Positions 1 to 39,450 of a DNA stretch of 39,450 nt are shown here, in pieces. The notes under the pieces are model-generated. The model made no database searches, had not been told where the DNA came from, and was given only the letters and a program-made list of their open reading frames with translations. Position 1 is the stretch's first letter; every line of letters begins with the position of its first letter. Source of the DNA: Candidatus Lloydbacteria bacterium CG22_combo_CG10-13_8_21_14_all_47_15 (GTDB lineage Bacteria > Patescibacteriota > Minisyncoccia > Phycocordibacterales > 21-14-all-47-15); the NCBI GenBank assembly GCA_002771515.1, contig PCTL01000026.1, positions 1-39,450 on the forward strand, given 5' to 3'. The position numbers and the translations under genes are program-made.

Positions 1-147
1 CTTTCGGGGTTGCCGAGGCTCTGCGAGGCAGTGGCGGAACGATACGAGCGTACGAGGCAGTTTCAAGCCACCACGCGCTCCGCGCGTGCGATTAGTAGCT
101 TTCGTCAGGGTTCAGCTCGAAATGCAGTCGAACTTTGTACAATGAAT
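1..147 (+). repeat. dispersed repeat, copy 1 (3' part)
   Basis: This segment resembles 15698-15830. Shared blocks in the same order are GGGGTTGCCGAG, CGAGCGTACGA, AGTTT, AAGCCACCACGCGC, a GC-rich hairpin, and a final AACTT(G/T)GTACAAT(G/A)AATAC. The hairpin is ACGCGC/GCGCGT with loop TCC here and CGCGC/GCGCG with a different loop in copy 2, so pairing is kept while the sequence changes. The window begins inside the element, because copy 2 has a long inverted repeat just upstream of the first shared block. TACAAT (138-143) resembles a -10 box and may serve the DUF192 gene downstream. Confidence 0.6.
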
Positions 148-214
148 ACCGCCAAGTTTTACATTCAGCATTTTTGAATAGCGTTTCTATGGATATAAAA
201 ATGGCGAGACAACA

Positions 215-712
215 ATGCACAGAGAAAACTCAACATATGTTATATATACGCTTGCCATCATCGTTGCAGTGCTCGTCACATCTGTCTTTTTTCTTTCAAC
301 ATACCGAAAAGAAACGATGCCGGGGAGAAATATGGCATCTCAAACTGTTCTCCTTGCAATTGGTACAATATCCATCGTCACAGAAATCGCTGACACACCT
401 CAAGAACGCACGACGGGTCTTTCGGGACGAACGGAACTTACAGATGGTACAGGTATGCTTTTTGTCTTTGACTCTCCAGATATGTACGGTTTTTGGATGA
501 AAGAGATGCTCTTTCCGATTGATATTATCTGGATAGGCGCAGATGGACGCATTGTCTGGATACTTCCGCGTGTTGCTCCAGAATCATATCCGACCGTTTT
601 TAGACCGGATAGACCAGCGCAATATGTGCTTGAGACACCCGCGGGATATGCCGAAATGCATAGCATATCCGTGGGAGATAGTGTGGCTGGACTCCCTTCC
701 GCTCCAATATAG
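215..712 (+). CDS. DUF192 family membrane-anchored protein
   Basis: A 165-residue protein with one N-terminal hydrophobic segment (about residues 9-27), then a DUF192 domain (about 50-160). The DUF192 signature is clear: ERTTGLSGR (64-72), GMLFVFD (80-86) and FWMKEMLFPIDIIWI (93-107). DUF192 proteins are small beta-rich exported or anchored proteins of unknown biochemical role; only the family is called here. The first in-frame ATG is used and gives a sensible signal anchor; no Shine-Dalgarno is visible. The gene follows repeat copy 1 and precedes tRNA-Val on the same strand. Confidence 0.85.
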   Translation: MHRENSTYVIYTLAIIVAVLVTSVFFLSTYRKETMPGRNMASQTVLLAIGTISIVTEIADTPQERTTGLSGRTELTDGTGMLFVFDSPDMYGFWMKEMLFPIDIIWIGADGRIVWILPRVAPESYPTVFRPDRPAQYVLETPAGYAEMHSISVGDSVAGLPSAPI

Positions 713-753
713 CACTGGACAACACGCGGAAAGAGAAGCATAGTTATATACAA

Positions 754-830
754 GCGCGTGTAGCTCAGATGGTTAGAGTACTTGCATGACACGCAAGGGG
801 TCCCAGGTTCAAATCCTGGCACGCGCACCA
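754..830 (+). tRNA. tRNA-Val(GAC)
   Basis: A complete cloverleaf: acceptor GCGCGTG/CACGCGC, D-arm GCTC...GAGT, anticodon stem CTTGC/GCAAG around loop ATGACAC (anticodon GAC at 788-790), T-arm CCAGG/CCTGG with loop TTCAAAT, discriminator A and an encoded CCA at 828-830. The anticodon reads GUC/GUU valine codons. Confidence 0.95.
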
Positions 831-944
831 CGAAGCCTGTGGCGAGTGGGCGCGTGAAGCATGTAAACTGCTTGACCTGATTAATTTGCCATCTTATAAA
901 CAAAGTAATTTTATAAGCATTATTAACATAACTTTTCATACTTT

Positions 945-2633
945 ATGCAAACATATAAACAGACGATCAAAATAGGTATGTTTATCGGTATCGTATGCTC
1001 GGTCGTATTGGCTCAAACGCTCAATGTATTCGCTTCCCCACTCGTATATGTCTTGAGCGAAGTGAGTGGCGTCGCACAAGACGAAGGTGGCATAATTTCT
1101 ATTATTGACATTAACGATGCCTATTCCATCACGCATGTCGCCGAAGCTGGATTAGATGGTGTCCAAACAATCGCCACATCTCCCGACCACACAACGGCAT
1201 ATGTGAGCGACCGCCATAATAATGTTGTCTATGTTATAAATACGGAAAGTGGAACTGTGGAAGCCACAATTCCAGTGAATAATGACGGAGAAATCGTCAT
1301 CTCGCCAGACGGCACCAAAGGTTATATTCCTGACAAATCCAGCGCGGGGAATATCTGGACTCTTGATCTCACCACAAATACGGTAAGCGGTTCAATTTCA
1401 GTTCCCCATTCTCCGTTTTTTCTTGCGCTCTCTCCAGATGGCACGCGCCTATACGGAAATGATGATTCACAATTGTATGTTATTGATGCCACAACCGACA
1501 CGCTGATTACGGCTGTTAATACTTCAGGCGGCGGACAAGACCTCGTCGTTTCGCCGGACGGCTCCAAAGTGTACGCGGTGACCTATGATATAAGCGCGGT
1601 TTCTGTTTTAGACACGGCGACGAACTTGATTACAAATACTATAGAAATGGCAAACCCCGCACTCGGCGTCGGCGTCGGTATTGATATCACGACGGATGGA
1701 ACAAAGCTCTACGCGGCAAACGATATTGAAAGTAAGGTCACCGTCATTGATACTGCCACTGAAACAGTATCAAGTACGATTGATTTAGGCGCCGATAAAA
1801 GCCCGACAATTGTCGTTATAGCCCCAGACGGCACAAAGGCATTTGTGATGAACAGCCACTTCAACACAGGTGGTACAACAGAGGTCGCGGTCATAGACAC
1901 GGCGAGCGACACACTTTCTACCACGATTTCTGTACCGAACGCATGGTGGAGCTTCGCCCTCGGTGTGATTGACAGAGAATTTACGAGTACTGGTACAAAT
2001 GTTGAGATTACCCCAACCTCGCTCGCCACACTTACCTTTAGCGAAGTCACCGCGACAGGCGACACCACTGTAAGCGCCACAAGCACCCCGCCGTCAGTGC
2101 CGGAAGGATTCAAATTGAGCAAAGGTGATATTTATTTTGATATCACAACAACGGCAACATTCACCGGCACTGTCCAGGTTTGCGTGAATTATACTTCTGA
2201 TCAAGGTGAGGGCGGTCTAAAATTCCTGCACGAAGAAAGCGGGGTATGGGTAGACCGCACCACCTCGCTTGATACGGTCAACAACATTATCTGCGGAGAA
2301 GTCACATCATTTTCCTTCTTTATGGTCGCGCTTCAGTTCGGCTTACCAACGCAAACCTTCGTACGAAGCACCGGTGAGCCAATCGCCGAGGTTGTTGATT
2401 TCTTCTCCGTAGACGGAGATGCTACACTCGTGATAGAAAACGGGCCAAACGGAACCGGAACAACAGCAAGCGCAATAGTGAAACTCAATGGAGAAACGCT
2501 TGCGTTGCCGAAAGATTTTGACAATAAACATGCCATACTTGAGATACCGGTTGCGTTGCCATTTGGCAATTCACAACTGGAAGTAGAGATCCAAGGCAAA
2601 CCGACAGGCACGCTCTCTGTCAAAATTATTTAA
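945..2633 (+). CDS. secreted YVTN-type beta-propeller protein
   Basis: A 562-residue exported protein. Residues 1-30 form a signal peptide (basic start, hydrophobic 9-22, likely cleavage after Ala30). Residues about 40-345 hold repeated YVTN/NHL-like blades with recurring patterns such as SPDGTKxY, VYVIDTATxT and VSPDGSKVYAV, which should fold as a beta-propeller. Residues about 350-455 form a beta domain ending in ICGEVTSFSFFMVAL, a pattern common in secreted bacterial proteins. Residues about 460-562 form a last beta-sandwich-like module. No C-terminal anchor is visible, so it is either released or held non-covalently. The role is unknown; binding or adhesion is a guess. It lies 114 bp downstream of tRNA-Val and is followed by a terminator. 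No SD precedes the ATG. Confidence 0.8.
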   Translation: MQTYKQTIKIGMFIGIVCSVVLAQTLNVFASPLVYVLSEVSGVAQDEGGIISIIDINDAYSITHVAEAGLDGVQTIATSPDHTTAYVSDRHNNVVYVINTESGTVEATIPVNNDGEIVISPDGTKGYIPDKSSAGNIWTLDLTTNTVSGSISVPHSPFFLALSPDGTRLYGNDDSQLYVIDATTDTLITAVNTSGGGQDLVVSPDGSKVYAVTYDISAVSVLDTATNLITNTIEMANPALGVGVGIDITTDGTKLYAANDIESKVTVIDTATETVSSTIDLGADKSPTIVVIAPDGTKAFVMNSHFNTGGTTEVAVIDTASDTLSTTISVPNAWWSFALGVIDREFTSTGTNVEITPTSLATLTFSEVTATGDTTVSATSTPPSVPEGFKLSKGDIYFDITTTATFTGTVQVCVNYTSDQGEGGLKFLHEESGVWVDRTTSLDTVNNIICGEVTSFSFFMVALQFGLPTQTFVRSTGEPIAEVVDFFSVDGDATLVIENGPNGTGTTASAIVKLNGETLALPKDFDNKHAILEIPVALPFGNSQLEVEIQGKPTGTLSVKII

Positions 2634-2650
2634 TAGACCTCGTGTTCGTT

Positions 2651-2690
2651 GAAAACAGCCCTGCGTTACACCGCATGGCTGTTTTCTTTA
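2651..2690 (+). terminator. terminator after the YVTN protein gene
   Basis: GAAAACAGCC (2651-2660) pairs with GGCTGTTTTC (2677-2686). The A/T flanks give a T-rich tail on either strand. Confidence 0.75.
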
Positions 2691-2754
2691 TACTTTCTTT
2701 TTACACTCCGGAAGTTGACAAAGATATATAAATCTTTCCGAATATCCATCTTTT

Positions 2755-2763
2755 TGCTACAGT
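2755..2763 (+). promoter_or_regulatory. extended -10 of tsaD
   Basis: TGc-TACAGT ends 9 nt before the ATG at 2773, so the predicted transcript starts at or next to the start codon (leaderless). A TTGACA lies at 2715-2720 but is too far upstream to pair with this -10. Confidence 0.45.
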
Positions 2764-2772
2764 GTACATACT

Positions 2773-3978
2773 ATGACTGCTAAGTCGGCACACGCGCGCA
2801 TACTCGCTATAGAAACATCGTGCGATGAAACTGCTGTTGCTATTCTTGAAGCACGCGGCGGCCAATCGCGCGCTGAGTTTTTAGTGCGTGCGAATCTCGT
2901 GCTCTCACAGGCTGCGCTTCACGCAGAATACGGTGGTGTGTTCCCTTCTCTTGCAAAACGAGAGCACGCAAAAAATCTTGTGCCACTCCTTATGCAAGCA
3001 CTCAAAGATGCAGGTATGTATAAAACAACAGGGGCCAATCTGGAAATATTGGACGCAAAAAATCTTGAAACACTCTTCACTCGCGAACCGGAGCTACTGT
3101 CGCAGTTTATACGGGAAATACCAAAACTCGTAAAGCCACCAATAGACGCTATAGCCGTCACCTACGGACCGGGCCTTACACCTGCGCTATGGGTCGGCAT
3201 TAACTTTGCAAAAGCGCTCGCAGATATCTGGAATGTACCAATTATCCCTGTCAGCCATATGGAAGGACATATCTTCTCCGCGCTGATACGCGGACAAACA
3301 TTCAGTATTGCAGATATCCGATTACAGGCACTAGCGCTTTTGGTGAGCGGCGGACATACCGAGCTCGTACTTATACGCGGACAGCGTGTATACGAAATCA
3401 TAGGCCAGACTCGCGACGACGCGGTGGGCGAAGCGTTTGATAAAGTCGGAAGGATGCTTGGTCTTCCATATCCGGGCGGCCCTACGGTTGCGGCACGCGC
3501 CGATGCATACTCGCCGCGCGAGACAGGTGAACTATCTCTGCCACGCCCGATGATTGATTCGCCTGACTTTGATTTTTCCTTCTCCGGCATCAAAACAGCA
3601 GTGTTATATTTCTTGAAAGATCGTGAAAAAAACAACCTACCGCTTGATGAAGAAACCAAATCTATTGTGTGTAATGCGTTCCAAGAAGCGGTTGTTGAGG
3701 TGCTCGTATCAAAGACAATCCGCGCGGCGAGTATGCACGCCATACAAACCATACTTGTCGGCGGTGGTGTCTCGGCAAACCGGCGTCTTCGCGAAGCACT
3801 CACTAATGCTATACAAAAAGAAATTCCCGATGCTCGTCTTTTCCTACCCGAGCCGGCGGAGACCGGCGACAACGCGCTGATGATTGCAGTAGCGGGTTTC
3901 TACCGCTTCCTTGCGGAACCACACGGCACTGCACCGGAAAAAATTTCCGCGGAGGGAAATCTCCGGCTTTCAGTATAA
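2773..3978 (+). CDS. tsaD: tRNA N6-threonylcarbamoyladenosine transferase TsaD
   Basis: TsaD transfers the threonylcarbamoyl group to A37 of ANN-decoding tRNAs, with TsaB and TsaE as usual partners (neither is in this window). The start ARILAIETSCDETAVAIL is the family's ATP-binding opening. HAEYGGVFPSLAKREH, TYGPGLTPALWVGI and VSGGHTELV follow. The metal ligands are visible as H162 and H166 (HMEGH) and an Asp near 366 (ETGDNA). At 401 residues it is longer than the usual 330-345. The extra length is an insertion of roughly 40-50 residues near 75-120, before the PGL motif. No SD is present; an extended -10 sits 9 nt from the ATG. Confidence 0.95.
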   Translation: MTAKSAHARILAIETSCDETAVAILEARGGQSRAEFLVRANLVLSQAALHAEYGGVFPSLAKREHAKNLVPLLMQALKDAGMYKTTGANLEILDAKNLETLFTREPELLSQFIREIPKLVKPPIDAIAVTYGPGLTPALWVGINFAKALADIWNVPIIPVSHMEGHIFSALIRGQTFSIADIRLQALALLVSGGHTELVLIRGQRVYEIIGQTRDDAVGEAFDKVGRMLGLPYPGGPTVAARADAYSPRETGELSLPRPMIDSPDFDFSFSGIKTAVLYFLKDREKNNLPLDEETKSIVCNAFQEAVVEVLVSKTIRAASMHAIQTILVGGGVSANRRLREALTNAIQKEIPDARLFLPEPAETGDNALMIAVAGFYRFLAEPHGTAPEKISAEGNLRLSV

Positions 3979-4010
3979 AAACCGCCGAAAATTATTTTCG
4001 GCGGTTTTTA
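3978..4010. terminator. bidirectional terminator between tsaD and the surface protein gene
   Basis: ACCGCCGAAAAT and ATTTTCGGCGGT form a near-perfect hairpin with A/T runs on both sides. It serves tsaD from the left and overlaps the stop codon of the convergent gene. Confidence 0.85.
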
Positions 4011-7000
4011 AGAGTTGTGGGATTTAAAATTATCTCTCCGTTCATTTCTATTGTCCCTGCCATGACGCGGTGGTGTTTGCTTTGGCTGTATGCGTGCCGG
4101 TGTCACCGATGTCAACGGAGGTGTCGGTGACAATGAAGCCGACTTTTGCGGCAACGGTATGTCTTTTTTCTCGTCAATATCTTTTTTTGACGGCAATAAA
4201 ATAATTCTGCTCGCTTTGTCGGCAGAAGAGATATCGGCATCTTTCTGTCCGTTTGTCTTATTTTCTCCGCCATGTGCCGTCACGCCGTTAGACAAAGTAT
4301 CGGATTCAGCTTCCGGATGCCGTGTGCGAAGCATGAGATAAAGTATGAAAATCAAAACGGCAATAGGAATGAGGGGCGTCAATTGTGAAGGGTCTTTTGC
4401 AACCGCTATTGCCGCAAGAAGCGATCGTGTGTCAGTGGTTGTTCCAGATTCTTCCGGAAGCGTTTCTCCTGCAACCCCAAACACGCCCGCCAATTCTGGC
4501 ACGCGAGCGGCACCGAGCGCGTCATCCGTCCCGACAGCAATTCCTGTATCCAATACAGACGGAAATTCTTCCCCATTTGCCGCAGCAAATGTTTCGCTTG
4601 GTGCGCCTACACCCACCGCGCCGGTGTCAATCGTACCAGCCGGAGCCGAGAGTATCAGAGTCCGAAATTCATCAATTTCCGCAAGTTGAGCGCCATTTAA
4701 AGGAAATTCTCGTTCACAATAGATTTCATTTACCTTCTTTCTGGTCGTGTAGTACACATAGCCGGTACTTGAAGGCAACGCCCATGTATCAAGCACATCC
4801 GAGCGATATCGCTCCTGAAATTCCGACACAGCGTCAAAGCTTGCCTGATCGTACACGCCGGTTACAGGTATGTCACTGAATCCTTCAAAATCACGGAGAA
4901 ATGCCTGAAGTTTCAATACTTCAGCAGGGTTATTATTCTCTCCCAACTTGATGTATTCCAAGAGATACTCCTGACAAACTTGAGGTGCGGGAGGCATAAT
5001 CGGCGGGGTTGTAGTCCCTTCAAGCATAATATTCAGCTCAATGCCACCCGCCTGTTCGTTTGTTCTATTGGACATTGGTCGGAAATAATAAAGGACATTG
5101 TCTTTTAGACCCGTGATGGTCATACTGTGGTCAAATTCATATATATTGTTTTCTGTTGTTAAAAGAGCATATTCGCCAAAAGGCAATGTTGCCGTCGCGT
5201 GACTGGTAACATCATAAAGAACCAAACTTGTGGCCTGCAGATTGGTATCCCATGTCACCTGAACGGTGCCGGAACCTATCTGCACAACCTTTTCATTCGT
5301 AATATTCAGGTGAATTGGATTACCTCCACCTCCACCACCGCCACCACAATTCGTGGTACACACGGGCGGCGGTGTGGGCGGAGGTGTGGGCGGAGGAGTT
5401 GGTGTCACCACATTCACCGTCCGCGTCACCTCATCGGCAGAAAGCCCTTCGGAATCTTCCACATTGTATGTGATTGTGTAAGTACCCGATGTATTCGCAT
5501 CAACGCCGCTTCCTCCCACCACAATATCCGCCGTAATATCGCCGTCTTCAGGGTCGTCCGCAGTCGCGCCTGGGTCGGTGAAACTATCACCCTTCGTAAT
5601 CTCCATCGGGTTCGCTCCCATAAGCGTAATGGCTGGCTTTACATTTTCATCGTCATCATCCGGGTCGTACGAATCAGGATTATCCGGGTCGCCATCGGTA
5701 TGGCAGCCGGAATCGTCAATATCCGCCAATCCATCACCGTCGTTGTCTATCGTATCTGAACATTCAGTCGTTTCAACCACATTCACCGTTCGCGTCACTT
5801 CATCGGCAGAAAGCCCTTCGGAATCTTCCACATTGTATGTGATTGTGTAAGAACCGAGTGGCGTCGTGCTGGCGACAACATCTCCACCCACCACAATATC
5901 CGCCGTGATATCGCCGTCTTCAGGGTCGTCTGCGGTCGCGCCTGTATCCGTATACTCATTGCCGAGAATCACCGTGGCAGGATTATTTCCGACCAAAGTT
6001 ATCGTTGGCTTGGTGTTCTCATCGTCGTCGTCTTCCGAATCACAGCCCAAGTCATCTGGATAGTCAATTAGCCCATCCTCATCGTTATCAATGCCATCTG
6101 AACACTCCGGTGGCTCTGCGGGCTCCGGTGACACAACCACGATTCTTGTTTTTTCATCAGCCGGCAATCCTTCGGAGTCTGCCACATTGTAAGAAACGGT
6201 TGAAGCACCGATAATTGATGTATCAATAGTATCTCCACCCACCACAATATCCGCCGTAATATCGCCGTCTTCAGGGTCGTCCGCAGTCGCGCCTGGGTCG
6301 GTGAAAACACTGTTCTGGAAAATAATCAAAGGATTATCACCCAAAAGAGTAATTTCAGGTTTTGTATTTTCATCGTCGTCGTCTTCCGAATCACAGCCCA
6401 AGTCATCTGGATAGTCGGCAAAACCGTCCCCATCATTATCAATCGTATCTGAACACTGTGGCACCGGTGGTTCTTCCAGAATCAGATCAAATGCGGCACA
6501 GACAGCGGTAACGCTATTGGCAGTATCCTGATCAACCGCATACCATGTATGCACCGCTTTCACGGCATTTGCGGCGGTTGAAAGTAAAAGAGATTCATCA
6601 ACAACTTCAGTAACCGTGGCACTGGCAACATAATCTGCCAAATCACTGACAGAGTTTGAGTCAATAATAATAGTTGGTCCATTCATAAATCGCACAAACC
6701 AATTTTCAGACGGTTGCTCTATATTAATTCTATTCTCATAACCATCAAAAGAAAAAAGAGAAACCTGATATTCTCCCGCCTGCAGATTTACGCTAACCAA
6801 AGGAGTCTCGTGTGGCCCATTTTCTCCTATGTCAAGAAGTTTTTGACTAGTGTCAAAATTAACAATTGTCCTACCACTCTGCGGTTCAAACACACATTCA
6901 GGAATCTCGTTTGGAGCAGACGCATACACCAAATGCGCGGTAGGAAGCGTAAAAATCGCCGTGAGCAATATCACAGCAAAAACGCCAAAAAATAAAATAT

Positions 7001-7043
7001 TTTTAGATGTCAGCCCAATTAAATTTTTACTAAGAAAAGTCAT
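4008..7043 (-). CDS. large anchored surface protein (Ig-like repeats, peptidoglycan-binding-like domain)
   Basis: 1011 residues from the ATG at 7043; a TTG at 7112 would add 23 residues, but the ATG gives a cleaner signal peptide (hydrophobic about 16-37). In order: an N-terminal domain; three units of an acidic Cys module (pattern CSDxIDNDxDGxxD, likely calcium-binding) plus a DUF5011-like Ig domain (about 230-304, 346-423, 470-546); a Pro-rich then poly-Gly linker; a fibronectin-like domain (about 577-677); a PG_binding_1-like domain (about 690-777, VLKLQAFLRDF, TGVYDQASFDAV); a hydrophobic helix (about 888-906); and a basic Ser/Pro-rich tail of about 105 residues. This topology puts repeats outside and the tail inside. 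It is probably a cell-surface adhesin or structural protein; the exact role is unknown. Confidence 0.75.
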   Translation of the reverse strand: MTFLSKNLIGLTSKNILFFGVFAVILLTAIFTLPTAHLVYASAPNEIPECVFEPQSGRTIVNFDTSQKLLDIGENGPHETPLVSVNLQAGEYQVSLFSFDGYENRINIEQPSENWFVRFMNGPTIIIDSNSVSDLADYVASATVTEVVDESLLLSTAANAVKAVHTWYAVDQDTANSVTAVCAAFDLILEEPPVPQCSDTIDNDGDGFADYPDDLGCDSEDDDDENTKPEITLLGDNPLIIFQNSVFTDPGATADDPEDGDITADIVVGGDTIDTSIIGASTVSYNVADSEGLPADEKTRIVVVSPEPAEPPECSDGIDNDEDGLIDYPDDLGCDSEDDDDENTKPTITLVGNNPATVILGNEYTDTGATADDPEDGDITADIVVGGDVVASTTPLGSYTITYNVEDSEGLSADEVTRTVNVVETTECSDTIDNDGDGLADIDDSGCHTDGDPDNPDSYDPDDDDENVKPAITLMGANPMEITKGDSFTDPGATADDPEDGDITADIVVGGSGVDANTSGTYTITYNVEDSEGLSADEVTRTVNVVTPTPPPTPPPTPPPVCTTNCGGGGGGGGNPIHLNITNEKVVQIGSGTVQVTWDTNLQATSLVLYDVTSHATATLPFGEYALLTTENNIYEFDHSMTITGLKDNVLYYFRPMSNRTNEQAGGIELNIMLEGTTTPPIMPPAPQVCQEYLLEYIKLGENNNPAEVLKLQAFLRDFEGFSDIPVTGVYDQASFDAVSEFQERYRSDVLDTWALPSSTGYVYYTTRKKVNEIYCEREFPLNGAQLAEIDEFRTLILSAPAGTIDTGAVGVGAPSETFAAANGEEFPSVLDTGIAVGTDDALGAARVPELAGVFGVAGETLPEESGTTTDTRSLLAAIAVAKDPSQLTPLIPIAVLIFILYLMLRTRHPEAESDTLSNGVTAHGGENKTNGQKDADISSADKASRIILLPSKKDIDEKKDIPLPQKSASLSPTPPLTSVTPARIQPKQTPPRHGRDNRNERRDNFKSHNS
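5515..5583 (-). repeat. 69-bp direct repeat, unit in third Ig domain
   Basis: Identical base for base to 6238-6306. A diverged copy starts at 5887. It encodes the TDPGATADDPEDGDITADIVVGG block of the Ig-like units. Confidence 0.85.
6238..6306 (-). repeat. 69-bp direct repeat, unit in first Ig domain
   Basis: Identical to 5515-5583, which lies 723 bp away in the same gene. A second repeat pair (5407-5482 and 5776-5851) differs at only two positions by my alignment. Confidence 0.85.
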
Positions 7044-7145
7044 GTTGTAATAAAGTAAAATACTACCTAAAAACCAAGCGATGTAAATGTTTTTGGATAC
7101 AATTAGTCGCAACTGAATTACAAATCAACAATTTGTCAATAGAGT

Positions 7146-7213
7146 TATAAAGGACATATTTCTATAAAAGACGTGGTCATTACTATGTCTTTTATGTAGA
7201 GATGTCTTTTATA
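7146..7213. promoter_or_regulatory. cluster of four TATAAARGACAT motifs
   Basis: The motif reads on the + strand at 7146-7157 (TATAAAGGACAT) and 7163-7172 (TATAAAAGAC), and on the - strand at 7185-7195 (ATGTCTTTTAT) and 7202-7213 (ATGTCTTTTATA). The inverted and tandem arrangement resembles an operator cluster; it could also form a hairpin. The regulator is unknown. Confidence 0.4.
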
Positions 7214-7407
7214 AAGAGCTTATTTCAAGCCACAAACACTTTTTGAGGCAATTGATGAGGAGAAGATGCGTTGAACAAACATATAAGACATGCTTTGTGT
7301 GTTCAATTTGCAAGTTATGTACAATTTCTTAATTTGAAGATTACCACTTTGTTTATAATCTGTCAACTTCATATTCTTGTGCCGAAATCGTTCCGACAAA
7401 AAAAATA

Positions 7408-7416
7408 TGTTACTAT
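7408..7416 (+). promoter_or_regulatory. extended -10 of valS
   Basis: TGt-TACTAT ends 10 nt before the ATG at 7427. No SD is present, so the mRNA is predicted to be leaderless or nearly so. Confidence 0.45.
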
Positions 7417-7426
7417 GTGAGCACAT

Positions 7427-9694
7427 ATGGATGAAAAATTTCTGAAACCATACGATCCGAAAAAATCTGAAGACACTGTCTACAAACGCTGGGAAGAGAG
7501 TGGCTTTTTTAAACCAGAAAAAACCGATTCTCCTGATGGCGAGCGTTTCTCAATAGTCCTTCCCCCTCCGAATGTGACCGGTACACTCCACATGGGACAC
7601 GCTGCTATGCTTGCGATAGAAGATATCGCGGTCCGTTTTGAAAGAATGAGCGGCAAACAAACGCTCTGGCTTCCGGGCACCGACCATGCGGCAATCGCTA
7701 CGCAATCAAAAGTAGAAGAGATTATGTATAAAAAAGAAAAAAAGACGCGACACGACATCGGTCGCGAAGAATTTTTGCGGCGCGTTGATGCATACGCAAA
7801 AGAAAGCCATGACACGATTGTCAACCAGATTAAAAAAATGGGCGCATCGGTAGACTGGTCGCGAGAAGCATTTACCTTGGATGAGGCGCGGCATCGCGCG
7901 GTCAACACCGCGTTCAAAAAAATGTACGACGACGGACTCATATATCGTGGCGAGGGTATGGTTAATTGGGACCCGAAACTCCAGACAACAGTTTCGGACG
8001 ATGAAATTGAATGGGATGAAGAAACTGTTCCCTTCTACTATCTCAAGTACGGTCCATTTATTATCGGCACATCCCGTCCTGAAACAAAATTCGGCGATAA
8101 ATATGTCGTGATGCATCCCGATGACACGCGATACAGCGAGTACACAGACGGCCAGACGATAAAGCTTGAGTGGATTAATGGTCCAATAAGCGCGACCATT
8201 ATCAAAGATACTGCGATTGACATGGAATTCGGTACTGGTGTGATGACAATTACACCATGGCACGACCGCACGGACTTTGAGATTGCCGAGAGGCACGATC
8301 TGGACAAAGAACAGGTTATCAACGAGCGAGGCATCCTCCTCCCTATTGCTGGCGAATTTGCCGGCGAACACATCAAAAAAGCGCGGGCGCGCATCGTAGA
8401 AAAATTGAGAGCAAAAGGACTCGTTGACAAAGTAGACGAAAAATATGTGCACAGTATCGCTATAAACAGCCGAGGCGGCGGCATCATTGAGCCGCAAATT
8501 AAAGAGCAATGGTTTGTCGCGGTAAACAAAGAATTTCCTATCGCATATTCGGCTATGGATGGCATTGCGTCCGGGGAAACCGTGACTCTCAAAAAACTAA
8601 TGCGTCACGCTGTAGAGAGCGGACAGATAAAAATAATTCCGGATAGGTTTGAAAAAATCTATTACCATTGGATAGATAACCTGCGCGACTGGAATATCAG
8701 TCGGCAAATCTGGTACGGTCATCGGATTCCGGTATGGTACCACGACCCAATCTGCATACCGCTCGCAGACAGAGAAGATGATATTTCAAAATGTATTCCG
8801 ATTGTAGTGTCCGGCACTAAACCGGAATGTAAATTTTGTGCAGCTGCGTATACGCAAGATCCTGACACGCTTGATACATGGTTTTCATCCGGTCTCTGGA
8901 CATTCTCAACACTTGGCTGGCCTGATGAAACAGCAGACCTGAAGCGATTCCACCCAACCGACCTCCTAGAAACCGGCTATGACATACTCTTCTTCTGGGT
9001 CGCACGGATGATTTTAATGACAACTTATCTTTTGGGAGATGTGCCATTCCGTACGGTATACTTGCACGGCCTTGTTCGCGACGAAAAAGGAAAAAAAATG
9101 AGTAAATCGCTCGGCAACACCATAGACCCGCTAGAGATGATTGAAAAATACGGCGCAGATGCCACGCGTCTTTCTCTCGTTGTCGGCGCGCCTCCCGGAA
9201 ATGACATTTCACTCTCTGAAGGCAAAGTGCGCGGATACAAGCATTTTGCGAATAAAATCTGGAATATCGCACGGTTTGTACTTTCAAACATTCCGGCAGA
9301 AGCCAATTCAGAGAAACCTGCACTTCGGAAAGAGGATAATGCGTGGATTGAAAGTCTGGTACTGGTGTCGGAAGATATCTCAAAACATATTGCCGCATAC
9401 CGTTTTGACCTTGCGTCCGACATTCTCTATCACTGGGTGTGGCACGAATTCGCTGATAAATATATTGAAGAAGTAAAACCGGCGCTAAAAGACGGTACAG
9501 ACGAAGAAAAAGCATCCGTCCAATGGACGCTATATGCGGTCCTTACCGACTGTCTGAAGCTCCTTCATCCGTTTATGCCGTTTGTCACAGAAGAGATCTG
9601 GGCAGGACTTCCGCGTAAAGATGCGGAACTCTTGATGATCGCGCCATGGCCAACTGTACCCAGTGACAAAATACAGGAAATGCTTCATACTTAA
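7427..9694 (+). CDS. valS: valyl-tRNA synthetase
   Basis: Class I synthetase that charges tRNA-Val; a cognate tRNA-Val(GAC) lies in this window. The Rossmann signature HMGH is at 55-58 (PPPNVTGTLHMGH) and KMSKS at about 557-561 (EKGKKMSKSLGN). WYGHRIPVWY and the WFSSGLWTFSTLGWP block match ValS. The region between (about 180-330) is the editing domain, more compact than usual. At 755 residues it is shorter than the typical 880-950, and it ends soon after the anticodon-binding domain (FMPFVTEEIW), so the C-terminal tRNA-binding coiled coil is missing. Downstream prsW begins 5 nt after the stop. Confidence 0.95.
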   Translation: MDEKFLKPYDPKKSEDTVYKRWEESGFFKPEKTDSPDGERFSIVLPPPNVTGTLHMGHAAMLAIEDIAVRFERMSGKQTLWLPGTDHAAIATQSKVEEIMYKKEKKTRHDIGREEFLRRVDAYAKESHDTIVNQIKKMGASVDWSREAFTLDEARHRAVNTAFKKMYDDGLIYRGEGMVNWDPKLQTTVSDDEIEWDEETVPFYYLKYGPFIIGTSRPETKFGDKYVVMHPDDTRYSEYTDGQTIKLEWINGPISATIIKDTAIDMEFGTGVMTITPWHDRTDFEIAERHDLDKEQVINERGILLPIAGEFAGEHIKKARARIVEKLRAKGLVDKVDEKYVHSIAINSRGGGIIEPQIKEQWFVAVNKEFPIAYSAMDGIASGETVTLKKLMRHAVESGQIKIIPDRFEKIYYHWIDNLRDWNISRQIWYGHRIPVWYHDPICIPLADREDDISKCIPIVVSGTKPECKFCAAAYTQDPDTLDTWFSSGLWTFSTLGWPDETADLKRFHPTDLLETGYDILFFWVARMILMTTYLLGDVPFRTVYLHGLVRDEKGKKMSKSLGNTIDPLEMIEKYGADATRLSLVVGAPPGNDISLSEGKVRGYKHFANKIWNIARFVLSNIPAEANSEKPALRKEDNAWIESLVLVSEDISKHIAAYRFDLASDILYHWVWHEFADKYIEEVKPALKDGTDEEKASVQWTLYAVLTDCLKLLHPFMPFVTEEIWAGLPRKDAELLMIAPWPTVPSDKIQEMLHT

Positions 9695-9699
9695 AGAAA

Positions 9700-10386
9700 G
9701 TGCCAAGCCCCGACACACTTTTTTATGCGTTGATTGGCGGCGTTCTCCCCGCCGTGCTATGGCTTTGGTTTTGGCTTAAAGAAGACGGAAAGCATCCGGA
9801 GCCGCGCTCACTCATCATAAAAATGTTTATCGCCGGTATGGTGGCGGTTGTTCTTGTATTCCCGATTGAAAAATGGGCATACAATATAATTGAGAGTAGC
9901 TTTGCAATCATTTTTGCTTGGGCGATTATTGAAGAGGTGATGAAGTTCGCCGCCGCATATACCGCCGGACTCTCCACCAGATTTTTTGACGAGCCGATAG
10001 ATGCGGTCATCTACTTTATTACAGTTGCGCTTGGCTTTGCAGCACTTGAGAATACGCTCTTTATCATAAAACCTCTATTGGATGGCGAAGCGCTTCTGGG
10101 GGCACTCACGGGAAATCTCCGCTTCGTTGGCGCAACACTCCTTCATGTCGCCGCATCCGGAAGTATCGGCGCCGCGCTTGCATTTTCTTTTTATAAAAGC
10201 CGCGCGATACAGATAATTTCCATGGTGGTGGGTCTCGGAGCCGCTATCATATTGCATACTGTCTTTAACTTTTTTATAATTCACTATGAAGGGACTAATA
10301 CATTCTACATCCTCGGAGCACTTTGGTTTGTCGTGATACTCCTTATTCTCATGCTGGAGAGAATTAAACGATTACAAGCTAAATAA
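9700..10386 (+). CDS. PrsW-family intramembrane protease-like protein
   Basis: 228 residues with about seven or eight hydrophobic helices. The PrsW/CPBP-type motifs are all present: EEVMK (78-82), GFAALEN (112-118), LLH (147-149) and HTVFN (186-190), which supply the Glu/His residues proposed for metal binding in this family. PrsW cleaves the anti-sigma factor RsiW in Bacillus; the substrate here is unknown, so only the family is assigned. The start is GTG at 9700, five bases after the valS stop, which suggests translational coupling. Confidence 0.8.
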   Translation: MPSPDTLFYALIGGVLPAVLWLWFWLKEDGKHPEPRSLIIKMFIAGMVAVVLVFPIEKWAYNIIESSFAIIFAWAIIEEVMKFAAAYTAGLSTRFFDEPIDAVIYFITVALGFAALENTLFIIKPLLDGEALLGALTGNLRFVGATLLHVAASGSIGAALAFSFYKSRAIQIISMVVGLGAAIILHTVFNFFIIHYEGTNTFYILGALWFVVILLILMLERIKRLQAK

Positions 10387-10396
10387 TAAACAACAT

Positions 10397-10882
10397 ATGT
10401 TTAATGGCAAAAAATCTTTTTTTGAAAAACTGACCGGTGCAACACAAGATGAAGACGACGAATTGATGGATGAAGAACCAGAGCGCGCAGAACTCCCCAT
10501 TCGCCGAAAAAATGGCAACGAGGATGAGAAGTGGATGGAGGAAGAAGCCGGCGAAGGACAGCTTGCGGTGGATGTCTACCAAACACCTGAAGAGATTATC
10601 ATAGAGACAATGGTTGCGGGCGTAAAGCCTGACGACCTGCATGTGTCCATAAGTCGCGACATGGTTACCGTAAAAGGCCGGCGCGAATCAAGCCGCACAA
10701 TAAAAGATGACAATTATTTTCACAAAGAATTGTACTGGGGCTCTTTCTCGCGTACGGTACTTCTCCCGCAAGAAATAGACCCGGACCTCGCTGAAGCTAC
10801 AGAAAAGCATGGGCTCCTAACGCTCCGGCTACCGAAATTAAACAAAGAAAAAACCCATAAATTGAAAGTAAAATCAATGTAG
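10397..10882 (+). CDS. Hsp20/alpha-crystallin small heat shock protein
   Basis: A 161-residue protein with a very acidic N-terminal region (about 16-55) and an alpha-crystallin domain (about 55-148). The hallmarks are LAVDVYQTPEEIIIETMVAGVKPDDLHVSI, VKGRRESS, the SFSRTVLLPQEID beta strand and HGLLTLRLPK. Small heat-shock proteins are ATP-independent holdases that form oligomers. The C-terminal I-x-I motif is replaced by LKVKSM, so oligomer contacts may differ. It starts 10 bp after the protease gene, probably in the valS operon, and ends at a strong terminator. Confidence 0.9.
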   Translation: MFNGKKSFFEKLTGATQDEDDELMDEEPERAELPIRRKNGNEDEKWMEEEAGEGQLAVDVYQTPEEIIIETMVAGVKPDDLHVSISRDMVTVKGRRESSRTIKDDNYFHKELYWGSFSRTVLLPQEIDPDLAEATEKHGLLTLRLPKLNKEKTHKLKVKSM

Positions 10883-10898
10883 CGGTAGCGCATTTACG

Positions 10899-10937
10899 AA
10901 AACACGCGGCGAAGCATATGCTTCGCCTCGTGTTTTG
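10899..10937 (+). terminator. terminator after hsp20
   Basis: AAAACACG-c-GGCGAAGCAT pairs with ATGCTTCGCC-t-CGTGTTTT, a long hairpin with a T-run. Confidence 0.85.
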
Positions 10938-11139
10938 TCTTGGTGCAATTATATGACCAAATCAGAACCTATTTTGAATAGAACTGACAACCTCCGCTTC
11001 GCTCCGGCGGAATTCCGCCATGAACCCACATTCGGCTACATTCTCCTCCATATACCGATAGAGGGGAAAAATCGAGTATGGCATACTCCGAAAATAGCCG
11101 GGGTATGCGCGCAAAAGTCCATGGTATGCATGGGCTTTT
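10938..11139. other. intergenic region with three hairpins
   Basis: No credible gene. It holds a 14-bp palindrome GGCGGAATTCCGCC (11006-11019), a 10-bp hairpin with arms at about 11080-11089 and 11098-11107 (GCATACTCCG/CGGGGTATGC), and a terminator-like hairpin (11113-11139). On the - strand, 10948-10980 reads AAATAGGTTCTGATTTGG followed by TATAAT, close to the end of repeat copy 2 (AAATAGGTTCTAACTTGG then TACAAT). Confidence 0.5.
11113..11139 (-). terminator. terminator-like hairpin after the 91-aa gene
   Basis: AAAAGTCCATG pairs with CATGGGCTTTT (one G-T pair), loop GTATG. It directly follows the stop of the gene ending at 11140. Confidence 0.6.
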
Positions 11140-11415
11140 TCATTCTTTCTTCTCCATCACTTCAAGCTCTTTTTTTTCATCTTGAATAATGCGGCGCCAC
11201 AGCTCGCGATCCCCCGTTTGAACGGCACGCCGCTTTTCTTGATAATTCTTATACAATGTTACAATCCATTCAGGATGTTCTTCAAACAATGCCGCAACCT
11301 CGGCAAGCTCGGCATCATCCGCGAGAGAAAAAAGGCCCGAAAGCTCAATCTGTCTTTCTTTCGAAAGTTCAGATTTTGCCATCAGGTCCTTTATTTTTTG
11401 AAGATTGAGAGACAT
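11140..11415 (-). CDS. conserved-style hypothetical protein, helical
   Basis: 91 residues from the ATG at 11415, which lies one base after the TAA of the upstream gene; an upstream start at 11445 would overlap that gene. The sequence is charged and helical (MSLNLQKIKDLMAKSELSKE..., ending in KKELEVMEKKE) with no membrane segment or signal. I do not recognise a family. The tight stop-start junction indicates translational coupling with the membrane protein gene upstream. Confidence 0.65.
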   Translation of the reverse strand: MSLNLQKIKDLMAKSELSKERQIELSGLFSLADDAELAEVAALFEEHPEWIVTLYKNYQEKRRAVQTGDRELWRRIIQDEKKELEVMEKKE

Positions 11416-11416
11416 A

Positions 11417-12088
11417 TTATTTCCGACTTGCGATACCTCGCCCAAGATGCAGAGCTTCCAAGAAGCCTGCGGTAATGTGCGGCGAAAGATCGCCTTGTTT
11501 CAGTCCTTCCATCGCGCTCGTCAATGCGTCAATTGTCGCTTGCTTATCCGTCTGCGAATTAAGAAAAGCATTCACCGTATCATACGCGCCGCGTTTCTGT
11601 TGAATTCTTTCCTGAGGCGAGCCAAACCCCTCGGCAGAAAGTTGCTTCAAATTATTGATAATATATTGCGTCGCTTCTTCCAGATTTATTTCGGCACGCT
11701 CTGTTTCCAAAGCCGTCTGTTTGGCCTTCTCATTGTTAAAGGTTACCATTTTTGCCGGTTCACCCTGCTCTATTTCAACAAATCCGACACCTGGGTGCGT
11801 CATTCCGGACGCAGCGCCGCGCTTTTCCACTTCTGAAACGAAAGTCGTCTCTTTCGGAAATTCCGCCTTTAATTTTTCAGCACTACCACACGACATTGCC
11901 GTCAAGGTTGTTACAAACACCATAACGCGCGCGATATTTTTTGTCTTCGCGCCAATCTTTTCAAAAAGCCCCTTCTTCTCTTCCTCAATCATTTTCCGCA
12001 CCTCCTCTGTTTTTTTCACCGACTCATTTGATTCTTTTTCGGCAGATATTGTTTCGTCCGTATTCAATTGTGGAGATTCAAAACCCAT
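11417..12088 (-). CDS. hypothetical single-pass membrane protein
   Basis: 223 residues from the ATG at 12088. A longer frame to 12157 would run into tRNA-Phe and is rejected. An acidic, Lys/Glu-rich N-terminal region (about 10-50) precedes one hydrophobic segment (about 52-67) ending in AMSCGS, a poor lipobox. The rest is a soluble, mostly helical domain, so the topology is probably N-in/C-out. No known domain is recognised. It is followed after one base by a 91-aa gene. Confidence 0.6.
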   Translation of the reverse strand: MGFESPQLNTDETISAEKESNESVKKTEEVRKMIEEEKKGLFEKIGAKTKNIARVMVFVTTLTAMSCGSAEKLKAEFPKETTFVSEVEKRGAASGMTHPGVGFVEIEQGEPAKMVTFNNEKAKQTALETERAEINLEEATQYIINNLKQLSAEGFGSPQERIQQKRGAYDTVNAFLNSQTDKQATIDALTSAMEGLKQGDLSPHITAGFLEALHLGRGIASRK

Positions 12089-12124
12089 AAAATTATACAA
12101 AAGTTTTAGAATAAAGTCAAATCT

Positions 12125-12201
12125 TGGTGCCGAGGGGCGGACTCGAACCGCCGACACCTGGTTCTTCAGACCAGTGCTCTAACCAACTGAGCTACCTCGG
12201 C
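12125..12201 (-). tRNA. tRNA-Phe(GAA)
   Basis: The reverse complement folds as a cloverleaf: acceptor GCCGAGG/CCTCGGC, D-arm GCTC/GAGC, anticodon stem CTGGT/ACCAG with loop CTGAAGA (anticodon GAA), T-arm GGCGG/CCGCC with loop TTCGAGT, discriminator A and encoded CCA at the low-coordinate end. Confidence 0.95.
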
Positions 12202-12241
12202 AAAAACTGCAGATATATTCTATTTATCAAGTGCGTATTGC

Positions 12242-12267
12242 AACCAAGTCAGCCACTTCGGCAAAAA
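12242..12267 (-). repeat. tRNA-Phe 5'-end remnant
   Basis: This 26-bp stretch matches 12181-12206, the 5' acceptor/D-arm end of tRNA-Phe and its flank, with four differences. The rest of the tRNA is absent, so this looks like a degenerate partial duplication. Confidence 0.5.
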
Positions 12268-12305
12268 TCAATAATATAGAATTACAACAACACATATTTT
12301 CTAAT

Positions 12306-12521
12306 CTAGTTTCCAAATAAACCCCCGAGATTCGGCACACCACTGTACACCTCTCGTAATTGGTCAATAAATGGCTGTGCGAAATAATATGCGCCAAACA
12401 TTGCTCCGAGAATAATCACCCAATACAAAATACTGAAAAATCGCCCCCACCGCATTGACCTCTGGAGATTACGAACAACGCGATTGTTTTCTTCAACCGT
12501 CGTCAATATCTTTTTAAGCAT
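12306..12521 (-). CDS. small single-pass membrane protein
   Basis: 71 residues from the ATG at 12521; the frame is open up to 12602 but that part overlaps tRNA-Arg. A short basic, helical N-terminus (MLKKILTTVEENNRVVRNLQRSMRWGR) precedes one hydrophobic helix (about 30-50) and a short polar tail ending in NLGGLFGN. The family is not recognised. The upstream in-frame GTG at 12539 is an alternative start. It lies divergent to tRNA-Arg. Confidence 0.55.
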   Translation of the reverse strand: MLKKILTTVEENNRVVRNLQRSMRWGRFFSILYWVIILGAMFGAYYFAQPFIDQLREVYSGVPNLGGLFGN

Positions 12522-12587
12522 CTTTCGCTCATCATCCACGGCAAGTACAATTATACTAAAAAATATGTTAAAAACAAGGGAGGTAGC

Positions 12588-12662
12588 GCCCCTGTAGCTC
12601 AATGGATAGAGCAGATCCGTCCTAAGGATAAGATGCGGGTTCGATTCCTGCCGGGGGCACCA
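12588..12662 (+). tRNA. tRNA-Arg(CCT)
   Basis: Cloverleaf with acceptor GCCCCTG/CGGGGGC, D-arm GCTC/GAGC, anticodon stem GATCC/GGATA (first pair mismatched) with loop GTCCTAA (anticodon CCT, reads AGG), T-arm GCGGG/CCTGC with loop TTCGATT, discriminator A and encoded CCA. The last A is also the first base of the next ATG. Confidence 0.9.
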
Positions 12663-13051
12663 TGACCGTAAAAGAGGTTCGCGGTTCCGGTATCAACGAT
12701 ACCTATGAAGTTGAGCTTGTGGTGAATGACTTTAATATTGCATCTGATTTTTTTGAAGCATGTAATATCCCAGTAAAGGCATTCCAAGAGAACATGCGCG
12801 AAGTGCGGGAGCGTGACGAAGTTGAGGTAACAATAGACACATGGCCAGGTCTTAATCCATTCGTTGAAGTAGAGGCGGAAACGGAAGAAGTGGTGCGAAA
12901 AATATCGGAAGAGCTTGGTTTCAATTTCAATGAAGCTGTTTTCGGAAGTATTGATATTGTATATGAGAAAGAGCTTGGTGTTCCTGCTGAAACTATCATC
13001 AAACTTCCAGAGATCACGTTTGCAAACCCACCAAAGAAAAACGCCGCGTAA
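12662..13051 (+). CDS. 5'-truncated CYTH-domain protein (probable remnant)
   Basis: 129 residues that match only the C-terminal two-thirds of a class IV adenylate cyclase/thiamine-triphosphatase-like CYTH domain: the YEVELVVNDF strand, a KAFQENMREV block, and VEVTIDTWPGLNPFVEVEAE followed by EELGFNFNEAVFGSIDIVYEK. The N-terminal ExExK strand, which binds the metal and triphosphate in this fold, is missing, so the product should be inactive as an enzyme. The ATG shares its A with the end of tRNA-Arg and the frame is closed by a stop inside the tRNA, so the missing half is not upstream in this frame. Truncation at the tRNA 3' end suggests a past integration or deletion. Whether it is expressed is unknown. 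Confidence 0.65.
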   Translation: MTVKEVRGSGINDTYEVELVVNDFNIASDFFEACNIPVKAFQENMREVRERDEVEVTIDTWPGLNPFVEVEAETEEVVRKISEELGFNFNEAVFGSIDIVYEKELGVPAETIIKLPEITFANPPKKNAA

Positions 13052-13067
13052 GTTTACACTTACGCGG
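13044..13067 (+). terminator. hairpin at the end of the CYTH remnant
   Basis: CCGCGTAAG (13044-13052) pairs perfectly with CTTACGCGG (13059-13067), overlapping the stop codon. The T-run is weak, so termination is uncertain. Confidence 0.45.
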
Positions 13068-13096
13068 TACTGAGTTCCAGAAACAGTATTTTCTGA

Positions 13097-13810
13097 TCAC
13101 TTTGTACAGTAAGCGAGCAATCTTGAAAACAACTCGGTACGATCAATCGTGCCACCAGACAAATTGTGTGCCGCACCTTTTATTTCGCACACGACACGTT
13201 CTCGTGCTGATATCGCACTGGCGATAATTTTATCTTGAGAATCTTTTGGTACCACCGTATCATTCGTGCCTCTAATAAATACAAATGTTCCTGCATAGGA
13301 TTGTAACGAGGATAGAAATGACTCTTCGCTCGACATGGTTGAAAGCAGCGGTTTAGTGGTTGTCAGACTTTTACCACACCCACTTCCTATCATGATTATT
13401 GATTCAGCTTTCTGAAAAAGTGTTGGCAATGCAAGAAGAAGTGTCCCCCCAAATGAATTGCCAACAATAATAATCCTGTGCTCTTTAGATACGAGCTTAT
13501 CCTGTACACACATATCAAAACCTTTCTTTACATCTTCACATTCTTGTTGGAATGTTTTACCCGCAAATGCTTCCGGGGTGTCGGATGGAAAAACTTCATT
13601 CAATCGAGCAGTGTTGATACATATAAAATTATACGAACTCTTACACGCGGAGATCAGTGACATATCCCACGAATCGGGTGTATTAGGATTATGTAGTCCA
13701 TAGATACCTTTGAGAAGTACCACGGTGTTGTTGGTCGGTTTTAATGATCCATACCAAAAAACTTCTATTGGCAACGAATAAAAAGATGATGTTAGAGAAA
13801 GCTTCTTCAT
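13097..13810 (-). CDS. alpha/beta hydrolase
   Basis: 237 residues with the alpha/beta-hydrolase layout. The nucleophile elbow is GNSFGG (Ser119), the acid probably Asp184 in FIRGTNDTVVP, and the base His215 in KGAAHNLSG. The spacing is right for a functional triad. There is no signal peptide, so it is cytoplasmic. Substrate cannot be inferred; esterase, peptidase or thioesterase-like activity is possible. It lies downstream of the IucA/IucC-like gene on the same strand, but a terminator separates them and it has its own extended -10, so co-regulation is not implied. Confidence 0.8.
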   Translation of the reverse strand: MKKLSLTSSFYSLPIEVFWYGSLKPTNNTVVLLKGIYGLHNPNTPDSWDMSLISACKSSYNFICINTARLNEVFPSDTPEAFAGKTFQQECEDVKKGFDMCVQDKLVSKEHRIIIVGNSFGGTLLLALPTLFQKAESIIMIGSGCGKSLTTTKPLLSTMSSEESFLSSLQSYAGTFVFIRGTNDTVVPKDSQDKIIASAISARERVVCEIKGAAHNLSGGTIDRTELFSRLLAYCTK

Positions 13811-13817
13811 ACATTAT

Positions 13818-13826
13818 AGTATAGCA
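13818..13826 (-). promoter_or_regulatory. extended -10 of the hydrolase gene
   Basis: On the minus strand TGc-TATACT ends 7 nt before the ATG at 13810, predicting a leaderless transcript. An overlapping TATAAT lies only 2 nt from the ATG. Confidence 0.5.
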
Positions 13827-13867
13827 AAAAAACCCCCGACCGCCTCGAACTCCGAGACAATCAGGGG
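13826..13867 (-). terminator. terminator of the IucA/IucC-like operon
   Basis: On the minus strand, a CCCCTGA...TCTCG arm pairs with CGAG...TCGGGGG and is followed by seven T. Confidence 0.8.
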
Positions 13868-13873
13868 ATATAT

Positions 13874-15082
13874 TCAACGAAACTCTGGCTTTTCACCAGT
13901 GTCAGCAAAAGTGACCTCATTTCCGGTCTGATCGCGAGCAGAGGTCGCGAAACGATACGTCGTCGCTGGGAACCGAGCAGACTCGTATCCAGGTATACAT
14001 CGGTGATATGAACGTATCGCCTTTGCGACAATGTCGTACTCCACGCCAAAATGTAGGCAGAATACTTTTATTAGTCTCGATATCAGATACTTCCCGATCA
14101 TTCCATCAAACACATGACTGTACTGAGATTCGAGAGTAGTTCCCGACTCGCTTCCTGCGACATGCTTGGTGAAGATCGGTAGACCGAGCCCAATGCGGAT
14201 TGTGGAATCGCTGTAGGTTCCCTGAAAGTCTCTATGGACTACTCGCCTGATACGAAACCGCTCATCTATTTCAGCGAGTGCGTTTTGTCCGTGTAATTCA
14301 GGAAGCAGACCACGCTTTGATACGAGCAATACCCATGCCTCAAGCAATGGACCGACGATTTCACTCACGAAATATCGGATTTTGTCGATTTTTGCGTGAT
14401 GTTCAATCATCTGAACCAACAAAGGTCTGTCCTCAGAATGGAACGGGTCCTGTGCATAGAGTGCATGATACGGAAGCAATATCCTCCGCTCATGCACGAT
14501 AGGATACGGAAGCATCTCCCTGAATACAACACCCGATCCCTCGTGCGCGCCACCACGCACGACAATACCGAGCGATTCAGGTAAGAACGCGTATCTCACC
14601 ACATCGGGCAATGTGGCAACCTGTTGCCGAAGATCACCGCAGATTGCCACACTGTGCTCGACAGAACTCCGCTGTAGCCGACGAACAAAGCGAAAATGCT
14701 TCTTATTAAGATCTGTTTTGATGCAGATCCGTGGCTCTGTTTCTGTTAAGAGTGTCCGTGTTGAACTTGTAGGCTGTGCCCGAACTGTGCCCGCTTCTGT
14801 AAATTCATCCCGTATAACATCCGGATGCCAAAAGAATTTGTATCCATTGGCGGTTTTTACAAAAGAAAGCAATTCAGACGATGGTGACGACTGCAGGATG
14901 ATGCATCGCTCTGTGGGCAAGACGCAATACGGCAGGTCAATGTGAGAAATACTACCTTGCGGATCGTATTTCACATCAACTTCCGAATAGTCCTCGAAAC
15001 GACCCTTTGAGTCGTTAAGAAAACGCTCACCGTAGATAGTTGTAACAAGCGGGTCTCGAAACAATTCATTTGTTAACTTCAT
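13874..15082 (-). CDS. IucA/IucC-family (NIS synthetase-like) enzyme
   Basis: 402 residues. The family's catalytic landmarks appear in order: HPD at 86-88 (family HPWQ position), the ATP-binding SSTRT at 106-110 with PT just before it, a conserved Lys122, an Arg-rich strand (130-138), ELHGQN at 262-267 and HRDFQG at 283-288. IucA/IucC enzymes adenylate a carboxylate such as citrate and join it to an amine or alcohol in siderophore assembly. The substrate here is unknown. It is shorter than typical members (about 580 aa), lacking roughly the first 130 residues and a FhuF-like C-terminus. A strong SD (AAAGGAG, 15089-15095) precedes the ATG, which overlaps the upstream gene by 17 bp. No siderophore transporter or other biosynthetic gene is nearby. 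Confidence 0.7.
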   Translation of the reverse strand: MKLTNELFRDPLVTTIYGERFLNDSKGRFEDYSEVDVKYDPQGSISHIDLPYCVLPTERCIILQSSPSSELLSFVKTANGYKFFWHPDVIRDEFTEAGTVRAQPTSSTRTLLTETEPRICIKTDLNKKHFRFVRRLQRSSVEHSVAICGDLRQQVATLPDVVRYAFLPESLGIVVRGGAHEGSGVVFREMLPYPIVHERRILLPYHALYAQDPFHSEDRPLLVQMIEHHAKIDKIRYFVSEIVGPLLEAWVLLVSKRGLLPELHGQNALAEIDERFRIRRVVHRDFQGTYSDSTIRIGLGLPIFTKHVAGSESGTTLESQYSHVFDGMIGKYLISRLIKVFCLHFGVEYDIVAKAIRSYHRCIPGYESARFPATTYRFATSARDQTGNEVTFADTGEKPEFR

Positions 15083-15338
15083 CTCGTACTCCTTTCTTCG
15101 CCGTGTTCCTCTGAACGTGGCTTAGAGTGTTGCGGGTGATTTCGGCGTAACGATCGGGATAATCCCGACGCAAAACACCGAGCCAGCGAGCCGCTTTCGC
15201 GGTCTCGTCATTGTGAGTGGCGTCCATGACCATATCATAGGCCGCCGTTGGGCTACTGCTCTTGTCGACCAGAAGGACAATGTCCGGCTGATCGAGGATG
15301 AGCTTGCAGCGCATCATGACTTCTTCTGCTGTGCGCAT
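15066..15338 (-). CDS. hypothetical 90-aa partner of the IucA/IucC-like gene
   Basis: 90 residues from the ATG at 15338, chosen because AAAGGAGG lies 10 nt upstream (15349-15356). Its 3' end overlaps the synthetase start, so the two are co-translated. The protein is helical and soluble: MRTAEEVMMRCKLIL, then DIVLLVDKSSSPTAAYDMVMD, then WLGVLRRDYPDRYAEI. I looked for a carrier-protein DSL motif and did not find one. No family is recognised; a regulator or accessory subunit is possible. Confidence 0.65.
   Translation of the reverse strand: MRTAEEVMMRCKLILDQPDIVLLVDKSSSPTAAYDMVMDATHNDETAKAARWLGVLRRDYPDRYAEITRNTLSHVQRNTAKKGVRDEVNK
15089..15095 (-). promoter_or_regulatory. Shine-Dalgarno of the IucA/IucC-like gene
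   Basis: AAAGGAG on the minus strand, 6 nt before the ATG at 15082 and inside the upstream gene. It decides the start. Confidence 0.75.
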
Positions 15339-15348
15339 ACGTGCTGTT

Positions 15349-15356
15349 CCTCCTTT
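15349..15356 (-). promoter_or_regulatory. Shine-Dalgarno of the 90-aa partner gene
   Basis: AAAGGAGG on the minus strand, 10 nt before the ATG at 15338. It rules out the longer frame starting at 15380. Confidence 0.75.
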
Positions 15357-15720
15357 CAGGATCGGATTGTTAAAGAACATATTTCAAGACCGTCTTGAAG
15401 TCTCGAAAGATACCATAACATATAATTCAAAATTCGTCCATATTTCCGCGCCGCGCATTCCTCCCGCGCCCTCCTGCGCGGCGGATACCAAATCCCCGCA
15501 AAAAGGAGCCGAGGCAAAGCAAAATCCTTTTCCTCCCACAAAAATAGTTTTGCTTTGCCTCGTCCGAATTGTATTTCGCCCCGCCACACTGCCCAGAAAC
15601 TTCTATGGCAGAACCCCAAAAAGAAAAAATGTTCCTTGCATTTCTGATTTTCGCGCGCCCAATTTTTTCTGAAATGGAAAGGACATTTTTTCTTTTTGGG
15701 GTTGCCGAGTGAAGCTAGGC
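15357..15720. other. hairpin-rich non-coding region (candidate structured RNA)
   Basis: Three inverted repeats occur in a row: CGCCGCGC (15449-15456)/GCGCGGCG (15476-15483); GAGGCAAAGCAAAA (15511-15524)/TTTTGCTTTGCCTC (15548-15561); and a perfect 19-bp pair at 15614-15632/15683-15701 (CCCCAAAAAG... with ...CTTTTTGGGG). The third encloses a smaller CATTTC/GAAATG pair. Frames across this stretch are short, lack motifs and cross the repeats. Together with repeat copy 2 it fills the gap of about 540 bp between two - strand genes. Confidence 0.55.
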
Positions 15721-15830
15721 GGTGGAGGGGCTTTCGTCGAGCGTACGACTTAGTTTAAAGCCACCACGCGCGCGGAGCGCGCGACATTATTTGTTTTGGA
15801 AATAGGTTCTAACTTGGTACAATAAATACA
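15698..15830 (+). repeat. dispersed repeat, copy 2
   Basis: Same block order as positions 1-147 (GGGGTTGCCGAG, CGAGCGTACGA, AAGCCACCACGCGC, GC hairpin, AACTTGGTACAATAAATAC). It ends in TGg-TACAAT (15815-15823), an extended -10 with TTTGGA 17 bp upstream. No + strand gene follows, only a terminator, so this copy does not serve as an ordinary gene promoter. Confidence 0.6.
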
Positions 15831-15833
15831 TAG

Positions 15834-15867
15834 AAAAAACCTCTTCGCAAAAGCGAAGAGGTTTTTT
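15834..15867 (-). terminator. terminator after the glutaredoxin gene
   Basis: AACCTCTTCGC pairs with GCGAAGAGGTT, loop AAAA, flanked by A6 and T6, so it can work in both directions. Confidence 0.9.
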
Positions 15868-15883
15868 GTCATTGCGCTTATCA

Positions 15884-16117
15884 TTACACGCCGAGTAATT
15901 CCTTTAACTTGTCTTCGTTGAAACCGACGAGTATTTCATCGTCTATCATAATCACCGGCACACCCATCTGACCGCTTTTCTCCATCATCTCCTGCCGCTT
16001 CCCTGCATCTGTCGCTACATTGTATTCCGCATATTCAATGCCATGCTCGGCAAAAAAGTCTTTTGCCATCTTACAATAACCGCATGTTGGAGTGCTAAAA
16101 ATCATTACTTTTTTCAT
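15884..16117 (-). CDS. glutaredoxin-like protein
   Basis: 77 residues, a minimal thioredoxin fold: strand KVMIFSTPTC, active site CGYC (Cys12, Cys15), the cis-Pro loop GVPVIMIDD and the C-terminal GFNEDKLKELL helix. Glutaredoxins and NrdH-like proteins reduce disulfides with glutathione or thioredoxin reductase. The redox partner is unknown, and many CPR bacteria lack glutathione synthesis, so NrdH-like use is plausible. It lies 62 bp downstream of a half-MFS gene on the same strand and ends at a strong terminator. Confidence 0.88.
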   Translation of the reverse strand: MKKVMIFSTPTCGYCKMAKDFFAEHGIEYAEYNVATDAGKRQEMMEKSGQMGVPVIMIDDEILVGFNEDKLKELLGV

Positions 16118-16179
16118 AGTGTCTATATTATCTTAGTAATACTCCCAGTATAACAGACGGGGCAAACCACCTGCAGAAG

Positions 16180-16791
16180 TTAAAGCCCTTTGGGTATGTA
16201 GATTACTTGTCCTCCAGGTAGCACATCATTTTTGATAAGTACAAACAAAAGCGCGGCAACGATACTCAAGGCGCTAACCGTGATAAATAACGGGGTGAAT
16301 CCAAACACTTCGGCCACAAACCCGCCGATGATACCTGCGATTCCAGCTCCAATACCGATAGACGAACTGTCAAGACCCCATGTCATCGCTTCTTTCCCTT
16401 TATCAATGTGCCGCACAAATATCCCACCCCATGAAGGAATGGCCATAGCCATTGCAAATGCATGTACCGCCTGAAGCACATAAATATGCCACGGCAGAGA
16501 TACCACAAGAAAGCCGAGCGGCACCAGTCCTGCCAGAAATGTTCCAAAAATCAAAAAGTAATAATCATCCCTCTCGCCATGGTTCCGGTCAAGAAATTTT
16601 CCTATTGGAAATTGAACGATGGATTTCAAAATCCAATAAATGCCGATCGCGATTCCCACCACCTCGGCATTTCCACCCTGTATATTCTCAATCACAAAGA
16701 TAGCAAGAATGGGGCTGATCAATCCCCACGCGGACAAAAGAAAAAAATCTGAAAGAATCAATACTTTGACGACTTTATTTATGTGTATCAT
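16180..16791 (-). CDS. half-size MFS-type membrane protein
   Basis: 203 residues with about six hydrophobic helices. It resembles one half of a 12-helix major facilitator, with GKFLDRNHGERDD in the place of the MFS loop 2-3 motif (G-x-x-x-D-R). Full-length MFS proteins have about 400 residues. The stop is followed by unrelated sequence, so the second half is not hidden in another frame nearby. It may act as a homodimer or be a decayed transporter; the substrate is unknown. No SD is seen; a TATAAT (minus strand, 16808-16813) lies 16 nt upstream of the ATG. Confidence 0.7.
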   Translation of the reverse strand: MIHINKVVKVLILSDFFLLSAWGLISPILAIFVIENIQGGNAEVVGIAIGIYWILKSIVQFPIGKFLDRNHGERDDYYFLIFGTFLAGLVPLGFLVVSLPWHIYVLQAVHAFAMAMAIPSWGGIFVRHIDKGKEAMTWGLDSSSIGIGAGIAGIIGGFVAEVFGFTPLFITVSALSIVAALLFVLIKNDVLPGGQVIYIPKGL

Positions 16792-16859
16792 ACCGCGGCA
16801 TAATTATATTATACAGCATACCATTGTATCAGTTTTCCGACACCCCATAAACCAGATTC

Positions 16860-16933
16860 TGGTGCGGGATGCGGGAATCGAACCCGCGCCTCAACCTTGG
16901 GAAGGTCGCGTCCTACCACTAAACTAATCCCGC
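16860..16933 (-). tRNA. tRNA-Gly(CCC)
   Basis: Reverse complement: acceptor GCGGGAT/ATCCCGC, D-arm GTTT/GGAC, anticodon stem CGACC/GGTTG with loop TTCCCAA (anticodon CCC), T-arm GCGGG/CCCGC with loop TTCGATT, discriminator A and encoded CCA. Confidence 0.95.
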
Positions 16934-16937
16934 TATT

Positions 16938-17321
16938 TTACTCATTGTTAAAGAGTCGTTGCCACCATGTTTTTTCTTCCATTGTGGCGGCTGCGGTGGC
17001 TGGCTCTTTTGCCCCTGCTTCATCAACAAGTTTGATAACTTCTTCATCGTCTTTAGCGACATTAAATTTCTCGCGTACTGTTTCTTCAATACCGCGCTCG
17101 GTCTCTAAAGCGGAAAGTTTCTCGCGGAGCGCCGCTTCTTCTGCCTTAAGCTCATCAAGACGGCGAAGCGATTCAAGTCGCCGATCTTTAGTTTCGCGCG
17201 CCTTTTCATACACATCAAGCGTCGCCCTGCCCAAGAAAAAAACTACCAAAAGGAGCGCAACTGCAGTGCCTGTGGAATAAATAACCTTTCTCATCCGTCT
17301 TTTTTGTTGAAATTTTTTCAT
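16938..17321 (-). CDS. FtsB/DivIC-like septum formation protein
   Basis: 127 residues: a basic N-terminus, one transmembrane helix (about 14-31), a coiled coil (about 38-75, ESLRRLDELKAEEAALREKLSALE) and the short conserved patch GIEETVREKFNVAKDDEEVIKLVD typical of FtsB/DivIC. These bitopic proteins join FtsL and FtsQ in the divisome. The C-terminal Ala/Glu-rich extension is specific to this protein. It ends 4 bp from tRNA-Gly on the same strand, so the tRNA may be processed from its transcript. Confidence 0.8.
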   Translation of the reverse strand: MKKFQQKRRMRKVIYSTGTAVALLLVVFFLGRATLDVYEKARETKDRRLESLRRLDELKAEEAALREKLSALETERGIEETVREKFNVAKDDEEVIKLVDEAGAKEPATAAATMEEKTWWQRLFNNE

Positions 17322-17389
17322 AACAATGTAGACTACAATATCATGTCCTGCTTTACGCGAAAAGTACCGCGTTAGCCGACATCACTAAC

Positions 17390-17491
17390 ATGTTTGATAA
17401 ACGCCGGAAAAAAATTATTCATATAATATTCGTCATCGTCGGCATTATTGTCATTGCCGGCATGACCCTGCTTTACACGATCCCCTATTGA
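17390..17491 (+). CDS. 33-aa single-helix membrane protein
   Basis: A short ORF with a clear pattern: basic start MFDKRRKKIIH, a hydrophobic helix of about 20 residues (IFVIVGIIVIAG...) and the end LLYTIPY. It is convergent with lepA and its last 7 bases overlap the lepA stop region. Composition and topology argue that it is real, but there is no SD and homology could not be checked. Function unknown. Confidence 0.5.
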   Translation: MFDKRRKKIIHIIFVIVGIIVIAGMTLLYTIPY

Positions 17492-19308
17492 CCAGACCCA
17501 CGGAGCATCTTCACGAATACTTCCTCCGGAATCTCTACTGTACCGCGCGCCTTGAGGCGCTTTTTTCCTTTTTTTTGCTTCTCAAGAAGTTTCTTCTTCC
17601 GTGTTACATCACCGCCGTAAAGATAGCCTGTCACATCTTTTCGGAGCGCCGGAATCGTTTCAGATGCAACAATCCGACCGAGCGCCTTACCCTGAACTTT
17701 TACTACAAAAAGCTGGCGCGGCATTATTTTTTTCAACCGCTCCACGGCGGCACGCGCCTCTTTCTCCACCCGCCGCTTCGACACGACTTTCGCAAACGCA
17801 GGCACCGGCTCATCGGCGACCAAAATATCAAGACGAACAACATCAGCAGGCTTAAACTCGCCAAGCGCATACGAAAGCGAAGCAAATCCGGATGAAATAC
17901 TCTTCAGCTCGTCAAAAAAATTACGCATCAGCTCTCGTAGCGGCATATCCGCCACAAGCGACACACGCTCACCTGCAAATGTTTCAGACGCGCCGACTTC
18001 GGCTTCGTGCTCGTACAGAAGTTTGAGAATTGCGCCTAAATGGGCCACTGGCGTGATTATTGTCACCGAAACCCATGGTTCAGCGACCGCCTGATACGCA
18101 CCATGGTCTGGAAAGCGCGACGGCGAATACACAATCTCTTCCGAGCCGGAGAGATGGGTCACCTTGTAGGTGATAGTCGGCGAAGTAACTACAAGAGCCA
18201 ATCCAAATTCCCTCTTCAGCCGTTCAAGTATGATTTCCAAATGTAGCATGCCAAGAAAACCAATACGGAAACCGCGCCCTAGCGTACCGGACGATTCTTC
18301 TTCAAATGAAAACGAGGAATCCGAAAGCGAGAGCCGTTCCAGCGCGCGCCTCAATTCATCAAACACATCTTGGCTTTCGGGATACACGGATGCCCATACC
18401 ACAGGCGCCGGCGAACGGTATCCTATAATCGCCGGAAGCGGTACATTCGCGTTTATCACCGTATCGCCAACAGACGCGACGCGCGCTTCCTTGATGCCAG
18501 TCACGATATATCCTATTTCTCCGGCAGAAAGCTCACCAGCAATTTTCTTTTCCGGTGCGAATGTACCGACTTCTAAAGCGCTAAAGCGCCCACCTGCGAC
18601 TGAAAATGCGAGCAAATCATTAGTGTGAATAGTGCCGTCAACGACGCGCACATACACAATAACGCCGCGATGCGCGGAATATTCAAAATCAAATACGAGC
18701 GCGCGACTTCCGGCTCCTGCCGGATACTCGGCGCGAGGCGGCGGTATCCGCTCCATCACTGCAGACAGAAGCTCTGGTACACCCTGCCCAGTCTTGCCGG
18801 ATACTTCAAGTATTGTTTCCGGCGACACATCAAGAAGACGCGCGAGCTCGGCCTTCACTTCCGGAATCCTCGCGCTCACCATATCCACTTTGGAGAGTGC
18901 GGGGATAATAGCGAGATTAAGCTCGCGCGCCATAGAAAGCACCGAAAGCGTCTGTGCCTGTACTCCCTGCGTCGCGTCCACCAAAAGGACTGCCCCTTCC
19001 ACCGCCTTAAGTGCTCGGGACACTTCGTATGAAAAATCAATATGACCCGGCGTATCAATCAAGTTCAAAACAGCAAAATTTGTCCCAATCACTTCCCGCT
19101 CTTTTTCAGGAAGCTGGTAGCGCATACGGACAGGCTGCATCTTTATCGTAATACCGCGTTCGCGCTCAAGGTCCATCTGGTCCAAGACCTGCTCGCGCAT
19201 TTTCCGTTTCTCCACGGTCTGGGTATATTCAAGAAGCCTATCCGCAAGGGTTGATTTCCCATGGTCAACATGAGCAATAATGGTAAAGTTTCGTATGTTT
19301 GATTGCAT
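17485..19308 (-). CDS. lepA: elongation factor 4 (LepA)
   Basis: 607 residues, normal length. EF4 is a ribosome-associated GTPase that can back-translocate ribosomes and assists 30S biogenesis. G1 is AHVDHGKS (12-19), G2 RGITIK (51-56) and G3 DTPGH (85-89). The C-terminal EF4-specific domain is clear (ALRKDVTGYLYGGDVTRKKKLLEKQKKG). G4 reads SKVD (139-142) instead of NKxD, a change of the guanine-contacting Asn to Ser. It lies 27 bp downstream of murJ. Confidence 0.93.
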   Translation of the reverse strand: MQSNIRNFTIIAHVDHGKSTLADRLLEYTQTVEKRKMREQVLDQMDLERERGITIKMQPVRMRYQLPEKEREVIGTNFAVLNLIDTPGHIDFSYEVSRALKAVEGAVLLVDATQGVQAQTLSVLSMARELNLAIIPALSKVDMVSARIPEVKAELARLLDVSPETILEVSGKTGQGVPELLSAVMERIPPPRAEYPAGAGSRALVFDFEYSAHRGVIVYVRVVDGTIHTNDLLAFSVAGGRFSALEVGTFAPEKKIAGELSAGEIGYIVTGIKEARVASVGDTVINANVPLPAIIGYRSPAPVVWASVYPESQDVFDELRRALERLSLSDSSFSFEEESSGTLGRGFRIGFLGMLHLEIILERLKREFGLALVVTSPTITYKVTHLSGSEEIVYSPSRFPDHGAYQAVAEPWVSVTIITPVAHLGAILKLLYEHEAEVGASETFAGERVSLVADMPLRELMRNFFDELKSISSGFASLSYALGEFKPADVVRLDILVADEPVPAFAKVVSKRRVEKEARAAVERLKKIMPRQLFVVKVQGKALGRIVASETIPALRKDVTGYLYGGDVTRKKKLLEKQKKGKKRLKARGTVEIPEEVFVKMLRGSGQ

Positions 19309-19335
19309 ACCTATCTGGAAATAAGCACTGCGTGC

Positions 19336-21027
19336 CTACAATTCACGCTGATCTGGGGCCACAACCTCCGCTTTCCAGAAACGGTGATGAAATGCCTCCC
19401 AGATCTCCAATATCTCCTTGTTTTTGAGAAGCCAGAGGAGAAATACACCGGCAAGAATGCCAATTGCACCGGAGGCAAACCCTTGCAAAAATATACCCCA
19501 AAATGTATTTAAGTCAAAGATATCATCAAATATCGTAAGCATGCGATGTGCCGTGAAGCCCATAAAAATAGCGCCGGCAAAACTGTGAAAAAACGATTCT
19601 CTCAAGCGCGGAATAGAGAGGCCAAAATCGCGCTTGAAGAATACCCATAAGAGTATCGCGTTAAAAAGCGCACCAACGGAAAATGCAAGAGGGAGCATCA
19701 AAAGCGAGGTGCCAGACAGACCGGAAACACGGAGCATATCCTCAATAAAAAAGAGAAACGGCGTTGTAGACTTATGGAGGAATAGAAGTCCTGCGGCCGC
19801 GGCAATAATCAAAAGCGAAGAAACAACATTCACTAATAGCGGAGTTTTTGTGTTGCCTGCCGCATAATAGCCGCGGACAAAGAGAAGCACAAGGCTCTGG
19901 GCGACTACGGATACTGCAAAGAGTGCGAGTGCGGCGGCGACCATCCTCGTATCTGCCCAGTCAAACCGGCCGGTACCCAAAATCGTCCGAACAATCTGCG
20001 CGCGAAGCACGATAAAGAGCGCAAGTACCGGAAGAGACCAAAAAATTATATGTTTCGCCGCCACGACAACTTGCTCCACGAACTGTGCGCGCTCGCCGTT
20101 CACAAAAAGCCGAGCAAGCGTTGGAAATGCGGCGACCGAATAGCTCACGCCTATGATGGAGAGCGGGACAGACTGAAGGTTAAACGCGAGTGTAAAAATC
20201 GCTATGGACCCTTCGTCAATCCGAGATGCAATCGCAATCAGAACTATCAAGACAAGATGCGTCATAGAGAGAGCGAGCGTCCGTGGAAATGAGGTACGGA
20301 CCACGCGAAGAAACTCATGCCAATCCGGCGAACCTGTAATCTTCGGCAAAAAGCGGTTATGAAGTATTGCCGGCATTTGTATCAGAAGGTGCAGAAACGC
20401 GCCTAACACGACACCGTATACTACGCCGGTAATACCGAACGAAGGCACCAAAAAGACGGCCCCAAGAATTATACCCGCATTATAGAGTACAGGCGAAAGC
20501 GCAAAGACAAAAAATTGCCGGAACGATTGCGTCACCGTACCAAAAAGATTTGAAATACCGAGAAGAATCGGCGAGAGAAGTAAAAATCGCGAAAGCGTCA
20601 CGAGTATTTCCTGTGCGGAGTCGCTAAAACCGGGCGCAACAAACAACGAAAGCCAGGGCATGAAAAGCCACGCGATGCCGGCTAGAGAAACCATAACAAG
20701 CGCGAAACCTGTAAACAATGTATTGAGAAACCGCCGCGCGCGTGTTCTACCAGCTTCATCGTCCGCCGCACCGCCTAATTTTTCAATAAAAAAAGGAATG
20801 AGTACCGACGCAGACACAAACGATGCGACTGCAACATACAGAAAATCAGGAATCCGGAACGCGGCGTAATAAATATCCAGCTCGGCTCCGGCGCCAAATG
20901 TACCTGCCAGAATGCGATCACGCACAAGCGCTAGAATCTGCGATAAAAACGCAAAAATACCAAGTAAATAAGCGGCCTCATGGAGGCCGCTCCATTTTCT
21001 GTTAAATACGGTAAGCAGTCGCTGCAT
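19336..21027 (-). CDS. murJ: lipid II flippase MurJ (MviN)
   Basis: 563 residues, a polytopic membrane protein with about 14 helices of the MOP/MATE type. Family marks include SQILALVRDRILAGTFGAGAELDIYYAAFRIPDFLY near the N-terminus and VTQSFRQFFVFALSPVLYNAGIILGA. MurJ flips lipid II across the membrane for peptidoglycan synthesis. It is slightly longer than usual (about 510) because of a C-terminal extension ending in a charged tail. It sits between the Wzy/TPR gene and lepA with gaps of about 25 bp, so the three probably form one transcript. Confidence 0.9.
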   Translation of the reverse strand: MQRLLTVFNRKWSGLHEAAYLLGIFAFLSQILALVRDRILAGTFGAGAELDIYYAAFRIPDFLYVAVASFVSASVLIPFFIEKLGGAADDEAGRTRARRFLNTLFTGFALVMVSLAGIAWLFMPWLSLFVAPGFSDSAQEILVTLSRFLLLSPILLGISNLFGTVTQSFRQFFVFALSPVLYNAGIILGAVFLVPSFGITGVVYGVVLGAFLHLLIQMPAILHNRFLPKITGSPDWHEFLRVVRTSFPRTLALSMTHLVLIVLIAIASRIDEGSIAIFTLAFNLQSVPLSIIGVSYSVAAFPTLARLFVNGERAQFVEQVVVAAKHIIFWSLPVLALFIVLRAQIVRTILGTGRFDWADTRMVAAALALFAVSVVAQSLVLLFVRGYYAAGNTKTPLLVNVVSSLLIIAAAAGLLFLHKSTTPFLFFIEDMLRVSGLSGTSLLMLPLAFSVGALFNAILLWVFFKRDFGLSIPRLRESFFHSFAGAIFMGFTAHRMLTIFDDIFDLNTFWGIFLQGFASGAIGILAGVFLLWLLKNKEILEIWEAFHHRFWKAEVVAPDQREL

Positions 21028-21051
21028 AATCTAAAAAGCGTATCAAGCGCG

Positions 21052-23457
21052 TTATTCCACAATAGGCAGGCTATCTCGATCTTCCGGCGGCGGAGTGTTC
21101 AAGTCCGCAAAAGGCGTCAGCCCAGAACGAAGATTTGCAAGAATGGCCTGTACTTCCTGATTATTAGGGTTTGTCACGGCAATACCTTCAAACTCCTCAA
21201 GCGCTTTCTCTGCGTTATCCGTTTGATAGTATGCAAGACCGAGAAAATATTTAGCATTTGCGTAATTCGGCTGAAGCAGTATTGCTTGCTCAAACGCTGA
21301 GATTGAGCCACGATAATCACTGTCGCTGTATCGTAAAAAGCCAAGCCGGAAAAAGATGCCAGGATCGGTAGGGTTGATGAGAGACGCAATCTCAACTGAT
21401 GAAATAGCTTCTTTAATCTTACCTTCACTCATCTCAATTTGAGACAGTAGAAAGAGCGCGTCTGTGTAGTTGTTCTTCCGTTCAAGCGCGGCTCCGATAT
21501 GTTCTTTTGCCGCCGCAATATCTCCGCGCGCGAGCTCAAGTTGCGCAACCTCAAGAGACAGTGAAGGATTCTTCGGGTTCCGAGTGCGCGCTTCCTCATA
21601 TGTACGCACTGCATTTTCATACGCGCCTTGTATATTGAGAGGTACGAGCGCGGTATAAATGCGTGCAAGCGTACGCCAATTCTGATAGTTGGTACTGTCA
21701 AACTCAATCGCGGACTGTGCACTGCCGATGGCTTCGCCGAGCACGCTTTGGAACGCGAGGCGTATATCGTCTATCGTTTCGGTATTCGTGGTAGCAACAA
21801 TCCTCCTAAGATCGGCAACCAACAGATTTGAAAGCGAACGATAAAAAATATCATGTTTGCTTATCTCAATAGCACGACGCGTACCGGATATTGCCGCGTC
21901 CAGATTATTCTCTCGCGCGAGAAGTGCCTGCCCTTTCTGAAATACAATAGCGGCAGAGAGCTTCTGACCGGCAATATAAACTCCGACAACGCTTACAATG
22001 CAAAAGAAAATGATAAATAGCACGGATATAAAACTTTTCTGCGGTCGGTCTGAAAATCTCCATTCAAACACGCGTATCATACCTTCAGCACGAAGCGTCG
22101 CGACAAAAAGCCCGGTCATCAGAAACGCAAATGTAAACACAGCGGCATTCGGCGCATAGAAAAATGCAAATACCCATAACCACGCCGTGCCAATATATGT
22201 ACCTAGTAGAAGAAACCGCCTCATACGATCGGTCGGAAGACGCGTCAAAATGCGTACGCCGCTTGCAAGAAATACGATAAGAAAAAGTACCCACGAGAGT
22301 GCGCCGACACTTCCTGTCGTAACCGCGAATGTAGGAATAAACCCAATGCCTGTATTAAAGTCAGTATTCCAGAAGAAAGACTGCGTTACACTATCCGGCT
22401 TATGAAGAAGCCATTGGGAACTAAAACGGTTCGGTCCCACACCCCAGAGTGGGTCATCCGCCAAAGTTTCATTGATAATGGATATCGTAGTTCTCCATGT
22501 GGGGCGCGCCTCCAAGTTTGAAAAGCTAAATGTGGTACTCATCCGTTCGCCGATTTGGACTGTGAATATGCTCGCAAGAAGAGCAATGACTGTCAGCAGA
22601 AGCGGCAAAGGCGCTATGCGCATTCGCCCTTCACCACGCGCACCGAATGAAAGAGAATATACAAGCGCAATGAGCGCGAAAACACCAAACACAATCCATG
22701 CAAGGCCGAAATTTATAGCTAACATCAGAAGAAGAGCGGCGAACAATGTAAACAGTAAAAATCCTTTGCGTACACGCGACAGCGAAAGAATTTGGAGCGC
22801 AAAAAGAGCGAGTACGGCGATAAGGCCTGAAAAAATAGCAACATCATTCCATTTTCCGATAATACTTGCCGATGGAGATATATAAATACCGAATGAAAAT
22901 ACATCTGGTCCAACAAACAGCCGAACGATGTGAAATATAAACACCAAGAAAAATGCCCCGAAAAGCGCTGCAAAAAAAGGAAGTACCTTCCGGTAATCGC
23001 GAATCGTCGTCGCGACAAGAAAAAGCATTATAGACGCGGAGAAAAGGAACCAGAATGTGTGCACTTCAGAGCCGATACCGAAAAGCGAGATACTTGAAGA
23101 TGGAGAAAGCAAGGCTGATATGAGTGCCGAAAGGATGATTGGCGCAATGGCAAAAAGAAGCCATGTCTGTGGCAACGCAATAACCCCTTCACGCAACCGA
23201 GCCACAAGCCATATAAAAAACGAGAGAAAAGCCACCACCGCAAGCAGTGTTACTTTGCCCAATTCCGTTGACAGGTCATAGGCAGGGATAAAAAAAATCG
23301 GCAAAAGAAATGTAAACACGGCGAGAATGCCCGGTACAACCGCGTTCCATAACCGTTTTGGTTTATTCCCGCCACCGACAGGATGTTCCGAAGATGCCTG
23401 ACTACCACTCTCACTGGCAACGGAAACGGTTTCTACATAATATTCAACATCACTCAT
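21052..23457 (-). CDS. O-antigen ligase-like/TPR membrane protein
   Basis: 801 residues in two parts. The N-terminal 500 residues hold about 11-13 hydrophobic helices with a large loop (about 310-385), the layout of Wzy/WaaL O-antigen polymerases and ligases. The C-terminal part (about 560-790) is a run of tetratricopeptide repeats; blocks such as YTDALFLLSQIEMSEGKI and YANAKYFLGLAYYQTDN are clear TPR helices. A role in surface glycan assembly is inferred from fold and the murJ neighbour; no catalytic residues are confirmed. Upstream of the ATG is AT-rich with no SD. Confidence 0.75.
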   Translation of the reverse strand: MSDVEYYVETVSVASESGSQASSEHPVGGGNKPKRLWNAVVPGILAVFTFLLPIFFIPAYDLSTELGKVTLLAVVAFLSFFIWLVARLREGVIALPQTWLLFAIAPIILSALISALLSPSSSISLFGIGSEVHTFWFLFSASIMLFLVATTIRDYRKVLPFFAALFGAFFLVFIFHIVRLFVGPDVFSFGIYISPSASIIGKWNDVAIFSGLIAVLALFALQILSLSRVRKGFLLFTLFAALLLMLAINFGLAWIVFGVFALIALVYSLSFGARGEGRMRIAPLPLLLTVIALLASIFTVQIGERMSTTFSFSNLEARPTWRTTISIINETLADDPLWGVGPNRFSSQWLLHKPDSVTQSFFWNTDFNTGIGFIPTFAVTTGSVGALSWVLFLIVFLASGVRILTRLPTDRMRRFLLLGTYIGTAWLWVFAFFYAPNAAVFTFAFLMTGLFVATLRAEGMIRVFEWRFSDRPQKSFISVLFIIFFCIVSVVGVYIAGQKLSAAIVFQKGQALLARENNLDAAISGTRRAIEISKHDIFYRSLSNLLVADLRRIVATTNTETIDDIRLAFQSVLGEAIGSAQSAIEFDSTNYQNWRTLARIYTALVPLNIQGAYENAVRTYEEARTRNPKNPSLSLEVAQLELARGDIAAAKEHIGAALERKNNYTDALFLLSQIEMSEGKIKEAISSVEIASLINPTDPGIFFRLGFLRYSDSDYRGSISAFEQAILLQPNYANAKYFLGLAYYQTDNAEKALEEFEGIAVTNPNNQEVQAILANLRSGLTPFADLNTPPPEDRDSLPIVE

Positions 23458-23573
23458 ATGTAAAATATATAGTCAAATGAATAGTGCTTTGTATTGTACA
23501 CTACCATGCGAGATATTGGCTAGTGGACGAAAATATTAGAAATTTTGCCGATTGTGGAGCTCCTATAATATAG

Positions 23574-23603
23574 CAAAAACCCCGCTATTCGCGGGGTTTT
23601 TGC
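23574..23603 (-). terminator. rnpB terminator
   Basis: AAAAACCCCGC pairs with GCGGGGTTTTT around a short loop, immediately downstream of the RNA on the minus strand. Confidence 0.9.
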
Positions 23604-23615
23604 AACTTGCTAGTG

Positions 23616-23940
23616 TTCCTGCTCATAAGCCGAATTCTGGTTCAATGATAGCTATTTATCTGGGACGGCTGTTGCCAGCCGCCTCAAGCGGCACTTCCCA
23701 CTGTACGCGAGACACGGCCTTGCATGTAGGTAGGAATTTAGCCGTTTCACCTCTGCCTTCCGGCAGAATTACTCCCGAAGGAGCCCTAGGCCTCTCAGCT
23801 TCGGCGTCACTGTTCGCATCCCTTGGGTCACCCCAGACGGGCGTTACCCGCTACCGTCCTACGCAAAATAATTGCGTACATGTTCGGACTTTCCTCCCCT
23901 GTGCCACCTATGCGGCAGAGGAGCAGCTATCCGGCAGGAA
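23616..23940 (-). ncRNA. rnpB: RNase P RNA
   Basis: The reverse complement contains the universal landmarks: GGGGAGGAAAGTCCGAAC near the 5' end (P4 5' strand and J3/4), GGTGAAACGG in the middle and CAGAATTCGGCTTATG at the 3' end (P4 3' strand). The ends were set by P1, where TTCCTGC pairs with GCAGGAA (23616-23622 with 23934-23940). The length is about 325 nt. It is the catalytic RNA that trims tRNA 5' ends. Confidence 0.95.
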
Positions 23941-23947
23941 CAAAAAA

Positions 23948-23953
23948 ATTATA
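23948..23953 (-). promoter_or_regulatory. -10 box of rnpB
   Basis: A perfect TATAAT on the minus strand, 7 nt before the predicted RNA 5' end. No good -35 is visible. Confidence 0.5.
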
Positions 23954-24011
23954 CTACAGATATAAAAAAATACCATACCGACAGCTCAAAGTGGAGAAAC
24001 CTCGCGTTGTA

Positions 24012-24020
24012 TGGTATACT
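24012..24020 (+). promoter_or_regulatory. extended -10 of yqeY
   Basis: TGg-TATACT ends 8 nt before the ATG at 24029. This also argues against an in-frame ATG at 24011, which lies inside the promoter. Confidence 0.5.
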
Positions 24021-24028
24021 TATATAAT

Positions 24029-24493
24029 ATGGTACTGGTACTGCAAAAAGAGATCCGTGAACAATTAAAAGATGCGATGCGAGCAAAAGACACTACGCGG
24101 GTAAGTGTTTTACGCGGGCTTCTAGCTGCGTTTACGAACGAGCTTGTGGCGCAAAAACGACCGCCACAAGAGGAACTTACAGATGAAGAAGCGCTCGCTG
24201 TCATCAAGCGTCAGGCAAAACAACGCAAAGACTCAATGGAACAATTTGAACAAGGCGGACGGCCTGAACTTGTGCGAGCGGAAAAAGACGAGCTTGCAAT
24301 AATTAACACCTTCCTCCCCGCCCAAATGCCACGCAAAGAAATTGAGAAAGCGGCACGCGCGAAAAAAACCGAATTGGGCATTACCGACAAAGCTAATATG
24401 GGCAAGATTATGGCCTCGCTTATGGGAGAACTCAAAGGTAAAGCTGATGGAACAGAGGTAAAAGCCGTCGTTGAATCTCTATTTGACAAATAA
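24029..24493 (+). CDS. GatB/YqeY domain protein
   Basis: 154 residues from ATG 24029. YqeY proteins share the tRNA-interacting helical domain at the C-terminus of GatB (Asp/Glu-tRNA amidotransferase) but stand alone. The family pattern is clear: LKDAMRAKDTTRVSVLRGLLAAFTNE, the KRQAKQRKDSMEQFEQGGRPELV block, ELAIINTFLPAQMP and NMGKIMASLMGELKGKADGTEVKAVV. The exact role is not settled; a link to tRNA metabolism is usually proposed. It is divergent from rnpB. Confidence 0.92.
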   Translation: MVLVLQKEIREQLKDAMRAKDTTRVSVLRGLLAAFTNELVAQKRPPQEELTDEEALAVIKRQAKQRKDSMEQFEQGGRPELVRAEKDELAIINTFLPAQMPRKEIEKAARAKKTELGITDKANMGKIMASLMGELKGKADGTEVKAVVESLFDK

Positions 24494-24512
24494 ATACATA
24501 GATGTTAATGTG

Positions 24513-24541
24513 TTTAATAGAGCATGAGTATCATATATACT
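24513..24541 (+). promoter_or_regulatory. candidate promoter of the 89-aa gene
   Basis: TTTAAT (24513-24518), a 17-bp spacer and TATACT (24536-24541). This would leave a leader of about 30 nt that includes the SD. Confidence 0.4.
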
Positions 24542-24577
24542 ATTTAGAAACCATGTAGTCATTGCTGGAGGTTGTGG

Positions 24578-24847
24578 ATGCCATCTTTTATTGTACATTT
24601 TTTAACTGACGGAAGATTCGGGGTTATTGTCAGCGGTTTTGGACGAGAAATCACAATAGTGAAAGACCGCGTAACCGGCAACTATGTTATCGCTAGCAAA
24701 GCCGGTTGGACACTTTTACCGAAAAAAACACATTTTACGACTCTCCAAACAATGCGCCGCATCGGTATACGCGCTCTTAAAAAACGCGAACAAGATATCG
24801 CTGAAGCGCGCATTCTGTGCGCAGAACGAGGAGATCCGGACGATTGA
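24578..24847 (+). CDS. hypothetical 89-aa protein
   Basis: Start ATG at 24578, placed by GGAGG at 24567-24571; a TTG two codons earlier is less likely. The N-terminal half is beta-rich (FIVHFLTDGRFGVIVSGFGREITIVKD), the C-terminal half a basic amphipathic helix (MRRIGIRALKKREQDIAEARILCAERG). No family is recognised. It has its own promoter-like sequence, a strong SD and a strong terminator, unlike the core genes beside it, which suggests an accessory gene. Confidence 0.65.
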   Translation: MPSFIVHFLTDGRFGVIVSGFGREITIVKDRVTGNYVIASKAGWTLLPKKTHFTTLQTMRRIGIRALKKREQDIAEARILCAERGDPDD

Positions 24848-24848
24848 T

Positions 24849-24882
24849 CCGGCGGCATATATCATTTATGCCGCCGGTTTTT
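24849..24882. terminator. terminator between the 89-aa gene and mpg
   Basis: CCGGCGGCATA and TATGCCGCCGG form a strong hairpin with T7 on the + strand. It overlaps the 3' end of the convergent mpg gene. Confidence 0.85.
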
Positions 24883-25405
24883 TTATTTCCGTTATAAGAA
24901 ACCTATACTTCTTCCGCCCCCATACCGGTCCTGCATAAGAGATGCCTATCCGCGGAGTTTTGTGTATCTCTTTTTTCGACACGATAATACCGCGGTCTTC
25001 AATCCAAAGACCGGATTCCTTACGCGCCGACAATGTATTCAGATTCCTCGTAATATTCAAATGTTTCGTAACTCGCCCAGGGCCGTTCACACCTTCCACG
25101 CCGCGTATAAGCACCGCTGCGGGATATGCTTCCGGCCCAGTCACGATATTTAGCATCTCATGCATACCGTATACGAAATAGATGTACCACAAGCCTGCCG
25201 GTCCGAACATAATTTCATTACGCGCAGTTCTGCCACGATATGCATGGGATGCTCTGTCTTGGTGTCCATCGTATGCTTCAACTTCGGTAATTTTTAACGC
25301 GCTTATTCCATTCACATTCCGCCGTACCAGAAACTTGCCGAGAAGCTCCTCGGCAACAGCAAGCGTATCGCGATTGAAAAAATCTGTCGTCAATATATGT
25401 GGCAT
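24866..25405 (-). CDS. 3-methyladenine DNA glycosylase (AAG/MPG family)
   Basis: 179 residues. AAG enzymes flip out and excise alkylated purines and hypoxanthine to start base-excision repair. The catalytic-site motif ITEVEAY (39-45) is followed by SHAYRGRTARNEIMFGPAGLWYIYFVYGMHEMLNIV, with the YGMH tract of the family, and by AAVLIRGVEG and NGPGRVTKHLNI. The length is typical for bacterial members (about 190). It lies 8 bp downstream of truB in the same operon. Confidence 0.93.
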   Translation of the reverse strand: MPHILTTDFFNRDTLAVAEELLGKFLVRRNVNGISALKITEVEAYDGHQDRASHAYRGRTARNEIMFGPAGLWYIYFVYGMHEMLNIVTGPEAYPAAVLIRGVEGVNGPGRVTKHLNITRNLNTLSARKESGLWIEDRGIIVSKKEIHKTPRIGISYAGPVWGRKKYRFLITEIKKPAA

Positions 25406-25413
25406 GGATACTC

Positions 25414-26124
25414 TTATATATCAGTCAGTTGTTTTGCGTCTGCGACACGAAAATTACCGATATGTGTTCGCCGTAATTCTTTAACTACCGCCGGTACTCC
25501 AAGCCGGCGGCCTATTTCTTCTGCTATAGAGCGCACATACGCCCCGCTTCCAACTTTCATATGAAGTTTCGCTATGGTATGCTTCCCCATCGCATACAAA
25601 CAAATTAACTCAAATGAATAAACATCCATCGGTTTTATCGGTAGCGCCACCTTCTCACCGCGACGAGCTTTTTTATAAAGCGGTTCACCACCCCGCTTCA
25701 CCGCAGAATATGCCGGCACCGGCAAGTGAAGCACTCCTGTCATTTCAACAAGTGTTTCAATAAGCCGTTCGCGTGTAAGTCCGCTTGCCGGACGGCGCGA
25801 TATGACATTCCCTTCCATGTCACCGGTATCTGTACCAATGCCGAATATAATGTCCGCCTCATATATTTTCGGCAAACCTATGAGTTGAGCAAGCCGTTTG
25901 GTTCCATCGCCAATACCAACAAGTAGAAGCCCTGTCGCGAACGGGTCTAGCGTACCGGCATGGCCGATTTTTTTCACACCCAATTTTTTCCGAAGCATAC
26001 GAACAACATCAAACGATGTGATGCCTTTCGGCTTGTCTATCAAAAGAAGCCTGTCTATCGGCACACTGTCTCGCTTGTCATCTTGAGCGTTATATTGACT
26101 TGTTTTTTTGTTTATGCTACACAT
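25414..26124 (-). CDS. truB: tRNA pseudouridine-55 synthase TruB
   Basis: 236 residues. TruB makes pseudouridine 55 in the T-loop of tRNAs. LLLIDKPKGITSFDVVRMLRKKLG is the family's opening and the catalytic Asp60 lies in GHAGTLDPFATG. KTYEAD is represented by KIYEADIIFGIGTDTGD. GAYVRSIAEEIG and a short C-terminal part follow; the PUA domain of longer TruBs is absent. The first 22 residues precede the conserved start, so a later GTG start (Val21) is possible, though the ATG at 26124 sits 12 nt from a good promoter. Confidence 0.93.
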   Translation of the reverse strand: MCSINKKTSQYNAQDDKRDSVPIDRLLLIDKPKGITSFDVVRMLRKKLGVKKIGHAGTLDPFATGLLLVGIGDGTKRLAQLIGLPKIYEADIIFGIGTDTGDMEGNVISRRPASGLTRERLIETLVEMTGVLHLPVPAYSAVKRGGEPLYKKARRGEKVALPIKPMDVYSFELICLYAMGKHTIAKLHMKVGSGAYVRSIAEEIGRRLGVPAVVKELRRTHIGNFRVADAKQLTDI

Positions 26125-26136
26125 GCAAATAGTAGT

Positions 26137-26145
26137 ATTATACCA
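26137..26145 (-). promoter_or_regulatory. extended -10 of truB
   Basis: TGg-TATAAT on the minus strand, 12 nt before the ATG at 26124. Confidence 0.5.
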
Positions 26146-26191
26146 TCCTGGTGGGGCACTAAGGTCATTTACATTTTACAGACACTACAGC

Positions 26192-26198
26192 AAGGAGG
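26192..26198 (+). promoter_or_regulatory. Shine-Dalgarno of the zinc-ribbon gene
   Basis: AAGGAGG, 5 nt before the ATG at 26204, which decides that start over earlier in-frame codons. Confidence 0.75.
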
Positions 26199-26203
26199 AA
26201 CCT

Positions 26204-26467
26204 ATGCAATGCCCAGCATGTGGAAAAGCAATTGATGAGAATATATACCCTGGCATGAGTAACGGTTGTAATGTGTGCAGTCAGATATACCGCTCATTAC
26301 AGAACATAAAACAACGCGCCAACAGACCGGAATATCAGGGCGGATGTTTTGTCCAATCAACGGCAAAAACATCATCGGGTAGTTACGAACCGCCGATAGA
26401 TCCACCGGAACCAAATTATCTCGGAATCAAATTATCTTTGTTAACAAACCGCGGTGATACCCGCTAA
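26204..26467 (+). CDS. small zinc-ribbon-like protein
   Basis: 87 residues. The N-terminus carries CPAC and CNVC (Cys3, 6, 22, 25), a probable structural zinc site. The rest is polar and Pro-rich (PPIDPPEPNYLGIK), likely disordered. No function can be assigned. Upstream is a strong SD and downstream a strong terminator, so it is a self-contained unit divergent from truB. Confidence 0.65.
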   Translation: MQCPACGKAIDENIYPGMSNGCNVCSQIYRSLQNIKQRANRPEYQGGCFVQSTAKTSSGSYEPPIDPPEPNYLGIKLSLLTNRGDTR

Positions 26468-26474
26468 GTCCCCT

Positions 26475-26508
26475 AGAGCTCCTTCTTCGCGAAGGAGCTC
26501 TTTTTTTC
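26475..26508 (+). terminator. terminator of the zinc-ribbon gene
   Basis: AGAGCTCCTTC pairs perfectly with GAAGGAGCTCT, loop TTCGC, followed by T7. Confidence 0.92.
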
Positions 26509-26616
26509 GCTTAATACCGGGTGTTGTTACCCACCAAATGCGCAATATGCGCGCACTACACGATGCTCACGATGACATAGAAACTTTCTGGTTATATAAA
26601 GTCCTACTGTGGTCAT

Positions 26617-26640
26617 AAAACCCGCCAGCTGGCGGGTTTT
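26617..26640 (-). terminator. terminator of the alpha-operon (after rpsI)
   Basis: A 24-bp perfect palindrome, AAAACCCGCCAG plus its complement, 11 bp beyond the rpsI stop. Confidence 0.85.
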
Positions 26641-26650
26641 AAACTCATTA

Positions 26651-27097
26651 CTATCGTTTGCTCCATTGCGGAGATTTGCGTGCCTTTTTCAAACCGAACT
26701 TGCGACGCTCTTTCATCCGTGGGTCGCGCTTCAGATATCCGGCGCGCTTGAGTTTCTTTCTAAAATCCTCACTGAAAGAAATAATGGCGCGGGAAATACC
26801 ATGTCGCACAGCTTCTGCCTGGCTATGTATACCACCGCCGGACACGAGCACGGTCACCTTAAATTTCGGAGTTTTCACCTTGACGAGCGCGTCACGGACG
26901 ATTGCCTGCATATCTTCGGTCGGAAAATATTTTGCTACATCGCTTCCATTTACAGTAATGGATTCGACGCTTGCCTCGGTGATGCGTACGCGCGCTACCG
27001 AAGTCTTTCGCCTACCGGTCGCTTCAATATATCCTTTCTTCTTCTCACTCTGAGATTTTTCCGCTAAAGAAGCAGTGCTTGTGTTTGTTTTGTCCAT
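26651..27097 (-). CDS. rpsI: 30S ribosomal protein S9
   Basis: 148 residues from the ATG at 27097, 4 bp after the rplM stop; a TTG at 27115 would overlap rplM. After a Ser/Lys-rich leader of about 20 residues, the S9 body starts at GYIEATGRRKTSVARVRI and ends in KFGLKKARKSPQWSKR, the basic tail that reaches the P-site tRNA. VSGGGIHSQAEAVRHGISRAI is the conserved core. Confidence 0.96.
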   Translation of the reverse strand: MDKTNTSTASLAEKSQSEKKKGYIEATGRRKTSVARVRITEASVESITVNGSDVAKYFPTEDMQAIVRDALVKVKTPKFKVTVLVSGGGIHSQAEAVRHGISRAIISFSEDFRKKLKRAGYLKRDPRMKERRKFGLKKARKSPQWSKR

Positions 27098-27101
27098 ATA
27101 A

Positions 27102-27467
27102 TTATTCGGTAACAATTAAATGCTTCATACGGCCTGCCCGAAGCTTGTTGCCTGGAAGCATGCCATACACTGCGCGTCGGAACACTTCTTTATATCCTTT
27201 CTTTGCAATAACCTGTTCCATTCGCTCTGTTTTGAGTCCTCCGGGGTAGCCGGAGTAGCGGGTATAGATTTTGCCCGCCAACTTTTTCACCGAAATATTT
27301 GCTTTCGCCGCGTTCGTAATGCGGACCGTCACACCAGCCGGAATATGCCGTAGAAAACCCGGCGATCGTTTACCCATCAAAGCAGCGGCCGCGTCCGAAG
27401 ACACACGCCCGAGCGACTTACCAGATGCATCTATTGTATAATCTTTATTGTCTGTTTTCACTTGCAT
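27102..27467 (-). CDS. rplM: 50S ribosomal protein L13
   Basis: 121 residues from the ATG at 27467, 4 bp after the rplQ stop. Markers: YTIDASGKSLGRVSSDAAAALMGK, the KIYTRYSGYPGGLK block and FRRAVYGMLPGNKLRAGRMKHLIV. It is shorter than the usual 142 residues, mainly at the C-terminus. Confidence 0.96.
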   Translation of the reverse strand: MQVKTDNKDYTIDASGKSLGRVSSDAAAALMGKRSPGFLRHIPAGVTVRITNAAKANISVKKLAGKIYTRYSGYPGGLKTERMEQVIAKKGYKEVFRRAVYGMLPGNKLRAGRMKHLIVTE

Positions 27468-27471
27468 AGTA

Positions 27472-27825
27472 TTACACAAATTCAATCACCGCCTGCCGGC
27501 TGGAATCGCTCGCGCGCGGTGCAAGCTTAATAATACGAGTATAACCACCGGCACGCTCGCGATACCGCGGCGCAATATCCGTCACCAGTTTTTGAACAAT
27601 CATTTGTTCATTATTAAAATGTGCGGAAAGAAGCCGCCGATTCGCAATCGTATCATTTCGCGCGCGCGTCACTAGCTTTTCAATAAACGGGCGTAGTTCC
27701 TTTGCTTTTGCTTCGGTCGTCTGAATTTTGCCGTGAAGTATAAGCGCTCGCGCGAGACCGGAAACAAGCGCCTGACGCTGGCGTCGCACTCTCCCTAATG
27801 TCCGCATTGTTTTATGGTGTCGCAT
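27472..27825 (-). CDS. rplQ: 50S ribosomal protein L17
   Basis: 117 residues, standard length. MRHHKTMRTLGRVRRQRQALVSGLARALILHGKIQTTEAKAKELRPFIEKLVTRA is the L17 core that lines the exit-tunnel surface. The C-terminus YTRIIKLAPRASDSSRQAVIEF is typical. No SD precedes the ATG. It lies 15 bp after rpoA. Confidence 0.97.
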   Translation of the reverse strand: MRHHKTMRTLGRVRRQRQALVSGLARALILHGKIQTTEAKAKELRPFIEKLVTRARNDTIANRRLLSAHFNNEQMIVQKLVTDIAPRYRERAGGYTRIIKLAPRASDSSRQAVIEFV

Positions 27826-27840
27826 AGTATTCTTAGTCCG

Positions 27841-28851
27841 CTATCTCAAGGTCACCCCGTGCTTCCCGAGTACAAATTTAATCTCTTCAATACCCTTCGG
27901 ACCGAGGCCTTCAATATCTTTCAGGTCATCTTCTTTCTTCCGCGCAAGTCCTCCGACTGTTCGAATATTTGCCACATCAAGCGCGTGAAGCGTCCGTGTA
28001 GAAAGGTCCAACTTTTCAATCCGTGTTTTCAGGAAATCTTGGTCTGCCGGACTTGCCGCCGCGTCTTCAACATGTGCTTCCGCGACACTTACTCCCTTTT
28101 CTTCCACACCGCTTGCGTCAGAACCTTCTCCGGCAATTTCCACAACTTCCTCTGGAGCTTTTTCAAAACCAACAACCGCAGAGAGCTGATCTATCATAGT
28201 GGCAATGGAATATTCAAGCGCCTCTCTTGGCAAAAGTGTTCCATCGGTCTCAATAGAAATGCGGAGGCGGTTATAATCGGTACGATCGCCAACACGCATA
28301 TTCTCCACCTCATAGCTGACGCGGCGAATAGGCGTAAAAATAGCATCAACGGCCATAACACCGATATCAACCTTTCCTTCCTGAAGAACTTCTTTGGGGA
28401 TATAACCAAGCCCTTTTTCCACCGTTAATGTCGCAGAAAATGTCGTTTTTTTGTCGGTCAGTTCAGCAATGTATTGGTCTAAATTCAGTACTTCAATCTG
28501 GCCGGGCGCTTTGAAATCAGCAGCCGTTATTTTCTTTGGCCCTTTCACTGAAAGCGTTACTTCCTGCGGCTCGTCAACTATCATCTTAAACCTAATTTTT
28601 TTCAGATTTAGAAGAATTGTCACCACATCTTCTTTAACTCCATCAATCGTTGAAAATTCATGGTTAACTCCATCAATCTTTACAGATGTAATAGCCGCTC
28701 CGGGGATTGAAAGGAGTATAATCCGCCGAAGCGAATTGCCAAGTGTGTGGCCATAGCCCGGATAGAGGCCATCTATCTCATAGATACCGGAAAATTCCTC
28801 TTCCGACACAACCCGCGGCTTTGATGGCTTGATGATTGTATAGTCTGGCAT
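27841..28851 (-). CDS. rpoA: RNA polymerase subunit alpha
   Basis: 336 residues. The N-terminal dimerisation domain shows YPGYGHTLGNSLRRIILLSIPGAAITSVKIDGVNHEFSTIDGV and the RVSYEVENMRVGDRTDYNRLRISIETDGT block. A linker of about 45 residues, acidic and Ala/Ser-rich, leads to the C-terminal helix-hairpin-helix domain (about 270-336, LSTRTLHALDVANIRTVGGL...EDLKDIEGLGPKGIEEI-like), which contacts UP elements and activators. The linker is longer than usual. A strong promoter lies 53 bp upstream of the ATG, between rpsD and rpoA. Confidence 0.97.
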   Translation of the reverse strand: MPDYTIIKPSKPRVVSEEEFSGIYEIDGLYPGYGHTLGNSLRRIILLSIPGAAITSVKIDGVNHEFSTIDGVKEDVVTILLNLKKIRFKMIVDEPQEVTLSVKGPKKITAADFKAPGQIEVLNLDQYIAELTDKKTTFSATLTVEKGLGYIPKEVLQEGKVDIGVMAVDAIFTPIRRVSYEVENMRVGDRTDYNRLRISIETDGTLLPREALEYSIATMIDQLSAVVGFEKAPEEVVEIAGEGSDASGVEEKGVSVAEAHVEDAAASPADQDFLKTRIEKLDLSTRTLHALDVANIRTVGGLARKKEDDLKDIEGLGPKGIEEIKFVLGKHGVTLR

Positions 28852-28903
28852 GGTAACGCATTAAAAATTATGTGGTGGATAATATAATATACTAAAAAGT
28901 GGT

Positions 28904-28939
28904 GACAATTATTATACTGTATAAATAATTGTCTGTAAA
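28904..28939 (-). promoter_or_regulatory. rpoA promoter inside a palindrome
   Basis: On the minus strand TTTACA (28934-28939), a 17-bp spacer, then TATAAT (28911-28916). The palindrome GACAATTATT/AATAATTGTC (28904-28913 and 28924-28933) spans the -10 and the spacer. Confidence 0.65.
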
Positions 28940-28948
28940 TAGTTGATG

Positions 28949-29575
28949 CTAGCGGCTGTAGAATTCAATTATAGACGACAAGTCAAACGGCATGACCGTC
29001 GCGTCAAGCCGTGGCGCGCCAGTAAGCCTCCCTTCCTTTTTCTTTGCGTCAAACGATATCCATGCAGGCGCGGCATGATTTTTCAGCCGCTCCTCAAGAT
29101 TAGCGAAAAGCGCACTGCTCGCGCTACCTGCCCGCACGCTTATAATATCGCTCGCGTCAACCTGATATGAAGGGACCGTCACACGCTTGCCGTTTACCAT
29201 AATATGGCCGTGCGATACGAGAAGCCGCGCCGCTCGCTGTGAAGGCGCTAGTCCAGCGCGGAATACAACACGGTCAAGCCGTGATTCAAGCATTTTAAAG
29301 AGATCATTGGCGGTACTACCACCAGAAAGCGTCGCTTTACTTACATAGTTTGCAAACTGGCGCTCGTCAACGCCATAGGAGTGCTTCACCTTCTGTTTTT
29401 CGCGGAGCTGGCGACCATATTCTGAAAGATTAGGCCGTCGTTTCTGCGTTGCTGATGCCTTACCTGGCGCTATCGGACGCTTCTCAAAGATACACTTCGG
29501 CGTAAAACACTTTTCTCCTTTCAGGAAAAGTTTTTCACCGGCTCGTCTACAGTTTCTACATACTGAATCTGGCAT
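28949..29575 (-). CDS. rpsD: 30S ribosomal protein S4
   Basis: 208 residues. It is the zinc-binding (C+) form: four Cys in CRNC and KCFTPKC near the N-terminus. The S4 RNA-binding domain appears as LESRLDRVVFRAGLAPSQRAARLLVSHGHIMVNGKRV. S4 nucleates 16S rRNA folding and often autoregulates the alpha operon. It ends 97 bp before rpoA. No SD. Confidence 0.97.
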   Translation of the reverse strand: MPDSVCRNCRRAGEKLFLKGEKCFTPKCIFEKRPIAPGKASATQKRRPNLSEYGRQLREKQKVKHSYGVDERQFANYVSKATLSGGSTANDLFKMLESRLDRVVFRAGLAPSQRAARLLVSHGHIMVNGKRVTVPSYQVDASDIISVRAGSASSALFANLEERLKNHAAPAWISFDAKKKEGRLTGAPRLDATVMPFDLSSIIEFYSR

Positions 29576-29584
29576 AGTAATTGT

Positions 29585-30019
29585 TTATACTCTCCGTGGC
29601 TTCGGCGGTTTCGGACCATTGTGCGGCACCGGCGTCATGTCACGGATTGATGCGATAGCTATACCTTTTGACGCAAACGACCTGATTGCAGATTCTCGCC
29701 CGGCACCCACACCACGCACCACGATATCGGCTTCTTTCATTCCCATTATGCCAGCTTTCTCCGCCATGAGCTCGCCAATTTTCGCGGCGGCAAACGGAGT
29801 ACCTTTCTTGGCACCCTTGAAGCCAAGCGCGCCACTTGAAGACCATGTGAGTATATTCCCAGCCTTATCCGCGAGAGAAAGCATTGTATTGTTGTATGTT
29901 GCGCGTACGGTAAGCACGCCAACTGAAATTTTCTTTTTCGTAGCGCGCGAAAGTGCCCGCTGTTTCAGTTCAGCGTTCATACCGCCTCCTTTTTGTTTTA
30001 CGATGCGTTTCTTACCCAT
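29585..30019 (-). CDS. rpsK: 30S ribosomal protein S11
   Basis: 144 residues. Core marks are GVLTVRATYNNTMLSLADKAGNILTWSSSGALGFKG, the GVGAGRESAIRSF motif and the C-terminal DMTPVPHNGPKPPKPRRV. The N-terminal basic stretch of about 25 residues is normal; a start at Met14 is possible. Confidence 0.97.
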   Translation of the reverse strand: MGKKRIVKQKGGGMNAELKQRALSRATKKKISVGVLTVRATYNNTMLSLADKAGNILTWSSSGALGFKGAKKGTPFAAAKIGELMAEKAGIMGMKEADIVVRGVGAGRESAIRSFASKGIAIASIRDMTPVPHNGPKPPKPRRV

Positions 30020-30066
30020 TGTTGTTTAACTATACATATCAGCTACTCACTCCATCCCCACTATTT

Positions 30067-30447
30067 CTATGTCTTTTCAACCTTCCGGCGACCGGAACCC
30101 ATTGTCTTCCTGACATTACCGCGAACCGTTCGCGAGTTTGTCTTGGTACGCTGGGCACGCACCGGCAAACCCTTCATATGTCGCACTCCGCGATAACTTT
30201 TAATGTCTTTAAGCCGTTTGATGTTGCCTGCAATATCGCGGCGCAGGTCACCCTCAAGTTTGAATGCCTCCACTTCCTTTCTAATCTTGTTTTCCACTTC
30301 AGTGGAAACATCCTTCGGCTTCGCGCCATACGACACGCCGGCGCGGTCTAAAATATCATGCGCACGCGTACGACCAATGCCGTATACGGCGGTCAATCCG
30401 ATTTCCAATCGTTTATTTTCAGGAATTGTAATGCCAAGAAACCTCAT
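30067..30447 (-). CDS. rpsM: 30S ribosomal protein S13
   Basis: 126 residues: MRFLGITIPENKRLEIGLTAVYGIGRTRAHDIL at the start, DIKSYRGVRHMKGLPVRAQRTKTNSRT at the end. S13 contacts P-site tRNA and intersubunit bridges B1a/b. It lies 5 bp after rpmJ. Confidence 0.97.
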   Translation of the reverse strand: MRFLGITIPENKRLEIGLTAVYGIGRTRAHDILDRAGVSYGAKPKDVSTEVENKIRKEVEAFKLEGDLRRDIAGNIKRLKDIKSYRGVRHMKGLPVRAQRTKTNSRTVRGNVRKTMGSGRRKVEKT

Positions 30448-30452
30448 ATGAG

Positions 30453-30566
30453 TTAGCCTTGTCTCTGCTTATGTTTCGGGTTCGTGCAAATCACCCGCAC
30501 GCGTCTTTTGCGCCGGATCATTTTGCATTGTGCGCAGATGCGCTTTACCGATGAACGAACCTTCAT
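30453..30566 (-). CDS. rpmJ: 50S ribosomal protein L36
   Basis: 37 residues, [19 protein letters not shown] through [10 protein letters not shown]. Cys11, Cys14, Cys27 and His32 form the zinc site of the C+ type. The ATG at 30566 is the only sensible start. It sits in the usual bacterial place between infA and rpsM. Confidence 0.96.
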
Positions 30567-30570
30567 ATAT

Positions 30571-30604
30571 AAAAAATTTATCACCGCATGAGCATTCTGC
30601 GGTG
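30571..30604 (-). terminator. attenuator-like hairpin between infA and rpmJ
   Basis: On the minus strand CACCGC pairs with GCGGTG (6 bp, loop 11), then a T-rich tract ending just before rpmJ. It is weak, so read-through is expected. Confidence 0.35.
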
Positions 30605-30641
30605 TACTATCCACATATACTCTGTTATCGTTACGCCACTT

Positions 30642-30878
30642 CTACAGACGCTTCACGATTCTACCTTTCCCACCATACGGGTCTATCGCCACAAGCACTT
30701 TATCCCCAACAAGCACTCGGATACGGTGCAACCGCATCTTTCCGGACAAAAAAGCAAGTATCTTACTTCCATCTTCCAACTCCACCCGAAAGAGCGTATT
30801 TGGCAATGCTTCCGTTACGACGCCGAATTTTTCACCTTCTTTCGATTTTATTGTTTTTGAGTCCACTGTTGGGTTCAA
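30642..30878 (-). CDS. infA: translation initiation factor IF-1
   Basis: 78 residues from a TTG at 30878, or 74 from a GTG at 30866; the family norm is 72, which favours the shorter form. The S1/OB fold is evident: [61 protein letters not shown]-1 occupies the 30S A site during initiation. It heads the ribosomal protein cluster. Confidence 0.95.
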
Positions 30879-30930
30879 AAGAAAATGCTAGCAGAGACAC
30901 CGTGTAAAGTCAATCCCGCCTGCGCCAGAC

Positions 30931-32196
30931 CTAATTCCCTTCCGGAATCATCATTTCAATCTTAATCTTAGCAGGTTTTTCCGGAAATGTCCGCTTCCAG
31001 AAAGGCCGAATAACGATTTCCGCGCGTTCAATCCCCAAAAACGACGAGAGAATCTTCTGAAAATCTTTTTTCGGCTGTTCCACGAGTGCGTCCTGAAGAA
31101 TGGATGCGTCAATATCCCATATTACCCGCCCACTACCTGCCAACACAAACGAAATCTCTTCCGTATCAGACGGTAAAATGCTTGCCTTATCAAGCAATGT
31201 AAAACGAAATGAAGGCAATTCAGGTATCACAACCGGACGATTTTCAAAATGATCTACGACACGGCGTGCAATCGTATCAGACAAAGATCCTTCTGAAAAC
31301 ATAAATACTTGAAGCGTGCCTTTCTGCGATACCACTGCGGTGTCACCGCGTTCATCTGCTGTAGCGCCGATAGCGTCACCATCCTCAAAAGCAATGAATA
31401 TGCCGTCATCATAGAGCAAAAATCCTTCCGGTTTTTCTTCAAAAACGCGATTATATAGTTTTGTTTTTATGCCATCACGCAATTCCCGAGTCGCCTGCTC
31501 ACGATCCGCCACAGATATCTTCTTCACTTCGCCGACAAACCCGCCTTCTATCGGTGTCTTTGAACGCGCGAAGAAACCATCATACATAGGAGAGCCGGCA
31601 AGACCGGGAACGGTAAAATCGGCAAGACCAATATTGTATTCCTTTCCTTGCTCCTCGGCATACACCGCCACTTCAACGGAACCCGGTACCTCTTCGCCGT
31701 TCACAGTACTTTTCCCGGGAACGGTAATCGGTTTTCTGATTCGGAAAATTTTTCCATCTGTTGATTGAAAACGCGTATTGTTAACGAACTTCTGCGACTT
31801 CGTACTATATTTGTTGTACACAACAATAATTCCAGAAGCACTCTTCTCAATGTACTCACTTCCACTTGCAGGCACTTCTTTTTGTGCAGTTTCTTCCAAT
31901 GTAAGCAGATCAAACGGTAAAACCACAGCCCCATCAGTATTGCGCCGGATAGCAGTGAATGTTTCGTCAATGGAAAATGCTTCTATACGCGGTGTCACCT
32001 TGACCACCGCGCCGGAAAACACAATAGAAAACCCAAATACACCTACCGCCGCAACCAAAAGTACCATGACCCATGCCCACATCCGGCTCCCTTTCGGCGG
32101 TCTTGGAGTACCCTCTTCAGAAAGAGGATTATGCCTCTGTGGCAAAACCCGCTTTCCACGGGAAGCAATTACTTCTTGGAGCATGTCGTGTCGCAT
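30931..32196 (-). CDS. single-pass membrane protein, weakly baseplate-J-like
   Basis: 421 residues: a cytoplasmic N-terminus of about 38 residues, one transmembrane helix (about 39-62), then a large outside domain. The middle has a recognisable block (ASGIIVVYNKYSTKSQKF, TRFQSTDGKIFRI, VPGSVEVAVYAEEQGKEYNIG, FTVPGLAGSP) that resembles baseplate J-like proteins, but this is from memory and unverified. It is next to an actin-like ATPase gene (44 bp upstream), the pattern expected of an envelope-spanning machine such as a type IV pilus assembly. Function unknown. Confidence 0.6.
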   Translation of the reverse strand: MRHDMLQEVIASRGKRVLPQRHNPLSEEGTPRPPKGSRMWAWVMVLLVAAVGVFGFSIVFSGAVVKVTPRIEAFSIDETFTAIRRNTDGAVVLPFDLLTLEETAQKEVPASGSEYIEKSASGIIVVYNKYSTKSQKFVNNTRFQSTDGKIFRIRKPITVPGKSTVNGEEVPGSVEVAVYAEEQGKEYNIGLADFTVPGLAGSPMYDGFFARSKTPIEGGFVGEVKKISVADREQATRELRDGIKTKLYNRVFEEKPEGFLLYDDGIFIAFEDGDAIGATADERGDTAVVSQKGTLQVFMFSEGSLSDTIARRVVDHFENRPVVIPELPSFRFTLLDKASILPSDTEEISFVLAGSGRVIWDIDASILQDALVEQPKKDFQKILSSFLGIERAEIVIRPFWKRTFPEKPAKIKIEMMIPEGN

Positions 32197-32240
32197 AGAT
32201 ACAATAAAATAACACTTAGCATATAAAAACTATACGATAA

Positions 32241-33440
32241 CTATACCACAGTATCATGCTTTTCTTCAACCTTTGCTGTAAAAAGCGCTTCTAAAAGAAG
32301 AAAAGCATCTTTCTCGGCATCGGACACGCCGATAAACGGCCGTAAAAATGACGGGGAAACTTCAGTGACACTGAATGGCTTCGTACTACCGCCTGCGGGT
32401 GTTGTCTCAAACGCATCGGAAAACCAGCTACTCGCTTCGGCACCAGCCGTTAAAAACACGGCATGTGGCAACAGACCGCCTTCCGAAAGCTTCGCAAGCG
32501 CGTCGGCAAGCACTTCCTTCCATTCGTGCCGTGCTTTCTCAAGCGCCTTTTTCATCGGTGCTTTAAATGAACTGCTCCTGCCTGGAAACGCAGAAAGTGC
32601 AATCCTGGATAACGCTTCTTCCGGCGACGCGCCACTCGCCTTCATTACGGCACGCATAATACTATTTTTCCCATGCGGAAACGACGCCGTTTCAATAAGC
32701 ACATCATCGCGCACCACTGATACATCGGTCACTTCACCGCTCACATCGCAAACAAGAAAATTCTTTTCTTCGGCAAACATATCCCGCACGACATCAAAAG
32801 CAACAAACGAAAATGTATGGAATTCAATCTCAATTGATGTGAACGCTCTGTCTACGCGCTTTGTTATCTCGCCCAAGAATGCCCCAGGACTCATGCTGAC
32901 ATAAAGCGCTACATCAACTTCTTTCGCGCGCTTGCCGAACGGCTTGTCAACAGCAAAGCCGTTTAAGAGAAGCTTCATACCTTTTTCTTCTATCACCACG
33001 ACGGCATCTTTTGATGACGCTCCGGCGGAAACTGAACCGCTCTCAAGAAAGCGCCGAACTTCACGGTCAACCAGTGTGTCAACAAGCCACTCCGATACGA
33101 TAGTTGGTTTTTTCTGCGAAAAAGACGCGACTCGCGTCTGCGACATATGCCACGGCGAAGCGAGCACCACATGCGCCGTATCAGGCCTGCCAACACCATT
33201 CTTAATCATAGCGTCGCATACCTGTGAAAGCGCGCGGTATATCTCTTTCACGAGACGATCTATATTGAGCTCTTTCTGGAATGGTAAAAACACGCGCTTT
33301 GACCAAACGATAGTGGGCAAAAAACGACCATCACCCGCGCGCTCAAATTGGACGATTGCACCACCGACACTCAAACTCCCAATGTCAAACAGTACAATCC
33401 GCCGCTGCTTCACAGATGTTTTCTTGGAGAAAAGCCACAT
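32241..33440 (-). CDS. actin-like ATPase (PilM/FtsA type)
   Basis: 399 residues with an actin-like ATPase fold. Phosphate-1 is LFDIGSLSVGGAIV (17-30) and phosphate-2 FLVCDVSGEVTDVSVV in the middle. PilM and FtsA link a membrane machine to the cytoplasm. It is more diverged than either, with a long C-terminal part (EVSPSFLRPFIGVSDAEKDAFLLLEALF), so the specific role is inferred from context with the membrane protein downstream. A TATACT lies 6 nt upstream of the ATG. Confidence 0.6.
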   Translation of the reverse strand: MWLFSKKTSVKQRRIVLFDIGSLSVGGAIVQFERAGDGRFLPTIVWSKRVFLPFQKELNIDRLVKEIYRALSQVCDAMIKNGVGRPDTAHVVLASPWHMSQTRVASFSQKKPTIVSEWLVDTLVDREVRRFLESGSVSAGASSKDAVVVIEEKGMKLLLNGFAVDKPFGKRAKEVDVALYVSMSPGAFLGEITKRVDRAFTSIEIEFHTFSFVAFDVVRDMFAEEKNFLVCDVSGEVTDVSVVRDDVLIETASFPHGKNSIMRAVMKASGASPEEALSRIALSAFPGRSSSFKAPMKKALEKARHEWKEVLADALAKLSEGGLLPHAVFLTAGAEASSWFSDAFETTPAGGSTKPFSVTEVSPSFLRPFIGVSDAEKDAFLLLEALFTAKVEEKHDTVV

Positions 33441-33485
33441 AGCTTCAGTATACTACGCCGTCAAAAACATTTTATGTGGATATGT

Positions 33486-35261
33486 TTATTCCAATACCGC
33501 CTTAATGCGCCTGATACCTGCCGCAACCGCCTCTTCCTTTATTATCTTAAATGTCCCGATGAGCTCACTTGTGTTTTGCACATGCGGACCGCCACAAAAC
33601 TCCAGACTGAATATACCAAGTTCCTCGTTCCCAATCTGGTACACTTTCACCCGCTCACCATATTTTTCATCAAATATGCCAATGGCTCCGCGTCGGCGCG
33701 CTTCATCTATAGTCATTTCTTCATAGGTTACCGGCAGAGCGCGCCGTATCTGCTCATTTACAATATCCTCCACTTCTTTTTTCTGCTCATCCGTAATTTT
33801 TTCCGGATACGAGAAATCAAACCGAAGCCGCTCCTGTGTAATATTGCTTCCTTTTTGCATAATGTCGTCGCCCAACACTTCGCGAAGCGCCTGATTTAGA
33901 AGGTGCGTAGCGGTATGGTACTGCATTTCTTTTTCCGAATGCCCCGCGAGACCGCCTTTGAACTTCCGTTCCGCACCGGCGCGCGAAACCTCCTGATGTT
34001 TCGCAAGCGCACTCGCGAAAGCCATTTCATCAATTAAGATACCTTTCTCTTCCGCGAGCTCACGCAAAACTTCAAACGGAAATCCATATGTGGAGAAAAG
34101 AATAAATGCTTCTTTTCCGGAAATACCAGATTGGCTCATCTTTTCAAACTCACGAAGACCTTTTGCGAGTGTCATCCTGAATTTAGATGCTTCTTCGGCA
34201 ATGGTTGTTTTTATGTGTCCGTGTCCCGATACGAGATTTTCGTAGATACCGCCGTATTTTTGAATCACCACATCCGCGATGTCTGCCAGATTCCCTTCGT
34301 GTATACGAAGCGCGTCTGCATACCTAACCGCACGGCGAATAAGTCGCCGCAGAATATAACCGCGGTCGGTGTTTGATGGGATGATGCCGTCACCGATAAT
34401 GAAGACCGCGGTACGAATATGGTCTGCGATAATCCGTTTCGCGCGTATATCGCCCGCAGGCGCAAGCGCTTCCACAGCCTGCATAATCGGTATGAACAAA
34501 TCTGTCTCAAAAATATTGTCTTTCTGCTGCATGACCATTGAAAGCCGCTCCAAACCTGCGCCGGTGTCTACATTTTTATTCTTGAGCATGCCTATAACTC
34601 TACCGCCACGCTTTTCGTATTCCATAAATACATCGTTCCATACTTCAACAACTTTTTGTTCTTTATCAGCGCGAATAAATTCATCTTTTGTCAAATCTCC
34701 CAAACCGTCCGGCGTGACATCATAAAACATTTCGCTATCGGGTCCGCATGGCCCATTCTCACCCGGACTCCACCAGTTAGTATCACCTTCCATAAAGTAA
34801 ATTCGTGAAGGACTCACGCCAAAAGATTCCCATATTTTCGCGGTTTCGCGGTCAATGTCCGGCACGGCATCATTGCCACCGAATACGGTAATATAGAGCC
34901 GTGATGTATCAAGACCGAGTCCTTCTTCATGCGAAGTCAGAAATTCGTAGCTCCATTCAATAGCTTCGCTCTTGAAATAGTCACCAAGTGACCAGTTGCC
35001 GAGCATCTCAAAAAAAGTATCGTGCGTCTTATCACCAACTTCCTCTATATCCTGCGTCCTGACACACTTCTGTATGTTCACAAGCCGCGTACCTGCCGGA
35101 TGCGGCTCGCCCAAAAGATACGGTACCAGTGGTTGCATACCGGCTGTAGTAAAAAGCGCCGACGGGTCATTTTCAGGCACAAGTGAGGCCCCGGGGACAA
35201 TAGCATGCCCTCGCCGTTTGAAAAACTCCAAAAACCGTCTGCGAATTTCCTCTGATTTCAT
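33486..35261 (-). CDS. alaS: alanyl-tRNA synthetase, short form
   Basis: 591 residues against about 875 in E. coli. The class II catalytic core starts at residue 1 (MKSEEIRRRFLEFFKRRGHAIVPGASLVPENDPSALFTTAGMQP) with GNWSLGDYFKSEAI. The editing domain is kept: HTATHLLNQAL (about 446-456) and the CGGPH ligands near 553-557. The sequence ends right after the editing domain, so the C-Ala domain, which bridges the tRNA elbow and promotes dimers, is absent. The ATG is 6 nt from an extended -10 and there is no SD. Confidence 0.95.
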   Translation of the reverse strand: MKSEEIRRRFLEFFKRRGHAIVPGASLVPENDPSALFTTAGMQPLVPYLLGEPHPAGTRLVNIQKCVRTQDIEEVGDKTHDTFFEMLGNWSLGDYFKSEAIEWSYEFLTSHEEGLGLDTSRLYITVFGGNDAVPDIDRETAKIWESFGVSPSRIYFMEGDTNWWSPGENGPCGPDSEMFYDVTPDGLGDLTKDEFIRADKEQKVVEVWNDVFMEYEKRGGRVIGMLKNKNVDTGAGLERLSMVMQQKDNIFETDLFIPIMQAVEALAPAGDIRAKRIIADHIRTAVFIIGDGIIPSNTDRGYILRRLIRRAVRYADALRIHEGNLADIADVVIQKYGGIYENLVSGHGHIKTTIAEEASKFRMTLAKGLREFEKMSQSGISGKEAFILFSTYGFPFEVLRELAEEKGILIDEMAFASALAKHQEVSRAGAERKFKGGLAGHSEKEMQYHTATHLLNQALREVLGDDIMQKGSNITQERLRFDFSYPEKITDEQKKEVEDIVNEQIRRALPVTYEEMTIDEARRRGAIGIFDEKYGERVKVYQIGNEELGIFSLEFCGGPHVQNTSELIGTFKIIKEEAVAAGIRRIKAVLE

Positions 35262-35267
35262 TCCTAC

Positions 35268-35276
35268 ACTATAGCA
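35268..35276 (-). promoter_or_regulatory. extended -10 of alaS
   Basis: TGc-TATAGT on the minus strand, 6 nt before the ATG at 35261, predicting a leaderless mRNA. Confidence 0.5.
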
Positions 35277-35277
35277 A

Positions 35278-35313
35278 AAACGGAGAAAATCAGAAATCTG
35301 ATTTTCTCCGTTT
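35278..35313 (-). terminator. terminator of the dehydrogenase gene
   Basis: AAACGGAGAAAATCAG pairs perfectly over 16 bp with CTGATTTTCTCCGTTT, loop AAAT. It lies directly upstream of the alaS promoter. Confidence 0.85.
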
Positions 35314-35330
35314 GATGGCGAGCGCGCGGA

Positions 35331-36437
35331 CTATTCATGCGCGCCGTTTTCTTCGTATGATAAAATCTCAAGCGCTATTTTTTCGGCAATTTCGCTTGTC
35401 GCGAGAAATTTCTCACCGGACGATTTGCGAAGAATTGTCATAACCTGTCCGGCAACCTGCGACTGAACACGCGCGTCAATGTCATCTGCATGTTCATATA
35501 TCCAATCCACTCCGTGCGTAAGTTCGCAATAACTTGCAATAACACCGCCGGAATTAACCACAAAATCAGGTAGATAGAGAACGCCTCCCTCTTTGAGCTG
35601 GCGTCCGTGCGTCTTACTGATTCCGAGTTGATTATTCGCAGAACCGCACACCATCGCGAAATGCGCGATAATATGGTGAATCGTATTGTCGTTTACGATT
35701 CCACCGAGGGCGCACGGCGCGAAAATGTCCGCGTCCATATTGAACACATCTTCAGGCAGGCAATGTAGAGCGTCATATCGTTTGCAGACGGCATCCATTT
35801 CTGGGATATCAACATCGGAAATAATGAGCTGTGCCTCTTCCTCAGCGAGAAGAGCTGCGAGAATTTTTCCGGTTTTCCCCGCGCCTTGAATCAGCACACG
35901 CTTGCCCTTTAACGAGTCAGTGCGCCATAAATGTTCCGCTCCTACTTTCATTGCCGTGTAGACACCAGTTGCGGTACGCGGAGACGGGTCTACCAAACCG
36001 ACGACAAAACCAGTCGTTTCCCCGATAATTTTCATATCGGAAGAATTTGTACCGGCATCCGGCGCGGTAATATACTCGCCGTGAAGCCTCTCAACATTCT
36101 CGCCAAACGCGCGAAGTATCCGTTCCTTTTTACGGGCACCTTCCGCACCCTTGAGCGGCTGGTTCAGTAGGATGACGGCCTTCCCGCCACCGACATCTAT
36201 ACCGGCAACAAGGTTTTTCAATGTCATGCCGCGCGCAAGCCGAAGCACATCATACTCCGCTTCTTGCTGGCTTCTGTATACACACATACGCACACCGCCA
36301 AGCGCGGAGCCATAGCGTGAAGGCCTTGTATGGTGGATTGCAATAATACACCTCAATCCGACCTGTGAATTCGTATAATAATGAAGTCCGCCTTCAAAAC
36401 CGCGTTGTGCCATTTCAGGAAATATATCCATAGCCAT
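35331..36437 (-). CDS. Glu/Leu/Phe/Val dehydrogenase family (leucine-dehydrogenase-like)
   Basis: 368 residues. These enzymes deaminate an amino acid to its keto acid with NAD. IIAIHHTRPSRYGSALGGVRM and LARGMTLKNLVAGIDVGGGKAV place the two catalytic lysines at 74 and 86, and Asp127 lies in ITAPDAGTNSSDM. The nucleotide-binding loop is GAGKTG (185-190). The length and spacing fit leucine/phenylalanine dehydrogenases better than glutamate dehydrogenase; substrate is not proven. A strong SD (AAGGAGG, 36442-36448) precedes two ATGs; ATG 36437 is 4 nt away, ATG 36431 is 10 nt away, so the start may be two codons later. The gene stands alone with its own terminator. Confidence 0.85.
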   Translation of the reverse strand: MAMDIFPEMAQRGFEGGLHYYTNSQVGLRCIIAIHHTRPSRYGSALGGVRMCVYRSQQEAEYDVLRLARGMTLKNLVAGIDVGGGKAVILLNQPLKGAEGARKKERILRAFGENVERLHGEYITAPDAGTNSSDMKIIGETTGFVVGLVDPSPRTATGVYTAMKVGAEHLWRTDSLKGKRVLIQGAGKTGKILAALLAEEEAQLIISDVDIPEMDAVCKRYDALHCLPEDVFNMDADIFAPCALGGIVNDNTIHHIIAHFAMVCGSANNQLGISKTHGRQLKEGGVLYLPDFVVNSGGVIASYCELTHGVDWIYEHADDIDARVQSQVAGQVMTILRKSSGEKFLATSEIAEKIALEILSYEENGAHE

Positions 36438-36441
36438 CTAG

Positions 36442-36448
36442 CCTCCTT
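36442..36448 (-). promoter_or_regulatory. Shine-Dalgarno of the dehydrogenase gene
   Basis: AAGGAGG on the minus strand. Its spacing allows either the ATG at 36437 or the one at 36431. Confidence 0.7.
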
Positions 36449-36535
36449 GAATATAAAGAAATCAAAAAGCACAAACCATCAAAACCATACTCCGTGCCGC
36501 GAGAAACCGCAAGGAGCCCGCGCCAAGCAATCGCG

Positions 36536-37582
36536 TTATGCGATAATGCCGCCGCCAATACATATATCGCCGTCGTAGACAACAATAGACTGCCCCGGAG
36601 CTGCGGCATGAGGTTCTTCAAGGAGTATACGCTCTCCGCCGCACTCCGCGCGACACGGCAGATATGCACCGCGGTAGCGAACCTGCGCGGTATAGCGCTT
36701 CCCGTCTTCAGGAGCTCCTGAAATCCAGTTTTGCTGTTCAAGCGTGAAGATTTTTTTGCCACCAATTTTTTCCGGCTCATGCGAGACAGTAACGGTATTT
36801 ACGGCTATGTCTTTCGCGACAATATAGTACGGCTTTTCATTTGCGTTTGTAGCGTTTACATGAAAGCCATGTCGCTCGCCCAATGTATAGAATACGGCGC
36901 CATCATGCGTACCGATTACCTTTCCCGCTTCGTCAAGCACCGCCCCTTCGGTTTCTGGAATATAGTGCTTCAAAAAATCCTTCATATCAACATCCCCTAA
37001 AAAGCAGATGCCCTGGCTGTCTTTCTTCTCCGCGGTCGGGAGACCGAATTTTCTCGCAAGTCGCCGAACTTCATCTTTCGCGTATCCACCAACCGGAAAA
37101 AGCGCGTATCGGAGCTCTGCCGGCGCAAGCACCCACAAGAAATAACTCTGGTCCTTCCCTACATCCACGCCTTTCAGAAGACGCGCGGCATCTTTGCGCG
37201 CATAATGGCCTGTTGCGATATAGTCAGCGCCCATCCCGCGCGCCTTTTTCAAAAACGCGCCGAATTTGATCTCCTTGTTGCACATCACATCAGGATTCGG
37301 CGTGCGCCCAGCCCTATATTCGTTGATAAAGTAATCTCCCACGCCGCGCTTATATTCATCTTCAAAATCAAAAGTAAGAAACGGAATACCAATATGTGCC
37401 GCCACGCGCATAGCGGAAAGCCGTTCTTCCTTCCACGGGCACGGCAAAAACTCCGGATGCCATGTTTTCATAAACACACCAACCACATCGTAGCCGTCTT
37501 TTTTTAGTAATGCCGCGGCAACTGACGAATCAACCCCGCCCGACATAGCTACAAAAACTTTCTTTCGCGCTTTTTCAGCCAT
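36536..37582 (-). CDS. mnmA: tRNA-specific 2-thiouridylase MnmA
   Basis: 348 residues. MnmA puts sulfur on U34 of tRNA-Lys, -Glu and -Gln. The PP-loop SGGVDSS is at 14-20. The two catalytic Cys are Cys101 (NPDVMCNKEIKF) and Cys193 (DSQGICFLGDVDM). GHYAR at 125-129 and YTLGERHG follow. The C-terminal beta-barrel is short but complete, ending in YDGDICIGGGIIA. An inverted repeat lies in the leader (37621-37666). Confidence 0.95.
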   Translation of the reverse strand: MAEKARKKVFVAMSGGVDSSVAAALLKKDGYDVVGVFMKTWHPEFLPCPWKEERLSAMRVAAHIGIPFLTFDFEDEYKRGVGDYFINEYRAGRTPNPDVMCNKEIKFGAFLKKARGMGADYIATGHYARKDAARLLKGVDVGKDQSYFLWVLAPAELRYALFPVGGYAKDEVRRLARKFGLPTAEKKDSQGICFLGDVDMKDFLKHYIPETEGAVLDEAGKVIGTHDGAVFYTLGERHGFHVNATNANEKPYYIVAKDIAVNTVTVSHEPEKIGGKKIFTLEQQNWISGAPEDGKRYTAQVRYRGAYLPCRAECGGERILLEEPHAAAPGQSIVVYDGDICIGGGIIA

Positions 37583-37620
37583 ATTTCCATCCTACGATAC
37601 TTGACAATATGCTTCAAATA

Positions 37621-37666
37621 TTTAGTAAAGAAGCGCTCCTGATATCAAGAACTATACTTTACTAAA
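37621..37666. promoter_or_regulatory. inverted repeat upstream of mnmA
   Basis: TTTAGTAAAG (37621-37630) and CTTTACTAAA (37657-37666), 26 nt apart. Each arm is itself nearly palindromic, as in paired operator half-sites. There is no T-run, so a terminator is less likely. Confidence 0.4.
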
Positions 37667-37677
37667 TCTGTCTGGAA

Positions 37678-38229
37678 CTACGCCTCTAAAAGTTTCTTAT
37701 ATACCTCAAACGCCGCACGGGCATCTGAAAGCGCCGTATGAGCTTTCGCATTCTCCACCCCAAAACGCTCACAGAGTGTGCCGAGATTGTAACGATATAC
37801 GCCAGTGTCATCGTATGTTTTTGCGAAATACATTGACAACAGGTCAAGACGAAAACGCCGCATTTTGTTTTCCACGCCTGTTTTTCTGAATGCGGCGTCA
37901 AGAAATCCGGCATCAAACGACACATTCTGCGCAACCATATTCGCGCCTTCAGTTTTATCTGCAAGCGCTTGCATAGCCGACTTTAGGTCGCTTGCGAAAA
38001 GCCAGTCGGCGTCATTGTAGCCATTTACATCAAGCGCGTCCGGCTCCGCGTCTTCAAGCCGCTCCGGCTTCACCTTTATATCAAACTCAAGTACCTTCTC
38101 AAGCGACGGCCCTCTTCCATCGCGCGGAATATGCTTTGCCACCACCGCGCCAATCTCAATGATTTCATGTTTTTCAGAGTCAAAGCCGGTGGTCTCCAAA
38201 TCAATGAACGCTAAATTATGCTTTTTCAT
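37678..38229 (-). CDS. DnaQ-like 3'-5' exonuclease (DEDDh)
   Basis: 183 residues. The five DEDDh positions are visible: Asp10 and Glu12 (FIDLETTG), Asp106 (NVSFDAGF), His164 and Asp169 (HTALSDA). It is the exonuclease fold of DNA polymerase III epsilon, but without proof of a polymerase partner; RNase T- or oligoribonuclease-type activity is possible. It lies 22 bp downstream of the ATE-like gene. Confidence 0.88.
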   Translation of the reverse strand: MKKHNLAFIDLETTGFDSEKHEIIEIGAVVAKHIPRDGRGPSLEKVLEFDIKVKPERLEDAEPDALDVNGYNDADWLFASDLKSAMQALADKTEGANMVAQNVSFDAGFLDAAFRKTGVENKMRRFRLDLLSMYFAKTYDDTGVYRYNLGTLCERFGVENAKAHTALSDARAAFEVYKKLLEA

Positions 38230-38251
38230 TATCCGTTAGGATACCACACCA

Positions 38252-38986
38252 CTACCGAGTATTGTCAAATACGCGCGCACCGTCTTTTTTTGCAAGTTCG
38301 CGAAGCATCTTCACATCCGATACCCATTTACTGCCATCCCAGTATTCCAACCTGTTGAAATTCGTCTTGTACCGCGCTTTGTCGCCATATACCGTACCGA
38401 CATAAAGATGCTTCTTTCCTTTTTCGTGGGCAAAACGCGCGGTGTCTATCATAAGCCACATTCCAAGCGATTTTTTGATATGCGCCGTATCATAAAATGA
38501 ATACCAAAAGTGCGCGCTAGCCCCATCTGACACAAGAAGCACATAGCCGGCAAGACATCCGCTTTCTTTCCATGAATAGACAATAATGTGTGTCACAAGA
38601 CCTGAGCCGAGAATAGAAAGGAGTCGTTTCTCCGGCATTATCTTCTGACCGAAACGCGCGGTGAAATAGCCGGTGCAAAACGAAAGAAATGTTTTGTCTT
38701 TCCAATTAAATTGTTTAAGCGGAACAACTTCGCGTAACAGAAGACCATCAAACTTTTTTACGATACGCCTGTTTTCGCTTGAGAGCGAAAAGTGCGCAAG
38801 TGAAATCCGCGCACTCCGTGCCATATAAAAAAGCGTTCCGGCTTGCGCATCCGGTCCGGAATACGGCAAATACCCACCTTGATAAATACACTCTGGCGTG
38901 TCTCCCATCTCCCGCTCTACCCAGAGTGTATAACCAAATTCATATGTACCATATCTATGTGCAAACTCTTTTCTATATATTCTCAT
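38252..38986 (-). CDS. arginyl-tRNA-protein transferase-like (ATE/GNAT) protein
   Basis: 244 residues that resemble ATE/Bpt enzymes: SARISLAHFSLSSENRRIVKKFD matches their RIPV-x-x-F-x-x-S-x-x-x-R-R block, and AHFWYSFYDTAHIKKSLGMWLMIDTARFAHEKGKKHLYVGTVYGDKARYKTNFNRLEYWDGSKW matches their C-terminal GNAT-like region. The typical N-terminal Cys cluster is missing, so substrate recognition must differ. ATE enzymes add Arg or Leu from tRNA to protein N-termini; here only the fold is proposed. It starts 11 bp after mltG ends. Confidence 0.65.
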   Translation of the reverse strand: MRIYRKEFAHRYGTYEFGYTLWVEREMGDTPECIYQGGYLPYSGPDAQAGTLFYMARSARISLAHFSLSSENRRIVKKFDGLLLREVVPLKQFNWKDKTFLSFCTGYFTARFGQKIMPEKRLLSILGSGLVTHIIVYSWKESGCLAGYVLLVSDGASAHFWYSFYDTAHIKKSLGMWLMIDTARFAHEKGKKHLYVGTVYGDKARYKTNFNRLEYWDGSKWVSDVKMLRELAKKDGARVFDNTR

Positions 38987-38997
38987 AGAGGCATGTT

Positions 38998-39450
38998 CTA
39001 GCGCAGATACCGCGCCTTGTTCGCTAGATGCCCGTCAAATGTCCGCGCGTAGTGCATCATGCCTTCTTTGTCGGAAAGATAAAAATAGTATGGAGTGTCC
39101 TCCGGGTTAATAGCAGCAATAATCGCGTCAAGGCCCGGATTTGCAATTGGGCCTGGCGGCAGACCTTTTCTGGTATAGGTATTGTACGGATGGTCAACCT
39201 GAAGGTCTTCCAATGAAAGCTGGAATGTATTTTTTCCGTTGATATATGGGAATACCGCGTCCACTTGAAGCGGCATGCCATCTTTAAGCCGCTTCCACAA
39301 GATTCCAGCGATAACCTCGCGGGTTTCCATCGTGCGTGCTTCCTTCTCAAGGAGTGATGCCATAACAACAACATCGTGAACGCTTTCACCGAAATCTTTG
39401 ATTGCCGGAGCGGTTGTAGATATTTTTTCAATAAAATTTTCTTTCATTCG
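38998..39450 (-). CDS. mltG: endolytic transglycosylase MltG, C-terminal part
   Basis: The gene enters from beyond the window edge; about 150 C-terminal residues are visible. The YceG/MltG motifs are present: VVMASLLEKEA with the catalytic Glu, then VDHPYNTYTRKGLPPGPIANPGLDAIIAAINPEDTPYYFYL. MltG cuts nascent glycan strands and so sets their length. An ATG at 39447 is inside the domain and is not the true start. Confidence 0.92.
   Translation of the reverse strand, partial: RMKENFIEKISTTAPAIKDFGESVHDVVVMASLLEKEARTMETREVIAGILWKRLKDGMPLQVDAVFPYINGKNTFQLSLEDLQVDHPYNTYTRKGLPPGPIANPGLDAIIAAINPEDTPYYFYLSDKEGMMHYARTFDGHLANKARYLR

Follow-up and report, generated by a model that had tools for sequence, protein, structure and literature searches.

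Genes and signals at the locus

The window (the whole 39,450-nucleotide stretch of contig PCTL01000026.1 analysed here, from a Candidatus Lloydbacteria genome) carries on its reverse strand a gene for a 402-aa ligase of the IucA/IucC family, the NRPS-independent siderophore (NIS) synthetases, and directly downstream of it a gene for a serine alpha/beta-hydrolase (Table 1). A Shine-Dalgarno site comparable to those of the ligase and of the small ORF overlapping its start was found in just one other of the 25 window genes examined, in agreement with the original prediction that these sites are strong and unlike those of the core genes; the strong terminator predicted after the ligase was also found.

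Table 1. Features of the ligase-hydrolase unit and its immediate surroundings in the window.
Feature	Position	Strand	Evidence or remark
tRNA-Arg(CCT)	12588..12662	+	beside the unit; overlaps the CYTH-like fragment by one base (12662)
5'-truncated CYTH-domain-like ORF	12662..13051	+	tblastn, 43% to L014 2503-2865
Serine alpha/beta-hydrolase, 237 aa, predicted triad S119-D184-H215	13097..13810	-	adjacency, AF2 model, invariant triad
TATACT, -10-like element	13818..13823	-	7 nt before hydrolase ATG
Terminator hairpin followed by T7	13833..13867	-	between ligase and hydrolase
NIS-like (IucA/IucC-family) ligase, 402 aa	13874..15082	-	PF04183, AsbB/AcsD profile match, NIS alignment, dN/dS
90-aa ORF	15066..15338	-	17-nt overlap with ligase start; not conserved, role doubtful
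Shine-Dalgarno AAAGGAG of ligase	15089..15095	-	
Shine-Dalgarno AAAGGAGG of 90-aa ORF	15349..15356	-	

A strong hairpin occurs in all eight spacers in which the ligase precedes the hydrolase (z from -2.6 to -6.9), its sequence varying by locus. The TATACT element so close to the hydrolase start codon suggests that the hydrolase transcript is leaderless, and from the spacer hairpin, this leaderless-looking start and the ligase's own Shine-Dalgarno site we read the two genes as probably separate transcripts. Of the 25 window genes, 8 have a TANNNT element 5–8 nt ahead of the start codon, against a background of 5.9%; leaderless starts thus appear widespread in the window, and Shine-Dalgarno sites are few. 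Just upstream of the 90-aa ORF, a perfect palindrome, TTCAAGAC-G-GTCTTGAA (15382–15408), is a possible operator. An Rfam search near the ligase returned only tRNAs and RNase P and no riboswitch.

The original prediction treated the ligase and the 90-aa protein as a functional, co-translated unit, and the overlap together with the strong Shine-Dalgarno sites on both reading frames fits such coupling. However, searches of the other eight ligase loci, 97 related genomes, viral contigs and plasmids found no homologue of the 90-aa ORF, and most other ligases carry their own Shine-Dalgarno site without any such ORF. We consider this partnership very improbable.

A divergent member of the IucA/IucC family

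Profile and alignment evidence identifies the ligase as a real, divergent member of the IucA/IucC (NIS-type) family. The membership originally predicted is borne out by its match to PF04183 (32.8 bits, cut-off 25), a domain matched by all nine aligned family members, and the HP (H86-P87), SSTRT (106–110), ELHGQN (262–267) and HRD (283–285) motifs were all verified. The match covers only profile positions 124–238 of 239, and the ligase thus lacks the domain's N-terminal half. The C-terminal FhuF-like domain PF06276 scores below threshold (20.3 bits, cut-off 25.2) and is weak in eight of the nine members. Because a direct sequence search of the PDB with the single protein gave no match, a ligase-family profile was needed, and it matched the solved NIS enzymes AsbB (3to3, 1.8e-6) and AcsD (2w02).

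In a multiple alignment, AcsD residues S279, R281, K293, R305, E442, H444 and D464 correspond to S107, R109, K122, R134, E262, H264 and D285 of the ligase, all seven of which are unchanged across seven aligned CPR ligases; AcsD R501 has no clear counterpart. Adenylation by AcsD depends critically on R305, its general base is E442, and a role for H444 has likewise been described (PMC3323832). In the comparison with six NIS references, which come from rhizobia and Bacillus badius and include one cut off where the fetched sequence ends, everything from SxRT onward is kept, a picture clearer than that from hhalign with one rhizobial NIS sequence, which was weak. The SxRT loop, the lysine and arginine of the ATP/adenylate site, E-x-H-x-Q-N and RDF are thus common to the ligase and the known synthetases AcsD, AsbB, AlcC, IucC, SbnC and DesD.

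dN/dS of the window ligase against its L013 and L018 homologues is about 0.12–0.17, and spans 0.06–0.27 across ligase pairs, so that the part responsible for adenylation appears intact and subject to purifying selection. This bears on whether the protein could be a decaying, inactive remnant, as might be imagined from the in-frame stop in the L028 ligase (47% identity) and from L004 (G201), where only the C-terminal part is kept. The window copy is intact, has low dN/dS and retains every catalytic residue, which leaves decay a highly unlikely explanation.

The short form and its predicted structure

Known NIS synthetases are 580–650 aa long, in contrast to about 400 aa here. Relative to full-length NIS proteins the ligase lacks about 170–200 N-terminal residues, which upholds the shortening originally put at about 130. 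Homologues of exactly 402 aa occur in seven other CPR genomes (L013, L014, L015, L016, L017, L018 and L033; 60–81% identity), and we therefore take the short form, as judged from these sequences, to be a genuine family trait. In the alignment the N-terminal GHPxHPxxKxR motif is absent from all short members, whereas the reference NIS proteins have it in full or almost in full. In the NIS family generally, this motif belongs to the citrate side of the site. The HP of the ligase aligns with the later HPWQ motif of NIS proteins and not with GHPxHPxxKxR, and the spacing from HP to SxRT is 21 residues in the CPR ligase as compared with about 36 in NIS synthetases. The N-terminal 100 or so residues align poorly to full-length NIS. 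The AF2 model, built from a seven-sequence input, has a mean pLDDT of 42, with residues 1–200 below 50, and is too poor for the N-terminal region to be read. The best 19 PDB matches of this poor model in Foldseek are nevertheless all NIS synthetases.

A conserved hydrolase partner

The original prediction held that nothing else for a siderophore pathway lies near the ligase. No such pathway is indeed adjacent, in contrast to known NIS synthetases, but the broader reading that the ligase has no relevant neighbor fails because an adjacent hydrolase is conserved with it. The hydrolase adjoins the ligase in all nine subfamily loci (following it in eight and preceding it in L028, with two hydrolase copies in L016), and ligase and hydrolase distances are correlated (r = 0.93, Mantel p = 0.0001). 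This pairing identifies the hydrolase as a conserved partner of the ligase, and from the neighborhood we infer a joint function, against which counts the terminator between the genes in several loci.

The AF2 model of the hydrolase (pLDDT 88) has an alpha/beta-hydrolase fold (Foldseek E 1e-11). The closest solved folds are feruloyl/cinnamoyl esterases and monoglyceride lipases, which have a Ser-Asp-His triad like the one here, whose residues are invariant among the hydrolases compared. Identity to these enzymes is only 9–16%, and the hydrolase differs from them in being paired with a ligase gene. Pfam Esterase (PF00756), used as a test for a siderophore esterase of the Fes/IroE/BesA kind, was not among its Pfam matches.

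Mobility of the gene pair

Comparison of cassette and core divergence indicates that the ligase-hydrolase pair is mobile and was recently exchanged between distantly related CPR lineages. The cassettes of L013 and L018 are 92% identical in DNA (dS about 0.2), whereas RsmH, encoded on the same L018 contig as the cassette, shares only 40% protein identity with the RsmH homologue of the L013 genome (G390). LepA of the L018 genome is 48% identical to that of the window, as against 68% for a same-family genome in which the ligase was not found. These loci belong to metagenome-assembled genomes, with short contigs in the case of L013, L014 and L017.

Near-identical direct repeats flank the unit in L018 (57 nt), L016 (42 nt), L014 (65 nt) and L017 (41 nt); among 450 control pseudo-cassettes in ten loci, none had flanking repeats. 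The repeats are imperfect hairpins that differ from locus to locus, and that of L016 occurs in only two copies on its 117-kb contig. Together with the cassette-versus-core divergence, these repeats back the acquisition by transfer originally proposed. No flanking direct repeat was found around the window's own copy. The L018 and L016 units adjoin tRNA genes, and in L016 the 16-nt 3' end of the neighboring tRNA-Asn recurs on the far side of the unit. In the window, the CYTH-like fragment aligns to the part, from residue 64 onward, of an L014 protein that matches CYTH (PF01928) and is encoded by the intact third gene of the unit there. The direct abutment of tRNA-Arg(CCT) and this truncated ORF suggests recombination at the 3' end of the tRNA gene.

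Several further features were recorded around the units. L033 has a DDE transposase gene (8995–9714) about 400 nt upstream of the ligase and, farther out, a 234-nt direct repeat (99%) on both sides of it. Upstream of the unit in the window lie long palindromes (15510–15562 and 15612–15703) and a 92-nt direct repeat (15694–15784, 74%) of the window's first 91 bases (2–91), which form the contig end; a search of the opening 3 kb of 20 contigs detected no other copy. Also upstream (16180–16791) is a gene for an MFS protein of 203 aa, roughly half as long as usual; the Methylocystis ligase described below adjoins an MFS gene as well. Elsewhere in the window, a 1034-aa surface protein with Ig-like domains contains internal tandem repeats (5407–6457, about 70–75%).

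Relatives and distribution

The ligase was detected in about 1–2% of the sampled genomes: 3 of 380 across the phylum, 7 of 397 within the order and 5 of 286 within the class. A more distant relative in L027 has 396 aa (29% identity), and a search of viral contigs and phages for relatives found none. PADLOC and PHROGs searches yielded nothing useful.

Outside CPR, Methylocystis plasmids encode short IucA/IucC proteins of 407–408 aa with the same domain boundaries and about 30% identity, which differ from the CPR ligase in having an MFS transporter next to them, no hydrolase, and Gln for Glu at the AcsD E442 position. These genes lie in a conserved ChrB-ChrA-DUF1259-ligase-MFS run adjoining heavy-metal efflux genes (L019–L021; in L021 the ligase is interrupted by an IS6 element). 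This neighborhood (chromate resistance, MFS) is the reason to entertain a detoxification or metal-handling role, in which the ligase would conjugate, and the hydrolase cleave, a toxic organic or metal-binding compound from neighboring organisms. The mobility and patchy occurrence of the unit would also suit a resistance cassette. On the other hand, no metal-resistance genes were recognized beside the CPR units and the Methylocystis homologue has no hydrolase, so we regard this role as unlikely, if more credible than the other alternatives considered here.

In another locus (L011 8821–11695, genome G041), the ORF after a radical SAM gene combines a short NIS-like domain with a long C-terminal extension, possibly a second non-siderophore use of the NIS ligase fold. 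Our literature searches turned up neither a description of short CPR NIS proteins nor one of NIS synthetases associated with radical SAM, and no paper combining any two of IucA/IucC, alpha/beta hydrolase and DUF1259.

Discussion

The source bacterium is tiny and probably host-dependent, and neither citrate synthase (PF00285) nor the FecCD permease of siderophore transport (PF01032) was found in its genome, which is about 93% complete. Given these two absences and the missing citrate-side motif, a home-made citrate siderophore appears unlikely; the lack of the motif and of citrate synthase also led us to judge a substrate other than citrate likely, as originally suggested. The ligase could still be a true citrate-type NIS siderophore synthetase if citrate came from the host or the surroundings, with the hydrolase freeing iron or recycling the product in the manner of Fes. 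Siderophore pathways often include esterases, and the NIS catalytic residues are kept. However, this proposal is at odds with the absence of GHPxHPxxKxR from every short member, with a genome lacking citrate synthase and FecCD, with the absence of any amine-modifying enzyme seen beside the ligase gene and with a hydrolase that does not match Pfam Esterase, and we consider it improbable.

The model that we favor, and hold to be somewhat more probable than not, is a mobile two-gene CPR unit in which a compact carboxylate-activating NIS-type ligase and a serine alpha/beta-hydrolase share one pool of esters or amides. The ligase would adenylate a carboxylate with ATP and then acylate an amine or alcohol, E262 serving as the general base in the way that E442 does in AcsD. 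Its acid would probably not be self-made citrate, since the citrate-side N-terminal motif and a citrate synthase gene are both missing. The hydrolase, acting on the same esters or amides, could supply the acid, trim the product or remove it. More tentatively, the unit may represent an undescribed class of very small mobile cassette with hairpin-bearing direct repeats of 40–65 nt, often beside tRNA genes, that crosses distant CPR lineages carrying a non-siderophore NIS-type ligase and a hydrolase that modify a host or neighbor metabolite.

NIS enzymes are relied on as markers specific to siderophore synthesis, and a recent study reported that CPR lack them (PMC12919436). The CPR ligase loci are exceptions to this absence by family, perhaps not by function. 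The presence of a compact, active-site-complete NIS form in about 1–2% of sampled CPR genomes calls for caution, in that IucA/IucC matches should not be read as siderophores. The compact ligase would offer a minimal scaffold for studying NIS ligase chemistry, and the ligase-hydrolase unit shows that distant CPR lineages have recently exchanged an accessory pair of genes.
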